Of a stretch of DNA of 64,000 nt, positions 1 through 64,000 are shown piece after piece. The notes under the pieces are model-generated. The model saw nothing but the letters and a program-made list of their open reading frames with translations. It searched no databases and was not told where the DNA came from. Source of the DNA: Fibrobacter sp. UWP2 (GTDB taxonomy: Bacteria > Fibrobacterota > Fibrobacteria > Fibrobacterales > Fibrobacteraceae); assembly GCF_900141705.1 (NCBI RefSeq), contig NZ_FQYM01000008.1, forward strand, positions 1 through 64,000, in the 5' to 3' direction. The position numbers and the translations under genes were made by a program. How positions within the stretch are numbered: the stretch's first letter is position 1; every line of letters starts with the position of its first letter.

Positions 1-47
1 TGAAACGGGAACTGGAAAAGAGCAGAAAGAAAGGAAATGTAGCCTAA
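1..47 (+). CDS. possible 3' end of a gene cut by the window edge
   Basis: Frame 3 is open from the window edge to a TAA at 45-47 and would encode a short, basic, lysine/arginine/glutamate-rich tail. Such a charged tail is a common protein end, but 14 codons are not enough to identify a product. The reading is a guess from composition only. Confidence 0.3.
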   Translation, partial: KRELEKSRKKGNVA

Positions 48-114
48 ATCTGATGTTGGAACAAACTATTTTTGCGAAAAACCCTTGACACTACCTGTTT
101 TTATGGAGGACGGT

Positions 115-411
115 TTAAATTTTCTTGCGGTGAAAAAAATTCCACCTGATTTTAATTGTCTTTACATGTTCGTATAAAAGATCATCAATATTCCACCAAA
201 TACGGCTCCATTCTTTAGCGGTGAGTTGGCGACGTGTATCTGGAACGCCATCACATTCGCTAGGGGTTATGCCCGTGCAGGTAAAGAGATTCTCCGGCTC
301 GGTTTTGGACAATCTGTCAAATAGCATTGTCATGGCGCTTACATAGTTTCTACGGGTTTCCCATAACGCCACCGTGACTTGCCAATATCTATATTCTAAA
401 TCATAGTTCAT
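115..411 (-). CDS. hypothetical protein, 98 aa
   Basis: I do not recognise this tryptophan- and tyrosine-rich 98-aa protein. I place the start at 411 because AGGAGG lies six bases upstream of that ATG; a longer reading to 471 would have no ribosome site and would begin at the stop of the upstream gene. It is downstream of the 229-aa gene in the same direction but has its own promoter: the GACA-N5-TTGTCGCA operator at 444-466 and a TATTTT -10 box (complement of 431-436). No membrane segment or known motif is visible. The low GC of this end of the window suggests an accessory gene. Confidence 0.6.
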   Translation of the reverse strand: MNYDLEYRYWQVTVALWETRRNYVSAMTMLFDRLSKTEPENLFTCTGITPSECDGVPDTRRQLTAKEWSRIWWNIDDLLYEHVKTIKIRWNFFHRKKI

Positions 412-443
412 AGTAAACCTCCTGAAAAAGAAAATAGATACGT

Positions 444-466
444 AATGCGACAAATGTTGTCGTTCT
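444..466 (-). promoter_or_regulatory. shared operator, copy A (upstream of the 98-aa gene)
   Basis: Read on the minus strand the site is AGAACGACA, a 5-bp spacer ACATT, then TGTCGCATT. TTGTCGCA is followed after exactly 9 nt by TATTTT as the -10 box. The left arm matches the consensus TATGCGACA at 5 of 9 bases, all in the core CGACA. See copies at 1254, 3658, 6761 and 11483. Confidence 0.6.
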
Positions 467-470
467 ATCA

Positions 471-1160
471 CTATTTTTTCAAAGCTTTACCTAAAATAAA
501 CATTATTTCATTTAGCATTAGAAAACAAAGTTCTTTATCTTCACATTTACAATTTCGTATAACGCTCTTATAGCATTTAATGTATTTGTCGTAAACATCA
601 TATGAAGGATCCCTGCCTTCATTGTATTCAATATCCTTTGAAAAACAAAATGCTCGCAAAGAATGTTGATCTATAATTGGCTCAATATTTTCGTAATTTG
701 GTTCGTCGTTATGATTTTCATCAGATAATGTTTTCAAAAAACGTCCGAATTGAGGAAACACTGTTGGTATAATCTCATTCTTTTTTATGCCATCAAGTAT
801 CCGTTGCTCTTTTCCAAAATCGCCTTGTTTCCAAAGGATAGATATTAAAAACATTTCTAACGGAGAGTATTTGCTAGTGATTTCTTCAGGATTAATATTC
901 AACTCAGATGGGCTAGAAATTTTAAAATACCTAAAGAAATTCTTTTCTGTTTTTTCTCCATTATCATCGAAGTCTACAAAAAATTTATATGATTTTTTGA
1001 ATTTTTCAAAAAGATTATTTAATGGTTTGTCTTTTTTTATTTCGTTAATAATATCTATTAATTTTTCATCGGTTATTTCGTTTTCACCTTTAAAATGTGA
1101 TCTTAACAGTTCTTCAGCTTTTCTTTTAGTTTCTGCCTTTTCCTTTTCTTTATCCGTCAT
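471..1160 (-). CDS. hypothetical protein, 229 aa
   Basis: A 229-aa, lysine- and glutamate-rich, AT-rich gene with a highly charged N-terminus likely to be helical. AGAGGA sits just upstream of the ATG at 1160. There is no signal peptide, membrane segment or catalytic motif that I recognise. The low GC content differs from the GC-rich housekeeping genes further right and suggests horizontal acquisition. It is transcribed divergently from the Fic gene at 1306, and the intervening 145 bp holds operator copy B, whose -10 points towards the Fic gene. Confidence 0.6.
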   Translation of the reverse strand: MTDKEKEKAETKRKAEELLRSHFKGENEITDEKLIDIINEIKKDKPLNNLFEKFKKSYKFFVDFDDNGEKTEKNFFRYFKISSPSELNINPEEITSKYSPLEMFLISILWKQGDFGKEQRILDGIKKNEIIPTVFPQFGRFLKTLSDENHNDEPNYENIEPIIDQHSLRAFCFSKDIEYNEGRDPSYDVYDKYIKCYKSVIRNCKCEDKELCFLMLNEIMFILGKALKK

Positions 1161-1253
1161 ACGTCCTCTTTTTTGAACATTTGTTTCATAAATATACCCT
1201 CAAAACAGCCAAATAGCACTTTTCCCCTAAAAAATGTTTTTTTGGATGTTTTA

Positions 1254-1276
1254 AATGTGACAGTAGTTGTCGCATA
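1254..1276 (+). promoter_or_regulatory. shared operator, copy B (upstream of fic-phosphoesterase pair)
   Basis: AATGTGACA, spacer GTAGT, TGTCGCATA; TTGTCGCA is followed after 9 nt by a TATATT -10 box at 1284-1289. The operator therefore covers where the -35 region would be. Left arm matches the perfect copy at 3658 in 7 of 9 positions and the right arm in all nine. Confidence 0.7.
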
Positions 1277-1305
1277 GTGAAATTATATTGCCTAACGGAG
1301 GCAAT

Positions 1306-1839
1306 ATGCAGAATGAAAAAGATATTGATACGCGGTCGTTGGTTGACGTAGTGACGGACTACGCTTTTGCGCTAGATACGTTGGACGATTACGACCATCA
1401 GCGGCTTGTGCTGCGCAAGTCGGCCAATGCGGAAAAGTTCCATGCGACATACGAAAACGCAATGGCTGCGATTCAGGAGCTCAAGGAAAAGTTCGGCGGC
1501 AGCGAGTTGTTTGCCAATGAGAAGGACGACTCGTTCAAGAGTAGCATTGGGCAGATTTACCAGACCTTCGGCGGGGTGGAACTCTATCCGAGCGTGGAAC
1601 AAAAAGCGGCGATGCTCCTTTATCTCGTCACGAAAAATCATTCGTTCAGTGACGGCAACAAACGCATCGCGGCAACACTCTTCCTGTGGTTTCTGCTGAA
1701 TAACGGCATCTTGTACAGGGACGACGGTTCCAAGCGAATTGCCGATGCGACGCTTGTGACTATGACGCTGATGATTGCGGAGAGCCGCCCCGAAGACATG
1801 GAAATGTTGGTGAAGGTCGTGGTGAATCTGATGAGGTGA
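1306..1839 (+). CDS. Fic/DOC-family protein
   Basis: A 177-aa protein whose C-terminal half carries the Fic loop HSFSDGNKR at residues 112-120, with the catalytic His, the Asp and the GNKR anion-binding part of the HxFx(D/E)GNxxR motif all present. Fic enzymes usually AMPylate or otherwise modify a target hydroxyl with a nucleotide; Doc-type members phosphorylate. The region after the motif matches the compact, RhuM-associated type of Fic protein. Start at 1306 is chosen for GGAGG four bases upstream; an in-frame ATG-less extension to 1267 overlaps the operator. The stop overlaps the next gene, so the two are probably co-translated. No small antitoxin gene is visible, so the phosphoesterase or an internal helix may be the control element (inference). 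Confidence 0.8.
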   Translation: MQNEKDIDTRSLVDVVTDYAFALDTLDDYDHQRLVLRKSANAEKFHATYENAMAAIQELKEKFGGSELFANEKDDSFKSSIGQIYQTFGGVELYPSVEQKAAMLLYLVTKNHSFSDGNKRIAATLFLWFLLNNGILYRDDGSKRIADATLVTMTLMIAESRPEDMEMLVKVVVNLMR

Positions 1840-1841
1840 TT

Positions 1842-2567
1842 ATGCACAACGAACGACAACTATGGATTTGCGGTGACATTCATGGCGAAATATCTGGGCT
1901 TGTCCGAAATGCGGTGAATCGCGGGATATCGTGCGCCGATATCCTGGTTGTCGGTGATTTTGGTGCTGGTTTCGGTCGCCCGAAATCGATGGATGTCGCT
2001 TATGGCAAGGTGCGTGCGGCTTTAGAGAAAAATGACATTTGCATATACACGATTCGTGGCAATCACGACGATCCTGCGTTTTTCGATGGGTTACACGATT
2101 TTGAACGGCTGCATTTTCTGCCGGACCATCGCATGGTCGAATTATGCGGCAAGAGGATTTATCCCGTTGGCGGGGCAGTTTCTGCTGATATAGATTTGGT
2201 TGACCAGTTGAGCCGCAAATCACGACGAATGATAAACGATTCCTTAATCAAGTTCGGCTCTTATAAGCGTGTGTGGTGGCCAGATGAGGCGCCCACGCAA
2301 ATTACCGAGGGGCTCCCCACGGTCGTTGATATTGTGGTGTCGCACGAGGCGCCGCTTTCATTTGACCCGCCCCTTGTACAGGCGGATTATGTGCGAGATG
2401 AAACCTGGCTAAAAATTGTCGAATCTCGCAAGTATCTGGATTATGTTCTCTCACAAGTCAAGTCGAGCTTATGGTTTTACGGGCATTATCACTGCCATTT
2501 TGAGGGTAGTTACCAAAATACGCTTTATCGCTGCTTGGATATCGCGGAAATGACACGGGTTGTTTGA
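1842..2567 (+). CDS. calcineurin-like metallophosphoesterase
   Basis: A 241-aa protein with the full set of metal-binding motifs of the calcineurin-like superfamily: GDIHG (residues 11-15), GDFG near 38, GNHD at 73-76, a histidine in a VSHE segment near 166 and GHYHCH near 214. These predict a two-metal phosphodiesterase or phosphatase; the substrate cannot be told. GAGGTG is well placed for the ATG at 1842, although a GTG at 1836 is also in frame. It follows the Fic gene with virtually no gap. A phosphodiesterase next to a nucleotide-transferring Fic enzyme could reverse its modification, but that is only inference from position. Confidence 0.8.
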   Translation: MHNERQLWICGDIHGEISGLVRNAVNRGISCADILVVGDFGAGFGRPKSMDVAYGKVRAALEKNDICIYTIRGNHDDPAFFDGLHDFERLHFLPDHRMVELCGKRIYPVGGAVSADIDLVDQLSRKSRRMINDSLIKFGSYKRVWWPDEAPTQITEGLPTVVDIVVSHEAPLSFDPPLVQADYVRDETWLKIVESRKYLDYVLSQVKSSLWFYGHYHCHFEGSYQNTLYRCLDIAEMTRVV

Positions 2568-2623
2568 TTTATTGCTGGTTGTGATTATATTTATAAGGGA
2601 ATTAAAACGACAAGGAGGCCTGT

Positions 2624-3607
2624 ATGGCTGACGAAAATGAGTTTGATGAAAGAATCTATGATATTCTGTTGAAAACATTTGAAAAAGAATTAAATGCGGG
2701 GCTTGAGGGGTATTATGTATGGAATTTTGAGTTGGCCCTGAAAAAACTAGATAATCCTATTTTCGAAATGATTAATGAAAAAATTAACCAAGTGAATTCA
2801 ATTCCTTGCAAAACAATAGCATTGAAGCAAAAATTGAAAGATGTTATGCTAAAAGACATTATCGCTCAAAATGAGATTGGAAACGAAGAATCTTGGAATC
2901 TGTATTCGAAATTTGTCAAGTGGGTTGTTGTATATTGGGGTGGAATAAGTTTTGATGTAAGTAAGAATAAAGACAAACTGTGCAAATTGTGGAAAAGAAT
3001 CAAAACAGATGGAAATGGAGATGACTATACTGATATTATTGGATTTGAAGATATATCTTCCCTTTCTAAAGTGGCTTCATTTTTGGACGAGGAAAAATAT
3101 GCAGTGTATGACTCGCGTGTTGCATTCTCTTTAAATTGGCTTTTATTCATTAATGGATTGCACTGCAAAGATGAAAAATATGGAAAAATGAAATTTTTCC
3201 GTCAACCTGGCGAGGGGCAAGAGCGAAATTCTGATATGAAAGAGCATCGTCAATTGCCTGTTTTTAAAAAATTTTTTTGGGAAAAGGTTGAAGGAAAAGA
3301 AATCGAAAATAATAAATTATTTTTCAAGACCTTTTATTATTGTAAAGATGAAAACTACCAAAAGTATTGTGAATTACTCGATAAAACAGTCAAATATTAC
3401 AACAACCATAAGTCTGATTATCGCCAAATAGGAAAAAAACAAATAACTATTAGTGAACTGGAAATGTGTTTGTTCTCAATAGCTGCAAAGAATAAGAAAA
3501 TAAAAGAATTGTGTAAATATGATGAAAATGGTTATATAACCAATGATATGGATCGATTACAGCTGGAAAAAACTTCAAAGATTGCTATCAAAAGCTGTGA
3601 CGACTAA
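2624..3607 (+). CDS. hypothetical protein, 327 aa
   Basis: A lysine-rich, AT-rich 327-aa protein with an excellent ribosome site (AGGAGG, six bases before the ATG). The middle contains a YAVYDSRVAFSLN segment near residue 165 followed by a hydrophobic stretch; I recognise this as a conserved-looking block but cannot assign a family with confidence. There is no signal peptide. It lies in the same direction as the phosphoesterase after 56 bp, which hold no copy of the shared operator, so it may be co-transcribed with fic or use its own promoter. Base composition suggests transfer. Confidence 0.6.
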   Translation: MADENEFDERIYDILLKTFEKELNAGLEGYYVWNFELALKKLDNPIFEMINEKINQVNSIPCKTIALKQKLKDVMLKDIIAQNEIGNEESWNLYSKFVKWVVVYWGGISFDVSKNKDKLCKLWKRIKTDGNGDDYTDIIGFEDISSLSKVASFLDEEKYAVYDSRVAFSLNWLLFINGLHCKDEKYGKMKFFRQPGEGQERNSDMKEHRQLPVFKKFFWEKVEGKEIENNKLFFKTFYYCKDENYQKYCELLDKTVKYYNNHKSDYRQIGKKQITISELEMCLFSIAAKNKKIKELCKYDENGYITNDMDRLQLEKTSKIAIKSCDD

Positions 3608-3657
3608 AATCCAAATACTCAATCGCTTAATAATTCAGCCCCAATAGAATAAATTAT

Positions 3658-3680
3658 TATGCGACAGTAGTTGTCGCATA
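3658..3680 (+). promoter_or_regulatory. shared operator, copy C (perfect palindrome)
   Basis: TATGCGACA, spacer GTAGT, TGTCGCATA: a perfect 9-bp inverted repeat. The TATATT -10 box lies at 3688-3693, nine bases after TTGTCGCA, exactly as in copies B and E. It heads the 239-aa gene and the AAA+ gene. Confidence 0.75.
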
Positions 3681-3721
3681 GCGTGTATATATTTACATGC
3701 GGCGCTTAACAAGGAGTCGCC

Positions 3722-4441
3722 ATGAATCGTAATATGTACATGATTGCAAGGCATACGGACTGGAAGGTTCTTGAGGATTTCTACAAGGGCGTTGAGGGCG
3801 GCTTGGAAAAACTCGAGAAGATGAAGCGGTATTGCGACGTCAAAGACGACAAGGATGCCATTGAGCCTTGGTACGCACATACAATGCGCTATGCGGAAGT
3901 GAATCGCGAATTCCTGTTTGATCGTCAAAGAAAGCTGAACGAGGAATTCATTTGGACCGAAGAAAATCTTGACAAGTTGATTCGCCTCGACCAGCACATC
4001 CGCAAACTGGAATACGAAATGTACCAGAAGTTCGTTGAGATTAAGCGGAATCTGGACGACCTCATTGCGCAGGGATTCGATGTTTACAAGGATTACCAGG
4101 TTACTGGCGAAATCAATTATGATATAATGTTCATCGATGACGATGAACATGAGCAAAAATATGACTGGCTATGCAGTATGCTGGAAGATTATGCGGACAT
4201 GCATGCACTCGATTGGTTCTCCTTTGGCGATGGGGAAGAACCGGAAGATCCGCGTGATAACGAGAACAGTGTTTTCGAAGCCTGGGGAAATTGGCTGAAC
4301 TACGATTACTTCGTAAAAAACGGAATGACGATATTCCTGAGCCACTTGATGGATGACCTTCACCATAGTCTCTATTCGTATAGCGACATCGTAAATATGG
4401 ACCTGAGGTGCTTTTACCTCAATTATGACATTTCACTTTAG
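3722..4441 (+). CDS. hypothetical protein, 239 aa, acidic and coiled-coil-like
   Basis: A 239-aa acidic protein, with AAGGAG six bases ahead of the ATG. Residues about 20-130 are rich in charged and leucine residues with few glycines or prolines, as in a long helical or coiled-coil region; the C-terminal third is acidic and aromatic. No known domain is recognised. It lies 14 bp ahead of the AAA+ ATPase gene and shares its operator-controlled promoter, so it may be a partner or substrate adaptor of that ATPase (inference from the operon). Confidence 0.6.
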   Translation: MNRNMYMIARHTDWKVLEDFYKGVEGGLEKLEKMKRYCDVKDDKDAIEPWYAHTMRYAEVNREFLFDRQRKLNEEFIWTEENLDKLIRLDQHIRKLEYEMYQKFVEIKRNLDDLIAQGFDVYKDYQVTGEINYDIMFIDDDEHEQKYDWLCSMLEDYADMHALDWFSFGDGEEPEDPRDNENSVFEAWGNWLNYDYFVKNGMTIFLSHLMDDLHHSLYSYSDIVNMDLRCFYLNYDISL

Positions 4442-4455
4442 ACATATGCAAAGTT

Positions 4456-5361
4456 ATGAGAAAGAATTATTTTAAGGGTGTACTGGGCTCGCTCCGTTCC
4501 GGCCGCTACGACAAGAAAATCTCACTGAATTTCGTGACGCTCAAGAGTTACGAATACTGGATCCGCATGATGCGCACCTCCAAGAGCATGCCGGATGCGG
4601 ATGACTGCATCGCGATTTTCACGAAGGAGGCCGCTTCGCGCGTGCTGAAGGACATCTCGGAGCACTTCGAGAAGCTCAACGCCGAAGAGGACTGCATCAC
4701 CGGCGCCGCCAGGAAGCGGTTCGTGAAGGAGGTGAACGGGAGTTACGCCGGAAAGAGGCTCCGCTGCGACGAAAGCAGCGAGGAGACGAGCGTTGCTTAC
4801 CAGAGGCGCCAAATGGCGGTGGTGCGTTTCAACGATGTAATCGACAGGTCGTGTTCCGTCAAGGAGATTGCCGATTTCGTGCACAACTACCTGTGCGGCG
4901 AGGGCATTTTCGACACCTCCTCGCAGAAGGTGTTTTACGAGAGCGTTGCCCGCGAGCTCGAGAAGGTTCTCGAGGAGAATTGCGGCGTGGATGACGGGTA
5001 TTTCCGCCGCCTGAACATTGTGCAGAACGCGTTCAACCTGAGCGACGACGAGATGGAAATCGTGCTGTTCTCGTGGATTTTCTTCAACAAGGAACAGTGC
5101 AGTTCGCTCCTGGACATGATTGGTTCCCGCAGCTTTATCCGGATGTGGATTTCGAGAACCTGGTCTCGAACAAGGGCACCCTCAAGCAGATGGGCATCCT
5201 GGACGAGAACCTCGATATTTCCAAGCGAATCGGGATGTTCCTGGACGGGCATTCGGGCAACGACCTGGATAGCCTCTACTTCAGGGTTTACGAGGGCAGT
5301 TGCGTGCCCTACAAGAAACTCTGTCGCAAGGACCCGAAGGTGGAAATGGCTTTCGACATGA
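4456..5361 (+). CDS. N-terminal part of frameshifted tandem AAA+ ATPase
   Basis: This frame encodes the helical N-terminal region of the ATPase whose AAA domains lie in the frame starting at 5073. The first roughly 227 codons look genuine; after about 5136 the frame turns into an arginine/serine-rich shadow and stops at 5361. Restoring one T in the run at 5134-5136 joins the two frames smoothly (Ser-Phe-Tyr-Pro-Asp), giving one protein of about 765 aa. So this is either a recent single-base deletion, an assembly error or, less likely, programmed frameshifting. It follows the 239-aa gene by 14 bp. No typical ribosome site is clear upstream of the ATG at 4456. Confidence 0.6.
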   Translation: MRKNYFKGVLGSLRSGRYDKKISLNFVTLKSYEYWIRMMRTSKSMPDADDCIAIFTKEAASRVLKDISEHFEKLNAEEDCITGAARKRFVKEVNGSYAGKRLRCDESSEETSVAYQRRQMAVVRFNDVIDRSCSVKEIADFVHNYLCGEGIFDTSSQKVFYESVARELEKVLEENCGVDDGYFRRLNIVQNAFNLSDDEMEIVLFSWIFFNKEQCSSLLDMIGSRSFIRMWISRTWSRTRAPSSRWASWTRTSIFPSESGCSWTGIRATTWIASTSGFTRAVACPTRNSVARTRRWKWLST

Positions 5362-6752
5362 TCAAGCACGCGAAGGTGGGCGAGGGTCTGAACATTTTCT
5401 TCTACGGGGTCGAGGGAACCGGCAAGACTGAACTCGCGAAGGCGATTGCGAAGGAACTCAAGCGCCCGCTGGTGCTCACCAACATCAGTACCGAGGGCGT
5501 GCATCGCGACAGCAAGGAAAACTGGGTGGTGCGTAGCCGCATGGGGAGTATATTGTATGCCGCCACCAAGTACCAGAAGAAGAAGGCGATTCTCCTGGTG
5601 GATGAATCCGATGTGATTCTCAACTGCTGCGAGAAGGGTGCGCTGAACTTCTTCCTGGAACAGATCAAGATTCCGGTCATCTGGATTTCGAACAACATTC
5701 ACTACATCGAGAACAGCACGCTGCGCAGGTTCGACTACTCCGTGCGTTTCGAACGCCCCGATGTCGAAAAGCGCGAACAGGTGTGGCAGTCCGTGGTGAG
5801 CGAACAGGGTGCAGGCGCGATTATCTCGGAAGAGGAACTGAAGCGCTTTGCTTCGGAGTTCCAGATTACGGCGGGCGGCATTACGCAGGCGATTGCGGGC
5901 ACCAAGAAGCTCCTGGAATCGGGCTGCAAGGTGGACCCGCTGGAGAGCATCCGCACCATCGCGGAGGCGCAGGCGAACCTGCTGAACCTGGATATGGAAT
6001 ACGCGAGTCGCGACAAGGAAAGCCGTGCGCCGCGCTACCTGCTCGATGCCATCAACACCGACGCGGACATGCCGAAAATCCTGAAAGTGATGAGCGCGTT
6101 CGACGCGAAGTGGAAGGACATGCAGAAGGGCGACCGTGCCGACAGCTTGAACATGCTCCTGTACGGTGCGCCCGGTACCGGCAAGACTGAATTCGCGAAG
6201 CATATCGCCCGCACTCTCGACCGCAAGCTCATCATCAAGAAGGCGAGCGACTTGCTCGATTGCTATGTGGGGAATACCGAAAAGCTCATCCGCAAGATGT
6301 TCAAGGAAGCCGAAGAGAAGAAGGCGATTCTCTTCCTGGACGAGGCGGACAGCATGATCCGAGACCGTAGCGGTGCAGCCCGCAGCTGGGAGGTGACGCA
6401 GGTGAACGAGATGCTCACGCAGATGGAGAACTTCAAAGGAATCTTCATCGCGGCGATGAACTTCGAAGGGGAACTTGATACGGCGTCGCGCAGGCGTTTT
6501 GCCCTGAAGGTAAAGTTCGGCTACCTGAAGCCCGAAGGCATCGAGGCCCTGTGGAAGGGTTTCTTCCCGAAGGTCGAAATGCCCGAGGCGGCGCGCAGCC
6601 TGCGCATGCTCACTCCGGGCGATTTCAACGCTGCATACGCCTCGCTCCGGTTTTACGACGAGAGCGAACTCACCGCGGAAGCAGTCCTCAACGCGCTCAA
6701 GTCGGAGCTTGCTTACAAGGATAGCCGCGAAGGGCGCACCATGGGGCTTTAA
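5073..6752 (+). CDS. tandem AAA+ ATPase (C-terminal part of frameshifted gene)
   Basis: Two AAA+ modules are visible in this frame. The first has Walker A GVEGTGKT (residues 112-119), Walker B ILLVDESD (173-180), a sensor-like SNN near 206 and an arginine pair near 218. The second has GAPGTGKT (365-372), ILFLDEAD (419-426), AAMN (460-463) and an RRR finger near 473. This two-ring layout is that of Cdc48/ClpA-like remodelling ATPases, though the N-terminal region is not one I recognise. The GTG at 5073 is only the first in-frame start; the real gene very probably begins at 4456 in another frame. It lies between the 239-aa gene and the WYL regulator, a position typical of WYL-controlled accessory or defence modules (inference). 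Confidence 0.75.
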   Translation: MDFLQQGTVQFAPGHDWFPQLYPDVDFENLVSNKGTLKQMGILDENLDISKRIGMFLDGHSGNDLDSLYFRVYEGSCVPYKKLCRKDPKVEMAFDMIKHAKVGEGLNIFFYGVEGTGKTELAKAIAKELKRPLVLTNISTEGVHRDSKENWVVRSRMGSILYAATKYQKKKAILLVDESDVILNCCEKGALNFFLEQIKIPVIWISNNIHYIENSTLRRFDYSVRFERPDVEKREQVWQSVVSEQGAGAIISEEELKRFASEFQITAGGITQAIAGTKKLLESGCKVDPLESIRTIAEAQANLLNLDMEYASRDKESRAPRYLLDAINTDADMPKILKVMSAFDAKWKDMQKGDRADSLNMLLYGAPGTGKTEFAKHIARTLDRKLIIKKASDLLDCYVGNTEKLIRKMFKEAEEKKAILFLDEADSMIRDRSGAARSWEVTQVNEMLTQMENFKGIFIAAMNFEGELDTASRRRFALKVKFGYLKPEGIEALWKGFFPKVEMPEAARSLRMLTPGDFNAAYASLRFYDESELTAEAVLNALKSELAYKDSREGRTMGL

Positions 6753-6760
6753 GCGCTCAT

Positions 6761-6783
6761 TTTACGACCATATTTGTCGCATA
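6761..6783 (+). promoter_or_regulatory. shared operator, copy D (upstream of the WYL regulator)
   Basis: TTTACGACC, spacer ATATT, TGTCGCATA. A TATTTG lies 9 nt after TTGTCGCA, the weakest -10 of the five copies. A better promoter, TTGCTA (6794-6799) with 17 bp to TATATA (6817-6822), lies just downstream, so here the operator may sit upstream of the promoter. Its position suggests autoregulation by the WYL protein. Confidence 0.6.
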
Positions 6784-6850
6784 AGGGAACTATTTGCTAT
6801 AAAACGGTTCCTTTTGTATATATTTATGGTATATACAACCAGGAGATTTT

Positions 6851-7867
6851 ATGGCAGACATGACCCGTGGAGAAAGGACTGTGCAGCTCTTTGCGAAGGT
6901 GATTTCGAACCCTGACAAGAAATTCACCGTGAGCGACCTGATGGCATCTTTCAACATTCCCGACGAGGAAAGGCGCAACGTGCAGCGCGACATGCGTTTT
7001 TTGTCGGAGATGGACGGTGGTCGCTACATTGCGGTAGAAACCGAGGGCCGCACGGCGGTCTACCGTTCTGCGCTCCACAACGCGGAACGCCTGCTGTTCC
7101 CGAACTTCGAGAACACCATGCTGCATTTCGTGTTCCTCAAGCGCATCGCGAACATTTACCCCGCGACAAGCGAAATCATTACGCAGCTCCTGGAACGTAT
7201 CGAGAAAAGCCTGCCAACCCGCGAGCAGAAATCGCTCCGGCAGCTCGGCGACGACCTGAATACGAAAATTCTGTTCATGGGAACGCCGCCCGATATCGAG
7301 GAAGATGCGAGCGAAAAGATTCGCCTTATTCTGCAGGCTATCCACGATCACCGCAAAATTGAAGTGGCCTACCGCGATTCCGCAAATTCAGAGAAGGTGT
7401 CCAAGCGCATCCCGCTGATGATTATCATTTACGAGGGCGAACTCTATGTGGGCTGCCAGTCCGAAAGGCACGCGGGCGACACGTATACGCTCAAGTTCAG
7501 ACGCATGAAGAGCGTAAAACTCTCGAAACAGACGTTTGTCGAAGACCCGAAGGTTGTGGACAAGCTGCGCAGGCAGGTGACATCGGGTGCCGCTTTCATG
7601 AGCGGGCAGGAACCGAAACTCCAGGATATCGAAATCGAGTTCGAGAGCCGTGCGCGCCTCTACCTCGAGGAGAACCCGTTCAACCGCTCCATGAAAATCG
7701 GCAAGACGAAGAACGGGAAAATCAACGTGAAGCTCAAGGCCGAGGTAAACCAGCTCCTGTTCAACTGGGTCGTATCGTTCTCAAACGTGGCGCACGTAAA
7801 AAAGCCCGCCGCGTTGCGCAGCAGGCTCAAGGAATTTGCGGAATACTTGACAGAAACGTATGGGTAA
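6851..7867 (+). CDS. WYL-domain transcriptional regulator
   Basis: A 338-aa regulator. Residues about 24-58 form a DeoR/HTH_11-like winged helix-turn-helix and residues about 155-230 a WYL-type ligand domain (a PLMIIIYEGELYV stretch replaces the canonical WYL tripeptide), followed by a C-terminal extension. WYL regulators such as CapW and BrxR bind inverted repeats and repress phage-defence operons, sensing nucleic acid or nucleotides. AGGAG is five bases ahead of the ATG. The same inverted repeat occurs upstream of this gene and four other promoters of the island, which makes it the best candidate for their common repressor; the binding itself is inferred. It overlaps the next small gene by 8 bp. 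Confidence 0.85.
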   Translation: MADMTRGERTVQLFAKVISNPDKKFTVSDLMASFNIPDEERRNVQRDMRFLSEMDGGRYIAVETEGRTAVYRSALHNAERLLFPNFENTMLHFVFLKRIANIYPATSEIITQLLERIEKSLPTREQKSLRQLGDDLNTKILFMGTPPDIEEDASEKIRLILQAIHDHRKIEVAYRDSANSEKVSKRIPLMIIIYEGELYVGCQSERHAGDTYTLKFRRMKSVKLSKQTFVEDPKVVDKLRRQVTSGAAFMSGQEPKLQDIEIEFESRARLYLEENPFNRSMKIGKTKNGKINVKLKAEVNQLLFNWVVSFSNVAHVKKPAALRSRLKEFAEYLTETYG

Positions 7868-8081
7868 ATTCATCCAAATTCGCTACGCCGACGACCCCGA
7901 AAGTGACGCACCCTACTTCCTCTGCAAGGAACTGCAAGAAGGATTCCTCGACGGAATCACCGGCAGTTACCGCGACCCCGAACCGTACTTTGTCGCCATG
8001 CGCAACCCCGAGGCGTTCGAGAAGTACGATAAGGAATTCCCGCCGAAGGAAAAGCTCGAATTGCCTGGGCAATTGTTCTAG
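7860..8081 (+). CDS. small hypothetical protein coupled to the WYL gene, 73 aa
   Basis: A 73-aa acidic and aromatic protein whose ATG overlaps the end of the WYL regulator gene by 8 bp, so it is probably translated by coupling. There are no cysteines in pairs, signal peptide or membrane segment; I do not recognise it. A bidirectional terminator follows 24 bp after the stop. Codon use resembles that of the regulator gene, which supports it being a real gene. Confidence 0.6.
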   Translation: MGKFIQIRYADDPESDAPYFLCKELQEGFLDGITGSYRDPEPYFVAMRNPEAFEKYDKEFPPKEKLELPGQLF

Positions 8082-8104
8082 ATAAAGTGAATTAGAATCA
8101 AAAG

Positions 8105-8131
8105 TGGTATGTGCAAATTTTGCACATACCA
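8105..8131. terminator. bidirectional intrinsic terminator
   Basis: A 13-bp perfect inverted repeat (TGGTATGTGCAAA and its complement, one base apart) flanked by A-rich sequence on the left and T-rich on the right. It sits between the end of the WYL operon on the plus strand and the dinD remnant ending on the minus strand. Confidence 0.65.
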
Positions 8132-8147
8132 TTTCTAATTTGACCTT

Positions 8148-8447
8148 TTATTTCCTCGCTACTCTTTTCAAGCGTTCTTTCTTCAACAATTTCGCACTTT
8201 TTTCTGGAGTGGGGAGATTTTCGGGCATCGTTCCGCCAAGTTCGGCTATCGTCTGACGGGTCTTTACAGCAAAATACGTTTGACCGAGGGCGATTATCTC
8301 CTTGCGGGGGTCACCATTCATTTCAATCAAGTAGCAGACGTAACGGGAGAGCTTGATGTCAGCGATTTTGCGCTGGGCTCCTTTGGCAAGGTCTATCATT
8401 TTGTTGGCGTCAACAAAATGATAAACTGTTTGAATTGATTGAATCAA
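8148..8447 (-). pseudogene. dinD: remnant of DNA-damage-inducible protein D (dinD)
   Basis: The reading frame contains LSRYVCYLI, NGDPRKEIIALGQTYFAV and, at the end, a GGTMPENLPTPEKS segment, which together are typical of the middle and C-terminus of DinD-like proteins. The N-terminal Bro-like part is missing and the region between the TYFAVKTR block and the C-terminal tail is shorter than in intact members (usually about 270-280 aa). The first 8-10 codons are not dinD-like and read into a helicase remnant on the other strand, marking a junction near 8420-8425. DinD is a LexA-regulated inhibitor of RecA filaments in E. coli; this copy is unlikely to work. Confidence 0.65.
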
Positions 8448-9043
8448 AATATGGTTCTGGTTCTGTTGATTACCTAAATAAGGGAGCCCGCAAAAAGATT
8501 CTTGATGCCTTCAATGACCCTCAAAGTGATTTGAGATACTTAATAGCAACAGATAAAGATTCTCAAGGAATAGACTTGCAACAATCGGAAGCATGGATTA
8601 TTCATTATGAGTTGCCATGGAACCCAATCAGGGTAATTCAAAGATTTGGACGGGTATGGCGACTGAATAAGCCAAATGCAGAAAATGCAGATGATGAATT
8701 GACTCGCCCGGTTGCATTCTATATTCCTTCGACTTATTCTGCGGAGGAAGAAAAGATCAATAGACTGCAAAGACGTTGGAAGACGTTGGAAAAAGTTCTT
8801 CCTAAGCTTAGTTCAAAATGTTTACCGCCGATTAGATTTGATCTTGCTCTAGGAATTCGTGTTACGCCAAGTCCATACAAAGAATGCACTTGTTGCGGGA
8901 AAGATGGAAAGAGGAAGATGTTGTATTCAACGGAGAGTGAGGCGCTTATTGCTGCGAAGCGCCGTTCTAAAAAAAAGATTCCGCTGCGCGTTTATCAATG
9001 CCCCGATGAATGTGGATACCATCTCACGAGTAATCAGGAATAA
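8420..9043 (+). pseudogene. C-terminal remnant of an SF2 helicase with zinc-binding tail
   Basis: The frame opens without its own good start near the dinD junction. It shows helicase motif V (ATDKDSQGIDLQ) and motif VI (QRFGRVWR), then a tail with CxxC pairs (CTCC near residue 153 from the ATG at 8435 and a CPDEC near the end). The N-terminal ATPase half with Walker A and DEAD-type boxes is absent, so this is the right end of a much larger SNF2/DEAD-type helicase, of the sort found in defence or restriction operons. An ATG at 8435 would give 202 aa, but no ribosome site precedes it. A strong terminator follows at 9066. Confidence 0.7.
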
Positions 9044-9065
9044 GCGATTATCACTATCATAAGGA

Positions 9066-9098
9066 ACCATTTTGCCAACGTCGGCAAAATGGTCTTTT
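9066..9098 (+). terminator. intrinsic terminator
   Basis: An 11-bp stem (ACCATTTTGCC and its complement) with a six-base loop, followed by CTTTTTATTT. It ends the helicase-remnant unit on the plus strand. Confidence 0.8.
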
Positions 9099-9283
9099 TA
9101 TTTCTTTCTCAGCTTCCCGCCAGCAAATACTACCAGGAGGGCGCCGGCGGCTACGCCGCCGACTTTCTTGAGGTCGCTCCAGAATTGCTTCCGCTTTGCC
9201 TTGCACTGCTCGCAAAGCTTTTCGGTGTCTTCGGGCTTGTCGCAGCCGCACTTTTTGCAGGTTTTCCAGAGTTTCTGAGTCAT
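9098..9283 (-). CDS. small zinc-ribbon membrane protein, 61 aa
   Basis: The 61-aa product has two CxxC pairs (CKKC and, later, CEQC) in its first 30 residues, as in a zinc ribbon, and a hydrophobic segment (VGGVAAGALLVVFAGG) near the C-terminus followed by basic residues. That suggests a small membrane-anchored zinc-ribbon protein with the ribbon in the cytoplasm. The start at 9283 is supported by GAGAGG upstream. The gene is divergent from the NYN protein gene, 62 bp apart. Function unknown. Confidence 0.55.
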   Translation of the reverse strand: MTQKLWKTCKKCGCDKPEDTEKLCEQCKAKRKQFWSDLKKVGGVAAGALLVVFAGGKLRKK

Positions 9284-9345
9284 AGTTGGCCTCTCGTTCA
9301 ATAGGAATATATATTTATTTCCAGGATTTAAGAGAGGTTTTGCTT

Positions 9346-10506
9346 ATGTCGAGCCAAGTTGCCATTTTTATCGATGCGGAGAATCTGACTTCCTGGATTA
9401 AGAACGGGGGTGTGGAGTCGCTTATGGAAGAACTTCTCCCGCTGGGGCAGATTGTCGTCCGCAAGGCTTACGGCAAATGGTCTACGACGCAGCTTGCGCC
9501 CTTGCAGTCCGTATTGAACGATAACGGATTCGAACTGGTGCATACTTTCCACCCTGTCAGCGGCAAGAATTCCACGGATATCAAGATGACCGTGGACACC
9601 ATGGAGGTTGCCATCGAATCCCGGGCCCAGTGGATTGTCCTTGCGACGGGGGATTCCGACTTTTCCCCGTTGTTCCGCAAGTTGCGCGAGCAGGGCAAGG
9701 ACGTTATTGGCGTGGGCCCCAAGTCGCCACTCAGCGAATGCGTCAAGAATTCCTGTTCCAGGTACATCTATACGGACAATGCCGAAGAGCAGTCCGACGA
9801 GACCGAGCGCAACAACATGCTGGTTTCCGAAAAGATTGACTTTATCGAGATTCTCAGGTCGGTGTTGCAGGGCGAGGACGCGCCTATCCATCTTTCCGCA
9901 TTGATGCCCAAGATGCTGGAACGCGACAACGCCTTCAGCGTGAAGCGTCTTGGTTTCAAGACTTTCAAGGAATTTGTCAGCTCTGTCGATTTTGCCGAGG
10001 TCAAGGACGATGGCAACGGCACGATCATGGTATCGCTGTCGAAAAAGAAGGTCGCTGTACAGGAAGATGCCCAGATGGTGCTTGCGAAGGCGCTGAAGAA
10101 AAAGAGCTGGGACGTTTTATCGAAAGGGATTCTCCGCAAGATATATAGGCTAGCTTGCGACAAGACGGCGCTGAAGCCGATGAGCAAACAGGATTTGGTG
10201 CAGGAAATCGCTTCGGAGAACTTGGCAGGAACTACCAATGGCATTATCAGTCGCGCCTTGGGAATTTTCCTAAAGGCTGAGCTTGCGACGGTTAGTGCTT
10301 CTGGAGCTGAAAGGCAATGGACGTTTGAAAATACAAACCAGTATTGGCTAAAGATTGACAAGGCCTTGCTTGATAGGCTTTCGGCCGGGCTCAAGGAGTC
10401 CGGAATTTCTGCGAAGGTTTCGGATGTGAAGTCCTTGCTTTACGGAAAGTATTCCGACGAGGATTTGGAGAGTCTTTTCGCGCAGTATCGAGACGTAATA
10501 TCCTGA
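9346..10506 (+). CDS. NYN-domain putative ribonuclease with OST-HTH/LOTUS domain
   Basis: A 386-aa protein. The N-terminal 140 residues form a NYN (PIN-like, LabA/DUF88) nuclease domain with its acidic residues in FIDAENL (Asp10), a DIKM segment near 78 and TGDSDF near 101-106. Residues about 163-230 look like an OST-HTH/LOTUS RNA-binding domain; the rest is helical and unassigned. Such proteins are predicted to bind and cut structured RNA. The start at 9346 has GAGAGG upstream, while an extension to 9286 would begin in the promoter region. A -10-like TATATT precedes it. It stands alone in its transcription unit. Confidence 0.8.
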   Translation: MSSQVAIFIDAENLTSWIKNGGVESLMEELLPLGQIVVRKAYGKWSTTQLAPLQSVLNDNGFELVHTFHPVSGKNSTDIKMTVDTMEVAIESRAQWIVLATGDSDFSPLFRKLREQGKDVIGVGPKSPLSECVKNSCSRYIYTDNAEEQSDETERNNMLVSEKIDFIEILRSVLQGEDAPIHLSALMPKMLERDNAFSVKRLGFKTFKEFVSSVDFAEVKDDGNGTIMVSLSKKKVAVQEDAQMVLAKALKKKSWDVLSKGILRKIYRLACDKTALKPMSKQDLVQEIASENLAGTTNGIISRALGIFLKAELATVSASGAERQWTFENTNQYWLKIDKALLDRLSAGLKESGISAKVSDVKSLLYGKYSDEDLESLFAQYRDVIS

Positions 10507-10594
10507 GATGCGTTAGGGATGGTTACCCGCAAGGGCCGAGACTACAGGCTCGGTGAGCCTTGCCGCGCAAGGCGAGTACAGCCCGGCCCCGGCC

Positions 10595-10625
10595 CTAGAT
10601 CCTTCGACTTCGCTCAGGATGACAC
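10595..10625. repeat. dispersed hairpin repeat R, copy 1
   Basis: The ATCCTTCGACTTCGCTCAGG-type repeat, here inverted relative to the copies at 20331 and 27636, and flanked by a larger inverted repeat (CCCCGGCC.CTAG and CTAGGCCGGGG) so that the whole of about 10585-10635 can fold back. It lies between two converging genes and may end transcription of both. Confidence 0.65.
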
Positions 10626-10643
10626 TAGGCCGGGGAACGCCCG

Positions 10644-11447
10644 TTAGAACGGGATGAAGTTGTCGGGGTTCGGGAGGAAGCTTTCGGGGTTTTCTGATCT
10701 CTTGGTTTGCTTGAGCGCCTGGCGGAGTTTGGCGGCGAGCCGCTTGGGTACGGGCAGCGAGGGCGGCAGAACGTCGACGGTTTGGGGCTGGTCGGTGTAG
10801 ATGCGGAAGATGTCTGCCTCCAGGGGGTTGAGGATGGCGACCACGTAGTGGTCGTCGAGGATGTCCGGGTAGCTGTACGGGGTGTTGTCGCCGAGGGGCC
10901 CGCGGAGGGTGTCCCAGATGGGCCATATCTGCTCCCTGGTGGGTGGCGTTATCCAGACGATGGCGAGTTCCACGAATTCGTCGCTCGCGACTTCCACGAT
11001 GTCGCCTTCCTTGAAGGGGATGGTCCCGGGGTCCCTGCCGTAAAAGCCGGTGTCGCCCAGTTCCATGTCCTTGCCGTCGCAGTGGGATACGCCCGAGGTG
11101 GTGCATTCCTGCCAGAGGGTGCCGTCTTTCAGGTAGCGCCTGGTGGATATGTCGCGCATGCCCGAGGTGTGGTGGCCGAGGGGCCGTTCGCTCACGACAA
11201 AGCCGTAGAGGTCCCGGTAGCCCTGCGCGGCGATTTGCCCGATGTGCGCTTCGGCTTCGGCGAGTGTCTCGAAGTAGCCGGCGTCTGTCCCGCAGATGTT
11301 GAATCCGGGCTTGTTGCGGTAATCTTCGGGGCGTCCGTCCTCGTCGAGGCGGTACGCGGGTTTTGACAGGCTGACGATTTGGTATGCCTGCAGCTTGAAG
11401 ATGGTCTTGAAGTTTTCCTTGCCTACGCGGGTGGCTCTTATGCCCAT
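10644..11447 (-). CDS. hypothetical protein, 267 aa
   Basis: A 267-aa protein that I do not recognise, with no signal peptide or membrane segment. It is rich in Gly, Asp and Pro in the middle and ends in a basic then polar tail. AGGAGG lies five bases before the ATG at 11447, so I prefer this start to the one at 11492, which would run into the operator. The promoter has shared operator copy E and a TATATT -10 box (complement of 11470-11475). The good codon use, unlike the AT-rich genes nearby, makes it look long-resident. Its job in the WYL regulon is unknown. Confidence 0.65.
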   Translation of the reverse strand: MGIRATRVGKENFKTIFKLQAYQIVSLSKPAYRLDEDGRPEDYRNKPGFNICGTDAGYFETLAEAEAHIGQIAAQGYRDLYGFVVSERPLGHHTSGMRDISTRRYLKDGTLWQECTTSGVSHCDGKDMELGDTGFYGRDPGTIPFKEGDIVEVASDEFVELAIVWITPPTREQIWPIWDTLRGPLGDNTPYSYPDILDDHYVVAILNPLEADIFRIYTDQPQTVDVLPPSLPVPKRLAAKLRQALKQTKRSENPESFLPNPDNFIPF

Positions 11448-11482
11448 GACGGCCTCCTTGTCTATATGAAATATAATCTCCA

Positions 11483-11505
11483 ACTGCGACAAATAATGAC
11501 ATATA
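11483..11505 (-). promoter_or_regulatory. shared operator, copy E (upstream of the 267-aa gene)
   Basis: On the minus strand: TATATGTCA, spacer TTATT, TGTCGCAGT; TTGTCGCA is followed after 9 nt by TATATT. The right arm core is intact and the left arm matches the consensus in 6 of 9 bases. Confidence 0.6.
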
Positions 11506-11641
11506 TGGAGGAAAATTTATTCCGACATTAATCCGAAATTAATCCGACATTATTCCGACATCGTTGGTTAAGTAGTCAAAATTTTGCGGTCGAAATTTTC
11601 GACCGCAAAATTCTCCGCTTTGTAAAATTTTTTCCTAACCC

Positions 11642-11670
11642 TTGCCACATCTGTCGATTTTAGGTACATT
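11642..11670 (+). promoter_or_regulatory. sigma-70-type promoter of leader copy 1
   Basis: TTGCCA, 17 bp, TACATT. The same spacing and -10 box recur in leader copy 2 (13410-13438). Confidence 0.65.
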
Positions 11671-11676
11671 AACGCC

Positions 11677-11786
11677 CGACGCATCTCGCTGTTTTAAGGC
11701 GAGGTGCGTTTTTGTTTTAACCGGCTTTTCGGTTTTGCAAGAACGCCTCTAACATCAATCGGCCACAATTTATGGCCAAATGGAGG
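11677..11786 (+). promoter_or_regulatory. structured 5' leader, copy 1
   Basis: Three hairpins lie between the promoter and the ATG at 11791: an 11-bp stem (ACGCATCTCGC with GCGAGGTGCGT, one G-U pair) followed by TTTTT, a 5-bp stem AACCG/CGGTT, and GGCCA/TGGCC next to the GGAGG ribosome site. The second copy at 13445 keeps the first two in sequence and the third only in shape. The first hairpin resembles an intrinsic terminator, so attenuation is possible. Confidence 0.5.
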
Positions 11787-11790
11787 CTGT

Positions 11791-13200
11791 ATGAAAGTCA
11801 AGAAAATTGATAAAGACGAAAAGCACGACCTTGAGTTCAAACAGAACTGGCGTGATGAATATCTCAAGTGGATTTGCGCGTTTGCCAATACGCATGGTGG
11901 CTCGCTTTATATAGGTGTAAAGGATAATGGCGAAATTTGCGGAGTGAAGGATTACCGCAAGCTTTCGGAAGATATTCCGAACAAGATTTTGCAAGCCATG
12001 GGCTTGATTTGCGAAGTGAACCTTCTTGACGAAGGTGGAAAGAAGTATTTTCGAATCGATGTGGAGAAATATCCGTTCCCGGTCAGTTATCATGGAAAAT
12101 ATTATAAGCGGAGCGGTTCAACGACGCAAGAGGTTGTGGACAATGAATTGGACAAGATGATTCTTGCCGTGCAGGGGCGCACGTGGGATAGTGTTCCTGT
12201 GCCGCATGTGGATGTTGCAGACTTGGATAATGATTCTATCAAGCTTTTCAAGAAAATGGCGCTTGACCATAATCGTCTTGATAGCAAGGCGCTGGATGTT
12301 CCAACGGATGTTCTCTTGAGAAACTTGCGGTTGTTTGAGAATGATTATTTGACGAGGGCGGCTGTCATGTGCTTTCACCCGGATCCCGAAAAGTGGGTCA
12401 TGTGCGCTTATACAAAAATTGGGTTCTTCGCCGATAACGATGCAGACATTATTTATCAGGATGAGGTTCATGGTTCGCTTGTGATGCAGGTTGAAAAGAC
12501 GATGGATCTCATCTATACGAAGTACATGAAGGCTCTCATCAGCTATGACGGCATTCATCGCAAAGAAACATTCTTTTTCCCGAAGGAGGCATTCCGTGAG
12601 TTACTTTTGAATGCTGTGATTCATCGTGATTATACTAGGCCCACGCCAATTCAGATTCGCGTTTATGCTCACAAGATTCGCATTTGGAATATCGGAAAGA
12701 TGCCCGTTGATGTTCCTGTCGAAAAATTGTTCAAGCCGCATTCGTCGGAACCGCGCAATCCGAATATTGCAAATGTGTTCTTTAAGGCGGGTTATGTCGA
12801 AAGCTGGGGTCGCGGCTACAAGAACATCACCGACGTCTGCAAGCTTCGCAAGGCAAAATTGCCTATTCCCGAAGAGAATTCTGGCGGTCTGGTGGTGGAA
12901 TGCCCGCCGAGCAGGCAATATCTTGATGCCGAAAGGAAACAGGGGAAAATCATTCCACATGAAGATGCTGTAAACCCGACAATAAACCCGACAATAAACC
13001 CGACAATAAAACTTACGGATACGCAGCGAACCATACTTGCGGAATTATCCAAAAATCCGAGAATTACACAAATGGAATTGGCGTCGATCCTTAAGATACA
13101 GCGTTCCTCTGTAAGCGAGAGTATGTCAAAATTACAACGATTGGGCGTGTTGAAGCGTATTGGTGGTAACAAAACTGGTTATTGGGAAGTTATTTTTTAA
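11791..13200 (+). CDS. AlbA_2/GHKL ATP-binding protein with C-terminal winged helix
   Basis: A 469-aa protein of the 'ATP-dependent DNA helicase RecG-like/Schlafen AlbA_2' group. Residues about 10-130 form the AlbA_2 (Schlafen-like) domain with the ENTHGG-like FANTHGGSLYIGV block. A GHKL-type ATP-binding segment follows, with NAVIHRDY near 273 and a glycine-rich ESWGRGYKNI near 340. Residues about 410-469 form a MarR-like winged helix, joined by a linker of three TINP-type repeats (12972-13010). Members act as regulators or in defence; the specific role is unknown. GGAGG precedes the ATG at 11791, which is preferred over the in-frame ATG at 11704 inside the leader hairpin. Confidence 0.8.
   Translation: MKVKKIDKDEKHDLEFKQNWRDEYLKWICAFANTHGGSLYIGVKDNGEICGVKDYRKLSEDIPNKILQAMGLICEVNLLDEGGKKYFRIDVEKYPFPVSYHGKYYKRSGSTTQEVVDNELDKMILAVQGRTWDSVPVPHVDVADLDNDSIKLFKKMALDHNRLDSKALDVPTDVLLRNLRLFENDYLTRAAVMCFHPDPEKWVMCAYTKIGFFADNDADIIYQDEVHGSLVMQVEKTMDLIYTKYMKALISYDGIHRKETFFFPKEAFRELLLNAVIHRDYTRPTPIQIRVYAHKIRIWNIGKMPVDVPVEKLFKPHSSEPRNPNIANVFFKAGYVESWGRGYKNITDVCKLRKAKLPIPEENSGGLVVECPPSRQYLDAERKQGKIIPHEDAVNPTINPTINPTIKLTDTQRTILAELSKNPRITQMELASILKIQRSSVSESMSKLQRLGVLKRIGGNKTGYWEVIF
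12972..13010 (+). repeat. in-frame 12-bp tandem repeat
   Basis: Three copies of AACCCGACAATA encode Asn-Pro-Thr-Ile units that form the linker between the ATPase and winged-helix parts of the AlbA_2 protein. Confidence 0.8.
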
Positions 13201-13223
13201 AGGAATAACCTCAAGGAGTTCCC

Positions 13224-13376
13224 CATGAAAAATCGTTTTGCACTCACGCTTATGGCAACGCTCATCTGCAGCGACGCCTGCGCATGACCATGGACGTCCC
13301 CGCCATCAAGAAGCTTCTCAAGCTTTCTGACTCGCAGGTGCCCTTGCTGAACAATCCCGTCGGCTACGCGAAGTGA
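13224..13376 (+). pseudogene. small remnant, possibly of a nitroreductase-like gene
   Basis: An AAGGAG ribosome site and an ATG at 13224 open a 20-codon signal-peptide-like frame that stops at 13284-13286. A second frame starting with an overlapping ATG reads LKLSDSQVPLLNNPVGYAK and stops at 13376; its PVGY ending resembles nitroreductase C-termini. I read this as start and end of a gene whose middle was deleted. The family guess rests on a dozen residues. Confidence 0.35.
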
Positions 13377-13409
13377 TTAGAATCGCTCTGTAAAATTTTC
13401 TTGCTCCCC

Positions 13410-13438
13410 TAGCCAGACTTCTCGATATTAGGTACATT
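13410..13438 (+). promoter_or_regulatory. promoter of leader copy 2
   Basis: TAGCCA, 17 bp, TACATT, matching the promoter at 11642-11670. Confidence 0.55.
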
Positions 13439-13444
13439 AACGCC

Positions 13445-13632
13445 CGACGCATCTCGCTGTTTTAAGGCGAGGTGCGTTTTTCGTTTACAACGCAACGCGC
13501 TTCGCCTCGGCAATGGAAATAAACAAGTTTATTTCCGCTGCTCTCGGCTTGGGTGCGTTTGTTTTAACCGGTTTTTCGGTTTTGCAAGAACGCCTCTAAC
13601 ATCAACCGGCCGCCAAAGCGGTCAAATGGAGG
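13445..13632 (+). promoter_or_regulatory. structured 5' leader, copy 2, interrupted by an 81-bp insertion
   Basis: The first hairpin (13447-13477) and everything from 13561 to the GGAGG at 13628 repeat leader copy 1 almost base for base. The third hairpin has a different sequence (GGCCGC pairing with GCGGTC) but the same place before the ribosome site. The ATG at 13637 opens a frame of only 8 codons, so the gene once driven by this leader is gone. Confidence 0.5.
13480..13560. mobile_element. 81-bp MITE-like insertion in leader copy 2
   Basis: Absent from leader copy 1. It is bounded by a 9-bp direct repeat GGTGCGTTT (13471-13479 and 13552-13560) and contains a perfect 10-bp inverted repeat GGAAATAAAC at 13515-13536. 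This looks like a small palindromic element with target duplication, or a slipped duplication. Confidence 0.45.
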
Positions 13633-13682
13633 CTGTATGGCTAAAAAGAACTATTCCTCGTGACTATGATGCCGTTTTTCGG

Positions 13683-13739
13683 TGTATTACAACATGTATT
13701 GTAACGTGTATTGACAAATATCTATACATTTTCTATAAT
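13683..13739 (+). promoter_or_regulatory. promoter and direct-repeat operator of the toxin-antitoxin pair
   Basis: TTGACA (13711-13716), 17 bp, TATAAT (13734-13739): a consensus sigma-70 promoter. Three TGTATT direct repeats start at 13683, 13695 and 13707, exactly 12 bp apart, and run into the -35. Such spacing on one helix face fits ribbon-helix-helix antitoxin autoregulation. Confidence 0.65.
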
Positions 13740-13753
13740 AATGAGGACAATAG

Positions 13754-13996
13754 ATGAATATCACAAAGCACGCTTTTGAGAGGATGCGTGAGAGAGGATT
13801 CACCGTGGAAATGCTCGGAAAGGTTCTGCGGAGAAAAGACCTGGTTCGCGATCCATCTGACAAAGAAGGTGTTTCTAAAATTATTACCGAGGTTGATAAT
13901 CGATTTTGGGCATTAATTGTCTCGGACGATTTAAAAACATTGATAACCGTAAGGAGAGCTCATGAAGACGAAGTGCAAGAAGCGAGAGAAGATTAA
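13754..13996 (+). CDS. DUF4258-type putative toxin
   Basis: An 80-aa basic protein beginning with the ITKHAFERMRERG pattern seen in DUF4258 proteins, which share the small RelE/BrnT-like ribonuclease fold. The end is acidic. It overlaps the following gene by 35 bp and precedes it, the order seen in BrnTA and HigBA systems where the toxin comes first. The predicted activity is mRNA cleavage; this comes from family relation only. The gene has a strong promoter with direct repeats directly upstream. GAGGA lies nine bases ahead of the ATG. Confidence 0.65.
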   Translation: MNITKHAFERMRERGFTVEMLGKVLRRKDLVRDPSDKEGVSKIITEVDNRFWALIVSDDLKTLITVRRAHEDEVQEARED

Positions 13997-14297
13997 GCTG
14001 CCCAAGGGCTTCAAGCTGGTTGACGATTTCCTTTCTAAAGAGGAAATCGAGGCGCTTGAAAATGATACTACAATGAGAGATCCGATGGTAATTACCGGCG
14101 GTCATGAGTCGGAGACGTTGGAGGAATCCATTGCGCGAATCAGCCGTGCCATTGCCGAGGCCAAGGAAGAAAAGAAGATGTATTCCATAAGGCTCAAGGT
14201 CAAGACGGTGGAATCGATCAAGCGCAAGGCTGCGGCAGCGGGCATCCCGTATCAGACTTATGTGAACGTGGTGCTCGATAATGCGGCATCTGCTTAA
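13962..14297 (+). CDS. CopG/BrnA-like antitoxin
   Basis: A 111-aa protein with a lysine-rich N-terminus and a C-terminal block (YSIRLKVKTVESIKRKAA followed by IPYQTYVNVVL) typical of ribbon-helix-helix antitoxins of the CopG/BrnA type. GGAGAG precedes the ATG. The overlap with the toxin gene suggests translational coupling. It would neutralise the upstream DUF4258 protein and bind the TGTATT repeats in the promoter (inference). Confidence 0.65.
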   Translation: MKTKCKKREKIKLPKGFKLVDDFLSKEEIEALENDTTMRDPMVITGGHESETLEESIARISRAIAEAKEEKKMYSIRLKVKTVESIKRKAAAAGIPYQTYVNVVLDNAASA

Positions 14298-14338
14298 ATG
14301 GTAAAAAGTTGTATCTTTTCGGTGTAGAAGGTAACATC

Positions 14339-15091
14339 ATGAAAAGACTTATCGCACTTATGCTTTGCATTATGGCCGTGGCGACGTTCGCGGCCGAAGA
14401 CATCAAGATTGTCAAGGTGAACGACGCTAACTTCGAGAAAGAGGTTCTGCAGTCCAAGAAGCCGGTCATCCTGGATATCACTTCCACGAGCTGCCCGCCG
14501 TGCCTCATCATGATCCCGACACTCATCGGCATCGCGAAGAACTATCCCGACATCAAGATTGCGACGGTGGGCATTGACGAACCGGGCATCGACAAGATCA
14601 AGGCGAGCCTGCCTATCCAGGCGTTCCCGACGTTCTTCATGGTGCGCAACGGCAAGATTGTAAACCAGCTGGTGGGTGCCGTCAAGGAAGAGGAACTGCT
14701 GGCGGCCCTGCAGTACACGCCATCCAAGAAGCCCGCAGCCAAGCCGAAGAAGGTCAAGAACGCGAAGCGCAACATGGTGTGCAAGACTCCGGGGCAGTTC
14801 AACGGGCTCAAGAATCTGGTGACCATTTCGTTCGTGTTCGGCGACTACGAAATCGAGAATGTTGACATCGTGACGGACGTGTTCGTGCCGCCCGAGCTGA
14901 ACGATCGGCGCGACCAGATGATGGAACACGTGCGCGCGAGCGGGAAGGGCGAGGTGGAGCCCACCATGACGGGTTTCCGCATCCATATCGACAACAACTG
15001 CCGATTCATGAAGGCGATGGACATGAAGCGTACGTCCACTTACGGCGAGATGCGTGCGGGTCTCGAACTGCAGGGCTTTACCTGCCAGTAG
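14339..15091 (+). CDS. exported thioredoxin-like protein
   Basis: A 250-aa protein with a signal peptide (residues 1-18) and a thioredoxin fold whose active site is CPPC at 52-55 and whose cis-proline loop reads FPTFF near 96. After about residue 130 a lysine-rich linker leads to a C-terminal domain of unknown fold with two cysteines. CPPC sites occur in periplasmic and envelope thiol oxidoreductases; the partner is unknown. AGAAGG precedes the ATG at 14339, which is preferred to 14309 because the signal peptide then begins with a proper basic N-region. Confidence 0.75.
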   Translation: MKRLIALMLCIMAVATFAAEDIKIVKVNDANFEKEVLQSKKPVILDITSTSCPPCLIMIPTLIGIAKNYPDIKIATVGIDEPGIDKIKASLPIQAFPTFFMVRNGKIVNQLVGAVKEEELLAALQYTPSKKPAAKPKKVKNAKRNMVCKTPGQFNGLKNLVTISFVFGDYEIENVDIVTDVFVPPELNDRRDQMMEHVRASGKGEVEPTMTGFRIHIDNNCRFMKAMDMKRTSTYGEMRAGLELQGFTCQ

Positions 15092-15154
15092 TCCGGCGCG
15101 TTTTCTATTTGCGAAAAACTTCCGCAAACCGCGAAAATAATATACATTACGGGT

Positions 15155-16135
15155 ATGGATACTACATCGGGTACATACCGTCGTATTTTTGTGCTGGGCT
15201 CCGGCTTCAGCAAGTCTTTCTGCCCGCAGATGCCCACGCTCAAGGACTTGAACGAGCGTATTCCCTTCGGCATTCCGGACGAGTTCCCGCACCTGCGCGA
15301 ATACTGCACGCGCTTTTTGGAACTGTGCAATAGCCAGCCGGATTACCTGGACATCGAGCGGCTTTCGACGTCGATTCTTTCGGCGCAGATTTTCCCGGGG
15401 GTGCGAGAAAGCCTGTACCATTCCAGCCTGCGGTTTGAACTTTTGCGGTTTATCGCAAGCGAGATTCGGCACGACAAGGGCGTGGATGCGGACTGCGCGG
15501 CGGTGCTCCGCAAGTTCCTTTCGGGTTGCGAAAACTGCCCGGGCGAGGGCGTGCGCGATACGCTACTGCTATCGTTCAACTACGATACGCTTGTCGAAGA
15601 CGTGATTACTGCCGACCCGGAGATGAGTTCGCGCGTGGCGGTGGATTACGGCGTGCGCATTGACCCTGCGGACCGGAGTGCGGTTCGTGCCCCGCGGACG
15701 CTCACGGTCGACCTGATCAAGCTCCACGGTTCGCTCAACTGGTACCCGGTAAAGGGCGCGTCGGACCCGCTCGACCTCAAGAACGTGTGCCAGGTGGAAC
15801 CCTGCGACCGGAGTTTCCCCATCTACCGCGAAGACACGCCCATCTACATCCCGATGGCGCATGCGAAGGAATCCTTTTTGCGCGGGAGCCTCTTTAACCT
15901 GCTCTGGAGCAAGGCGGATTACTACCTGAAAAACGCTAAGGAAATCTATTTCCTGGGTTACGGTTTCCCGAAAACGGACATGAACAACCTGGAATTTTTG
16001 CTGCGGCATCGCGAACGCTTCAAGAAGGTGGTCGTTTTCGAGCCGGAAAATTCCCCTGTGCTGGAAAGGCTTCGCCGCCTGCTGGGCGATATGGTCGTGA
16101 GCCGCGACGCGAAGGAATACCTGGCGAATTTCTAG
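15155..16135 (+). CDS. SIR2-like domain protein
   Basis: A 326-aa protein with the hallmark elements of the SIR2_2 group: FVLGSGFS at residues 12-19 (nucleotide-binding glycine loop), LSFNYDTLVED near 140, and LHGSLNW near 190. Bacterial SIR2-like proteins often hydrolyse NAD+ and act in anti-phage defence (ThsA, DSR and similar), but stand-alone members exist whose role is unknown. It forms its own transcription unit. TACATT lies 6 bases before the ATG and there is no ribosome site, so its mRNA may be leaderless. Neighbouring genes give no further hint. Confidence 0.75.
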   Translation: MDTTSGTYRRIFVLGSGFSKSFCPQMPTLKDLNERIPFGIPDEFPHLREYCTRFLELCNSQPDYLDIERLSTSILSAQIFPGVRESLYHSSLRFELLRFIASEIRHDKGVDADCAAVLRKFLSGCENCPGEGVRDTLLLSFNYDTLVEDVITADPEMSSRVAVDYGVRIDPADRSAVRAPRTLTVDLIKLHGSLNWYPVKGASDPLDLKNVCQVEPCDRSFPIYREDTPIYIPMAHAKESFLRGSLFNLLWSKADYYLKNAKEIYFLGYGFPKTDMNNLEFLLRHRERFKKVVVFEPENSPVLERLRRLLGDMVVSRDAKEYLANF

Positions 16136-16171
16136 AAAAAAAACAATTTTTTGGGAATTTCTAAATTTGCG

Positions 16172-16200
16172 GTGACACTTTTGACCTCCCTAGGTGTTAC
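16172..16200 (+). promoter_or_regulatory. ECF-sigma-type promoter, copy 1 (sigma operon)
   Basis: GTGACA, 16 bp, GTGTTAC. The same motif with the same spacing is found at 19827 and 24066, so this is taken as the target of the sigma factor encoded directly downstream, i.e. autoregulation. Confidence 0.75.
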
Positions 16201-16206
16201 ACAGGC

Positions 16207-16710
16207 ATGGAAAGGATGAATCCCGCAGATAACATGACGTTTTCGAAACTGTACGAGGTGTATGCCCCGATGGTTTACCGCCGCGCCATGGCCTTGCTGA
16301 GGGATGAATCCGAGGCCGAAGACATGGTGCAGAACGTGTTTTTGCGCGTGTACGAACGCTGGGACAGCCTGGATGTATCGCAGCCGAGCAGCCTCTTGTG
16401 GAATACGGCTACAAGGCTCTGCCTCAACCGCATCCGCGACAAAAAACGCCGCGGGCTCGATATGGACACGAGCGAACTCCTGCTCTCGATTGCCTGCGCG
16501 GACGATGAACAGGATTCGTTCGCGGCCCGGAACATCCTCTCGAGAATTTTTTCGAAGGAACAGGAATCGACAAGGACTATTGCGGTGTTACACTATGTAG
16601 ACGGCATGACGCTCGAGGAAACCGCCCGCGAGGTGGGGCTCTCGGTGAGCGGCGTGCGCAAGCGCTTGCGGGGTCTGCAAGCCAAGGTAAAGGATCTGGA
16701 GGTAAAGTGA
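16207..16710 (+). CDS. ECF-type RNA polymerase sigma factor
   Basis: A 167-aa sigma factor with region 2 (about residues 14-60, including the RDESEAEDMVQNVFLRVY core helix) and region 4 (about 118-160, a TLEETAREVGLSVSGVRKRL helix-turn-helix). Length and layout are those of extracytoplasmic-function factors. The first ATG at 16207 begins only 6 bases after the -10 box, so either the message is leaderless or translation starts at the ATG at 16216 or 16234. The stop overlaps the anti-sigma gene. The predicted regulon is its own operon, the TonB receptor unit and the TonB-ExbB-ExbD operon. Confidence 0.85.
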   Translation: MERMNPADNMTFSKLYEVYAPMVYRRAMALLRDESEAEDMVQNVFLRVYERWDSLDVSQPSSLLWNTATRLCLNRIRDKKRRGLDMDTSELLLSIACADDEQDSFAARNILSRIFSKEQESTRTIAVLHYVDGMTLEETAREVGLSVSGVRKRLRGLQAKVKDLEVK

Positions 16711-17519
16711 TGATCCCCGATTGGAAACTGGAAAGATATTTGACGGGCGACTTGCCCGCTGCCGAGATGCGCGAGATTCGCGAACTCGAAAAGACGGACG
16801 CGATTTTCGCGAACCGCGTGAAGATGATGCGCGAGGACAACGCGGCGATTCTCCGCAAGATGCCCTTCGAGAGGCTCTCGGAAAAGCTCGAAGCGATGTC
16901 GGCGCGTCGCGGTGCTGGCGCAGGTTTTAACGGCGCTGGCAACATCGTGAATTTCAAGCTCGTGAAGTTCGCTGCCGCCGCGGCCCTTGTGCTTGCCGTG
17001 GTGTCGGTGGCGCTCTTTAGCCAGCGCGAAGTCATGGCCCCGGCGCAGTCAGGCGCACAGGTGATGGATGTCGCGATGGTCGACGCTTCGGAAATTCCGG
17101 GCGATGCCGGCGATACGCGCATCAAGGGCATGGACGCCCGCATGGAAGTGTGGAAAAAGACGGCCGACAGTGCCGTGCAGATGTCGAACCTGGACGAAGC
17201 CCGCGAAGGCGACGAAATCCAGCTCCGCTATTCCGTTCCCGAAAAAAGTTTTGGCCTATTGTTCAGCATGGACGGGAATGGCGCCCTCACGATGCATATG
17301 GGCAGCGAAAACCACGCTGTTGAGCTTGCTCCAGGCGAGATGACGACCTTGCCGTTCGCCTACAAGCTCGATAACGCGCCCAAGTTCGAAAAGTTCTTCT
17401 TGTTGACCTCGCGGAACATGTTCTCCATCAATGCGTCCGATATAGACGCTTCGCTCAAGCAGGAGGGCGTCCGTGTGGTAAGTTTTACGCTGCGTAAAGT
17501 GGGGGGAGTGTCGAAATGA
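16710..17519 (+). CDS. membrane-bound anti-sigma factor-like protein
   Basis: A 269-aa protein directly overlapping the sigma gene (TGATG). The N-terminal 60 residues form a short helical cytoplasmic domain (RYLTGDLPAAEMREI...) in the position of an anti-sigma domain, without the His-Cys zinc motif of ZAS proteins. One membrane segment lies near 88-106. The C-terminal 120 residues outside the membrane resemble the DUF4384 sensor-like domain (EGDEIQLRY, LPFAYKLD). It would hold the sigma factor until an envelope signal arrives. GGAGG supports the start at 16710, not the overlapping GTG at 16707. Confidence 0.7.
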   Translation: MIPDWKLERYLTGDLPAAEMREIRELEKTDAIFANRVKMMREDNAAILRKMPFERLSEKLEAMSARRGAGAGFNGAGNIVNFKLVKFAAAAALVLAVVSVALFSQREVMAPAQSGAQVMDVAMVDASEIPGDAGDTRIKGMDARMEVWKKTADSAVQMSNLDEAREGDEIQLRYSVPEKSFGLLFSMDGNGALTMHMGSENHAVELAPGEMTTLPFAYKLDNAPKFEKFFLLTSRNMFSINASDIDASLKQEGVRVVSFTLRKVGGVSK

Positions 17520-19819
17520 GGAATATTATCGAAAAATTGGATACGTCCATAGTGCTTCAGGTTTTTTCCTTGGTGATTTTGCTGGTACTCGCGGCAACAT
17601 CGGGGTCGCAGGCCGCGACAGGCTCGGCAGAAACCCAGATTAACCGCTATGTGCTCGCGGTGAGCGCAAATAACGGCGGCAAGGGCCGCCCCATGCTCCG
17701 CTATGCCGAAAGCGATGCCAAGTCCTTCGTGAACGTGCTCAAGGAAATGGGCGGCGTGCAACCGCAGAATATAGTGTTCGTGAAGGGCCCGAGTGTAGAA
17801 AAGCTCCGCCACGAGATGGACGCCCTCGACAAGAAGATTGCCCAGGGCAAGTCTACTGGCGGCCGCAACGAGGTGCTGGTGTACTACAGCGGCCACGCCG
17901 ACGACAAGGGCCTGCGCCTTGGCGAAGAAGTTTACAACTGGAAGGAATTCCGCAAGAGGATTGACGCTCTCAATGGCGACGTGAAGATTGCGGTGATCGA
18001 CGCCTGCGGTTCGGGCGCGATTACGCGCCTCAAGGGCGGTGTGGCCGTGCCCGCGTTCATGGTGGACAAGAGCAGCGACATGAAGGGCTATGCCTTTATC
18101 ACGAGTAGCACGCAAGATGAATCTAGCCAGGAGAGCGACAAGCTGAAGGGTTCCTTCTTTACGCATTCGCTGGTGAGCGGCCTCCGCGGTGCGGGCGATG
18201 CGAGCGGTGACGGCAGGGTGACTCTTTCCGAAGCCTACCAGTTCGCGTTCAACGAGACTTTGCAGAAGACGGAGACCACTTTGGGCGGCGCCCAGCATCC
18301 GAGCCGCGACATGAACCTTGCCGGTACGGGCGACGTGGTGATGACGGATTTGCGCAGCACGAGCGCCGGCCTCGATTTGGACGAGGACGTGGACGGGCGC
18401 TTGTTCATCCGCGACGAGAAGGGAGAACTCGTTGCCGAACTCTACAAGAAGGGAGGCCGCGCGATGAGCCTCGGGTTCCCTGCCGGCAAGTACAGCGTAC
18501 GCATGGAACGCCCCGCCGAGTACAAGGAAGCGACCGTGACTCTGCAGGACAACTACCGTGCCCGCCTTTCGCAAAAGCAGTTCGCCGCAGTGTCCGCCGA
18601 AAAGACGACGCTCCGCGGCGGTACCGAATTCAAGCCCGCAAGGACATGTGCCGCTGGCGATACGAACCAGTGCTCTCTCGATTCGCTCGACCGCAACGGG
18701 ACTTCGCGCACCACGTTCAACCTCTACGACCACGACAAGGAACCGCGCAAGGGCGTGCAGCTAGGCCTTTTTGCCACGCGTGCCGACGATTACCTGATCG
18801 GCTCCCAAGTGAGCTTCTTGGTGAACAGCGCGAACAAGGACATGCGCGGCCTGCAGGTGACTGGCCTCATAAACCTCGGCGAAAACGTGGATGGCGCCCA
18901 GATTTCGGGAACCGTCAACTATGCCGAAAGCTTCCAGGGCCTGCAATTCGGTTTTGTCAACTGGGTCAACGACAAGTCCGACGGTGTCCAGATCGGCTAT
19001 GTCAATGCCGGTTTCGATACGGTGGGCCCGGTGCAGGTGGGCTTTGTCGATTTCGCCAAGCAGACTGACGTGCAGATAGGCTTTGTAGACGTGGCTGGCG
19101 CGTCCGACGTGCAGGTTGGCTTTGTTGATGTTGCTCCCAAGTCAGATGTACAGGTGGGCTTCGTGGATGTCGCGGGCAGGTCCGATGTGCAGGTGGGCTT
19201 CGTGAACGCCTCTTACAAGGAAGGCGGCACGCAGGTCGGTTACGTGAATACGGCGACGGTATCGAAGGGCCGACAGGTAGGCTTCGTGAACGTCTGTCTT
19301 GAATGCGAGAAGACTCCGGTTGGCTTCGTGAGCATCGTGGGTAACGGCGTATGGTCCGGCTCTGCCTACGTTAACGAGATGGGCGCCCTCGGACTTTCGC
19401 TCCACTTGGGAACGGCATACTTCTATACGGCTTTCGAAGGGGCTCGCCAGTTTGAAAAGGGAACGAACTTTGAACACTTCAGCGACACCTGGGAAAGCGG
19501 GTTCGGCGTTGGAACGCAGTTCGGCACGTATGGCAGCCACTTCGAGCTCGAATACATGCACTTCAATGTTTTCGACAGGTTCCGCATGAACGATGTCGAC
19601 GCAGGGTATCATCATCGCCTGCGCCTCGGATACGTGTACAGCCTGCTTCCGGGAATCGGTCTCGGCGTCGGCGGAACCGTGAACGTGGCGACCCAGGGCT
19701 ACCAGGACGACGTAATCCTCAAGCCGCTCGGCAACTACCACGACGACGCGGGAAGCAAGAACCACAAGGGCCGCGTGTGGCCCGGATTCTACTCGGGAAT
19801 CACCGTGGGAAAATTTTAA
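17516..19819 (+). CDS. exported caspase-like protein with surface-repeat domain
   Basis: A 767-aa protein. After a hydrophobic export signal (about 12-33), residues about 43-280 form a peptidase C14 (metacaspase/caspase-like) domain with the catalytic dyad in YYSGH (His127) and DACGSG (Cys164). A variable linker follows, then about 410-605 hold many copies of a VQVGFVDVA-type repeat, as in LA_2272-like surface-repeat proteins, and the last 150 residues look like a beta-rich outer-membrane part. It overlaps the anti-sigma gene by 4 bp, so it belongs to the sigma operon. A caspase outside the cytoplasm under a sigma/anti-sigma pair may cleave the anti-sigma factor or surface proteins; that is inference. 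Confidence 0.8.
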   Translation: MRNIIEKLDTSIVLQVFSLVILLVLAATSGSQAATGSAETQINRYVLAVSANNGGKGRPMLRYAESDAKSFVNVLKEMGGVQPQNIVFVKGPSVEKLRHEMDALDKKIAQGKSTGGRNEVLVYYSGHADDKGLRLGEEVYNWKEFRKRIDALNGDVKIAVIDACGSGAITRLKGGVAVPAFMVDKSSDMKGYAFITSSTQDESSQESDKLKGSFFTHSLVSGLRGAGDASGDGRVTLSEAYQFAFNETLQKTETTLGGAQHPSRDMNLAGTGDVVMTDLRSTSAGLDLDEDVDGRLFIRDEKGELVAELYKKGGRAMSLGFPAGKYSVRMERPAEYKEATVTLQDNYRARLSQKQFAAVSAEKTTLRGGTEFKPARTCAAGDTNQCSLDSLDRNGTSRTTFNLYDHDKEPRKGVQLGLFATRADDYLIGSQVSFLVNSANKDMRGLQVTGLINLGENVDGAQISGTVNYAESFQGLQFGFVNWVNDKSDGVQIGYVNAGFDTVGPVQVGFVDFAKQTDVQIGFVDVAGASDVQVGFVDVAPKSDVQVGFVDVAGRSDVQVGFVNASYKEGGTQVGYVNTATVSKGRQVGFVNVCLECEKTPVGFVSIVGNGVWSGSAYVNEMGALGLSLHLGTAYFYTAFEGARQFEKGTNFEHFSDTWESGFGVGTQFGTYGSHFELEYMHFNVFDRFRMNDVDAGYHHRLRLGYVYSLLPGIGLGVGGTVNVATQGYQDDVILKPLGNYHDDAGSKNHKGRVWPGFYSGITVGKF

Positions 19820-19826
19820 AAAACAA

Positions 19827-19855
19827 GTGACACTTTTTGCTCCTTTGAGTGTTAC
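19827..19855 (+). promoter_or_regulatory. ECF-sigma-type promoter, copy 2 (TonB receptor unit)
   Basis: GTGACA, 16 bp, GTGTTAC, identical in both boxes to copy 1. Confidence 0.75.
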
Positions 19856-19859
19856 AATG

Positions 19860-19881
19860 GCAAATAGGGATTCCTATTTGC
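19860..19881 (+). terminator. hairpin in the receptor leader, terminator-like
   Basis: A 9-bp perfect inverted repeat (GCAAATAGG, loop GATT, CCTATTTGC) followed by TATTTTT. It lies 5 bases after the -10 of ECF promoter copy 2 and so near the 5' end of the receptor mRNA; it may also end read-through from the caspase gene. Confidence 0.45.
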
Positions 19882-19906
19882 TATTTTTGATTGGAACGCG
19901 GGAATT

Positions 19907-22441
19907 TTGTTGAAGATTTATACTAGCATTATCGTTTTGTTTGCGGCCGTGGCCGCCCTGGCGCAAGAACCGGCGGCGGAAACGGTCGGTGATTCCGCGC
20001 AGGTTGCGGGAATCGTCTTCAACGGCGTGGTGCAAGATTCCTCGTTTGCTCCGGGCGAAAAGCTGAACGTGGAAATCCTCGAATCGGGCGAGGCGTTGCA
20101 GACAACTGTCGGTACGCCCTTCAGTGTAGTGCTCCCGGAAGATACGCTCTGGAACGTGTGCGTCACCAATTCCGATACCGCGGGCGCCGAGAAGGAAAAA
20201 TGCTACGAGCTTGTCTACACCGGGAGCGAACGCAGCTTTTCGCAGGCGCTCGGAGAGGCCTTTGCGGAACCGGATAGTACGCATGCCGCAGCCGGTGATT
20301 CTGCGGGCGCAATCCCAGGCGATTCGTCAGGTGTCATCCTGAGCGGAGCGCAAGCGGAGTCGAAGGATCTAGACCCGAATTCCGCCGCTCCCGCCGATAC
20401 TGCACAGCCTAATGACGTCAACGTCGACGACTTGCTCGCCGCGGGCGACAACACCAAGGTGACCGAACTCAAGAAAGTCGTGGTACAGCTGCGCAAGCGC
20501 CCCAAGCGCAAGCCCGGCGAATCCGTCGTTACCGCCAAGTCCATCAAGCGTATGCCCGGTCTCGCCGAAGCCGACGTAATCAAGAGCGTGCAGGCGCTCC
20601 CGGGCGTGGTCGCGAGTTCCGATTTCAGCTCCAAGATTTACGTGCGCGGTGGCGCCGCCGACCAGAACCTCTTCTTGTTCGACAACGCGGTCGTGTATTC
20701 CCCGGTGCATTTCTTCGGGCTGTTCAGCACGTTCCTCGTGGAAGGCATCGACGACGTGCAGTTCTACAAGAGCGGGTTCCCGGCACAGTACGGCAACCGC
20801 CTGAGTTCGGTGCTCAAGATGGAAGGCCGCGCGGGCGGCCAGGATACCGTGAACGAATGGTTCAGCAAGTCCAGCATCAAGGTGAGCACGTTCGCGGCCC
20901 AGCTCCATACCGAAGGCCATCAGGGCCCTGCCCGCTGGGTGTTCGCCGGTCGCACCACCTACATCGGCTATATGCTCGACCTGATGAACGCGGTGGGCCT
21001 CCTGGACCTGGATTTGGATTACGAGTTTACGGATTTGCAGGGCACGTTCATGTACAACGTCACGGACGATACCCGCCTCAAGTTCAGCTTCTATATAGGC
21101 AAGGACCGCCTTAGCTTTGACCCGCTCTATATGGACTGGGGGAATGTCGCCATCCCGATAAACCTGACGCACCGCATCAACGGCAACTGGGACTACAATG
21201 TGACCCTCGCGTACAGCGAGTTCTACCAGACCATGAAAATCAGCGACCTCATGTCTATCGAGATGTTCCTCTATACGTTCTCCGCCAAGCAGTGGCTGAA
21301 CTACCGCGGCATCGCGAACCATACGCTCACCTTCGGCTACGAACTGGAATACGACTACGAACGCTACCAGGAAAAGATGGCGACCGTATCCGTGGCCGAC
21401 ATTCAGAAGCCCCTCCATCACGTAGGCTTTTTGCAGGATGCCTGGAAAATTACGCCGGATTACCTGCTGCAATATGGCATGCGCTTCAACTACCACGAGG
21501 CTTCGGAACATTTTGGCGTGGAACCGCGCGCATCCCTCACCGTCAACCTTGACGATTCCAAGACGCTCGAATTCTATGGCGGCTACTACCTGCAGTACCT
21601 GAACGCGCTCGTGTACACCGACCAGGAAACGCTCAACGATTTCTATTACCCCGCGACCAAGACGACGAGCGGGCGGCAAATCAAGCCGGCATCTTCGTGG
21701 CTCTTTGCGACGGAGTTCAGCCAGCGCGGAATATTGGACGATTACGACGCCACCGTGGGGCTGTATTACAAAACACAGAACAACCTGAACACGTTCGTGA
21801 CGCAGCTCGATACCAGCGAAGATTCCAAGTCCAGTAAGCTCGTGCTGGCGGACCAGTTCGGCACGGCGGAAGCGTATTCCTTTGGTTACGAACTTTCGCT
21901 GCGCAAGGAAAAGGGCTGGTGGTTCGGCGGTATCAACTGGAGCCAGAGCATAAGCGTGATGAAGACCAACGACGGCACAAAGCCCTATTACCCGAGTTGG
22001 CACCAGCCATACGCGCTCAAGATGGATTTGGGACTCAACTGGCGCGGCCCGGAAGAATCCATGTCGGTTCACCCGACGCAAAAAGACATGTACCTGCGTT
22101 CCTCGGTTGTCCTCAAGTATTCGGCGGGCATGCCCATCAGCGAATACAAGGGCTACTACCTCTCCGAGCATATCGGTCACCAGGAGTATTCCGACGAGGT
22201 GGTCGTGATTCCGGGTAGCCGCAACGCGGCCCGCCAAACGGATTACTTCAGGGTAGACGTGAAGGCTATCGATGTCGGCCGCGAAGGCAAGTGGAATTTC
22301 AGCTGGACCATCATCAACCTGACCGATCACGAGAACATGTTCTTTACCTTCTACGATACGCGCAAGAACCCTCCCGAGAAGACTTCCATTTCGCAGTTCC
22401 CCTTTTTACCGATTATGCTGAGCTATGAATACTATTTCTAG
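19907..22441 (+). CDS. TonB-dependent receptor-like outer-membrane protein
   Basis: An 844-aa protein starting with TTG (TTGTTGAAG) after a weak GGGA. It has a signal peptide (about 1-19), a beta-sandwich-like N-terminal domain, a linker, a plug domain at about 215-310 (KSVQALPGVV, IYVRGGAADQNLFLFDNA) and a long beta-barrel ending in an aromatic residue (YEYYF), as expected for outer-membrane insertion. The linker around residues 142-155 is encoded by dispersed repeat R copy 2. The substrate is unknown. It is preceded by an ECF promoter and overlaps the following lipoprotein gene by 17 bp. Confidence 0.8.
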   Translation: MLKIYTSIIVLFAAVAALAQEPAAETVGDSAQVAGIVFNGVVQDSSFAPGEKLNVEILESGEALQTTVGTPFSVVLPEDTLWNVCVTNSDTAGAEKEKCYELVYTGSERSFSQALGEAFAEPDSTHAAAGDSAGAIPGDSSGVILSGAQAESKDLDPNSAAPADTAQPNDVNVDDLLAAGDNTKVTELKKVVVQLRKRPKRKPGESVVTAKSIKRMPGLAEADVIKSVQALPGVVASSDFSSKIYVRGGAADQNLFLFDNAVVYSPVHFFGLFSTFLVEGIDDVQFYKSGFPAQYGNRLSSVLKMEGRAGGQDTVNEWFSKSSIKVSTFAAQLHTEGHQGPARWVFAGRTTYIGYMLDLMNAVGLLDLDLDYEFTDLQGTFMYNVTDDTRLKFSFYIGKDRLSFDPLYMDWGNVAIPINLTHRINGNWDYNVTLAYSEFYQTMKISDLMSIEMFLYTFSAKQWLNYRGIANHTLTFGYELEYDYERYQEKMATVSVADIQKPLHHVGFLQDAWKITPDYLLQYGMRFNYHEASEHFGVEPRASLTVNLDDSKTLEFYGGYYLQYLNALVYTDQETLNDFYYPATKTTSGRQIKPASSWLFATEFSQRGILDDYDATVGLYYKTQNNLNTFVTQLDTSEDSKSSKLVLADQFGTAEAYSFGYELSLRKEKGWWFGGINWSQSISVMKTNDGTKPYYPSWHQPYALKMDLGLNWRGPEESMSVHPTQKDMYLRSSVVLKYSAGMPISEYKGYYLSEHIGHQEYSDEVVVIPGSRNAARQTDYFRVDVKAIDVGREGKWNFSWTIINLTDHENMFFTFYDTRKNPPEKTSISQFPFLPIMLSYEYYF
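20331..20372 (+). repeat. dispersed hairpin repeat R, copy 2, inside a coding region
   Basis: A GTGTCATCCTGAGCG...GTCGAAGGATCTAG repeat, 42 bp, in frame within the receptor linker, encoding about residues 142-155. ATCCT and AGGAT form its arms. Confidence 0.75.
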
Positions 22442-24056
22442 AGTGATTAGTGGTTGGTGGTTAGTGGTTGGGTTGCTGCTGACTGCGTGCGGCGATTTCC
22501 ATGGGCCGTGGGAATACTATCCCGAGGAACGCGAAATCTATACTGGCATCTTCACGTACGGATACATCCTCTCCGATGGCGGTTCCGACATCTGCTTTTC
22601 CAAGATTTACGAACTCGACGAAGCGGCGTCGCGGAATTTCGCATTCTACGACAGCGCCCGCGTTACGGTGCAGGGCCCGTTCGACATCGACGGAAAAGAA
22701 ACCGATACCGCGCTGGTGCTTTCGCCCAGGGCGGACAATCCGAACTGCTTCTACAGTGAATTGGACGGCATTACGGGCAGGTCGTACAAGATGGACGCCT
22801 ATTTTGAGTGGGACAGCGCGGGCCATGCGGCCAAATCGCGCTTTACGGCCAGGGCCGAAATCCCAAACGCCATTTCGATTCCCGGGATGAATGTCCCGCT
22901 GCCGGATGGCAGCTACGAATGGAGGGAGTATAACGATTCTACGGAGTTCCACGTCGAGTTCCTGGAATTCCCGATGGACATGGAGTTTGTCAAGTGCGAC
23001 GTGGATTATGACAGGACTGTGAAGGGAGTCATCTCGGTGATGCGTTACGGCATCTCGAATGCGGAATCGCAGAAGACGACCATCAACGACATGCTTGAGG
23101 GTTTGACGGACAAGGACTCGACTGGTTACAGCGGGATTGCCATGCACGACCCGCTCGAAAGGAGCGAGAATCTCGGGTACACCATAAGCAGCTGGGTCGC
23201 CGATTTTAATGCGCTCGATACGCTTTACCTAATGAACATGATGATGCCGCTCGGCAAAATCTATGTGGATTTCTATGCGACCGACGCCGCCTACATTGAT
23301 TACGAGATGAAGGTGACGAATTCGTTCAGCGATTCGCGTATCATTCCCGAATCGAATATCGAAAACGGCCTGGGCGTATTCAGCGGCATGGCGAAGACGA
23401 CTATCAGCCTATATGTCGATGGCAACGGCGTGGACATGGAACATATCGCCTTCCGCAACTGCGACGAGACGGAAGGGGATTTTTCGGACAGCTGGGATTC
23501 CCGCGGGTGCAGGCTCTACCAGGATGTCGCTTGTTCCGGGATGCCCTCCGACAGCATGGAAAAGCTGGGCCTGCTGGAGGCGAATGCGCATGCCTACCTG
23601 TATTACAGGGAGTCGGAATACATGAAGGACAATGCCACCTGCTATGCATCGCACGTGAAGGCGGCGATGATGCTTGATACCGCCAAGTGGACTGTATTCT
23701 TGCCCGAGGGCATCAGCTCGGAAGATAAGAACAATGCTTACGCCGATGGCCTAAAGCGCTATTGCGTGGCCACCAATTTCGAAAGCAACGGTATCGCGGA
23801 TTGCGGTAATCTCAAAAAGCAGTGCCTGGAAACACCCGAGAAGAACGACTGCAAGGAATACCTGTGGAAATGGTGCGCCGACCGCGACTGGAATATGGCT
23901 GACCATCCCCAGTGCGAATCGGCCCTGGTGAGCCGCTATTACCTGGAAGAGCAGAAATCAAACATCCTGGAGCGCGAAGTCAAGGAAATTTGCAATTCAA
24001 AGAATCCTCAAAGGCCCGAAATATGCGGGAAGTTACCTCAAAAGGAAAAGAATTGA
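22425..24056 (+). CDS. receptor-associated lipoprotein (DUF4249-like)
   Basis: A 543-aa lipoprotein with a hydrophobic signal and lipobox LTAC (Cys22). The beta-rich first half and its position directly after a TonB-dependent receptor match DUF4249 proteins of Bacteroidetes, surface lipoproteins paired with receptors, although I cannot confirm the family. The second half is cysteine-rich. The signal peptide is encoded by a repeat-like stretch (22442-22472, see findings), which is unusual. The ATG overlaps the receptor gene by 17 bp, so expression is coupled. It likely helps bind the receptor's ligand. Confidence 0.65.
   Translation: MNTISRVISGWWLVVGLLLTACGDFHGPWEYYPEEREIYTGIFTYGYILSDGGSDICFSKIYELDEAASRNFAFYDSARVTVQGPFDIDGKETDTALVLSPRADNPNCFYSELDGITGRSYKMDAYFEWDSAGHAAKSRFTARAEIPNAISIPGMNVPLPDGSYEWREYNDSTEFHVEFLEFPMDMEFVKCDVDYDRTVKGVISVMRYGISNAESQKTTINDMLEGLTDKDSTGYSGIAMHDPLERSENLGYTISSWVADFNALDTLYLMNMMMPLGKIYVDFYATDAAYIDYEMKVTNSFSDSRIIPESNIENGLGVFSGMAKTTISLYVDGNGVDMEHIAFRNCDETEGDFSDSWDSRGCRLYQDVACSGMPSDSMEKLGLLEANAHAYLYYRESEYMKDNATCYASHVKAAMMLDTAKWTVFLPEGISSEDKNNAYADGLKRYCVATNFESNGIADCGNLKKQCLETPEKNDCKEYLWKWCADRDWNMADHPQCESALVSRYYLEEQKSNILEREVKEICNSKNPQRPEICGKLPQKEKN
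22442..22472 (+). repeat. TGATTAGTGGTT-type repeat S, copy 1
   Basis: AGTGATTAGTGGTTGGTGG-like sequence that matches 51035-51065. Here it encodes the hydrophobic core of the lipoprotein signal peptide (VISGWWLVVG). Confidence 0.55.
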
Positions 24057-24065
24057 TAAAATCGG

Positions 24066-24094
24066 GTGACAGTTTGTGCGTATTCGGGTGTTTT
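24066..24094 (+). promoter_or_regulatory. ECF-sigma-type promoter, copy 3 (TonB-Ttp operon)
   Basis: GTGACA, 16 bp, GTGTTTT. The -35 box is identical and the spacing the same as in copies 1 and 2; the last bases of the -10 differ. Confidence 0.65.
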
Positions 24095-24132
24095 AATTAT
24101 GTAATTTTGAACAAAACCTATTGCGGAAAGTT

Positions 24133-24969
24133 ATGAAAAGATTTAATTTGTTGCCTTTTGCGCTTTTGGTGCTCATGCTGTCGGGGTGGGCGTTTGCCGA
24201 CCGCGATTCCGAGATTCGCGACCTCAAGCTCGAAAAGGAAAAGCTGAATTCCGAAATCCAGAAACTGAACCGCCAGATTGCATCGACCGACTCGATGCTC
24301 AAGGCGGACGATTCCCGCTACAAGACGCTGCAGAGCCGCTACAAGGCGGATACGGACCGCCGTCGTGCCGAAATCGACAGCCTGAACGCGAAAATCAGGG
24401 CAGTTGCTGGCGAACTCCAGACGGAACGCAACAAGCAGGCGCACGCGAAGAACCGTGCCGACAACGTGGCCGCAAAACGCAAGGCGCTGCGCTCCGAACT
24501 CACGGGCATCTGCAAGAAGCTCGAAGCCCAGGTGGCACAGACCCTCCCGTGGGAACGCGAAAGCAGGCTCGATCGCGTCAAGTCGCTCACCCGCGATATC
24601 GAAAGCGGAAACGCGAGCGAAGAAGAAGCCTTTTCTCGCCTCAAGTCGCTTGTGGCCGAAGAGACCAAGTTCGGTGACGAAGTCGTAGTCATCAACAGCC
24701 CGCTCACTCGCAAGGACGGCGAACTTATCAATGCGACGATCCTCCGTATCGGAAATCAATGGATGGTGTACAGCGACGAGAATGGGACGGTTTTTGGTTC
24801 CTTGGTACGCAAGCTGGACGGTGGGACCGTCGCTTACGAATGGAACGAGAACCTGAATCTCGAAGAACGTGCCGCCGTGAAACTTGCGCTTGACGTAAAG
24901 CAGGCGAAGAAGCCTCCCCAGGTCGTGAAGTTGCCGGTAAGCCTCTCTATCGTGGGAGGTGAAAAATGA
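24133..24969 (+). CDS. DUF3450-like periplasmic coiled-coil protein
   Basis: A 278-aa protein with a signal peptide (about 1-18) and a long coiled coil (about 20-150), then a C-terminal beta-rich domain. Together with its place at the head of a TtpC-ExbB-ExbD-TonB operon this matches DUF3450 proteins of Vibrio TonB2-type systems. The start at 24133 is supported by GGAAAG; an in-frame TTG at 24121 would blunt the signal peptide. It overlaps ttpC by 4 bp. It is thought to assist the energy-transducing complex in the periplasm. Confidence 0.75.
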   Translation: MKRFNLLPFALLVLMLSGWAFADRDSEIRDLKLEKEKLNSEIQKLNRQIASTDSMLKADDSRYKTLQSRYKADTDRRRAEIDSLNAKIRAVAGELQTERNKQAHAKNRADNVAAKRKALRSELTGICKKLEAQVAQTLPWERESRLDRVKSLTRDIESGNASEEEAFSRLKSLVAEETKFGDEVVVINSPLTRKDGELINATILRIGNQWMVYSDENGTVFGSLVRKLDGGTVAYEWNENLNLEERAAVKLALDVKQAKKPPQVVKLPVSLSIVGGEK

Positions 24970-26486
24970 GAAAGTTAATCGCAGTCCTCCTGTGCGCTAC
25001 ATCCGCATTCGCATGGCCGTGGTCTGATTCCGGCGAAAAGAAAGCAACGCCCGAAGACCAGGCCCGCATCAAGGATTCCCTCCAGCTCGAAGAAGTGAAG
25101 AATCTCCAGCGTGAAGTTGATGCGCTGACCCGCATTCGCCTGCAGAAGGCGGACTCGCTCGAAAAGCTCGAGGCGGAACACTGGCGCAAGCGCTATGCCG
25201 AATCGCAGCTGACCGAAGAACACCAGTCGGAGTCCCGCGAGCTTGATGGCCGCTATTCCAAGCTGTCGACGGATTTGGGTCGCGTCAACGAGGAAGTTGC
25301 CGCAAGCAAGAGTTTGACCGAGGAATCCGAAGAAAAGGCCCAGTCTGAGGAATCGGCCTACGATGCATTGAATACGCAGGTGAAGCTTTCCATCGACAAG
25401 GCGCTTGGCGATGTGATGGGCGACTATCCCGTGGGCATGAACAGCCGCCTCCTGCGCTTGAAGCAGGCTTCGGACGAAGCGGAAAAGAAGACCCCGAATA
25501 CGATCGGTGCCGTCCAGGGATTCATGGACGACATGCTGCTCCGCCACGAGCTGACATACACGCAATTCTTCGGCAGGGAAGTTTCGCAGGTGGGTAGCCG
25601 CCCCGACGTGAACGTGAACCGCCTGCGTCTGGGAACCGTGTTCCTTGGCGAAGTCGCGCAGGATAACGGGGATGTGCAGGCGCTGCTCCGTTCCGGAGCC
25701 CTGCAGGGCAAGATTTTCGAATGGAACTCGATGCTTCCGCCCGAGATGGCCGCCGATATCAAGCAGGCCGTGATGCGTGCCGATTCCTCGATGGTCACGA
25801 TCCCGCTGGACGTGTTGCAGAACAAGGCGGTCAAGAACGCGATTGCCGACACCAAGGAACTTACGTGGACCGAAAAGTTCGAGGAGTTCTTCAAGAAGGG
25901 CGGCATCGTGATGTACCCGCTGATGCTTGTCGCGATTTTTGCTTTGCTGCTCTGCCTGGAACGATTCCTGGTGCTCACGTACCGCGGGCATCTGGGACGT
26001 CGCTTCCTCAAGAAACTTTATGCGCTCGTGAAGGAATCCCGTTACGAAGATGCGGCTAGCCTTTGCCTCAAGAGGGAAACAAGCCTTTCGATGGTGCTTT
26101 TTGCGGTGCTGAACCGCGCCCGTGACAAGCGTGAAGATGCGGAACGCTCCCTGCAAGAGGCCCTGCTCCGCGAGCAGCCGAAACTCGAACGCCGCATGGG
26201 CCTTCTGGCCGCCATGGGCACGATTGCGCCGTTGCTCGGGCTTCTCGGTACGGTGACCGGTATCATCACGCTCTTTACGGTGATTACTGAAGTGGGTACG
26301 AACGATGCCCGCGTGCTTGCGGGAGGCATTTCCGAAGCCCTCGTGACGACCGAGACGGGCCTCGTGATTGCAATCCCGGTGATGATCCTTCACGGCCTCC
26401 TGAGCGAAAAGATCGAGAAGGTCACCAGCGAAATGTATGTGCAGAGCACCGCGCTCTTGAACAGGATTTTTGGAAAGGAAGCGTAG
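24966..26486 (+). CDS. TtpC-like ExbB/TolQ family protein with periplasmic extension
   Basis: A 506-aa protein: signal peptide, a coiled-coil region (about 30-165), a periplasmic domain, then from about 310 a MotA/TolQ/ExbB proton-channel domain with three membrane segments, including the conserved LGLLGTVTGI and TTETGLVIAIPV helices. This enlarged ExbB is the hallmark of TtpC in the Vibrio TonB2 system, where it is essential for energy transfer. It overlaps both neighbours or nearly so. Confidence 0.8.
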   Translation: MRKLIAVLLCATSAFAWPWSDSGEKKATPEDQARIKDSLQLEEVKNLQREVDALTRIRLQKADSLEKLEAEHWRKRYAESQLTEEHQSESRELDGRYSKLSTDLGRVNEEVAASKSLTEESEEKAQSEESAYDALNTQVKLSIDKALGDVMGDYPVGMNSRLLRLKQASDEAEKKTPNTIGAVQGFMDDMLLRHELTYTQFFGREVSQVGSRPDVNVNRLRLGTVFLGEVAQDNGDVQALLRSGALQGKIFEWNSMLPPEMAADIKQAVMRADSSMVTIPLDVLQNKAVKNAIADTKELTWTEKFEEFFKKGGIVMYPLMLVAIFALLLCLERFLVLTYRGHLGRRFLKKLYALVKESRYEDAASLCLKRETSLSMVLFAVLNRARDKREDAERSLQEALLREQPKLERRMGLLAAMGTIAPLLGLLGTVTGIITLFTVITEVGTNDARVLAGGISEALVTTETGLVIAIPVMILHGLLSEKIEKVTSEMYVQSTALLNRIFGKEA

Positions 26487-26493
26487 TCCGGGT

Positions 26494-27177
26494 ATGTCCA
26501 ACACCCACTACATACTCATCGAGTCTCTTGAAAACACGTACCATGCGGGTGGCGTGGTAATGCTCCCGATTCTTATCGCGGGCGTTATCGGGTTTTACTT
26601 CCTGTTTTCGGGATGGTTCCGCATCGGGAGCGATTTCTTTCGCGCCGATATCCACAAGGTCATCAAACGCATGCGCCTGGACCTGAACGGCGGAAACGAG
26701 GAGTACGAAAAGAACGCTGAACCGCCGAGCGTTGCTAAGGCGCTGCGCAGGCTCCGTAAGCGCGGGGGGCTTCTCGGCAGGGAACTCTGCTACGCGATCG
26801 AGGCGGCCCAGGACAATCCTGCGGGATTCCGCGACTATATGCAGGTGCGCCTCGCCAAGACGGTGCGCTACATGGAGCAGGGAAACCACATCGTGTCGGT
26901 GATGGCTTCGGCCGCTCCGCTGCTCGGGCTTCTCGGGACGGTGACGGGCATGGTGTCCACCTTCGAGGTGATAACGCTTTATGGAAACCAGAATCCGGTG
27001 CTTATGGCCGACGGCATTTCGGAAGCGCTCATCTCGACGCAGAGCGGACTGCTTGTGGCTTTCCCGCTGACACTCCTGAAACAGCGCCTGGATGAACGTG
27101 TGGATATTTTGCGCCAGAAGATGGAACTCGGCGCGACCGTGATAGAGAACTATTTCGTGGAAAAGGCGGAAGGCTGA
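26494..27177 (+). CDS. exbB: ExbB-like biopolymer transport protein
   Basis: A 227-aa protein with the MotA/TolQ/ExbB fold: a first membrane segment at about 17-37, and two later ones with LGLLGTVTGMVSTF and STQSGLLVAFPLT that line the proton path. It follows ttpC after 7 bp. The start at 26494 (MSNTHY) is chosen since the TTG at 26470 lies within ttpC. It forms the second, ordinary ExbB of the complex. Confidence 0.85.
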   Translation: MSNTHYILIESLENTYHAGGVVMLPILIAGVIGFYFLFSGWFRIGSDFFRADIHKVIKRMRLDLNGGNEEYEKNAEPPSVAKALRRLRKRGGLLGRELCYAIEAAQDNPAGFRDYMQVRLAKTVRYMEQGNHIVSVMASAAPLLGLLGTVTGMVSTFEVITLYGNQNPVLMADGISEALISTQSGLLVAFPLTLLKQRLDERVDILRQKMELGATVIENYFVEKAEG

Positions 27178-27179
27178 TT

Positions 27180-27584
27180 ATGGAATTCAACATACCGAGA
27201 AGAAAGCAGAAGGATATGGGCATCGAGATGGGCCCGCTGATGGACATCGTGTTCATCCTGCTCATCTTTTTCGTGGTGACGTCTTCGTTTACCCGCGAGA
27301 CGGGCGTGGACGTGACCAAGCCTCAAGCGCAATCCGCAAGCCAGCTCGAAAAGGAAAACCTGCTGATCGCGATTACGCGCGAAGGCACGATCCATATGAA
27401 TGAACGCCAGGTGGATCTGGCGAGCCTGCAGGATATCCTGAAACAGTCGCTCGCGAAGGCACCGGACCGTGAAGCCGTGGTGATTGCCGACAAGGGCGCC
27501 GAAACGGGCGTGCTCGTGCAGGTGATAGACATGTGCAACCTGGCCGGGGTAAAGAAAGTCTCGATTGCGGCGCAGGCGGAATAG
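27180..27584 (+). CDS. exbD: ExbD-like biopolymer transport protein
   Basis: A 134-aa protein with one N-terminal membrane helix holding the essential aspartate (MGPLMDIVFILLIFFVV, Asp22) and a small periplasmic domain. It starts 2 bp after exbB. Works with ExbB to couple proton flow to TonB. Confidence 0.9.
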   Translation: MEFNIPRRKQKDMGIEMGPLMDIVFILLIFFVVTSSFTRETGVDVTKPQAQSASQLEKENLLIAITREGTIHMNERQVDLASLQDILKQSLAKAPDREAVVIADKGAETGVLVQVIDMCNLAGVKKVSIAAQAE

Positions 27585-27635
27585 GGATGATTGGTAATTG
27601 ATGATGTGGAGTGTGGGATGTGGGATTTTTTTGCG

Positions 27636-27680
27636 GTGTCATCCTGAGCGTAGTGCGTAGCACGAAGTCGAAGGATCTAG
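27636..27680 (+). repeat. dispersed hairpin repeat R, copy 3
   Basis: A GTGTCATCCTGAGCG...GAAGTCGAAGGATCTAG repeat between exbD and tonB. It ends 9 bases before the tonB ATG, and its AAGGATCTAGGA may provide the ribosome site. Confidence 0.75.
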
Positions 27681-27689
27681 GACTTTATA

Positions 27690-28337
27690 ATGTTGAGATT
27701 GTTGAAGAAAATTTTCAAGCGCTTTGCTATTTTGCTTGCGGCAATTCTCGCGAGTGCGGCACTCGTGTTCTCCGTGACGATGGCGAACCTGTTCTTGACG
27801 GGGAAGGTCTTTCACGAGAAAAAGTACACGAAGACAGAAATTGCGGTCAAGAAGGTCGAGGAAGTTGAAAAGAAAGTCGAAAAGAAAAAGCCTGCACGCA
27901 AGCCTAACCGCATGAAGTCGAATTCGCGTTCGCCCAAGGCGGGTCCGCGGTTTGCGATGAACTTGGGGGCTGCTTCGGGCAACGGTGGCGCTACCGTTAG
28001 CCGCGACCTCGTGGCCGATTTCCGCGGTGGTGCGCTATCGACCGAGAAGGGCGACGTGGACAAGAAACCCGAAAGCCGCACGATGGCGAATTTCCAGGTG
28101 CCGCCCAAAATCAGGGACAACGAAATTGACGCGACGCTCCGCTTGAGTTTTTGCGTGGATGTGAGCGGGAAGGCTTACGACATCAAGGTTCTCGAGGAAT
28201 CTCCGGCGGGTTCGGGACTTGCCGCTGCCGGCCGCGAGGCTCTTGGCCGCATGACGTTTGCTCCGGCCGAAAAGGCGGGGAAGGCGGTGCCTTTCTGTGG
28301 CATGGAACAGCCGTTCGAAGTGAAGTTCAGGGATTAG
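27690..28337 (+). CDS. tonB: TonB-like energy transducer
   Basis: A 215-aa protein: N-terminal cytoplasmic basic stretch, one membrane helix (about 11-36), a Lys/Glu/Val-rich linker, and a C-terminal TonB domain of about 80 residues (IDATLRLSFCVDVSGKAYDIKVLE...). It is short in linker, like TonB2-type proteins. The gene is separated from exbD by 105 bp that hold repeat R. Confidence 0.8.
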   Translation: MLRLLKKIFKRFAILLAAILASAALVFSVTMANLFLTGKVFHEKKYTKTEIAVKKVEEVEKKVEKKKPARKPNRMKSNSRSPKAGPRFAMNLGAASGNGGATVSRDLVADFRGGALSTEKGDVDKKPESRTMANFQVPPKIRDNEIDATLRLSFCVDVSGKAYDIKVLEESPAGSGLAAAGREALGRMTFAPAEKAGKAVPFCGMEQPFEVKFRD

Positions 28338-28341
28338 GGAA

Positions 28342-29397
28342 ATGCATAATATGAATAAATGGACTTGCGCGTTTTTCTCCCTGGTTGCAATCGCATTTGT
28401 CGCGGTGCCGTCTTTCGCGGCGCAATCCGCATATGATTTGATGGAGCGTGCGAACGCTTTGTACCGTGATGGGAAATTCAGGCAGGCAATCACGCTTTAC
28501 CGCAAGGCGGAATCCCGAGGCGCGGACCCCGTCGCCACCAGTTTCAACATCGCGAATAGCTATTACCAGATGGACAACTTGCCCGAAGCCGCCGCCACGT
28601 ACCGCAAGGCGATCGACTTCTCGAACGGGGCTTTCTCTCCGGCGCTCTTCAACATGGCGAGCGTGTACTTTAGACTCCGGCAGTATCCCGAATGCGTGGC
28701 GGCGTACCACCGCGCGTTGAAACTGGAGCCGGAAAATGTTTCCGGCTGGCTTTACTTGGGCGAAGCCTACAGTAAAACCGGCGACGGGGTCGGCGCGCTG
28801 CGTGCGATTGAGAATGCATACCGGCTTGACAAGGAAGATATCAGTATTGTCTACCAGCTTTCGGAAGCGAATATTGCACTCAATGATTTTGAACGTGCCG
28901 TGAGCGTGATCCGCGAAGGCTATGCGGCGCATCCCGAAGAAATCGATTTCCTGGTGTACCTGGGCGATGTCTACCGCCTGAACAAGCAATTTGAAGAGAG
29001 CGCGGGCGCTTACCGCGAAGCGCTGGGCGTGCGGCCCGATGATGCCGCCACGATGTACAAGCTTGCGGACGTGCTTGCCGAAGACGACAAGCCCTTTGTC
29101 GCGATGGATATCCTCAACAACCTCTTGCAAATCAAGCCCGACTTTGCCGACGCGGCGATTTTCCTTGGGAACCTCGCGTACGATGCCAAGTTCAATGATC
29201 GTGCCGAGGCCGCCTACGAGCAGGCCGCCCGCGTGGGGAATGCCGAGGCGGTTTACGGCTTCAAGAATCTCGCTTTTGATGCGCACGCCCAAAAGCGTGA
29301 CGACGAGGCGCTCCGTCTGCTAAAAATCGCCCAAAAGTACTATCCGGACGATGCGACGGTTGAAGCCGAAATTTTGAATATCGAAAATCCCGAGTGA
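28342..29397 (+). CDS. TPR-repeat protein of the TonB-Ttp operon
   Basis: A 351-aa exported protein with a signal peptide (to about residue 29) and about nine tetratricopeptide repeats (Ala/Tyr/Leu pattern every 34 residues). A TPR protein follows tonB in the Vibrio TonB2 cluster too, so this completes the six-gene order. The ATG at 28342 has AGGG close by; the ATG at 28351 is possible. Its end is only 1 bp from the end of a converging gene, with no terminator between. Confidence 0.75.
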   Translation: MHNMNKWTCAFFSLVAIAFVAVPSFAAQSAYDLMERANALYRDGKFRQAITLYRKAESRGADPVATSFNIANSYYQMDNLPEAAATYRKAIDFSNGAFSPALFNMASVYFRLRQYPECVAAYHRALKLEPENVSGWLYLGEAYSKTGDGVGALRAIENAYRLDKEDISIVYQLSEANIALNDFERAVSVIREGYAAHPEEIDFLVYLGDVYRLNKQFEESAGAYREALGVRPDDAATMYKLADVLAEDDKPFVAMDILNNLLQIKPDFADAAIFLGNLAYDAKFNDRAEAAYEQAARVGNAEAVYGFKNLAFDAHAQKRDDEALRLLKIAQKYYPDDATVEAEILNIENPE

Positions 29398-29398
29398 A

Positions 29399-30316
29399 TC
29401 AGTACCAGGTTGTAAATACCACCTGGAGACTTGTCATGGAAGTTTCGGAAATACGCCAAAAATCGGTAACGTCACTGATTAACTTTACGCTAAAGTCGGT
29501 TCTGCCCATACGTATGCCGATTCCTGGAACAATGGCGAAATTGAAGAATGCCCAATCCTCGTCGTTGTAGCCAATGACCTCTTTGTAATTGAGCCAACCG
29601 TAATGGAACAGGTTAAAGCCGAATTGCGGTCCAAGCTCTACGTAAAAGATGGAGAAGTTGATGCGGGCGGCGACATTCGCCTTGATGCTGAGCATCATGA
29701 ACAGGTTGACCTTCTCCTTGAACTTTTCAAAATCGCTTTTGTCTTCGTCGTCATCCCCGCCAAGTCCTGTTAAAGTTCCTAGGTTGGCTTGGTTGAGAAG
29801 CTGGCTGTAGTCCCCGTTGTAATACCCGTTCATAATCTGGGTGTACAGGTCGGCTTGATTTTGGGAACTTGTGGTGTTGGTTGTGTTTGAGTTTTGATTA
29901 TTGACACGGAGGTAGGGGAACGGGTCGTTGGGTTTCCCTCCAAATAGCTTAAAGTCTAAATCGAGACTCGTGACGGCTTCAATTGTTTTTCGGTTGTTGA
30001 AAATCTTGGAAATGCCGAAGAAGAAGCCGCCTCCGTAAACGTCCTTGAGCGCCGTGTTCATGGGGTCGTAGGCAGCTTTTAGCCAGGAGTATTCAAAACC
30101 CTTGCGGAGGCCCCATGAGCCATCGCCGTCATCATTGTTGTTGTTGGCCGTGGTGGTGACATTTTGCTCGACGGATTCGTCGGCAGGTCCCTGGGGGTTG
30201 CTTGGGAACACGCTCTCGAACCCCTGGGAACCGTATCCCTGGGATTCATAGCCAATCTCTTGGCCAAAGACGCAACTGAGCGCGCCTGCGACGAGAACTG
30301 TCCACCACTTATTCAT
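29399..30316 (-). CDS. putative outer-membrane protein, 305 aa
   Basis: A 305-aa protein with a signal peptide (about 1-18), an Asn/Gln/Gly-rich low-complexity N-terminal region and a C-terminal beta-rich part (about 85-305) with alternating patterns and an aromatic last residue (TTWY), as in outer-membrane barrels. It follows the lipoprotein gene at 31069 after 9 bp, in the same direction. No specific family is recognised. Confidence 0.65.
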   Translation of the reverse strand: MNKWWTVLVAGALSCVFGQEIGYESQGYGSQGFESVFPSNPQGPADESVEQNVTTTANNNNDDGDGSWGLRKGFEYSWLKAAYDPMNTALKDVYGGGFFFGISKIFNNRKTIEAVTSLDLDFKLFGGKPNDPFPYLRVNNQNSNTTNTTSSQNQADLYTQIMNGYYNGDYSQLLNQANLGTLTGLGGDDDEDKSDFEKFKEKVNLFMMLSIKANVAARINFSIFYVELGPQFGFNLFHYGWLNYKEVIGYNDEDWAFFNFAIVPGIGIRMGRTDFSVKLISDVTDFWRISETSMTSLQVVFTTWY

Positions 30317-30325
30317 AGAGTGCTG

Positions 30326-31069
30326 CTAGGGCTTGGCTGTTGGTGCGGGAGTTTGGATGGTGGGCCTTTGCTGTACGGCGGGCTGGGCTGCGGGTCGAAC
30401 GTTTGGTTGTTGCGCAACAGGCTGCTGCGCAGGTTTTGGCTGGGCCGTTGGCTGTGCAGGCGCTTGCGGTTGTACCGGTTTGGGTTGCGCGGCAGGCTGT
30501 GCAGGTTGTGCGGCAGGCTGTGCAGGTTGTGCAGCAGGCTGGGTCACGGTTTGCGCAGGAGGTTGCTGTGGCTGCGGAGCCGGGGTGAATTGCGGAATGT
30601 TGCGCGGAGCATTTGCCTGTGGTTGCGGGTGTACTGTTCGGTTTATTGTATTGGGAGGTTGTTGACGGTATACCTGCTGCGTTGGATTGGGGGCGGATTG
30701 GGCGCATGCCTGGCCCGACTTTACAACAGGAGTGTAGCGGACGGCGATTCCCCAGTACCGGCAGAGCACATCCGTTACCTTTCCGTCGCTTTCTTTTTGA
30801 GTGGTTTCTTCGGCACGAATGTTCATGATGTCGTGGATTGAAGTGTCGCGGGAGGTAATTGTGGTGACAAAGTCAAATACCGAGCACTTGGACTTGCTTG
30901 CCCAGGTCACGGTCTTGACGATCTCTGTTTGGTAAGAGCCGACGAACTCCACGTTGTTGGTGATTTTGTCCACGTAGCCGACTTCGGTGTGGACATCGGT
31001 TTGCGTAGTGGCGCAGCCGGCAAGTAAAGCGACCGCTGCCAGGGAGCCCAAAAGAATATGGCTTTTCAT
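30326..31069 (-). CDS. proline/glutamine/alanine-rich lipoprotein
   Basis: A 247-aa lipoprotein with lipobox LLAGC (Cys17). The first 105 residues form a small domain with three cysteines; the rest is a long PAQPAAQP-type tail rich in Pro, Gln and Ala, likely to span the periplasm or bind peptidoglycan. The start at 31069 is preferred over the far upstream ATG at 31459 because of the signal peptide and GAGG. Function unknown; it is co-transcribed with the 305-aa protein. Confidence 0.7.
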   Translation of the reverse strand: MKSHILLGSLAAVALLAGCATTQTDVHTEVGYVDKITNNVEFVGSYQTEIVKTVTWASKSKCSVFDFVTTITSRDTSIHDIMNIRAEETTQKESDGKVTDVLCRYWGIAVRYTPVVKSGQACAQSAPNPTQQVYRQQPPNTINRTVHPQPQANAPRNIPQFTPAPQPQQPPAQTVTQPAAQPAQPAAQPAQPAAQPKPVQPQAPAQPTAQPKPAQQPVAQQPNVRPAAQPAVQQRPTIQTPAPTAKP

Positions 31070-31295
31070 ACTACAACCTCTGCCTGAAATGTTAACTTCT
31101 GTTAATATATCATAATGTTCAGGAAAAAGGAGACCTCCTGCCCTCTTTTTTTTGCCTTTTTGACCCAAAATAACCCTTTTTTTGAGATATTTTGAGAAAA
31201 TGACGTCGAGCCCATGGACTAGAAAACAACAATTAATGCTTTGGGGCTCTTTTAAAGTGGATGTGTAATTTATATGTTTATGGCATGGAGGTAGT

Positions 31296-32030
31296 ATGGA
31301 GAACAAACTAACCGCAATTCTTTTTTTTATGGCCCTGCCATTTGCCTTGATTGCCTGTGGCAGCGAGAGTGATCCCGTCGATGCAAAAGACGCGTGGGAT
31401 CCGGAGTCCATGTCGGACAAGCCTGTCCCCAACAAAAACTGTACCGAGACGGCGACCATGAAGCAACCCGACGGTATTTACGAGTGTAAAGAAGATCGGT
31501 GGGTGCTGCAAAAGGAATTCGAATGCACCACCGGCGATGCGGACTATACCCTTGCAGGCTTTACACGTTTTTGCACGGACGGTTTTTGGAAGGTGACCGA
31601 GTGTGTCGACGGTGGCACCATCATGCAAAATGAAAAATGTTATGAGTGCAAGAATAACAAGTTGGTCGCGACAGATGCGTCCGCTTGCAGTGGCTCCGTG
31701 CAACCTCAAACGCCTGTTACTGCAGATTCCTCGGTTTGCGGGACTTGGACTTCTTCAGGCAAGTTGATGCTCCAGGACCTGGGGTCCGTTATGGCCGACG
31801 ACCTGCAGTTTGTGGCGTGCCCCGAGGGTTCACACATGCCCACAGCCGACGAGTGGAACGCCTTCAAAGAGATTTTGGTTGCATCTCCCGGCGCGTTTGA
31901 AACCTGCAATCTCAGTTACGTGTACTGGATTGATGCAAATACGGTGATGAGTTTTGCCAACCGCCAGGCGCCCGCGCTGGGCGTCCCTGAGCAGGGGTCG
32001 CAGTACAATATTCGCTGTGTTATGGACTAG
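31296..32030 (+). CDS. cysteine-rich lipoprotein, 244 aa
   Basis: A lipoprotein with lipobox LIAC (Cys21) and GGAGG five bases before the ATG. Several CxxDG-type cysteine pairs fill residues 45-140, and the C-terminal 90 residues resemble the FISUMP-like domain common in Fibrobacter (HMPTADEWNAF, Cys-Val-Met end). Its stop lies 11 bp inside the end of the converging gene at 32020. Function unknown; probably surface-exposed. Confidence 0.65.
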   Translation: MENKLTAILFFMALPFALIACGSESDPVDAKDAWDPESMSDKPVPNKNCTETATMKQPDGIYECKEDRWVLQKEFECTTGDADYTLAGFTRFCTDGFWKVTECVDGGTIMQNEKCYECKNNKLVATDASACSGSVQPQTPVTADSSVCGTWTSSGKLMLQDLGSVMADDLQFVACPEGSHMPTADEWNAFKEILVASPGAFETCNLSYVYWIDANTVMSFANRQAPALGVPEQGSQYNIRCVMD

Positions 32031-32340
32031 GTTTTGGATCCAAAATCCTTAGCCTGAGTTTTTGACGTTTGACATTCTCGCGCTCGCGTTCGGCAACCAT
32101 TTGCCGGTATTCTGTACGGGTCCCGTCGCTCTCTTTTACAAAGGATTCCATTGTGCCGATGATCCTGGCTATGCGCTCGGGCGGTTTAGGGAGTTTTTTT
32201 AGGTATTTGAGGAGTGCGTCTACGTCTTCCCGTTCCATGGGAAATGTTTCGGCTTCGTAGGAAAGTTGCATTTCGGTGGCACTGATTTCAATCAGGTCGT
32301 TTTTGCGCAGGTCCAGGTATTCTTGTATCGGTGATTTCAT
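32020..32340 (-). CDS. hypothetical protein, 106 aa
   Basis: A charged, helical 106-aa cytoplasmic protein with no recognised domain. It converges on the lipoprotein gene with an 11-bp overlap of coding sequence. Its codon use resembles that of neighbours. Confidence 0.55.
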   Translation of the reverse strand: MKSPIQEYLDLRKNDLIEISATEMQLSYEAETFPMEREDVDALLKYLKKLPKPPERIARIIGTMESFVKESDGTRTEYRQMVAERERENVKRQKLRLRILDPKPSP

Positions 32341-32447
32341 GCGTTCCCCATTCTAGTAGGGGGAATCTACAAAACGAAGGTTCTTGTGCGTGCAAACAAT
32401 AGTTGCAAAATGCGGCACGCTTAAAATAAAAAGTATATATTAAAGGC

Positions 32448-32792
32448 ATGGCGCTTTCGAACGTGGCAAAGATTACAGAATGGGACGGGATCCAGGGCAA
32501 GGCCGTGGCCGGCGGCGTGGAGTATTCCGTTTATGTGGGGGTGTTTGGCGACATTATCCGCATGCCCATCGTTGGCGATACGTTTGTTATCGACAAGGCG
32601 GGCAAGTCCAAGGAAGGCTATTTCATTATTAAGGCGAGCCTCGACGGGGTGCCGGTGCGCCGCTCCAAAAAAACCAGGGGGTCTATCTTTTTTAGACTGT
32701 TCTCGAACAATCGTTTTGTCCGGATCGTGGGTTCGCTGCTCCTGCTTTCGCTTGCCATGGGACTGATGCTTGCCATGTGCAGTGGCAAGTGA
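32448..32792 (+). CDS. small membrane protein with OB/cold-shock-like N-terminus
   Basis: A 114-aa protein: residues 3-70 (AKITEWDGIQGKAVA...VFGDIIRMPIVGD) resemble a cold-shock or OB-like fold, and about 92-112 form one membrane helix. TATATT ends 6 bases before the ATG and no ribosome site is present, so the message may be leaderless. The function is unknown; the cold-shock relation is a weak resemblance. Confidence 0.55.
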   Translation: MALSNVAKITEWDGIQGKAVAGGVEYSVYVGVFGDIIRMPIVGDTFVIDKAGKSKEGYFIIKASLDGVPVRRSKKTRGSIFFRLFSNNRFVRIVGSLLLLSLAMGLMLAMCSGK

Positions 32793-32805
32793 CTATATTT
32801 TTTGC

Positions 32806-33807
32806 ATGCTCAAGATAATCAAGGCTGTTAGCCGTTTTCTTTCTACCTACACATCCCTCGTTGTAATCGGTTGCGCGGTCATCGCGTTCTTCGTTCCTGT
32901 GGCGTTTGGCTGGGTTCACGGGAATGTCTCGAGTGTCATTCTCGGCATCATCATGCTGAGCATGGGCCTTACGCTTTCGGTCGAAGACATCAAGATCCTA
33001 TTCAAGCGCCCGTTCGACATTTTGCTGGGGGCGGTGGCCCAGTACACCATCATGCCGCTCATTGCGTTTACGCTCACCAAGGTGTTCGGACTCGACCCGT
33101 ACTTGGCGGTGGGCATCATCCTCGTGGGCTGCTGCCCGGGTGGCGTCTCGAGCAACGTGATGAGTTTTTTGGCGCGCGGTGACGTGGCGTTCTCGGTGGG
33201 CATGACCACGGCGAGTACGCTTTTGGCGCCCATCATGACCCCGCTTTTAGTGCTTTGGCTTGCCGACACGAGCATCGAGGTGAACGCCCTCGGGATGTTC
33301 CTCAACATCCTCTACGTGACCATCGGCCCCGTGACTATCGGTTTTTTGTGCAACCACTTTTTCGGGAAGCGCGCGACATTCAAGGAAATCCAGGCGAACA
33401 TGCCTGCCGTGAGTGTCATTGGGCTCGCCTTGATTGTGGGCGGCGTGATTGTCACGGTGCGCCCGCAGCTCTTTGCAAACGGTTTTGGCCTCATTGCGCT
33501 AGTGCTCGCGGTGGTCTTTTGCCACAACGGGCTCGGCTACCTGTTGGGCTACGGCGTGGGGAGCCTTTTCAAGTTCAACAGCGCGAAAAAGCGCACGATC
33601 GCCATCGAGGTGGGCGTGCAGAACGCGGGCATGGCTACTGTACTTGCCGCGGGGTTCTTTGCGAACCCGGAGAACGTGGCCGCCCACCCCGAGGCGGTGC
33701 TTTGCGTGGTGCCTTGCGCCATCAGCTGTGCCTACCATTCCATTTCGGGGACGATAGTCGCAGGGCTCTTTGCCTGGCATGACGACCGCAAGGCGGCAAA
33801 GAAGTAG
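32806..33807 (+). CDS. bile acid:sodium symporter (BASS) family transporter
   Basis: A 333-aa membrane protein with about ten hydrophobic segments and the BASS-family GGVSSNVM block near 110 and an NAGMA block near 275. Family members carry organic acids or sulfonates with sodium. The start at 32806 has TTGCCA, 18 bp, TATATT just upstream, with 6 bases to the ATG and no ribosome site, so I suspect a leaderless transcript. The substrate cannot be told. Confidence 0.8.
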   Translation: MLKIIKAVSRFLSTYTSLVVIGCAVIAFFVPVAFGWVHGNVSSVILGIIMLSMGLTLSVEDIKILFKRPFDILLGAVAQYTIMPLIAFTLTKVFGLDPYLAVGIILVGCCPGGVSSNVMSFLARGDVAFSVGMTTASTLLAPIMTPLLVLWLADTSIEVNALGMFLNILYVTIGPVTIGFLCNHFFGKRATFKEIQANMPAVSVIGLALIVGGVIVTVRPQLFANGFGLIALVLAVVFCHNGLGYLLGYGVGSLFKFNSAKKRTIAIEVGVQNAGMATVLAAGFFANPENVAAHPEAVLCVVPCAISCAYHSISGTIVAGLFAWHDDRKAAKK

Positions 33808-33808
33808 T

Positions 33809-33931
33809 TTATTTTTCGAGGACTTTGGCGGCGCTTTCCACTTCGTGCGTGTAGCTGTCGCCGTTGTTGCACGCCACGAGGGTGGCGATGAGAGTGATGC
33901 TTGCGAGTGCGAGTAATATTTTATTGATCAT
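33809..33931 (-). CDS. small entericidin-like lipoprotein, 40 aa
   Basis: A 40-aa lipoprotein with a hydrophobic signal, lipobox LVAC (Cys21) and a short polar tail (NNGDSYTHEVESAAKVLEK), the size and form of entericidin-like lipoproteins. AGGA lies six bases upstream of the ATG at 33931. It converges on the BASS gene and follows the exchanger gene. It is too short for most gene callers. Confidence 0.55.
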   Translation of the reverse strand: MINKILLALASITLIATLVACNNGDSYTHEVESAAKVLEK

Positions 33932-33949
33932 AGTGAGTCCTTTTTTTAG

Positions 33950-35617
33950 TTATACAGTCATTAGGAAGATGGCCAATACCTGTGCGCTCAAAATGCGGAG
34001 TAGCATGGTGAGCGGGTATACCGAGGCGTAGCCCACATTGGTCGCTTCGCTGTTAGAGAGCCCGTTCGCAAAGGCGAGTGCCGGAGGGTCCGTCATGGAA
34101 CCCGCGAGCATGCCGCAAAGCGACAGGTAGTTTACGTGGAAGGCGATTTTGCCCACAATCCCCGCTACCATGAGAGGCACGAAGGTGATGAAAGTGGCAA
34201 GACCCATGTAGTAGAATCCGTCGCCGTTCAAAAGCACGTCAAAGAAGTGGATGCCCGCGTTGAGACCCACGCACGTGAGGAACAGCGTGATGCCGAGTTC
34301 GCGGAGCATCAGGTTCGCGCTTGCCGCCATAAAGAAGTTGAGCGGGCCGATTTTGCGTTTGCGCGAAAGCACGATGGAGACAATGAGCGGACCGCCGGCG
34401 AGCCCGAGCTTGAGGGGCGTGGGCATGCCGGGGATGGCGAGTGGGATGGATCCCGCGATGATGCCAAGGAAGATGCCTACGAAGGCGGGGATGATTTCGG
34501 GATGGTCCAGAGCTTGGAGCGAGTCGCCCAGTTCCTTGGCGACGGCGTCGATGCCCTCGGCGGGTCCGACAACCAGTAGCTTGTCTGCGAATTTGAGTCG
34601 CAGGTCCAGGCGTCCGGTGAACTTGAATTCGCCGCGGACCACACGGCTCACGTTTACGCCGTAGCGTTCGGGGAAGGCGAGCGAACCGATGGTCTTGCCG
34701 AGCATCTTCTTGTTCGTCACCAAAATGGTACGGGTGGTAAGCGTGCAGGCGAGTTTGGTGATGGGCGTCTCGAGGCGGCTCCCGATGACCTTCTCCATGG
34801 CGGCGACCGCATCGGGGAGGCCTACGATGTGCACCTTGTCGTTTGCCTCGATGACGGTCTTGCCGTTCGGGGTGATGATGTCGTTGTGGCGGAGGAGACG
34901 CGTGATGACGACGCCACTCGAAATGAGTCCAGGGATTTCTTTGAGTTGCAGGCCAAAGAGGTTCTTGTTCTCGATGGTCAGGCTCTCCGAGACGATTTCT
35001 TTACGGGTGGCGGCGATTTCGTCGGCGTATTCCTTGGCGGCGGTATCGGGGTTTTGCTTGAAGAATACGCGCACTAGAATCATGACCAATATGATGCCGA
35101 TGACGCCGAAGGGGTAGGCGACTGCGTACCCGACGCCCGTAAGCGAAGCGTCCATACCGGCTGTCGCGAGCGCGGAATTCGCGGCCCCGAGCGAGGGCGT
35201 GTTTGTGACGGCGCCGCAAAGCATGCCGATGAGAACGGGCACGTTGTTGTGCATATCTGTAAAGGCGTAAATGCATAGCGTGACGATGACACCCGTGAGC
35301 ACGACCGTTACCGAGAGGATGTTAAGCACGAGCCCGTGACGGCGTATGGAATCCACGAAGCCCGGGCCCACCTGCATGCCGATGGTGTAAACGAATAGGA
35401 TGAGCCCGAATTCTTGTATAAAGTGCAGGACGTCCGTTTCGATGCGGAGCCCCAGGTGGCCAAACAAGATGCCCACAAAAAGGGCGCCCGCCCCGCCGAG
35501 TGAAATGCCTTTCACCTTGATTTTGCCGAGCATGAGCCCGAGGGCGGCTGTTACGGAGAGAGCCACTATTTGTTCTGCGACGGAGTTCCTTGTAAAGAGG
35601 TCGATAAGCCACTGCAT
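33950..35617 (-). CDS. AspT/YidE/YbjL-type exchanger with TrkA_C domains
   Basis: A 555-aa protein with two sets of about five membrane helices separated by two TrkA_C (RCK_C) domains (about residues 205-370), the layout of the AAEx family (TC 2.A.81; aspartate-alanine exchanger AspT and YidE/YbjL). AAGGA supports the start at 35617. It is divergent from a LysR regulator across 111 bp that holds a palindromic LysR-type site. Probable export or exchange of a small dicarboxylate; substrate unknown. Confidence 0.8.
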   Translation of the reverse strand: MQWLIDLFTRNSVAEQIVALSVTAALGLMLGKIKVKGISLGGAGALFVGILFGHLGLRIETDVLHFIQEFGLILFVYTIGMQVGPGFVDSIRRHGLVLNILSVTVVLTGVIVTLCIYAFTDMHNNVPVLIGMLCGAVTNTPSLGAANSALATAGMDASLTGVGYAVAYPFGVIGIILVMILVRVFFKQNPDTAAKEYADEIAATRKEIVSESLTIENKNLFGLQLKEIPGLISSGVVITRLLRHNDIITPNGKTVIEANDKVHIVGLPDAVAAMEKVIGSRLETPITKLACTLTTRTILVTNKKMLGKTIGSLAFPERYGVNVSRVVRGEFKFTGRLDLRLKFADKLLVVGPAEGIDAVAKELGDSLQALDHPEIIPAFVGIFLGIIAGSIPLAIPGMPTPLKLGLAGGPLIVSIVLSRKRKIGPLNFFMAASANLMLRELGITLFLTCVGLNAGIHFFDVLLNGDGFYYMGLATFITFVPLMVAGIVGKIAFHVNYLSLCGMLAGSMTDPPALAFANGLSNSEATNVGYASVYPLTMLLRILSAQVLAIFLMTV

Positions 35618-35688
35618 AGTTTTTTCCTTGATTTCGGCCTCAAATGTAGAATCCCCCATTGATATTGACTAATACATTATTTATATTA

Positions 35689-35713
35689 AATTCATCACTT
35701 TTAGTTATGAATT
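35689..35713. promoter_or_regulatory. LysR-type binding site
   Basis: AATTCAT, 11 bp, ATGAATT: a perfect 7-bp inverted repeat with T-N11-A spacing, 15 bp before the LysR gene and in the shared upstream region of the divergent transporter. Confidence 0.6.
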
Positions 35714-35728
35714 GTAAGGCGGGCTTTT

Positions 35729-36616
35729 ATGGAACTGACGCATTTGAAGTATTTTTTAGAGGTCGCAAAAAACGAGCACATTACCAAGAGTGCAAAGAAC
35801 CTTTGCATAGTGCAGCCCGCCCTTACCAAGGCAATCCATAACCTCGAAAACGAGGTGGGCGTGCCACTTTTCAAGTCGAGCGGGAGGAACATCAAGCTCA
35901 CGCCTTATGGTCAGTTTTTTTATGAGCACCTGCAACCTCTTTATGACGAAATAGAGAAGTTGCCGCAGCGCCTACGCGACATGGCGAACAGCGAGGTGGT
36001 GCATGTGAACCTCAACGTGTTGGCGGCGTCCTCCCTGGTGACGAGCGCTGTGATTCGCTACAAGGCCTTGCATCCCGAAATCAACTTTGACCTCATCCAG
36101 AACGAGTCTACGAACCTCTACGACGTGGGTGTCACTACGGTCGCGGGCGATGCACGTGTTTCGCCCGAGTGCGACGCCTGCTACCGCTTTGAGGAGGAAA
36201 TCTTCCTCGCTGTGCCCAACCGCGATGCTTACAAAAAAAAGGACCATGTCTCGCTCCGTCAAATGACCGGCGAAAAGTTCATTGGGCTCGCGGGCACCAA
36301 GCAGCTTCGCAGTATTTGCAACGAGTTCTGCGAAAACCTGGGCATACGTACCGACATTAGTTTTGAGAGCGACAACACCTCCGCCATCAAGGACGCCGTG
36401 GCCGCGGGCATTGGCGTGTGCTTTTGGCCCGAATTCACCTGGGGCCGTGTGGAACGTCGCAAAATCAAGCTGCTACGCATTACCGACGCCCAGTTCAAGC
36501 GCGACGTGCTCGTGACGCTACGCAAGAATAAGACAGACAACCGCCCCACCGAGGATTTTTACCGTTTTTTGGTGACGACTTTTGCGAGGACTTCGTCAAG
36601 GAGCCGGCGAAGATGA
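35729..36616 (+). CDS. LysR-family transcriptional regulator
   Basis: A 295-aa regulator with the N-terminal winged helix (residues 1-60: LTHLKYFLEVAKNEHITKSA start, PALTKAIHNLE recognition helix) and a periplasmic-binding-protein-like effector domain. Divergence from the AspT-type exchanger and the palindromic site between them suggest it controls that transporter in response to its substrate (inference). Confidence 0.85.
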   Translation: MELTHLKYFLEVAKNEHITKSAKNLCIVQPALTKAIHNLENEVGVPLFKSSGRNIKLTPYGQFFYEHLQPLYDEIEKLPQRLRDMANSEVVHVNLNVLAASSLVTSAVIRYKALHPEINFDLIQNESTNLYDVGVTTVAGDARVSPECDACYRFEEEIFLAVPNRDAYKKKDHVSLRQMTGEKFIGLAGTKQLRSICNEFCENLGIRTDISFESDNTSAIKDAVAAGIGVCFWPEFTWGRVERRKIKLLRITDAQFKRDVLVTLRKNKTDNRPTEDFYRFLVTTFARTSSRSRRR

Positions 36617-36657
36617 TGGTTGTTTTTTGTACATTGGTTGTAATATATGGGTAAACT

Positions 36658-38406
36658 ATGATGCTCGAAAAAATAAAGTCCCCCGCCGACGTGAAGGCGC
36701 TCGATGTTCACTCCCTGGAGGCGTTGGCCGCCGAAATGCGCACGGCGCTTATCCAAAAGCTTTCGAAGACGGGCGGGCACGCCGGCCCGAACTTGGGTTT
36801 TGTCGATGTGACGATTGCCCTCCATTATGTTTTTGATTCGCCCAAAGACAAGATTGTGTACGACGTCTCGCACCAGAGCTACAGTCACAAGATGCTCACG
36901 GGCCGCGCCGAGGCTTTTTTGGACCCCGAAAAGTATTGGTCCGTCACGGGCTACACGGAGCCCTGCGAGAGCGAGCACGACCACTTTATGGTGGGCCATA
37001 CCTCTACCTCGGTGAGCCTCGCGCTTGGTCTTGCGACGGCGCGTGACCTCAAGGGCGAAACGGGTAACGTTATCGCGGTGATTGGGGGCGGTTCGCTCAG
37101 CGGCGGCGAAGCGTTTGAGGGGCTCGACAACGCGGGCGAATACGCGACGAACTTTATTGTGGTGGTGAACGACAACGAGATGTCGATTGCCGAGAACCAC
37201 GGCGGGCTCTACAAGTCGCTGGCGGAACTGCGCGCGACGGCGGGCGAGTCCGGCAACAACTACTTTAAGGCATTGGGCTTTGACTACCGCTATGTGGAAC
37301 GCGGCAACGACATCGCGACGCTCATAGAGGCGTTCAAGGCCGTGAAGGATTCAAAGCGCCCGGTGGTGGTTCACGTCCACACGCAAAAGGGCAAGGGCCT
37401 TGTGTGGGCCGAGGAGGACCGCGAAGGCTGGCACTGGGCTGCCCCCTTTGATGCGGCGACCGGCGTGATCCACTGGGGTACGGGTGAAAGTTACAGCGAG
37501 ATTTTGGCCGAGTACTTGCTTGCCAAAATCAAGGCGGACCCCAAGGTGGTGGTAATCCACTCGGCGGTACCGGCGGGCATTGGCTTTAACGCGGGTCGGC
37601 GCAAAATGGCGGGTCGTCAGTACATTGACGTGGGCATTGCTGAGGAACATGCGGTCGCGCTCGCGTCGGGCCTTGCGAAGGGCGGCGCAAAACCCATCTA
37701 CAGCACGCACAGCACGTTTATCCAGCGCACCTATGATCAGCTCTCGCAGGACCTGTGCGCAAACAACAATCCGGCGACGCTCTTGGTGACGTGCGCGGGC
37801 GCCGACGGCATGAACGACACGACTCACCTCTGCATTTTTGACATCCCGCTTATGAGCAACATCCCGAACCTGGTATACCTTTGCCCCACGTGCGTCGAAG
37901 AGATGAAGGTGATGGCCGATTGGGCGATTGACCAGACGGAGCGCCCGGTGGCGATCCGCGTGCCGAACGGCGTGACTCACCGGAGTGATGTCTTTGACAA
38001 GGACTACAGCCGCCTCAATACTTACAAGGTGGAGCATCGCGGCACCCGCGTGGCGATTTTTGCCTTGGGCAGTTTTTACGATCGCGGCGTGGCTGCCGCC
38101 CTCGAACTCAAGAAAGCCGGCGTGGACGCGACGCTCGTGAACCCGCGCTTTGCCAGCGGGGTCGACATGGCGCTGGTCGAGGAACTCGCCTGCGACCACG
38201 AGGTTTTTGTGACGCTCGAGAACGGTGTTGCCGAGGGCGGGTTCGGCCAAAAGATTGCGACGGCCTGCGGTACGTTGGGCGTAAAGGTCCTGGTACGCGG
38301 ACTGGCGAAGGAGTTCTACGACAAGGTGCCTTTTGAAACGCTTTGCGAGAACAACCGTCTTTCGCCCCGGCAGGTTGCCGACGACGTTCTGGAAGCGCTG
38401 AAGTAG
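36658..38406 (+). CDS. 1-deoxy-D-xylulose-5-phosphate synthase-like protein
   Basis: A 582-aa thiamine-diphosphate enzyme of the DXS/transketolase family: TGGHAGPNLG (about 39-48), the NDNEMSIAENHGGLY block near 171, the DVGIAEEHAV glutamate near 325 and a C-terminal transketolase domain. It is shorter than typical DXS (about 620 aa). The family's GDG metal-binding tripeptide reads GGG here (about 142-144), so the aspartate that holds Mg2+ is missing. It may be a specialised paralogue or inactive. Upstream of a cupin and sugar-phosphate genes. Confidence 0.7.
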   Translation: MMLEKIKSPADVKALDVHSLEALAAEMRTALIQKLSKTGGHAGPNLGFVDVTIALHYVFDSPKDKIVYDVSHQSYSHKMLTGRAEAFLDPEKYWSVTGYTEPCESEHDHFMVGHTSTSVSLALGLATARDLKGETGNVIAVIGGGSLSGGEAFEGLDNAGEYATNFIVVVNDNEMSIAENHGGLYKSLAELRATAGESGNNYFKALGFDYRYVERGNDIATLIEAFKAVKDSKRPVVVHVHTQKGKGLVWAEEDREGWHWAAPFDAATGVIHWGTGESYSEILAEYLLAKIKADPKVVVIHSAVPAGIGFNAGRRKMAGRQYIDVGIAEEHAVALASGLAKGGAKPIYSTHSTFIQRTYDQLSQDLCANNNPATLLVTCAGADGMNDTTHLCIFDIPLMSNIPNLVYLCPTCVEEMKVMADWAIDQTERPVAIRVPNGVTHRSDVFDKDYSRLNTYKVEHRGTRVAIFALGSFYDRGVAAALELKKAGVDATLVNPRFASGVDMALVEELACDHEVFVTLENGVAEGGFGQKIATACGTLGVKVLVRGLAKEFYDKVPFETLCENNRLSPRQVADDVLEALK

Positions 38407-38445
38407 TTTGACTGCGGTTTTGCATTTTTATATATATGGGTCGTT

Positions 38446-38778
38446 ATGATTATTGATTTGAAAGGAATGGAAACGACGGTGCTGCCGAACTTCAAGGGCG
38501 GCGAGAAGGAATACAAGGCGAAGATGTACTTTGACGGGACGACGCGCATTATGCACGGGACGCTCGAGCAGGGCGCATCCATTGGCTACCACAAGCACGA
38601 GACCAACAGCGAGATTATGTTCTTCCTCGCGGGCAAGGGCAAGGTGCTCTTTGACGACGGCGTGGAATACGTGGAAGCGGGCCAATGCCACTTTTGCCCG
38701 AAGGGCCACAGCCACAGTTTAATCAACGAGAACGAGGAACCGCTCGTGTTCTACGCGTGTGTTCCGGAACTCGAATAA
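38446..38778 (+). CDS. cupin-domain protein
   Basis: A 110-aa single-domain cupin with the two metal motifs: HKH..E (His49, His51, Glu56) and the second histidine group near 88-90. Small cupins bind sugars or act as isomerases; the substrate is not clear. It ends 16 bp before the hexomutase gene. Confidence 0.75.
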   Translation: MIIDLKGMETTVLPNFKGGEKEYKAKMYFDGTTRIMHGTLEQGASIGYHKHETNSEIMFFLAGKGKVLFDDGVEYVEAGQCHFCPKGHSHSLINENEEPLVFYACVPELE

Positions 38779-38794
38779 AAACGGAGTATATAAG

Positions 38795-40135
38795 ATGTCT
38801 AAACTGATGCGTTCTATTTCGGGTATCCGCGGAATTGTGGGCGATACCCTCACCCCGCAGGTTTTGGAGAGCCATGTGCGCGCCTTTATTGAGATCACGA
38901 AGGCGAAACGCATTGTGATTGGCCGTGATAGCCGCCCCACGGGTGAGGCTATTGTGCAGTTCGTGGCGGGCGTGTGCCGCCTTGCCGGAGTCGATGTGGT
39001 CGATGTCGGTCTCTCGACGACGCCCTCGGTCGAAATCCTCACTACCGAATTCAAGGCCGACGCGGGCATCATCATTACTGCGAGTCATAACCCGCTTGAG
39101 TGGAACGCCTTGAAGTTCCTGAACAACAAGGGACTCTTCTTGGGTCCAGACGATGTGAAAAAGCTTTTTGAACTTGCCGATGCACATACGCTCCAGTATC
39201 CGGACTACCGCACCATGGGCAAGTACGAGGTTGCCCCCGATGCCGATGGCGTACATATTGATGGGACACTCAAGATTCCGTTTGTGGATGTGGAAGCCAT
39301 CCGTGCCAAAAAGTTCAAGGTGGCCGTAGATGCCGTGAATGGCGCCGGCAGCTACATTGTGCCGCGCTTGCTCGAGAACCTGGGTTGTGAGGTGGTGCGT
39401 GTGCACTGCGAACCGGACGGAACGTTCCCGCGCGGTGCCGAGCCGATCCCGGAACACCTTGGCGACTTGCGAGAGGCAGTGAAGGCGAATGGTTGCGCCG
39501 TGGGCTTTGCCGTGGACCCCGATGCCGACCGTTGTGCGTTGGTGAGCGGCGAAGGCAAGAGCATTGGCGAGGAATACACGCTTGCCATTGCCATGGAAGA
39601 AGTGCTCTCGCAAAAGAAGGGCCCCGTGTGCGTGAACCTATCGACGAGTCGCATGAACGAGGATGTCGCCGCCAAGTATGGTTGTGAATTTAGCCGTGCC
39701 AAGGTGGGCGAAATCAACGTGAGCCTGCAGATGATCGAGAAGGGCTGCGTGATTGGCGGCGAAGGCAACGGCGGTGTGATTCTGCCGGCGCTCCACTACG
39801 GGCGCGATTCCCTGGTGGCGGCGGCGCTTGTGCTCAGTTGGATGGCCCATCACGATGGCGGTCCCGAAAAGTTCGTTGCCGAGAACCCGGCGTATGTGAT
39901 GCCCAAGAAGAAATTTGAACTTGGCAACAAGAGCGTGGCCGAGATATTGCCTTTGGTCCGCAAGGAATTTGAAGGCTGGACGGACGATGACCGCGACGGC
40001 CTTTGGCTGGGCAAGGAGAGATCTTGGGTGCACGTGCGCGCGAGCAATACGGAGCCGGTGATTCGCGTGATTGCGGAGGCGCCGACGGCTGAAGAGGCCG
40101 AAGCCCTCTGCGCAAAGGTCGAACGCCTGATTTAA
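38795..40135 (+). CDS. phosphoglucosamine mutase/phosphomannomutase-type enzyme
   Basis: A 446-aa alpha-D-phosphohexomutase with the catalytic serine loop ITASHNP (Ser97), metal loop DPDADR near 241 and sugar-binding GEGNGG near 322, all in normal order. Length fits GlmM or ManB/phosphomannomutase. It interconverts the 1- and 6-phosphates of a hexose or hexosamine for cell-wall or polysaccharide synthesis. GGAG is upstream of the ATG at 38795. Confidence 0.8.
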   Translation: MSKLMRSISGIRGIVGDTLTPQVLESHVRAFIEITKAKRIVIGRDSRPTGEAIVQFVAGVCRLAGVDVVDVGLSTTPSVEILTTEFKADAGIIITASHNPLEWNALKFLNNKGLFLGPDDVKKLFELADAHTLQYPDYRTMGKYEVAPDADGVHIDGTLKIPFVDVEAIRAKKFKVAVDAVNGAGSYIVPRLLENLGCEVVRVHCEPDGTFPRGAEPIPEHLGDLREAVKANGCAVGFAVDPDADRCALVSGEGKSIGEEYTLAIAMEEVLSQKKGPVCVNLSTSRMNEDVAAKYGCEFSRAKVGEINVSLQMIEKGCVIGGEGNGGVILPALHYGRDSLVAAALVLSWMAHHDGGPEKFVAENPAYVMPKKKFELGNKSVAEILPLVRKEFEGWTDDDRDGLWLGKERSWVHVRASNTEPVIRVIAEAPTAEEAEALCAKVERLI

Positions 40136-40178
40136 AAATATTTCCTATATTCTCTTTGAATAAAAATGGAGTTTTACT

Positions 40179-41246
40179 ATGGAAGTCAAATGGCTTAATC
40201 CCGATGCAAAGTACGATAGACTCGTTTTGGCGGGCGATATTGGTGGCACCAACACGAACCTTGGCCTTGTGGGCTACAAGGACGGCAAGTTTACGCTGAT
40301 TTTGGAGACGGTCTGCCCCAGCAAGGACATTGACGGCCTTGACGCGCCAATCAAGGAAACGCTCAAGGTGGCGGTGGACGCGCGCAGCGACCTCAAGCCT
40401 AGCCACATTTGCATTAGCGCCGCGGGTCCCGTCGCAAACAACAAGTGCGTGATGACCAACCTGCCGTGGAGCGTCGATGGCGATTCCATCACGAACGCGA
40501 CGGGCATCCCGACGCTCGTGATCAACGACTTCATGGCCATTAGCTATGGCATCCCGACTCTGGATGTGAACGACCCCAACCAGATTCACAAGCTGCTCCA
40601 CACCGACGGCAGCGACCCGGCCCCGCAAAAGGCGACCAAGGCGGTGATTGGCCCGGGTACTGGCATGGGTGTAGGCTTCCTCGCCTTTGACGGTGAAAAG
40701 TACATCCCGGCGAGCTCTGAGGGTGGGCATTCCACCTTCGCCCCGTTCGATAAGGATTCCCAGGAATTCCATGACTATATGGCGAAAAAGTTGAACTGCG
40801 TCCCCGGCGTGGAGCCTTTGGTGAGCGGCATGGGGCTGCGCAACATGTACGAATGGTGGAAAGAGACCCGCGGCGTTCCGAACAACGAAGCGTTTAAAAA
40901 GATCGAGGAGACGGAACCGAACGACCGTCCCAAGTACATTAGCCGCGCAAGCGACACCGACCCGGTGGCCGCCGAGATGATGCGACTTTTTGTGAAGATG
41001 CTTGCCCGCTTTGCGAGCGACGCCTGTACGCTGTTCCTCCCGTTGGGCGGATTCTACCTGGCTGGCGGCACGGTGCAAAAAGACTTGCGCTGGCTCGAAC
41101 GCGACAACCTGTTTATGCAGTGGTTCGAGAAGAACTACAATCCGAACATCCGCCCGCTCTTGAACAAGATCCCGGTGTACGTGATCAAGGATTACAGCAT
41201 CAGTTTGTATGGCGCGGCAAACGCCAGCTTGAACTTGCAAAAGTAA
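40179..41246 (+). CDS. glk: glucokinase-family sugar kinase
   Basis: A 355-aa kinase with the N-terminal phosphate loop LAGDIGGTNTNLGL (about 17-30), a PGTGMGVG segment near 164 and the sugar-binding EGGHSTFAP near 181, as in Glk-type glucokinases (PF02685). Phosphorylates glucose with ATP. It follows the hexomutase gene, so both may serve glucose-phosphate metabolism. GGAG lies upstream of the ATG. Confidence 0.8.
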   Translation: MEVKWLNPDAKYDRLVLAGDIGGTNTNLGLVGYKDGKFTLILETVCPSKDIDGLDAPIKETLKVAVDARSDLKPSHICISAAGPVANNKCVMTNLPWSVDGDSITNATGIPTLVINDFMAISYGIPTLDVNDPNQIHKLLHTDGSDPAPQKATKAVIGPGTGMGVGFLAFDGEKYIPASSEGGHSTFAPFDKDSQEFHDYMAKKLNCVPGVEPLVSGMGLRNMYEWWKETRGVPNNEAFKKIEETEPNDRPKYISRASDTDPVAAEMMRLFVKMLARFASDACTLFLPLGGFYLAGGTVQKDLRWLERDNLFMQWFEKNYNPNIRPLLNKIPVYVIKDYSISLYGAANASLNLQK

Positions 41247-41249
41247 CGT

Positions 41250-42656
41250 ATGAATTTTGAAAATCTCCCGCTTGCAAATCCTTTGCAACGCGCTGTTCGT
41301 GCCGTGGGTTACCAAACGCCCACCCCGATTCAAGAACAATCCATCCCGAGCTTGCTCGAGGGCAAGGACCTGCTGGGAATAGCCCAGACGGGTACGGGGA
41401 AGACGGCCGCCTTTGCGCTCCCTATTTTGCAGCGCCTACTGGATTCCGGAAAAGTACGCGCGCCCAAGACGTGCCGCGCCCTGGTGCTGCTCCCCACGCG
41501 CGAGCTCGCCATTCAAGTGGAGGAATGCTTTAAGGCGTATTCGCAGTTCACGGCGATCTCGACCACGTGCATTTTTGGCGGCGTGAACGACGCCCCGCAA
41601 AAGCGTGCGCTGATTCGAGGCGCGGACGTGCTGGTGGCGACTCCGGGCCGCCTGCTGGATTTGATTGGGCAAAAGGCGGTCTCGCTCAAGAACCTGGAGT
41701 TTTTTGTGCTGGACGAGGCTGACCGCATGCTCGACATGGGGTTCATTCACGACATTCGCAAGGTGGTGGCGCTTTTGCCGCAGGTGCGGCAGAACTTGTT
41801 CTTTAGCGCCACGATGCCCGACGACATCACCAAGCTGGCGTCGACCATCCTCCGGCCCAACCCGGTGCGTGTGGAAGTCGCCCCGCAGAGCACGCCAATC
41901 GAGCGCATTCACCAGGAACTGTACCGAATCGACAAGCGCCGCAAGGGGGCGCTCCTCAAGGAACTGCTTGCGGCGCACCCCGAAATGCAGAAGGTGCTGG
42001 TGTTTTGCCGCACCAAGCATGGCGCCGACAAGATTGTGCGCGTTTTGGAAAAGGCGGGCGTAAAGTGCGCCGCGATTCACGGCAACAAGAGCCAGAACCG
42101 CCGCCAGGAGGCGTTGGGCAACTTTAAGCAAGAAAAGATCCGCGTGCTGGTGGCGACCGACATTGCCGCCCGCGGCATTGATGTGGACGACGTGAGCCAT
42201 GTGTTCAATTACGACCTGCCCAACGAGCCCGAGACTTTTGTCCACCGCATCGGGCGTACGGCGCGCGCGGGCAAGGACGGCGTGGCCATCGCCTTTTGCG
42301 CCCCCGACGAGGAACAGGACTTGCGCGCCATCGAGAAGTTGACCCGCGTCAGGATCCCCGAAGGTGACCCGGCGGTATTCGAGAAGCTCCCGCCACCACA
42401 AAAGGAGACGCCCGAGAGCGAAATGCGCAATGCCCGTGGCCGCATGCCCAGGCACCCGGCGCAACCTAAACAACAGAAACCGGCTGTGCAGCAAAAGCCG
42501 CAGCAGGCGCCGGCGCAACCCAGGCCGGTTGCACAAAAAGCCAAGTCGCAACAACATCCCCAGCAAGTCGATGGCGAGGCGAAACCGCACCACAAGCACC
42601 GCCGTAATCGCCCTGGCTCGCGAGCCCGCCGCCGCATGCGCGAGAACGCGCAATAA
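41250..42656 (+). CDS. rhlE: DEAD-box RNA helicase (RhlE-like)
   Basis: A 468-aa helicase with the motif series: Q motif TPTPIQ, I AQTGTGKT, II DEAD, III SAT, V ATDIAARGID and VI HRIGRTARAG. After about residue 380 there is a Gln/Pro-rich, then very basic tail (HHKHRRNRPGSRARRRMR), typical of RhlE-type proteins that bind RNA. It starts 3 bp after the kinase gene stop. Role: RNA unwinding in ribosome assembly or mRNA decay. Confidence 0.9.
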   Translation: MNFENLPLANPLQRAVRAVGYQTPTPIQEQSIPSLLEGKDLLGIAQTGTGKTAAFALPILQRLLDSGKVRAPKTCRALVLLPTRELAIQVEECFKAYSQFTAISTTCIFGGVNDAPQKRALIRGADVLVATPGRLLDLIGQKAVSLKNLEFFVLDEADRMLDMGFIHDIRKVVALLPQVRQNLFFSATMPDDITKLASTILRPNPVRVEVAPQSTPIERIHQELYRIDKRRKGALLKELLAAHPEMQKVLVFCRTKHGADKIVRVLEKAGVKCAAIHGNKSQNRRQEALGNFKQEKIRVLVATDIAARGIDVDDVSHVFNYDLPNEPETFVHRIGRTARAGKDGVAIAFCAPDEEQDLRAIEKLTRVRIPEGDPAVFEKLPPPQKETPESEMRNARGRMPRHPAQPKQQKPAVQQKPQQAPAQPRPVAQKAKSQQHPQQVDGEAKPHHKHRRNRPGSRARRRMRENAQ

Positions 42657-42699
42657 TTTTGTTATCTTGTACAGGCAAACAGCCCCAAAAGGAGAAAAT

Positions 42700-43419
42700 A
42701 TGTTCAAGAAAATCGTCGCTATCGCTGCCTTGGCTGCTTCCACGAGTTTTGCCGTTTGGGACTTGTTCCCGATTATGCCGAACGGCACGGGACAGGTCCG
42801 CGGGCAGCTGATTTACACGGATCAGGATCCCTTGACGTCGCTGACAAGCACGGTGGGCGCCCGCTATTCTGTTGCCGACTGGATTGAAGTGGCTCTCAAC
42901 TTGGATTACCGGCTTTTTACGCACCTTGATGGGGACGATGTAGGACCGGATGGCTTTGGCTACTTGGCTCCGGGTCTGCGTTTCCAGGTGACTCCCGTCT
43001 TTAGCATTTTTGGAGATGTCATGATCCCTCTTGACGATGAGTCCTATACGGGCGATGTGATCAGGTATGACTTTGGTATCCAGCATGCGTCGATATGGTC
43101 CAGGCTCATTTGGGGTACTTCTTTGGAGGTGCAAATGAACACCGAGACTTCCGTGGTCATCTTCGCCTTTGAAGACGAGTTCGACATCGTGCTCGGTCAG
43201 GTTGTCCCCTACATTGGCTTCAACCTCTATATGGGCGAGGACTTTGGTCCGGGTGGCGAGGGCGCCAACGGCTTCGAGATTCCGCTTGGCATCAAGTTCG
43301 GCGTTTCGGAGAGGCTCTCCCTCGATGTAGGCGTGCACTTTATGGGCGGAGACTTGTTCGAAATTTACGGTTGCGACGACCCCATGATTATGGGTTTCGA
43401 AATCGCTTACATTTTCTAG
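42700..43419 (+). CDS. outer-membrane beta-barrel-like protein, 239 aa
   Basis: A 239-aa protein with a signal peptide (about 1-18) and a series of short amphipathic beta strands ending in a phenylalanine (AYIF), as in small outer-membrane barrels. AAGGAG lies 7 bases before the ATG at 42700. No closer family is recognised. Confidence 0.7.
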   Translation: MFKKIVAIAALAASTSFAVWDLFPIMPNGTGQVRGQLIYTDQDPLTSLTSTVGARYSVADWIEVALNLDYRLFTHLDGDDVGPDGFGYLAPGLRFQVTPVFSIFGDVMIPLDDESYTGDVIRYDFGIQHASIWSRLIWGTSLEVQMNTETSVVIFAFEDEFDIVLGQVVPYIGFNLYMGEDFGPGGEGANGFEIPLGIKFGVSERLSLDVGVHFMGGDLFEIYGCDDPMIMGFEIAYIF

Positions 43420-43425
43420 CGTAGT

Positions 43426-44460
43426 TTAGACAGATTCGGCGAGGGCGTACTTTTGGCTGCGCCCGCCCTTGGGGCTGGCTTTGACCAGCCCTTTTTCTAT
43501 GAGGCTCTGGATCTCGCGGAGTGCCGTGTCGTGGCTGGTGCCGAACAGGCCGGCGGCGTCCTTTGCGGTAAAGTTTTGCGGGAGAGAGCCTGCCATGACC
43601 GCGTTGATGAGCGTCTGTTCGCGTTCGCTGGTGGGGGTGCCCGCATGCAGGCAAGTATAGGCGGTGCGCTGGATTTGCGGGGCGATTCTTTTTTCGGTGG
43701 CCTTGATGGCGTTTTGCAGTTGACCCAGGAACCAAAGGATCCATTCGGTGAGGTCGCCGTTGCCGCATTGCGTGCGGTTCAAAATGCAAAAGTACTCGGC
43801 GCGGTTCTGCACCATCTGCACGTTGAGCGCGTATTGGCAATGGGTGGTTTTCTCGGCGCGGGCGAGTTGCATTGCCATAAGGGTGCGCGCCACGCGCCCG
43901 TTGGCGTCGTTGAACGGTCGCAGTGTCAAAAACCAAAAATGGGTTATGGCCGCCTTGATGACGCCGTCCATGGTCGAGGTCTCGAACCACTTGATAAAGT
44001 TTTCGACTTCGGTTTCGAGGCGTTCGGGCGAGGGCCCGTCAAAAACGTAGGTCGAATCGCCGTTGCTGAACTCAATGCGGCTGGGGGTCTCGCGCAGGCG
44101 CATGGATTTGCTTGGCGACATGGAGGCGTGCCAGTTGAACAGGCGCTCCGCGGTTAGGGGCATGGCCGAGTTCACGATGGCGCCCAGGTAGTTCTTTACA
44201 AAGTTCTGCTTAGCCTGGCTCCGGAGTTCCACCTCTTTTTGGATTGCGTCCAGGTCGAGGTCGTGGCCGTCCATGGCGAAGTTCGCCACAATGTCGCTTG
44301 CCAGGATTTCGTTTTCGGTTTTTCCGAGGCCGCACATGTTCATGGTCCCGATGAGCCTGCCTTCGAGCAAGCGAGTTTCGCCCAGGGCGTCGAGGACACG
44401 CCGGGTGTCGAACCTAAAATGGGTCCAGTCGGGGAATTGGTGGATGAATAGCATATGCAT
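43426..44460 (-). CDS. Fic-like protein lacking the catalytic histidine
   Basis: A 344-aa protein with an N-terminal DUF4172-like part, a Fic core and a C-terminal winged helix (about 270-344). The Fic motif reads LRPFNDANGRVAR where active enzymes have HPFxDGNGR: the catalytic His is Arg and the first Gly of DGNGR is Ala. The N-terminal inhibitory helix, normally with a Glu before Gly, reads AMDG. So it is probably not an AMP transferase but could still bind nucleotides and act as a DNA-binding regulator. No ribosome site is visible; TATATT is 4 bases upstream of the first ATG. Confidence 0.75.
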   Translation of the reverse strand: MHMLFIHQFPDWTHFRFDTRRVLDALGETRLLEGRLIGTMNMCGLGKTENEILASDIVANFAMDGHDLDLDAIQKEVELRSQAKQNFVKNYLGAIVNSAMPLTAERLFNWHASMSPSKSMRLRETPSRIEFSNGDSTYVFDGPSPERLETEVENFIKWFETSTMDGVIKAAITHFWFLTLRPFNDANGRVARTLMAMQLARAEKTTHCQYALNVQMVQNRAEYFCILNRTQCGNGDLTEWILWFLGQLQNAIKATEKRIAPQIQRTAYTCLHAGTPTSEREQTLINAVMAGSLPQNFTAKDAAGLFGTSHDTALREIQSLIEKGLVKASPKGGRSQKYALAESV

Positions 44461-44514
44461 AAAAAATATAACTCAATTGGAGGGGATTTTACTATTTTTT
44501 TTCAAAGCCTTATG

Positions 44515-44720
44515 CCGTGAGAAGCTGCAGGGGTTGTGAAAACTGCCCATGTAAGAGAATCCCGTGAAAACCGGGAACGGTCCCGCCGCTGTAAGGGTGT
44601 ACGAAACTGGCAAGAACCAATGTTTTCGAATGTGAAGGAGCCAGCTGTAGGATGATCCCCGAGTCAGAAGAACTGTGAGGCTGCCATAGGCAAATGCCTT
44701 TTGCGGAATGACCTGCAAAA
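44515..44720 (+). promoter_or_regulatory. cobalamin (B12) riboswitch
   Basis: Key elements are readable: a GGGAACGGTCCCGCCGCTGTAA block around 44574-44597 with the B12-box GCCGCTG, a long internal hairpin, and GAGTCAGAAGAAC at 44661-44673. It ends about 25 bases before a TonB receptor. In this family B12 binding closes expression of transport genes. Confidence 0.85.
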
Positions 44721-44744
44721 AGTTTTTGCCACAACTGAGGTCCG

Positions 44745-46808
44745 ATGCGAGAGACGTTGGCTCCATATACCGCGGTAACGCGCGGTCTTTTGCGTGTATG
44801 CGCCCTGGGGGCGTGTGCCGTGGCGGCTCCGTTGTGGGCCGATGCTCCTGCAGACCAGTTGGCGGCGCGCGATACGGCTTCGGTTGGGCCGGTGCGCGAC
44901 TTGGGCGTTTCGGAAGTCTCGGGGTACGAAGCCGGCATTTTGCAAATGTCCACGGGCTACGAAGAGATTTTGCCTGCTTCTTGGGAGGGTCGCGGTCTTT
45001 CGGCAGCCGAGGTGCTTGCGACGCTTCCCGGAATTCAGTACTACAAGCAGGGCGGCATGGGAAGTTTCCAGACCGTGAGCGTGCGTGGCATTGCGGCGAG
45101 GAGCATCGTCATTTGCATTGACGGGGTTCCCCTGAACGACGCGACAGGTGGTGCCGTGAACTTGGGGCAAATCGACCTGAACCAGATGGAAAAAATCGAG
45201 GTGTACAAGGACCGTGTCCCGGTACGTTTTGGTGGTTCGGGCATTGGCGGTGCCATCAACTTTGTCACAAAGGATGCAGTGCATAGCGGTGGACGTGTTT
45301 TGGCGAGCTATGGAAGCCACAACACTTTTGAGGGCTCGGCACAGGTGACTGCCCGCCCTTCCGACAGCACCCAGTTCTCGGCGTCGCTCTCGGCAAGGCA
45401 TTCCGACAACGACTATTCCTTCAAAAACCGCAACGGCACCAAGTACAACGAAGACGATGATTTTTGGGACAGACGGAGCAACTCCCAGTACACCGATTAC
45501 TCGGGGCATTTTCAATACCGCATGCTGCACGGCGGCGACTACTTCTCGGTGGTGTCGGGCAACATTTTTTATGCAGCGGGGGGAATCCCGGGAACGGAGA
45601 CCAACAACACCAAGGTCGCGAACTTTGTGAACGAAAATGCGGTGCTTTCCTACCGTTTAGAAACTCCAGACTACTTCGACATGCTCCGCTTTGAAACGGG
45701 CCTCTCGGGAAAATTCGAGAAGACAGTTTCTTCCACGTCGTACCCGCTGGATCACTTGGGCTATCTTAACGTTCCTTTTTTCCAATATGGGCTCGCGGGC
45801 TACAAGGCCATTCCCGAGGTGTCGGCGTACATGAACTTTTCCAACATGGAGTTGGGCGCCCATGTTTTGGGCAGTGGGGAGTATTACGGTTCCCGCGGTT
45901 CCATTAGCGATTTTGAAATCAAGCGCCTTTCGGGTACGCTTGCGGGAGAGGCCACTTGGTGGTGCCTGCCTTGGCTCAACGTGGGCGGCGAGGGCAGCAC
46001 GCTGTTCATTCACGACGACATTGAGGGGGAGGAATTCGTGCTCCCCAATGGTTCCAACAAGTTGGACGGCGGCAAGTCCCGCGACATGGCGTGGTCGGGA
46101 ATGCTCCGGCTGAAGCTAGGCCCCGAAAATTCCCGCTATGGTTTTAACGCTTCGTTCGGCAGGTTCTTTAGGGAGCCGCAACTGATGGAACTTTACGGCG
46201 CCTACGAGGGGCTGCTCTCGAACCCGGAACTCAAGGACGAAACGGCCCACCGCTTTGAGGCGAGCGCATTTGCCATGACGCCCAGTCGCAAGACCGTCTT
46301 CCGTACCAGCTATTTTGAGACGCATTCAAAAAATGGAATCTACTGGATTATCAGCGGCGAAATCAAGAAGCCCTTGAATGTGGGGCGAGCCCTGATTCGC
46401 GGCGTGGAGGCGGAACTGCAAAGCCGTCCCGTGAAGTTCTTCGAGACGACCTTGCGGGCGACAGTCCAGGACCCGCGCGACAATTCGGGCCACCCGACGT
46501 ATGACGGGAAGTTGCTCCCCGGCGAGCCCGTGCATAGTTACTTTGCCGAAGGGCACATTTTATTGCCGCTCCATTTGGACGCCTCCTTTGCGGCGGAGTA
46601 CCGCACCAAAATGTATGGGGACAGAGCCAACCGCATAGAGCAGCCGCCCACGCCTGGCTACAATGCCGCCCTCGGTTTTTCGCCTCTCGAAAAAACGCGT
46701 TTGACTTTTGCGGTCAACAATATTTCGGACGAAACCTACAGGAACATTTTTACGCCCTACCCCATCACGGGCAGGGAATGGAGATTTACATTAACCCAGG
46801 GGTTATAA
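44745..46808 (+). CDS. btuB: BtuB-like TonB-dependent cobalamin receptor
   Basis: A 687-aa outer-membrane receptor: signal peptide (about 1-32), plug domain (about 80-185: LPGIQYYKQGGMG, VRGIAARSIVICIDGVPLN) and a 22-strand-type barrel that ends in GREWRFTLTQGL. The upstream B12 riboswitch and the following propeller lipoprotein name the ligand as cobalamin or a relative. GAGG is four bases before the ATG. Confidence 0.85.
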   Translation: MRETLAPYTAVTRGLLRVCALGACAVAAPLWADAPADQLAARDTASVGPVRDLGVSEVSGYEAGILQMSTGYEEILPASWEGRGLSAAEVLATLPGIQYYKQGGMGSFQTVSVRGIAARSIVICIDGVPLNDATGGAVNLGQIDLNQMEKIEVYKDRVPVRFGGSGIGGAINFVTKDAVHSGGRVLASYGSHNTFEGSAQVTARPSDSTQFSASLSARHSDNDYSFKNRNGTKYNEDDDFWDRRSNSQYTDYSGHFQYRMLHGGDYFSVVSGNIFYAAGGIPGTETNNTKVANFVNENAVLSYRLETPDYFDMLRFETGLSGKFEKTVSSTSYPLDHLGYLNVPFFQYGLAGYKAIPEVSAYMNFSNMELGAHVLGSGEYYGSRGSISDFEIKRLSGTLAGEATWWCLPWLNVGGEGSTLFIHDDIEGEEFVLPNGSNKLDGGKSRDMAWSGMLRLKLGPENSRYGFNASFGRFFREPQLMELYGAYEGLLSNPELKDETAHRFEASAFAMTPSRKTVFRTSYFETHSKNGIYWIISGEIKKPLNVGRALIRGVEAELQSRPVKFFETTLRATVQDPRDNSGHPTYDGKLLPGEPVHSYFAEGHILLPLHLDASFAAEYRTKMYGDRANRIEQPPTPGYNAALGFSPLEKTRLTFAVNNISDETYRNIFTPYPITGREWRFTLTQGL

Positions 46809-46875
46809 CCCCCGCGTAGGCCTGTAACGCAAAGTTTGCGCAAGGGTCGCTACGATAACACAAAAAGGAAACGAT

Positions 46876-47994
46876 ATGAATAACAAATTCTTAACACTCT
46901 TGGCTGCAAGTTCCCTTGCTTTCTTTATGCAGGCTTGCGGTGACGACTCCTCTTCTTCTTCCGCTCCCGAGGAAGATGCGGAGCAGACAGCAACGGCTGC
47001 CAGCGTTTACGTGTTTGGCACGGACTATACGGCGGGTGAACTCCATGCCATCAAAGACGGCAAGGTCGCCAGCGAGGGAATTGAATTCCATCAGGATGCC
47101 AAGCTGGTCTCTGCTGGAGGAAACCTCTTTGTTCTGGAACGCTACGGTGCCGATAACCTCGTTCTCTTCAATACCGAAAAGAACGAAGTCACGTGGCAGG
47201 TTTCCCTGGACGATTTCTCCAACCCCGCCGACGTAGTGATGGCGAGCAAGGATGAAGCCTGGGTTGCCCTGGATGGTGCCGACAAGCTCATCAAGGTCGC
47301 CGTGAAGGACGGCAAGACTAAGAAGACCGTGAATACCGGCGACTTCGCCATTGGCGAAGATGGCAACCCGCACGCCACGGACCTCGAAGTCAGCGGCGAC
47401 ACGCTGTTCGTGCTCTTCAACCGTTATTACAGCAAGAAGGTCGACACTAACTATGTGACTGTTTACCCCAATGGTCTTGTTGCCATGTACAAGCTCAGTG
47501 ATGGTGAACTTCTCGACACCATTTCCTTGGTGACCCAGAACCCCATGGCCATGGCCAAGGCCAAGGCCGGCATTTTCGTAGCATCCCAGGGTGATTACAA
47601 CGACGCCTGGGGAACCGACGCCGACGATAATCGCGGCATCGAAAAGCTGGACCTCTCCAAGAAAAGCTCCAAGCTCTTTGTCTCTGGCAAAAAGCTGGGT
47701 GGCGGCGTCTCTGCGATGGCCGTGAACGCCGACGACAACGAAGCCTACGTAGCCATTTACAAGAGCTACGGCGATGTGCCGGTTGTGGAAGTGGATCTCG
47801 AAAAGGGTGATACCGAAACCATCAAGGGTGTTGCCGATGCCGAAGGCTCCATTGCTGTTGACCAGGCCACAGGCAAGGTCTACATTGGTGACCGTAGCTA
47901 CGGTGAAGAATCCGTCTACGTTTACGACGGCGACAAGGTCGAAAAGATCGACAACGGCAAGGCGCTTCCTCCGTACAGCATTGTCCTTCTTTAA
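46876..47994 (+). CDS. btuG: BtuG-like beta-propeller lipoprotein
   Basis: A 372-aa lipoprotein with lipobox MQAC (Cys21), a Ser-rich linker, and about seven repeats of a YncE-like beta-propeller (recurring GTD, GADKLIKVAV and EVDLEKG strands). In Bacteroides BtuG is a surface propeller lipoprotein that binds B12 with very high affinity and hands it to BtuB, and its gene is next to btuB. Position downstream of the B12 riboswitch and btuB fits that role here. The gene name is by analogy. Confidence 0.65.
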   Translation: MNNKFLTLLAASSLAFFMQACGDDSSSSSAPEEDAEQTATAASVYVFGTDYTAGELHAIKDGKVASEGIEFHQDAKLVSAGGNLFVLERYGADNLVLFNTEKNEVTWQVSLDDFSNPADVVMASKDEAWVALDGADKLIKVAVKDGKTKKTVNTGDFAIGEDGNPHATDLEVSGDTLFVLFNRYYSKKVDTNYVTVYPNGLVAMYKLSDGELLDTISLVTQNPMAMAKAKAGIFVASQGDYNDAWGTDADDNRGIEKLDLSKKSSKLFVSGKKLGGGVSAMAVNADDNEAYVAIYKSYGDVPVVEVDLEKGDTETIKGVADAEGSIAVDQATGKVYIGDRSYGEESVYVYDGDKVEKIDNGKALPPYSIVLL

Positions 47995-48030
47995 CTGACG
48001 ATGCGGTCGTTGACCGCAATTTGTGAAATA

Positions 48031-48059
48031 GGTCGCAGCGTGGGCCGCGGCCTTTTTTT
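48031..48059 (+). terminator. intrinsic terminator after btuB-btuG
   Basis: A 6-bp stem with one G-U pair (GGTCGC and GCGGCC) and seven T residues at 48053-48059. Confidence 0.6.
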
Positions 48060-48072
48060 GTACATTTTTGGC

Positions 48073-48915
48073 ATGAAGAAAGTCGATACCTGGTACAAGG
48101 CTCAGGGATATTGCCCTACCGAAGATTTTGAACTGGCGAGCTACCTGCTTTTTGAGGCGGGCGTCGCGACGCTCGAGGAATTGGACCCGGTGGCCGATGG
48201 TCGTACGGATTTTTGCTTTTATACGGGCGACAAGGCCGAGAGGGACCGCATTGTGGCGGAGTTCCCGCAATATCACTTTGCCGTGACCGAGGAGCCCGCG
48301 AAGGATTGGGACAAGTGGTGGCGTGACCGCGCCCAGCCTGTTTCGGTTTCGCCCCGCCTGTGGGTGCGCCCGCCCTGGGTCGATTTCAAACCCGAGGACC
48401 CGAATGCCGTTGTGCTGGAACTTGAAGCGAAGACTGCCTTTGGCACCGGTGAACATGACACCACGAGCAGTTGCGCGACGCTCATGGAGAATATCGATTT
48501 CAAGGGCAAGACTGTATTGGACATCGGTACCGGTACGGGAATATTGGCGATGTTCGCCCGCCGCATGGGAGCCAAGCTCGCCGTGGGCACCGAGATTGAC
48601 CCGCTCACTATCCCCTGCATAGCGGAGAACTTTGAACGCAACGGTTTTGGCCAGAGCGATTGCCTTCTGGGCTTTTTGGACGCCTTCAAGGACGGCACCA
48701 AGTTCGATGTCATCTTGTGCAACATGATTCGCAGCGAACTATGGCCGCTCCGTGACGACATCGAGTACCTGCTCGCCCCTGGCGGGGAGCTCATCATTAG
48801 CGGGCAGTTGTTGACCGAGAAGGATTACATTCTCAAGTGGTTCGACGAAGCCGGTTACAAGGTTGTGCAAGAAAGAATAAGCACGGAGTGGTGGAGCGTC
48901 TTGGCGAGATCGTGA
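48073..48915 (+). CDS. prmA: ribosomal protein L11 methyltransferase
   Basis: A 280-aa protein with the PrmA layout: N-terminal alpha/beta domain, a WVDFKPED linker, and a SAM-binding domain with FGTGEHDTT (about 136) and LDIGTGTGILAMF (about 150-162) plus a CNMI motif near 219. It trimethylates ribosomal protein L11. TACATT lies 6 bases before the ATG and there is no ribosome site, pointing to a leaderless message. An extension to 48001 would pass through the terminator. Confidence 0.9.
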   Translation: MKKVDTWYKAQGYCPTEDFELASYLLFEAGVATLEELDPVADGRTDFCFYTGDKAERDRIVAEFPQYHFAVTEEPAKDWDKWWRDRAQPVSVSPRLWVRPPWVDFKPEDPNAVVLELEAKTAFGTGEHDTTSSCATLMENIDFKGKTVLDIGTGTGILAMFARRMGAKLAVGTEIDPLTIPCIAENFERNGFGQSDCLLGFLDAFKDGTKFDVILCNMIRSELWPLRDDIEYLLAPGGELIISGQLLTEKDYILKWFDEAGYKVVQERISTEWWSVLARS

Positions 48916-48928
48916 GCCGCGGCAGGGG

Positions 48929-51013
48929 CTACTTCCCCCACGGGCTCTTTTTGCCGAAGCGTTCCTTCTTTTTGGGCCCGTGATTGAAGGCTGGGTCCTG
49001 GGCGCGGCGGCGTTTTTCAAAGTACTCGTCGCGTTCGAGGTTGCGTTGTTCGCGTTCCTCTTCGGTCCAGCGTTTCTTTTCTTTTTTTGGTTTCATGATT
49101 TGGGCGCGCTCTTCGCGCTTTTGCCGCTCTCGTTCACGGGCCTCCGGGTTGGCCTCGCGTTCCTCACTGGGATGGTATTCCTTGCCTTCGGCGTTTGCCG
49201 TGCGGCTTAAGAGCAGCCGTGAGAGTTTGCCCATCTTGAGGCGTTCGAGTACCGCGCGGATTTTGGGGCGGTTCTCGGGGATGTACCAGAAGAAGAACTG
49301 TTTTTGCCCCGCCTTTTGCGAGGGTGTTTTTGCCACATAGAGCGGGCTCCCGTCGGGGAGCATCTCGGCGTAGAACATCTCCGTGGCGATGGTCATGGGG
49401 GTCGGTGTGAAGTCCTGCACCTGCTCCAGTTGAAAGCCCAGTTGTTTGGTCTCGAGGGCGAGTTCCGCCATGTCGGCTTCGGTACACCCGGGGTGGCTAC
49501 TGATAAAGTAAGGGATAATCTGCTGTCGCTTGCCAATGCGCTTGCATTCGGCGTCAAAGAATTCCTTGAATTTGCGGAACAGCGAAAAACTCGGCTTGCG
49601 GATGAGCTTGAGCACCGCTTCGCTCGTGTGCTCGGGGGCGACCTTGAGGCGGCCGCTCACATGGTAGTCAATGAGCTCGCGGGCGTATTCCTCGTGGTCC
49701 TTGCGGAGCGCCTCGTCGTCGGTCTCTTGCAATAGCAGGTCGTAGCGCACGCCGCTACCGATAAACAGGTGCTTTACCTTCGGGTTCGCGCGGATTTCGC
49801 GGTACAGGCTCAAGAGTTCGGCGTGGTGCGTGTCCATGTTGTCGCAAATCTTGGGAAACACACAACTCGGGCGGGCGCACTTTTCGCAACGGCAGCGGTC
49901 GCGTCCGCGCATCTTGTACATGTTCGCGCTGGGACCGCCCAAATCGGTGATTGTCCCGGCAAAGCCTTCCATTTGCGTGACTTTTTCCACCTCGCGCAAA
50001 ATGCTCTCGCGGCTGCGGCTCGCAATGAACTTGCCCTGGTGTGCGTTGATGGCGCAAAAACTGCAACCGCCAAAACAGCCGCGGTGCGTGTTGATGCTGA
50101 ACTTGATCATGTCGAACGCCGGGATGGCGCCGCGTTTTTTGTAGCGCGGGTGCGGTGCGCGGGCGTAGGGGTATTCAAAACTCTCGTCGATTTCGCCGTA
50201 TTCGAGCGGCGGGTATGGCGGGTTGATGACGACCGTTTGTTCGCCAACGTTCTGCAAAATACGTTTGGCGTGGATCTTGTTGCTTTCGAGTTCCACTTTG
50301 CGGTAATTGTTCAGTTGCGTTCGCTTGTCGGCGAGGCATTCCTCGTGGCTTGCGAGATGCAGGTCTTCCCAGTTCTTGTTTGCAGGCACGTGGCCGCGCG
50401 GGGCGAGGTACGCTGTTTGCGGGATGCTTGTGAGGTTCTTGAACGGCACGCCTTTTTTGAGGAGACGCACCATCTCTTTCATTGGCTTTTCGCCCATGCC
50501 GTAAATAAGCAGGTCCGCTTGCGTTTCGGCCAAAATGCTCGGCTTGAGTCTGTCGCTCCAATAATCGTAATGAGTTACGCGGCGAAGACTGCTTTCGAGC
50601 CCGCCAATCATTACCGGCACGTCGGGGTAGAGGAGCTTCAAAATTTTTGCGTAAGTGTATGTTGCGTAATCGGGGCGGAACCCCGCCTTGTTGCCTGGCG
50701 TAAAGGCGTCGTCACTGCGCAGGCGCTTTGCCGCGGTGTAGTGGTTCACCATGCTGTCCATGCCGCTCGAAATGGCAAAGAACATGCGGGGTTTCCCCAG
50801 CTTTTTGAAGTCGCGCAAGTCGTCGCGCCAATTTGGCTGCGGGAGTATTGCGACGCGGAGTCCTTCGTGCTCCAAGAGGCGGCTCACCACGGCATGCCCA
50901 AAGCTCGGGTGGTCTACGTAGGCGTCGGCGCTAATGAGGATGACGTCCACGTAATCCCAGCCTAGGGCGTCCAGGTCTTCTTGGCAAATGGGGAGGAATC
51001 GCGGGTCGTACAT
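48929..51013 (-). CDS. ygiQ: YgiQ-family radical SAM protein
   Basis: A 694-aa protein of the YgiQ family (UPF0313): N-terminal B12-binding-like domain, then RGCFGGCSFCAI near 310-322 with the three cysteines of the radical SAM cluster, and a lysine/arginine-rich C-terminal tail. Function in bacteria is unknown. The tail runs to the last codon with EKKRWTEEER repeats. TACATT lies 7 bases before the ATG, no ribosome site. Confidence 0.85.
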   Translation of the reverse strand: MYDPRFLPICQEDLDALGWDYVDVILISADAYVDHPSFGHAVVSRLLEHEGLRVAILPQPNWRDDLRDFKKLGKPRMFFAISSGMDSMVNHYTAAKRLRSDDAFTPGNKAGFRPDYATYTYAKILKLLYPDVPVMIGGLESSLRRVTHYDYWSDRLKPSILAETQADLLIYGMGEKPMKEMVRLLKKGVPFKNLTSIPQTAYLAPRGHVPANKNWEDLHLASHEECLADKRTQLNNYRKVELESNKIHAKRILQNVGEQTVVINPPYPPLEYGEIDESFEYPYARAPHPRYKKRGAIPAFDMIKFSINTHRGCFGGCSFCAINAHQGKFIASRSRESILREVEKVTQMEGFAGTITDLGGPSANMYKMRGRDRCRCEKCARPSCVFPKICDNMDTHHAELLSLYREIRANPKVKHLFIGSGVRYDLLLQETDDEALRKDHEEYARELIDYHVSGRLKVAPEHTSEAVLKLIRKPSFSLFRKFKEFFDAECKRIGKRQQIIPYFISSHPGCTEADMAELALETKQLGFQLEQVQDFTPTPMTIATEMFYAEMLPDGSPLYVAKTPSQKAGQKQFFFWYIPENRPKIRAVLERLKMGKLSRLLLSRTANAEGKEYHPSEEREANPEARERERQKREERAQIMKPKKEKKRWTEEEREQRNLERDEYFEKRRRAQDPAFNHGPKKKERFGKKSPWGK

Positions 51014-51034
51014 GTGAAGTAATGTAGAAAAAGA

Positions 51035-51065
51035 AGTGATTGATGGTTGGTGACTAGTGGTTAGG
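51035..51065 (+). repeat. TGATTAGTGGTT-type repeat S, copy 2
   Basis: AGTGATTGATGGTTGGTGAC-like sequence matching 22442-22472, here in the gap between divergent genes. Confidence 0.5.
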
Positions 51066-51106
51066 ATTGTTGAGGTTGAAACGTTTTTTTATCTTTGGCT
51101 TTGATT

Positions 51107-51859
51107 ATGGCAGAAACAAAGAAAATACTGGTGATGGTAGGAAGCCCCAAAAATGAACGCAGCGGGACTTTGATCCCGACGAAGGCGTTTGTGGAGGGCC
51201 TCGAACAGAACGGTAATTACGAGACCGAATACGTCTTTATCGACCGCCTGAACATTACTCCCTGCCGCGGTTGCCTCAGTTGCTGGGGCCGTGAAGACGG
51301 CAGCTGCTTTATGAAAGACGACGACATCCCCATGATTCGCGAAAAGCTGATCAATTCCGATGTGGTCATTTGGAGTTTCCCGCTTTTCTTGTTCAGCATC
51401 CCTGGGCAAATGAAAGTGCTCATGGACCGCATTGTGGGTATGGTTCACCCGTACATGGGGCAGCGCCTGGAAGACCCCGACTACATGAATAAAAAGATGC
51501 ACGGTTTGCAGTTTCAAAAAGAGGGTCAAAAGATCATTTTGCTTTCAAGCTGCGCCTGGACTGACATTGACGTGGTGTACGAGCCCATTCGCAAGCAGTT
51601 CAACATCATTTTGGGTGAGGACGGTTACGATTTGGTGGTGGCGCCGCAGATGCGCGCACTGCACCACCGTGGTGGCGAACGCCGCCTGAACATGCTCCGC
51701 GACAAGTTCCGCAAGGGCGGCGCCGAGCTCGCGACCACCGGCAAGCTCTCCCAGGAAGTCATCGACTACATGCAAAAGCCCATCTTTAGCGATGCTGCCT
51801 ACCGCGAACTCGTGGTGCAGTTTGTGACGCACATGTTCGATAGGGACGACAATTTTTAA
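51107..51859 (+). CDS. NAD(P)H-dependent flavodoxin-like oxidoreductase
   Basis: A 250-aa protein of the NADPH-dependent FMN reductase type (PF03358/02525): a VGSPKNERSGT phosphate loop at 10-20, a CRGCLSCWG cysteine segment near 50-58, and FPLFLFSIPGQMKVLMDR. These proteins reduce quinones or other small molecules using FMN. It stops inside the start of the converging queH end (4-bp overlap). Confidence 0.8.
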   Translation: MAETKKILVMVGSPKNERSGTLIPTKAFVEGLEQNGNYETEYVFIDRLNITPCRGCLSCWGREDGSCFMKDDDIPMIREKLINSDVVIWSFPLFLFSIPGQMKVLMDRIVGMVHPYMGQRLEDPDYMNKKMHGLQFQKEGQKIILLSSCAWTDIDVVYEPIRKQFNIILGEDGYDLVVAPQMRALHHRGGERRLNMLRDKFRKGGAELATTGKLSQEVIDYMQKPIFSDAAYRELVVQFVTHMFDRDDNF

Positions 51860-52521
51860 AGATCTTTGGCGTCGCGCATGGAGTAGACGCAGCCGCAAAA
51901 ATTTTGGCGGTACAGGTTGTACTCGTGCGAGAGCTGGATGGAGCGCTTGTAGCCGCCCTTCTTTTTGAAGTCGCTCGGGAGGCGGCGCACGCCGTAGATG
52001 TCGCACTGCTCCTGCACCACATTGTTCAGCACCTGGGCATCCTTCATGGGGCTTATGGTTAAGGTCGTCGTGAAGTAGTCGGCTTTCTGTTCCTTGGCGA
52101 TGCGTGCAGATTCGGCGAGGCGGAGCTCGAAGCATTTGCGGCAGCGCTTGCCGCCCTCGGGCTCGTTTTCTAGGCCGTGTGCGATGGCGTAGAATTTCTC
52201 GGGATGGTAATCGCCCTCGATAAATTTCACCGGGTGTTTCATTTCGGGGTGGTTCGCCTGGAATTCCGAAATAAAGCGCTTGATTTCTTCGACGCGGTGG
52301 CGGTATTCTGCTTCGGGCGCGATGTTCGGGTTGTAATAGAAAATCGTGATGTTGAAATACTGCGACAGGTATTCGATGGTGTAGCTGCTGCAAGGTCCGC
52401 AGCACGCGTGCAAAAGCAGGCTCGGAACTTCGCCCGTGCGCTGGAGCCGCCGTATTATGCGGTCCAGGTCCACTTGGTAGTTGTGTTTGGGGGGCATGCC
52501 CGCTTTTTTGACATCGCCCAT
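51856..52521 (-). CDS. queH: epoxyqueuosine reductase QueH
   Basis: A 221-aa protein with the QueH/DUF208 cysteine signatures: HACCGPCSSY near 38-47, RCRKCFELRL near 126-135 and NFCGCVYS at the end. QueH carries an Fe-S cluster and reduces epoxyqueuosine to queuosine in tRNA wobble modification. It starts in the same direction as, and 4 bp from, the small membrane gene upstream, so these are one operon. Confidence 0.9.
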   Translation of the reverse strand: MGDVKKAGMPPKHNYQVDLDRIIRRLQRTGEVPSLLLHACCGPCSSYTIEYLSQYFNITIFYYNPNIAPEAEYRHRVEEIKRFISEFQANHPEMKHPVKFIEGDYHPEKFYAIAHGLENEPEGGKRCRKCFELRLAESARIAKEQKADYFTTTLTISPMKDAQVLNNVVQEQCDIYGVRRLPSDFKKKGGYKRSIQLSHEYNLYRQNFCGCVYSMRDAKDL

Positions 52522-52525
52522 TTTG

Positions 52526-52918
52526 CTACTCCCAGTTCAAAGTGCCAAAGGCTACCACCCAAAAGCAGATGGTGGCCGCGATGGCGAGCGTCCCCATGAC
52601 GCGGCGCTCTTTTTGGCTGGTGCTGAACAGGACCGTCGCCGTGTAGAACGTGAGGTAGATCGCAAAAAAGAACGAGAGAATGCGTGTGATGATAAAGGGG
52701 ATGGGCGTTGGCACGGCACCTCCCGCCGAGAGTAGTGTAAAGAGTGCCACGAACTGCATGCAGACGGGCAGTACGAACGCCTTGCGGACTTCCTTGGGCA
52801 CTACCTTGTGCCGCCCGTTCATGGCGTACATGCCCCAGGGGGCGCCACTGGCGAGCGCGATATTCAATACAATGGAGGGCAAAAAGAATACAGCCCCGAT
52901 GATGGCGGCAATCAGCAT
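52526..52918 (-). CDS. membrane protein, 130 aa
   Basis: A 130-aa protein with four hydrophobic segments (about 1-24, 48-68, 72-94 and 108-126) and a short basic loop. No family is recognised. TATATT lies 6 bases before the ATG and there is no ribosome site. It heads an operon with queH. Confidence 0.6.
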   Translation of the reverse strand: MLIAAIIGAVFFLPSIVLNIALASGAPWGMYAMNGRHKVVPKEVRKAFVLPVCMQFVALFTLLSAGGAVPTPIPFIITRILSFFFAIYLTFYTATVLFSTSQKERRVMGTLAIAATICFWVVAFGTLNWE

Positions 52919-52930
52919 GCGGTAAATATA

Positions 52931-53800
52931 TCAAATTTCAACGCCGAGGGCATTGGCGATGCATTCTACGAATTCCTCATAGGATATGCTTTCGTTTTCG
53001 TATTCGTTGATCAAATAGCCTGAATAGTCTTTTTCACCCTCTGCATTTTTACGCTTGATTTTTTCCATTTGGGAGCTCATGTCCTTTTCGTTGCAAACGG
53101 ACTTTGGATATTGGAAAATTTCGTCCAGTAAATCCAATTTCTTTGTACAGCTCTTTCCATTGCCACTAAACGATGTTTCGCGGTGCAATATACCATCGCT
53201 ATCAATGTCCATGGTTTCTGTGTAAGAATATTTCTTTCCGTCATATTTAATTTGAACGGTTTCACATCCGTCACTTTCAAGGTCAAAGTCATCTTCGTCA
53301 ATGTCGAACTCTGCAGATAGCAAGTCTTCGGCTTTGTAAAGGAGTTCGTCTTCTGCGTAGCAAATGTCCGTGTTGAATTCAGTTGCAAAATTTAGGCTAT
53401 GGTCGGTTACACGGAGAGTGGTTATAAAGGTGCTGTATTCCACATCGCCGTCTCCATAGTCCTTTGCGATTCCGGAGGTTTTCCACGTACTGAAAATACT
53501 CCCCGCTTTGCCGCCAGTCATCGTGAATAACTCATCGTGTTCATTGTCATCGGAGACGATCAGAGCGTCGCCTTCGAATTTGTAACGGAAAAACGTCGTA
53601 TCTACATTCTCGTCCCAGCGGGTGGAATTCTCCGTTATGTAACAGCGATCATAAATGATGCCAAAGCGCTGGTTGGCTTCGTCAAGGATGTACTTGGCGG
53701 ATGATGTTGTGGATGCGTTGCTGCTGGAATCGTCGCCGCAAGCGGAAAACGAAAGGGCCGCTACCGCAAAGGCTACGCTGATTTTTAGAACGTTTTTCAT
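52931..53800 (-). CDS. lipoprotein, 289 aa
   Basis: A lipoprotein with lipobox SFSAC (Cys21) and a GDDSSSN linker typical of Fibrobacter. The mature part is acidic with six further cysteines. The lead gene 53819-54445 and 54455-55924 are upstream, with gaps of 18 and 9 bp, so the three form one operon. No known domain. Confidence 0.65.
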   Translation of the reverse strand: MKNVLKISVAFAVAALSFSACGDDSSSNASTTSSAKYILDEANQRFGIIYDRCYITENSTRWDENVDTTFFRYKFEGDALIVSDDNEHDELFTMTGGKAGSIFSTWKTSGIAKDYGDGDVEYSTFITTLRVTDHSLNFATEFNTDICYAEDELLYKAEDLLSAEFDIDEDDFDLESDGCETVQIKYDGKKYSYTETMDIDSDGILHRETSFSGNGKSCTKKLDLLDEIFQYPKSVCNEKDMSSQMEKIKRKNAEGEKDYSGYLINEYENESISYEEFVECIANALGVEI

Positions 53801-53818
53801 AGTGCTCTCCGTTAGGGC

Positions 53819-54445
53819 TTATTTGTAGTCCAGAACTGCATACCATTTAAGTACGTAGTGGGTGGCCATATAATCGTCCTGTAGTATTTCCTCGCCTATT
53901 TTTTGCCCGACATTGTCAAAGCCGTAGCAGTAATTAGAACAATATTCCTTGTCGTCAAAAAACGGGTCTTCATCTACAAAATTCGGACACACATAAATCT
54001 CGTTGATGCCGCTGGAAAGTGTGACCGTAACGGATTTGTTATCACTCCAGATGCCGACATTATCTCCTAAATTGATTGTTGAAGTCTTGATGGAATCTTT
54101 TTTTTCCCCGTCACGATAAGTTTTTAGGGTAAATGAAATACGCGGGTCCCCATCGCTTAAGCCGTTATCATCCATTGTTTTTAGCTGCAAGTAATATTCC
54201 AAGAACACAGACAGCGTTGTTTGTCCATTTGTGTAGGCTGAAGTATATGCCGAACTGCCAGAATAAGAGTAATCATCGTCTGTATCGTTTTCTCTGTTAT
54301 AGAAGTCGATCTCATCTGAAGATTCACGAGAGACATCATAAATGGCGTCTTCGTAGGTGTCGGGGCTGAGAGGGCCGTTGCCGCAGGCGGTAAGTGCGGC
54401 AATTGTCAAAAAGACGGCAAATGAAAGTGAAATGCGTTTTTTCAT
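53819..54445 (-). CDS. lipoprotein, 208 aa
   Basis: A lipoprotein with lipobox LTAC (Cys21). The mature part is acidic and tyrosine/serine-rich at first, then beta-rich, with two cysteines near the end. AAGGGA precedes the ATG. Middle gene of the three-gene lipoprotein operon; unknown function. Confidence 0.65.
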   Translation of the reverse strand: MKKRISLSFAVFLTIAALTACGNGPLSPDTYEDAIYDVSRESSDEIDFYNRENDTDDDYSYSGSSAYTSAYTNGQTTLSVFLEYYLQLKTMDDNGLSDGDPRISFTLKTYRDGEKKDSIKTSTINLGDNVGIWSDNKSVTVTLSSGINEIYVCPNFVDEDPFFDDKEYCSNYCYGFDNVGQKIGEEILQDDYMATHYVLKWYAVLDYK

Positions 54446-54454
54446 AATCCCTTC

Positions 54455-55924
54455 TTACCAGGCGAATTGCAGGTTGAGGCGGAAACTGTCGTTCTCGTCG
54501 GCGTAGTTATGCCCAATTCCAGACTTGGCGTCAATGAGCATAAAGAGGATTTCTACAGAGAAGTGTTTGGTAAATTCAATCCCAGGCCCCAGCCACAAAA
54601 GGAATTCCCAGTCTTCTTCGCTATAGAAATCACCGTCCCAGTTAAAGGTCTCGTCGACTCGCCATCCGTTAATGTCTGCTGTATTCCAGCCATAGATGGG
54701 CTTGCGGACGCTGAAGGTCAAGTCGGCAAAGGGGGCGAAGAATTTGACAATGGGGATGCCTATCCTCAGGGAAAGAGGAATTTCAGCAAGTAGCTCGTGA
54801 TATTCGGCCCACAGGTCTACAAAGAGGGTTGCGTACGAAGTGCCAAAAAAGGAATTTGAATTTGAAATTTCGCCCAGATATTGCCCGTTCGTATGCATAT
54901 AGTCATGGTGACGGTACAGGGCGCTCAGACCAAATTGGAATGAACCTGCGCTGTAAAAATACCAGCGGAATAGGAATGAAATACCTGCCTCCATATTGAA
55001 GTCGCCGACCATCTCGTTGGCGCCGTCAATGTGGTTCTCCAGGAAGTCGTTCTCGTCGAGGCTTCCCACTACAAGGCCTATGCCCCAGTAGAAGATGTCT
55101 CCAGATTTTGTCGGGGCTTTGGGCTTTTCATCGTTCTTTGTAGGTTCCACCTTGTCGCGTCCTGTTTCCAGGGAGTCTACGGCGACGACAGCGGTTGCGG
55201 AATCTTTTGCTGCATCTGTCGCGGTTTTTGCGACTTCAACGAGGAGTCCCGTCTCGCGGTGCATGGTTATGATGACATAACAGTCGCCAACCGTGTCGCA
55301 CACTCCAAATATGGAATCTGTTACGGCGTTTTCGTTTTGTATTCGGTTGAGGCTCGCTTCGATTTTGGCGATGCTGTCCTGTTCGTGGAACTTTGCCGCC
55401 TGCCAAAGGGCGCGGCTATATTCGTAGCATTTGCATGTTTCTTCCACTTTGTTGCAGAGCGGGTTCTTGGTGTTTTCGGGAGCCGTTGCTGTGGTTTCGA
55501 ATAGGCTTGTGTCGGCGGGGCAGGAGGTGCAGATTTGCTTGCATTGGTCGCCCATGGAGGGAACCTGGATGGGGGCTTCGGCGTTTGCAGAAGCCCGATT
55601 ATGCTCTTTGTGAAACTGCTTGAGTTGATCTTCTGTCAAGGGGTTCTTTGCCTTTTGGGCGTCCACAAACACGCCGTCCTTAAAATGTACTGTGCGTGAG
55701 TAAAACTTGGACTTTCCTTCCGATGCCAGGGCTTTCTCCTTGAACAGTTCTTTGTTTTTTGCGATGTTATCCAAAAGTGCTTGGCAGCTGCATAGGGAAT
55801 CGAGCCTCATGCAGGTGGCGTCTTCGGGAGTCTCTGCGCATGGCCCGCAAAGGGACCTGCACATGCCGGCCTCATTGGCGTAAAGGACCGTGGCTGCAAT
55901 CAAAGTGAGTAGGATTTTTTTCAT
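54455..55924 (-). CDS. exported cysteine-rich protein with beta-barrel-like C-terminus
   Basis: A 489-aa protein: signal peptide (about 1-16), a cysteine-rich N-terminal part with repeated CxxLC and CSCPA-type pairs (about 20-145), a helical linker, and from about 270 a beta-rich region that ends in LNLQFAW, as in outer-membrane barrels. The start at 55924 gives a clean signal peptide; an upstream ATG at 55990 is possible. Head of the operon. Confidence 0.65.
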   Translation of the reverse strand: MKKILLTLIAATVLYANEAGMCRSLCGPCAETPEDATCMRLDSLCSCQALLDNIAKNKELFKEKALASEGKSKFYSRTVHFKDGVFVDAQKAKNPLTEDQLKQFHKEHNRASANAEAPIQVPSMGDQCKQICTSCPADTSLFETTATAPENTKNPLCNKVEETCKCYEYSRALWQAAKFHEQDSIAKIEASLNRIQNENAVTDSIFGVCDTVGDCYVIITMHRETGLLVEVAKTATDAAKDSATAVVAVDSLETGRDKVEPTKNDEKPKAPTKSGDIFYWGIGLVVGSLDENDFLENHIDGANEMVGDFNMEAGISFLFRWYFYSAGSFQFGLSALYRHHDYMHTNGQYLGEISNSNSFFGTSYATLFVDLWAEYHELLAEIPLSLRIGIPIVKFFAPFADLTFSVRKPIYGWNTADINGWRVDETFNWDGDFYSEEDWEFLLWLGPGIEFTKHFSVEILFMLIDAKSGIGHNYADENDSFRLNLQFAW

Positions 55925-56180
55925 GGAAAAGACGAGGCTACGGGTTACTGCCAATATGGTGAGAAGAATGCATTGTAAAAATAAATACACAAAACTCCCG
56001 TGTCAAGCGCTTTTTTGAAAAATCCATGAAACGGCCCGCCGTCAACAAATTCCCAGTTGGCAGGCGTCTGTTTTGTGAAAAAACGCAAAGGACGTGATTT
56101 CCGCCCCTTTTTTTTGCATTTTCCTGTATTCTTTTTGTATCCTTTGAAAATGGGTATTTTTTTAGTTTATATTCGGTAGC

Positions 56181-56747
56181 ATGAAGATCGAAAAGCACAT
56201 TGTTACTGAGTCCAAGTGGACACGTTCTAGGAGGGGCGCCCTTGCTACGGCCCTGGGTATCACCGTGAGCCTCCCGCTGGCGGCTTGCGATATCTCGTCT
56301 TCGGGCGACGACGCAGCGGAACCCGCCCCCGAATCCAGCTCTGTGGTGGAACCCCTGGGCGGCGCTGTTTTTATACCCGAGTCCAGTTCGTCGGACGCAC
56401 TGCCAACCAGTTCGTCGGATGCACTGCCAACCAGCTCGTCGGACGTTCAGCAGCCTCCTAGCTCTTCGAGTAGTCTTTTGCCGCCTAGTAGCAGTTCCAA
56501 CGGGCCGGTGGACGTGCTTATTGCTGGCGACATCTATATTCCTGAGCCCAGCAGTTCCAGCGCCGAGCCCGAGTCCAGCTCGTCGGAAGTTCAACCGTCA
56601 AGTTCCAGTTCCGATGGCGAAGAGGTGCAGTGCGAAGAAGACCGCGCGTTTACGAGTCCGTTTGACCCGTGCCTCCCGGACGACTATCCCGTGGTGAGCA
56701 TGCCCTCGACGGTGGGCCACATCCAGGTGCCCCTGGTCAACGTCTAG
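56181..56747 (+). CDS. twin-arginine serine-rich lipoprotein, putative modified precursor
   Basis: A 188-aa protein with SRRGAL (Arg17-Arg18) before a hydrophobic stretch and lipobox LAAC (Cys36): a Tat-type lipoprotein signal. The mature part is dominated by SSSS runs and repeats of ALPTSSSD, ending in a short region with two cysteines (CEEDRAFTSPFDPC) and a conserved-looking VSMPSTVGHIQVPLVNV tail. It is followed after 5 bp by a radical SAM/SPASM protein, which makes it the likely substrate. TTGAAA, 18 bp, TATATT precede the ATG by 7 bases, with no ribosome site. Confidence 0.7.
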   Translation: MKIEKHIVTESKWTRSRRGALATALGITVSLPLAACDISSSGDDAAEPAPESSSVVEPLGGAVFIPESSSSDALPTSSSDALPTSSSDVQQPPSSSSSLLPPSSSSNGPVDVLIAGDIYIPEPSSSSAEPESSSSEVQPSSSSSDGEEVQCEEDRAFTSPFDPCLPDDYPVVSMPSTVGHIQVPLVNV

Positions 56748-56752
56748 TATCC

Positions 56753-57832
56753 ATGAACCTCGTTCTGAGCCTTACAGAGCAGTGCAATCTGCGTTGTACG
56801 TATTGTTACTACAAAGAGTCTCATGCGGGTCGCGTCAAAGTGATGAGCGACGAGGTCATGGAGGCTGCCATCGGGCTTGCGGTAAGGCGCACGGTCGCCT
56901 TTAGGCAACGCCGCCTGAACATCACTTTTTTTGGCGGTGAGCCTCTGCTCCGCTTCGATGCCATTAAACGTGGTGTGGAATATGCAAAAAAAGTGGTAAG
57001 CGAAACTGCGCCGCAGGGCTTTGTCGTGCGCTTTGCCGTGAATACCAACGGCACGCTTTTGAACGACGAGATCGTCGATTTTATGAAGCGCGAGAACTTC
57101 CAAATCTTCCTTTCGCTGGACGGTTCCGCCGAGCGCCACAACATTTGCCGCAGGCAGGTGAACGGCGAGGGAAGCTTTGACCTCATTGCACCGCACATTA
57201 AAACGCTTGTCAACACCGACGTCATTGTGCTCGCGGTCATTACGCGCGACAATATCCGAGGACTTTGCGACTCGTTCAGGTGGCTCTATGCGCAGGGCTT
57301 TAAAAACATCACCTCAGCTGTAGATTTTGACGGCAAGTGGACCGAGGAGGAATTGGACGCCCTCGGCGCGGAATACCAAAAATTGGCGGAACTTTGGGTT
57401 CAAAAGAAGAAGGCGGGAGACGTCTTTTACCTGGGGACCATTCACGACAAGGTGAAGATTGCCGTGGAGGGTTCGCGTTACCGCCTGTACTCGTGCCATG
57501 TTTACGAGGGAGGTCTCTCGGTCGCGACCGACGGGAGCATTTTCCCATGCACGCGGTTCATCGCCTCGGACCCGGAAGCCCCCTATTGCCAGGGGAATGT
57601 CTTTACGGGCGTTGACGAACATCGTGCTAACGCGGTACATGAATTTGTCCACAACGACAAGGCCGCCTGCGAGGGCTGCGCCATTCGGCATCGCTGCACG
57701 GCGCATGAGTGCGCCTGCACTTCGTTTTACACCACGGGAACCTTGGAAGGCGTCTCGCCCGAAGTCTGTGCGCACGAGCGCATGCTCGCCGCGATTTGCG
57801 ACGACGCTGCGGATATGATACTGACAAAATAA
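56753..57832 (+). CDS. radical SAM/SPASM peptide maturase
   Basis: A 359-aa protein with the radical SAM cluster CNLRCTYC (Cys11, Cys15, Cys18), a FFGGEPLLR segment near 62 and a C-terminal SPASM domain with eight or nine further cysteines (CHVYEGG, FPCTRF, CEGC, CACTSF). This set is that of anaerobic sulfatase-maturase and peptide-maturase enzymes (rSAM/SPASM). The start at 56753 is chosen because it is 5 bp after the lipoprotein gene and gives a normal N-terminus. The pair resembles rSAM/lipoprotein systems known from Bacteroidetes. Confidence 0.8.
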   Translation: MNLVLSLTEQCNLRCTYCYYKESHAGRVKVMSDEVMEAAIGLAVRRTVAFRQRRLNITFFGGEPLLRFDAIKRGVEYAKKVVSETAPQGFVVRFAVNTNGTLLNDEIVDFMKRENFQIFLSLDGSAERHNICRRQVNGEGSFDLIAPHIKTLVNTDVIVLAVITRDNIRGLCDSFRWLYAQGFKNITSAVDFDGKWTEEELDALGAEYQKLAELWVQKKKAGDVFYLGTIHDKVKIAVEGSRYRLYSCHVYEGGLSVATDGSIFPCTRFIASDPEAPYCQGNVFTGVDEHRANAVHEFVHNDKAACEGCAIRHRCTAHECACTSFYTTGTLEGVSPEVCAHERMLAAICDDAADMILTK

Positions 57833-57852
57833 TGGCTGCCGCCTTGCCGGGG

Positions 57853-57971
57853 TAAAAAAAAGACCCCTTCAGGTAAAGGAGGTAACCTAAAGGGGTCAGG
57901 GAGTGTTTGGGTATGCCAAAAAATTAGCTTTCGCATGCCCCAAAATCCATCCGGGCCGGAACATTTGTGTT
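57853..57971 (-). ncRNA. candidate small RNA with anti-Shine-Dalgarno loop
   Basis: On the minus strand a TATACT -10-like box (complement of 57978-57983) is followed by about 118 nt without an ORF of note and a terminator hairpin (57862-57897) with 8 T residues. The terminator loop reads TACCTCCTTT, the complement of a Shine-Dalgarno sequence. The -35 box is poor. No transcript data support it. Confidence 0.35.
57854..57897 (-). terminator. intrinsic terminator with CCTCC loop
   Basis: Minus-strand stem of 8 and 4 bp around one mismatch (GACCCCTT...AAGGGGTC), ten-base loop, then a run of eight T (A54-61 on the plus strand). It may end the sRNA above or read-through from the gene at 58051. 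Confidence 0.75.
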
Positions 57972-58050
57972 TACCGAAGTATACACCGATTTTTATCCGT
58001 TATGGATGATTTTAGCGTAAAAATGCCTTTTTTAGGCTGAAATTGCCGTT

Positions 58051-59424
58051 TTAGAAGGCGATTTGGGTGGTTACTGCGCCGTGTACAGGGTGAAGTGGCG
58101 TTTTTTTGCTGTTTTTGAAGGTCGTGGTGAGCGAAAAGTCCAGGAAATCGGCGTGGAGATGCACCTCGTTTTGGATCTGGAGGCGCCTGGTGGGTAACCC
58201 GTCGGGGGCGACAATTACCGTTTTTACGCGATTTTTGGGGGAATCCTGGTATTGGACGCCCAATTCGAGCCTCGGCGGCCCGAATCCCTCCCCACGGGTG
58301 TGGCGCACCCTGCCTTTGCCCCCCAGGGTCCAGGACTCGACTGCCTGGGAGGTGACTCCCGCAATCCAGTCGGTGCGGCGGCAGTTTTCGCTGCCCTCGA
58401 GGCAGGTGGCGCCGAGGAACACGCGTGCTTCCGGCGGCCCGCTTTGGAGCGTCGCCTTGAAACGGGTTTGCACGCTGTCGCTGTGCAGCGGGTTGATGAA
58501 ACGCGCATTGAGCGAACCCTTGGTGTCGAGGAAGTTCTTAGCTGTGGCGGAAACGGTTTGCGAACCCCAGAGGCGGCTCTTTAAAATACCCGGGCTTAGC
58601 CGGGCGAAACTCGGGACGGAGTCCCCGTGCGCATACAGGGTGGTCTTCCACGAGGGTATCCCTGTTTGCGAGAGTTCCGCCTTGACCAGGGGCTTTTTTT
58701 GACCCGCCTCCCACCAGCCCGAAATTTTCCCGAGGTTAAACTTTGTCTGTAATGCCCCCGAATAGATTGGTTTCTCGCGGTGGTTCTTGCGGAACCAAAA
58801 GATCCCCTCGGCGCTGCTTTTGCTGTTGAAGGTGTAGCCACCGCGGGCTTGCACGGTGCGGCTCGTGTCCAGGAGGCCTGCCAGGTGGAAGTTCCCGATG
58901 GGGTAGAGGAGGGCGGTTCCCCACAGGGTGTCGAGCGGAAAGTGGCTGTGGAGTTCCTTGGTGGAGATTTGACCGAGGTGGGCTTCGTTCCCGCCGTTTT
59001 TGTAGGTGAGCAGTTCCTGCGTGCCGAGCCGGAGGGTGTAGCGGTAAAACGAAAGGTCGAGTTCTTCGCGGAGGCTCTCGATGCGGCCAGTGGAATCGAG
59101 TCGAGCCTTCCAAGTGGCGCTCCCGTGCGGGATGATCCCCGGGCTTTTTTGATTTGCGGTGCGTTTTTTGCGACGGGTGTCGGCAATTCTTTTGCGTTCG
59201 GCGCACGGCTCCTGCGCGTATACCTCGGCCAGGAGGCAGGCTTCGCCCTCGTTGCCCTCGTCCAGCAGGGCAAGCATCTCTTGCGCCTGTTCCGGTGTAA
59301 TGATCCCGCCGTCCCACCAGTCAAATATGTCGGCTTCGTTTACGGCGTGTCCCGTGCCTGCGGCGCTCAGGAGGGCAAACAACGATAACCGCGCCGTCCA
59401 AAATAAAAAACATTTGAGGTCCAT
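58051..59424 (-). CDS. putative outer-membrane protein, 457 aa
   Basis: A 457-aa protein with a hydrophobic signal (about 10-27). Residues 31-60 (DWWDGGIITPEQAQEMLALL) look like a short helical domain seen in ComEA-like or similar helix-hairpin starts, followed by a beta-rich region of about 380 residues that ends in TTQIAF, suggestive of an outer-membrane barrel. The gene ends 151 bp before the terminator at 57897. No family is recognised with confidence. Confidence 0.6.
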   Translation of the reverse strand: MDLKCFLFWTARLSLFALLSAAGTGHAVNEADIFDWWDGGIITPEQAQEMLALLDEGNEGEACLLAEVYAQEPCAERKRIADTRRKKRTANQKSPGIIPHGSATWKARLDSTGRIESLREELDLSFYRYTLRLGTQELLTYKNGGNEAHLGQISTKELHSHFPLDTLWGTALLYPIGNFHLAGLLDTSRTVQARGGYTFNSKSSAEGIFWFRKNHREKPIYSGALQTKFNLGKISGWWEAGQKKPLVKAELSQTGIPSWKTTLYAHGDSVPSFARLSPGILKSRLWGSQTVSATAKNFLDTKGSLNARFINPLHSDSVQTRFKATLQSGPPEARVFLGATCLEGSENCRRTDWIAGVTSQAVESWTLGGKGRVRHTRGEGFGPPRLELGVQYQDSPKNRVKTVIVAPDGLPTRRLQIQNEVHLHADFLDFSLTTTFKNSKKTPLHPVHGAVTTQIAF

Positions 59425-59479
59425 ACCTTATAAACGGATTTTTGGTGAAAAATGTTCCGTATATTTTTAAATTTATGGT

Positions 59480-60256
59480 ATGGCAAATTCCAGCTGGTCC
59501 AAAAAGCCGTTTCGTAGAACTCCCGCCCGTGCCGCCGATGCGGTGGGCAAAGCGTTTGTGCCGCACCTCAAGGCGCCCCGCACCGAGTTCCCGCTGTTTA
59601 ACGGCAAGCGCGTGACGCCCTCGCTCGCGGGTCTCGACAAGTTGCTGCACTACTACGGTGTGGAACTCCAGGAGCCGACCCTCAAGCAGTTCTGGGAATT
59701 CCACCAGCTGCTGCGCGCGAACAACGACGACCAGGACCTTACGCGCCTGAATGCTTTCGAGACGATGGTGGAGCGCCACTATGCCGACTGTACGCTCATC
59801 AACGCCTACGTGCCGCAGTGGCCAGCCCGCATGATCGACGTGGGGAGCGGCGCCGGCTTCCCGGGAATCCCTTTGAAGCTCGTGAACCCGCAAATTCGCC
59901 TCACGCTTTGCGAACCGCGGCCGAACCGCATCAACTTCCTCAACATGGTCATCGAAAAGATGGGGCTCAAGGGGATTGACGTGTTTGGGCACAAAGTCAC
60001 GAGCCGCAGCATGACGCTCCCTGTGGATGGCGTCATCAGCCGCGCTTTCGAGTGGATGGACAAGACGCTCCCGCGCCTAGCGAACAGCCTCAAGGTGGGT
60101 GGCCGTGTGTACTTTATGAAAGGTCCCGGAGTCGCCGAAGAGCTCGCCACGTTCCATCCCGAGGACTTTGGGTACAAACTAATCGCCAAGCATTTTTACA
60201 CTATCCCCAACAGCACGCAGGACCGCGCTCTGATTATCTTGGAACGCGTGGAGTAG
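59480..60256 (+). CDS. rsmG: 16S rRNA (guanine-N7) methyltransferase
   Basis: A 258-aa protein with an N-terminal extension of about 45 residues beyond the RsmG core. The core has LTRLNAFETMVERHY and the SAM loop IDVGSGAGFPGIPL near 118-131, with the rest as in GidB/RsmG, which methylates G527 of 16S rRNA. TAAATT is 6 bases before the ATG and no ribosome site is visible. Confidence 0.85.
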   Translation: MANSSWSKKPFRRTPARAADAVGKAFVPHLKAPRTEFPLFNGKRVTPSLAGLDKLLHYYGVELQEPTLKQFWEFHQLLRANNDDQDLTRLNAFETMVERHYADCTLINAYVPQWPARMIDVGSGAGFPGIPLKLVNPQIRLTLCEPRPNRINFLNMVIEKMGLKGIDVFGHKVTSRSMTLPVDGVISRAFEWMDKTLPRLANSLKVGGRVYFMKGPGVAEELATFHPEDFGYKLIAKHFYTIPNSTQDRALIILERVE

Positions 60257-60285
60257 CGGTGAGTCTTCACATTGCGGCGTAGCCG

Positions 60286-62472
60286 CTAGAACTTGAACAG
60301 CATGCCGAAGCGCATCTGCCCGTCACGCACGCCATCGTGGTCGCCCACGTCCTTGATGGTGGCGAAGTCGAACTGCAGCACGTCGGAGAGCATAAAACCA
60401 AAGCCGAAGTCCACTTCGTTTCGCTTGCCGGTCTGGTCGTAGAGGTAACCCAAGCGGAGCGCAATCGTGTTGGAGTAGATGAATTCGGTACCGAGGTTAA
60501 ACACACCTTGCATCACGGAATTCTTGACCGCTTCGAACCCGTCGCCTTCGCGTTCCGGGTTCAAGAGGGACTTCCAGCTGGCGATGTAGAACGGCTCGGG
60601 GTCGCCCTTGTCGTCGTCGTAAACCACTTCGCGGTTGTAGTCGGCGGCAATGGTCCACTTGTAGTCGGCGAGGCTCAACAGTTCGTACGCGAGTCCCAGA
60701 CGCCAGGTGAGCGGGATGGGGTCCTCGATGGTTTTGTCTACGTAGTAAACGCTCGGGCCGATGTTCGCCAGCACCAGGGCGAAGTTCAACTTGTCAACAA
60801 TCAGGTTCTTTTTCAAAACGCCCACGTCAAAGGCGTAGCCGAAGGTGGTTGCTTCCTCTTCGCCCGCGCCCGCGCCGGAACTCAGGTCCGAGTAGAAGAA
60901 TTTGATGGTGAGGCCCAGGCCCCAGTCGTTGGGGAAGCGCGTGCCGTAGCTGAAGCCGCCCACGATTTCGGAACTGTTGTAGGCCACCAGGTCGTCGGCG
61001 TCCACGTCGCCCGAGACCACGGTCGAACCGAAGCTCACGAAATTCACGTGGAAGCCGAGGGTTCCCCAGTCGTTGAGCGGGATGGTTAGGCCGCCATAGA
61101 GGTGGTAAAGGTCGGGGATGTTCAAGATGGGCAAGAGCTTTTCGTAGAAGGCGGTGAGCTGGTAGTCGGCGTCCTTGTACTGCTCCATGCCGTTCGCGGT
61201 ACTGAACCACACGTCGTTGCCCTGCGGGAGCACCACCCATACCTTGTTGGAGCTGAGTCCGTTCCCCGAATGGAAGTGCGTCCATTCGTCTTCGCTTTTG
61301 ACGCTGCCTTCTTCTTCGGCGGTGCCGCGTTCCAGTTCTGCCTTGCGTCCGCTTGCGGTCGCGTAGTCGGGGAGGTGGCGCCATACGCCTTTGTCGGTTG
61401 CAATCCAGATGGCGCCCTTGTGGTCGACCGAGATGGAGTTCACGGTGTTGCCCGCGAACTGCACCTGCTCCCACTTGCGGAGAGTGAAGTGGCTGAGGCC
61501 GCCCTTGTGGGCAGCCCAAACGTGACCGGAACTATCGACGGCGAGTGCCGTCGGCTGCAAGTCCATGATGCCGTCTTCTTGGTTGAACAGACTCCAGCGG
61601 TCCTTGTCGTTCACGCTCTTTTTGGGGACAAGACGGGCGATGCCGGCGCCGTCGACGGCCACGTAAAGTTCCTTGCGGTTTTCGCTCCATACGAGTGCGT
61701 TAATCTTTTGGCTGGGGAGAACCTTGCCCTTTTGTTCGAACTGGCCGTTGCGGTAAACGAACAGACCGTTGTCGGTGCCGATCCACAGGGAGGCGCCTTG
61801 GCTCGCGAGGGAGGTGATGCGGTGCTCGCCCAGTTCGCTTTCGTAGTTCTTCCAGGCTTTGCCGTCAAAGCGGAACAGGCCCTTGGGCGTGCCGACCCAC
61901 AGCTTTTCGGTGCGGTTGTCGTAGAGCACGGCGGTAATGGTGTCCTTCACCACCAGGTTCCAGGGCATCTTGACCTCGACCACGTGGGATTCGTCGTCGG
62001 CGTTCTGGATGTCGTTGAACTTTTTGACCTGGCGGGAGTATTCGTCGAGACCGCGTTCGGTTCCCACGTACACGCGCACGGCGTCCTTGACCTTGGCGTT
62101 GCCCTGGAGCGTCACGGAGTAGTAGTCCACCCACTGTTCGCCGTCAAACTTCAAAATGCCGTCGGCGGTGCCGGCCCACAGCTCGCTTTTTGAAAAGAAC
62201 CCGTTCTTGGAACGGCTGGTCATGCTGGTGAAGTACGGGACGGTCTTGCCGTCCTTGGCATAAGAAATGCGCCACTCGTCGGCGAGAGGACCAAAGGCGA
62301 GACCCGCCGGGTTGTAATACATGGCGGTAGCGTCGTCCGCCAGTGCTGCACCGGCTTCGCCCATGCCCAGCTGGCGTGCGCCTACAGGCATTTCGAGGGT
62401 GATGATGGCCGAACCGGCAGCAAAAGAAATGGCGGGCGCTAATAGAAGTGCAGATAATAGGGATTTACGCAA
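60286..62472 (-). CDS. PorV-like outer-membrane protein with inserted beta-propeller
   Basis: A 728-aa protein starting with TTG at 62472 (GGAGG four bases before). Signal peptide (about 1-18), then a UPF0164/PorV-like start (MPVGARQLGMGEAGAALADDATAMYYNPAG). Between about 65 and 440 some eight blades of a Reg_prop-type beta-propeller (LWVGTPKGLFRFDG-like) are inserted, after which the barrel resumes and ends in RFGMLFKF. PorV-like barrels shuttle substrates in type IX secretion. The propeller would sit on the cell surface. The TTG overlaps the previous gene by 8 bp. Confidence 0.75.
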   Translation of the reverse strand: MRKSLLSALLLAPAISFAAGSAIITLEMPVGARQLGMGEAGAALADDATAMYYNPAGLAFGPLADEWRISYAKDGKTVPYFTSMTSRSKNGFFSKSELWAGTADGILKFDGEQWVDYYSVTLQGNAKVKDAVRVYVGTERGLDEYSRQVKKFNDIQNADDESHVVEVKMPWNLVVKDTITAVLYDNRTEKLWVGTPKGLFRFDGKAWKNYESELGEHRITSLASQGASLWIGTDNGLFVYRNGQFEQKGKVLPSQKINALVWSENRKELYVAVDGAGIARLVPKKSVNDKDRWSLFNQEDGIMDLQPTALAVDSSGHVWAAHKGGLSHFTLRKWEQVQFAGNTVNSISVDHKGAIWIATDKGVWRHLPDYATASGRKAELERGTAEEEGSVKSEDEWTHFHSGNGLSSNKVWVVLPQGNDVWFSTANGMEQYKDADYQLTAFYEKLLPILNIPDLYHLYGGLTIPLNDWGTLGFHVNFVSFGSTVVSGDVDADDLVAYNSSEIVGGFSYGTRFPNDWGLGLTIKFFYSDLSSGAGAGEEEATTFGYAFDVGVLKKNLIVDKLNFALVLANIGPSVYYVDKTIEDPIPLTWRLGLAYELLSLADYKWTIAADYNREVVYDDDKGDPEPFYIASWKSLLNPEREGDGFEAVKNSVMQGVFNLGTEFIYSNTIALRLGYLYDQTGKRNEVDFGFGFMLSDVLQFDFATIKDVGDHDGVRDGQMRFGMLFKF

Positions 62473-63031
62473 GTTGCCTCCAATCGGGGACGTCGTAAGT
62501 GCTTCCGTGTGTCGGAACAACCGCCTTCCAGCCGGACTTGCTGGGGTTTTCCCAGGGTTGCTTGGGCAGGAGCCTGCAGTCGCAGCCCAAAACGTAGGGC
62601 GGCAGAATTTCGGCGTGGTTGCGGATCTGTTCACGGGTAATGAAGTTTTCGTCGTTGACGAATTTGCAATAGTTCTTGCCCTTGGGGCCAATCTCAATGC
62701 GGTAGGTGACGGTGCCGTTCTTGTCGCCTTCGTCAATGGTCTTGATGGTTTCTTCGATGGTCGCGTTCCAGCGGGCGATGTATTCTTCGCGCTGTTCGGG
62801 GGTGAGCTGTTCCTGGGTCTCCAGCCAGGAGCGCAGCGAGGCTTCGCTCGGCTTTACGGCGGTGATCGATTCCCGTGCGGGCCGGACTACAACCGCGTAC
62901 TGTCCCGAGACGTCAATGACGGGCTTTACCTCTTCCTTTTCGTCGGCGCTGTGGATGACCACGTAGGCCCCGATGCCCGCAAGAATAAGCGATAGCAAGA
63001 CGATGGCAATGATGATAATGATCGACAGCAT
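62465..63031 (-). CDS. membrane-anchored hypothetical protein, 188 aa
   Basis: A 188-aa protein with one N-terminal membrane helix (about 2-26) and a mostly helical extracytoplasmic part with two cysteines (one in a CDC-like GCDCRLL). No known family. It is translated just before, and overlaps, the PorV-like gene, so it may act with it. Confidence 0.6.
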   Translation of the reverse strand: MLSIIIIIAIVLLSLILAGIGAYVVIHSADEKEEVKPVIDVSGQYAVVVRPARESITAVKPSEASLRSWLETQEQLTPEQREEYIARWNATIEETIKTIDEGDKNGTVTYRIEIGPKGKNYCKFVNDENFITREQIRNHAEILPPYVLGCDCRLLPKQPWENPSKSGWKAVVPTHGSTYDVPDWRQLA

Positions 63032-63106
63032 AATCTTTCCGTTTTTCTAATTAAAAACTTTACTCAATAAAACTAGCATTTTCTATCTTGTGGGATAGGA
63101 GTTTAT

Positions 63107-64000
63107 ATGCCGAAATTAAAGTTTTTTTTAGTCTTGTTGTTAGCTTGCAATATTTGGGCCGTGCCATATAGCATGGAAGTGGTCAAGGAAGGCTCCGGCG
63201 ACACTATTCGTGCGGGCCAGTTGATCAAGGTTCACTATAAGGGATTTTTGCTCGCCGACTTGCTCGATACGGCCAAAGCTGCCGTGAAGGATTCTGCCGC
63301 CAAGGATTCCGCGAAGGTCGCTCCCGCTGCGACTGCCGATTCCGCCGCTGTGGATTCTGCCGCGGCCACGGGTCCGCAACCTTTTGCCAACTCCTACGAT
63401 AGCGGCGAGCCTTTGGAATTCACCATTGGCATGGGCCAGGTGATCCCCGGTTGGGAAAAGGGCCTTATGGGCATGAAGGTGGGCGAGGTCCGCAAGCTTA
63501 CCGTGCCTTACCAAATGGCCTATGGCGAGAATTCCCTCGAAGGCATTCCGGCATACTCCGACCTGTATTTTGAAGTGGAGCTGGTCCACGCCGACAAACC
63601 CATTGAACCCGATAAATTCCCGCAGAGTGTAGACAAACTAAATTGGAAGGACGTGGCGAAAGGTCTCAAGATTTACGACGAAAAGGTCGGTGGCGGCAAG
63701 CCCGCCGTGGCAGGCTCCGTGCTCAAGACGCATTACACTGGCTGGCTCCTCTCGGGCCGCAAGTTTGGCAGTTCCAAAGACATGGGCAAGCCGCTCTCGG
63801 TCGTGATGGGCGCAGGCAAAATGATCAAGGGCTGGGAAGTCGGCCTCGAGGGCATGAAGGAAGGCGGTGTACGCTGGTTCCGCATCGCCCCGTCCATGGG
63901 CTACGGCGCTACCGCCTACACCATGATTCCCGCCAACTCCACCCTCATTTTCCGCGTAGAGCTGGTCTCCTCCGAGGTGGACGAAGAAATCGCCGCCAAG
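63107..64000 (+). CDS. tandem FKBP-type peptidyl-prolyl isomerase (partial at window edge)
   Basis: At least 298 aa, running off the window. After a signal peptide (about 1-18) come two FKBP domains: one at about 24-162 (KVHYKGFLL, VIPGWEKGLMGMKVGE, VELVH) and one at about 178-290 (THYTGWLLSG, MIKGWEVGLEGMKEGG). The first holds a long insertion of about 40 residues rich in Lys/Asp/Ser/Ala. AGGAG precedes the ATG. Periplasmic prolyl isomerase, with a likely folding role for envelope proteins. Confidence 0.85.
   Translation, partial: MPKLKFFLVLLLACNIWAVPYSMEVVKEGSGDTIRAGQLIKVHYKGFLLADLLDTAKAAVKDSAAKDSAKVAPAATADSAAVDSAAATGPQPFANSYDSGEPLEFTIGMGQVIPGWEKGLMGMKVGEVRKLTVPYQMAYGENSLEGIPAYSDLYFEVELVHADKPIEPDKFPQSVDKLNWKDVAKGLKIYDEKVGGGKPAVAGSVLKTHYTGWLLSGRKFGSSKDMGKPLSVVMGAGKMIKGWEVGLEGMKEGGVRWFRIAPSMGYGATAYTMIPANSTLIFRVELVSSEVDEEIAAK

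Follow-up and report, generated by a model that had tools for sequence, protein, structure and literature searches.

The described systems closest to the gene pair analysed here are the PapB (NF047865) and CteB (5wgg, 5why) maturases, which gave the best family and structure matches of its enzyme and share with it a radical SAM core with SPASM-type cysteines as well as a small precursor encoded next to the enzyme. PapB accepts Cys-Xn-Asp with n = 0–6 (PMC9413430). Three further systems invite comparison: the TIGR04133/TIGR04134 pair, in which a radical SAM enzyme likewise adjoins Ser-rich lipoproteins, the FibroRumin maturase (TIGR04136), a radical SAM peptide maturase whose name suggests Fibrobacter, and the anaerobic sulfatase-maturating enzymes (anSME), which resemble the present enzyme in length and fold (TM 0.8), in the lack of an N-terminal extension and in targeting short protein motifs. 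In a 2014 survey of RiPPs in anaerobes, the sole Fibrobacteres genome has no RiPP type against its name (PMC4289311). Our searches of an open-access literature collection found no report of a Fibrobacter radical SAM/lipoprotein system of this kind.

The pair lies in a stretch of 64,000 nucleotides of Fibrobacter sp. UWP2 (contig NZ_FQYM01000008.1), referred to below as the window. PapB, TIGR04133, TIGR04136 and anSME were all rejected as the home of the window enzyme, since each score was below the cut-off: 226.2 versus 340 bits for PapB, 51.6 versus 425 for rSAM_w_lipo (TIGR04133), 55 versus 400 for TIGR04136 and 113.7 versus 349 for anSME. The enzyme also differs from CteB in lacking its first ~98 residues, from both PapB and CteB in that the partners are lipoproteins or Lys-rich proteins, many of them Cys-free, and from anSME in having no sulfatase partner.

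The gene pair and its enzyme

The sequence-only reading had proposed a precursor and its maturase, and this pairing is supported: both reading frames are present (Table 1), with 5 bp between the stop codon of the lipoprotein gene and the ATG of the enzyme gene (56753), and a partner stands beside nearly every homologue of the enzyme, far above chance. Such spacing is normal for the family, in which intergenic distances are mostly −4 to +16 bp. The promoter match is weak, since the consensus scan found 2 such matches against 1.3 expected. The minus-strand hairpin, located between the pair and an opposing gene (58051–59424), probably serves the latter.

Table 1. Features of the gene pair and its flanks (positions in the window).
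Feature	Position	Strand	Basis or remark
Sigma-70-like promoter match TTGAAA-18-TATATT	56144..56173	+	consensus scan; just 5' of the pair
Putative substrate lipoprotein, Ser-rich, 188 aa	56181..56747	+	ORF
Conserved N-terminal block MKIEKHIV...RRGALATALG...LAAC	56181..56288	+	alignment; signal peptide, possibly leader
Candidate site 1, GAVFIP (context EPLGGAVFIPE)	56361..56378	+	motif count versus shuffles
Candidate site 2, GDIYIP (context LIAGDIYIPE)	56526..56543	+	motif count versus shuffles
Conserved C-terminal element SMPSTVGHIQVPLVNV, including candidate site 3, GHIQVP	56697..56744	+	clade comparison; motif count versus shuffles
Putative maturase, radical SAM/SPASM protein, 359 aa	56753..57832	+	ORF; Pfam Radical_SAM, 6.3e-18
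Terminator-like hairpin, T tract on minus strand	57864..57881 (inverted repeat 57861–57897)	-	scan

The enzyme is a member of the radical SAM/SPASM peptide or protein maturase superfamily, as seen from its CX3CX2C core (C11, C15 and C18), its SPASM-type cysteines and its fold. The Pfam SPASM match is marginal (E 0.15; score 12.8 against a cut-off of 21.5); the eight cysteines of this region are conserved throughout 113 homologues, among which Cys 11, 15 and 18 as well as Cys 248, 266, 306, 309, 315, 320, 322 and 339 are invariant or nearly so. The radical SAM core starts the protein, with no N-terminal domain before it, and the alignment with CteB starts only at residue 99 of the latter. The AlphaFold2 model (pLDDT 91.8) gave CteB (TM 0.82) and anSME (TM 0.80) as its best fold matches.

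Distribution and partner classes

Among 168 Fibrobacterota genomes searched, about 118 homologues of the enzyme (48–100% identity) were found in 64 genomes, all of them Fibrobacteraceae and belonging to 4 of the 41 genera. The spread outside this phylum was judged from a peptide-pattern scan of genome contigs alone, which returned records from Fibrobacter and two weak matches from elsewhere. Rumen and gut Fibrobacter have a radical SAM enzyme family of their own, each gene adjoining that of its probable substrate.

An upstream lipoprotein with the shared N-terminus, often in two or more tandem copies, accompanies about 80 of the enzymes. The roughly 34 enzymes of a sister clade almost always have instead a small Lys-rich partner, encoded downstream and without an obvious signal peptide (about 30 enzymes, with L080, L100 and L110 added on inspection; no partner type was assigned at L072, L108 and the broken L045). 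Partner class tracks the enzyme tree, with 10 label changes among 113 enzymes versus 51.9 in shuffles; two of the script-assigned labels were wrong, as L112, labelled class III, has a lipoprotein 80 bp upstream and L033, labelled class II, has a window-type C-terminus. Neither Pfam nor NCBIfam gave a convincing match for two lipoproteins adjacent to the enzyme, two solitary ones and six class III proteins. The class III proteins (e.g. L091, L097, L105 and L117), encoded downstream of the sister-clade enzymes, are small, Lys/Ala-rich and very divergent, and their composition recalls histone H1-like tails.

The window lipoprotein

The lipoprotein carries a twin arginine at residues 17–18, a lipobox (LAAC, with Cys36) and Ser runs, and two cysteines (C151 and C164) lie within its last 45 residues; Pfam returned nothing of note and NCBIfam no match. 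In the alignment of the N-terminal block (A2), M1, I3, G26 and C36 are invariant. Tat export, which the sequence-only reading had suggested, is not supported and was rejected as a family trait, because of 113 related N-termini only 2 have the twin arginine and only that of the window lipoprotein has the strict Tat motif; TatC is encoded in the genome. Ser runs were also rejected as a signature, since the Ser-rich lipoproteins of the other (TIGR04133) system of this genome have them too.

The same reading had pointed to a Cys-containing C-terminal region. Within the window's clade, a search for conserved C-terminal residues did reveal an element, SM-x-[ST]-x-[VI]-G-H-[IV]-x-x-P with small variations, of which SM followed by [VI]-G-H-[IV]-x-x-P is present in all five lipoproteins; the cysteines are not supported as the defining feature, because two of the five have none in the mature part.

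A glycine motif common to the partners

The mature window lipoprotein contains three copies of the motif G-x-[VIP]-x-x-P (0.25 expected), a number reached or exceeded in 24 of 20,000 shuffles. A narrower form, G-x-[VI]-x-[IV]-P, composed with the three sites of the window already in view, has an expectation of 0.02 and was matched by 0 of 20,000 shuffles. The motif is in excess in class I (17 versus 3.6 expected), class II (21 versus 2.4) and class III (11 versus 2.0), with 0 of 1000 shuffles reaching the observed number in each case, and its strict form is limited to 12 of 32 class I and 8 of 26 class III proteins. When other anchor residues replaced Gly in a looser form of the motif, five of six gave no clear excess and Ala a weak one. 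No occurrence was found in 14 control lipoprotein-like ORFs (1,995 aa), a small set in which some ORFs are doubtful and one (L081) belongs to the family.

We drew up the motif with knowledge of the data, and only two tests come near to being held out. In the first, a profile trained on class II scored 4.09 on class III proteins, above 1000 of 1000 shuffles (2.40); part of this signal reflects general hydrophobicity around Gly, because the reversed proteins scored 3.33. In the second, the predefined pattern was counted in lipoproteins that stand away from any copy of the enzyme, and gave 17 occurrences versus 5.5, in 11 of 18 proteins versus 4.8. The form [AGS]-G-[ILMVDEN]-[PVILM] is present in 17 of these 18 proteins. 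Across 12 divergent class III partners the only invariant residues are Met1 and the motif Gly; in a weak AlphaFold2 model of a class III protein (pLDDT 70.6, pTM 0.47) the motif lies between two helices. This motif, common to otherwise unrelated partners, looks like the modification site, and we regard G-x-[VIP]-x-x-P in this role as a well-supported proposal.

Alternative explanations

The enzyme could instead be a ranthipeptide-type maturase that links Cys to Asp or Glu by thioether bonds in the C-terminal region, the glycine motif being structural. The nearest NCBIfam model (PapB, 226 bits) and the nearest solved structure (CteB) point this way, as do the cysteines found in the C-terminal block of all 82 class I lipoproteins examined (C-x-D in 64) and the CEED and CLPDD of the window lipoprotein; in class I this block is stronger than the glycine motif and could be the real site. 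However, the PapB score is under its cut-off of 340, and cysteine is missing altogether from 19 of 28 class III proteins, from the mature region of 8 of 11 in class II and from that of two of the five lipoproteins in the window's own clade, while the enzymes of such partners are still about 50–60% identical. PapB membership was rejected on the same distribution, since class I has Cys-Xn-Asp/Glu but those two clade members and the majority of class II and class III partners do not, and Cys was rejected as the common target because most class II and III partners lack it. The putative chemistry is, as far as the partner sequences tell, not Cys-dependent in most partner classes, and we consider the thioether explanation unlikely.

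The conserved blocks might also direct export, sorting or assembly, with the enzyme modifying another molecule and the adjacency reflecting co-regulation. Short glycine motifs and N-terminal blocks can have a sorting role, and some lipoproteins do stand alone. When we asked whether enzyme and lipoprotein occur apart, which the sequence-only reading had considered damaging to its proposal, the enzyme proved to be nearly always accompanied by a partner, whereas about twenty lipoproteins sharing the N-terminal block (20 loci, L163–L182) lie away from any enzyme copy. These solitary lipoproteins are, however, almost confined to enzyme-positive genomes; moreover, the enzyme clade predicts the partner type and the enzyme fold is that of SPASM enzymes modifying peptides or proteins, all of which makes this explanation quite improbable. 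Among Fibrobacter genomes, the N-terminal block profile matched in 59 of 60 enzyme-positive versus 2 of 20 enzyme-negative ones (G066 and G106, the latter at E 0.008) and the profile of the class I C-terminal block in 49 of 60 versus 0 of 20, five of the enzyme-negative genomes being at least 93% complete. The solitary lipoproteins are candidate in-trans substrates. Several of them (L174–L177 and L179–L182) have lost the lipobox Cys and kept the N-terminal block.

That [AGS]-G is a processing site, with the partner cut at Gly and the enzyme modifying the released peptide, is highly improbable: [AG]-G does look like double-glycine cleavage sites and class III partners are small, but several sites lie within one lipoprotein and no consistent peptidase or transporter was noticed beside the two-gene loci when their neighbours were read by eye.

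Proposed maturation

The explanation that we favour as a whole, and hold to be reasonably probable, is that a motif-directed maturase modifies lipoproteins before export at G-x-[VIP]-x-x-P and acts on solitary relatives in trans. At the sequence level, the pairing, the co-occurrence, the motif enrichment and the agreement of partner class with the enzyme tree are established. We infer the roles of motif, N-terminus and solitary proteins, and the order of events, as follows. The radical SAM/SPASM maturase would be the product of the downstream gene, and its substrate that of the upstream gene; the N-terminal block of the substrate would be a signal peptide and possibly also a recognition leader. 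Modification would take place in the cytosol, at the short repeated sites within Ser-rich linkers (three in the window lipoprotein), and the modified protein would then be exported via the ordinary lipoprotein route; the solitary lipoproteins of the same genomes would be modified in trans. Our best guess for the chemistry is a cross-link or an epimerisation that needs no Cys and takes place at the motif Gly or right beside it. The sequence-only reading had not covered the N-terminal block, the repeated sites, the solitary lipoproteins or the sister clade with Lys-rich partners.

A broader proposal, offered tentatively and more doubtful than probable, is that one motif-directed enzyme family decorates many different proteins per cell, both products of neighbouring genes and targets in trans, whether surface lipoproteins or Lys-rich proteins, at G-x-[VIP]-x-x-P by Cys-free chemistry, with the signal peptide doubling as leader. 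Fibrobacter is a major cellulose-degrading gut genus. If true, the proposal would describe a genus-wide system in which a single enzyme family serves substrates of unrelated architecture through one shared short motif. The three glycines of the window lipoprotein offer a directly testable site, and the Cys-free partners a natural substrate set for finding the chemistry.

A TIGR04133 system in the same genome

Two other genes of this genome (G000:C1) are above the TIGR04133 cut-off (621.8 and 591.2). The window lipoprotein has no match to lipo_with_rSAM (TIGR04134), and the only match in the genome lies elsewhere (25 versus 39.8 bits). Unlike the window lipoprotein, the lipoproteins of the TIGR04133 locus lack G-x-[VIP]-x-x-P and have Y-G-x motifs. 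At this locus (L139, 1977–5983) the two TIGR04133 enzymes are interleaved with three Ser-rich lipoproteins bearing Y-G-[VIC] repeats (PKYGVPM, AKYGVLMP and AKYGVVIV), which may be the sites on which that system acts.
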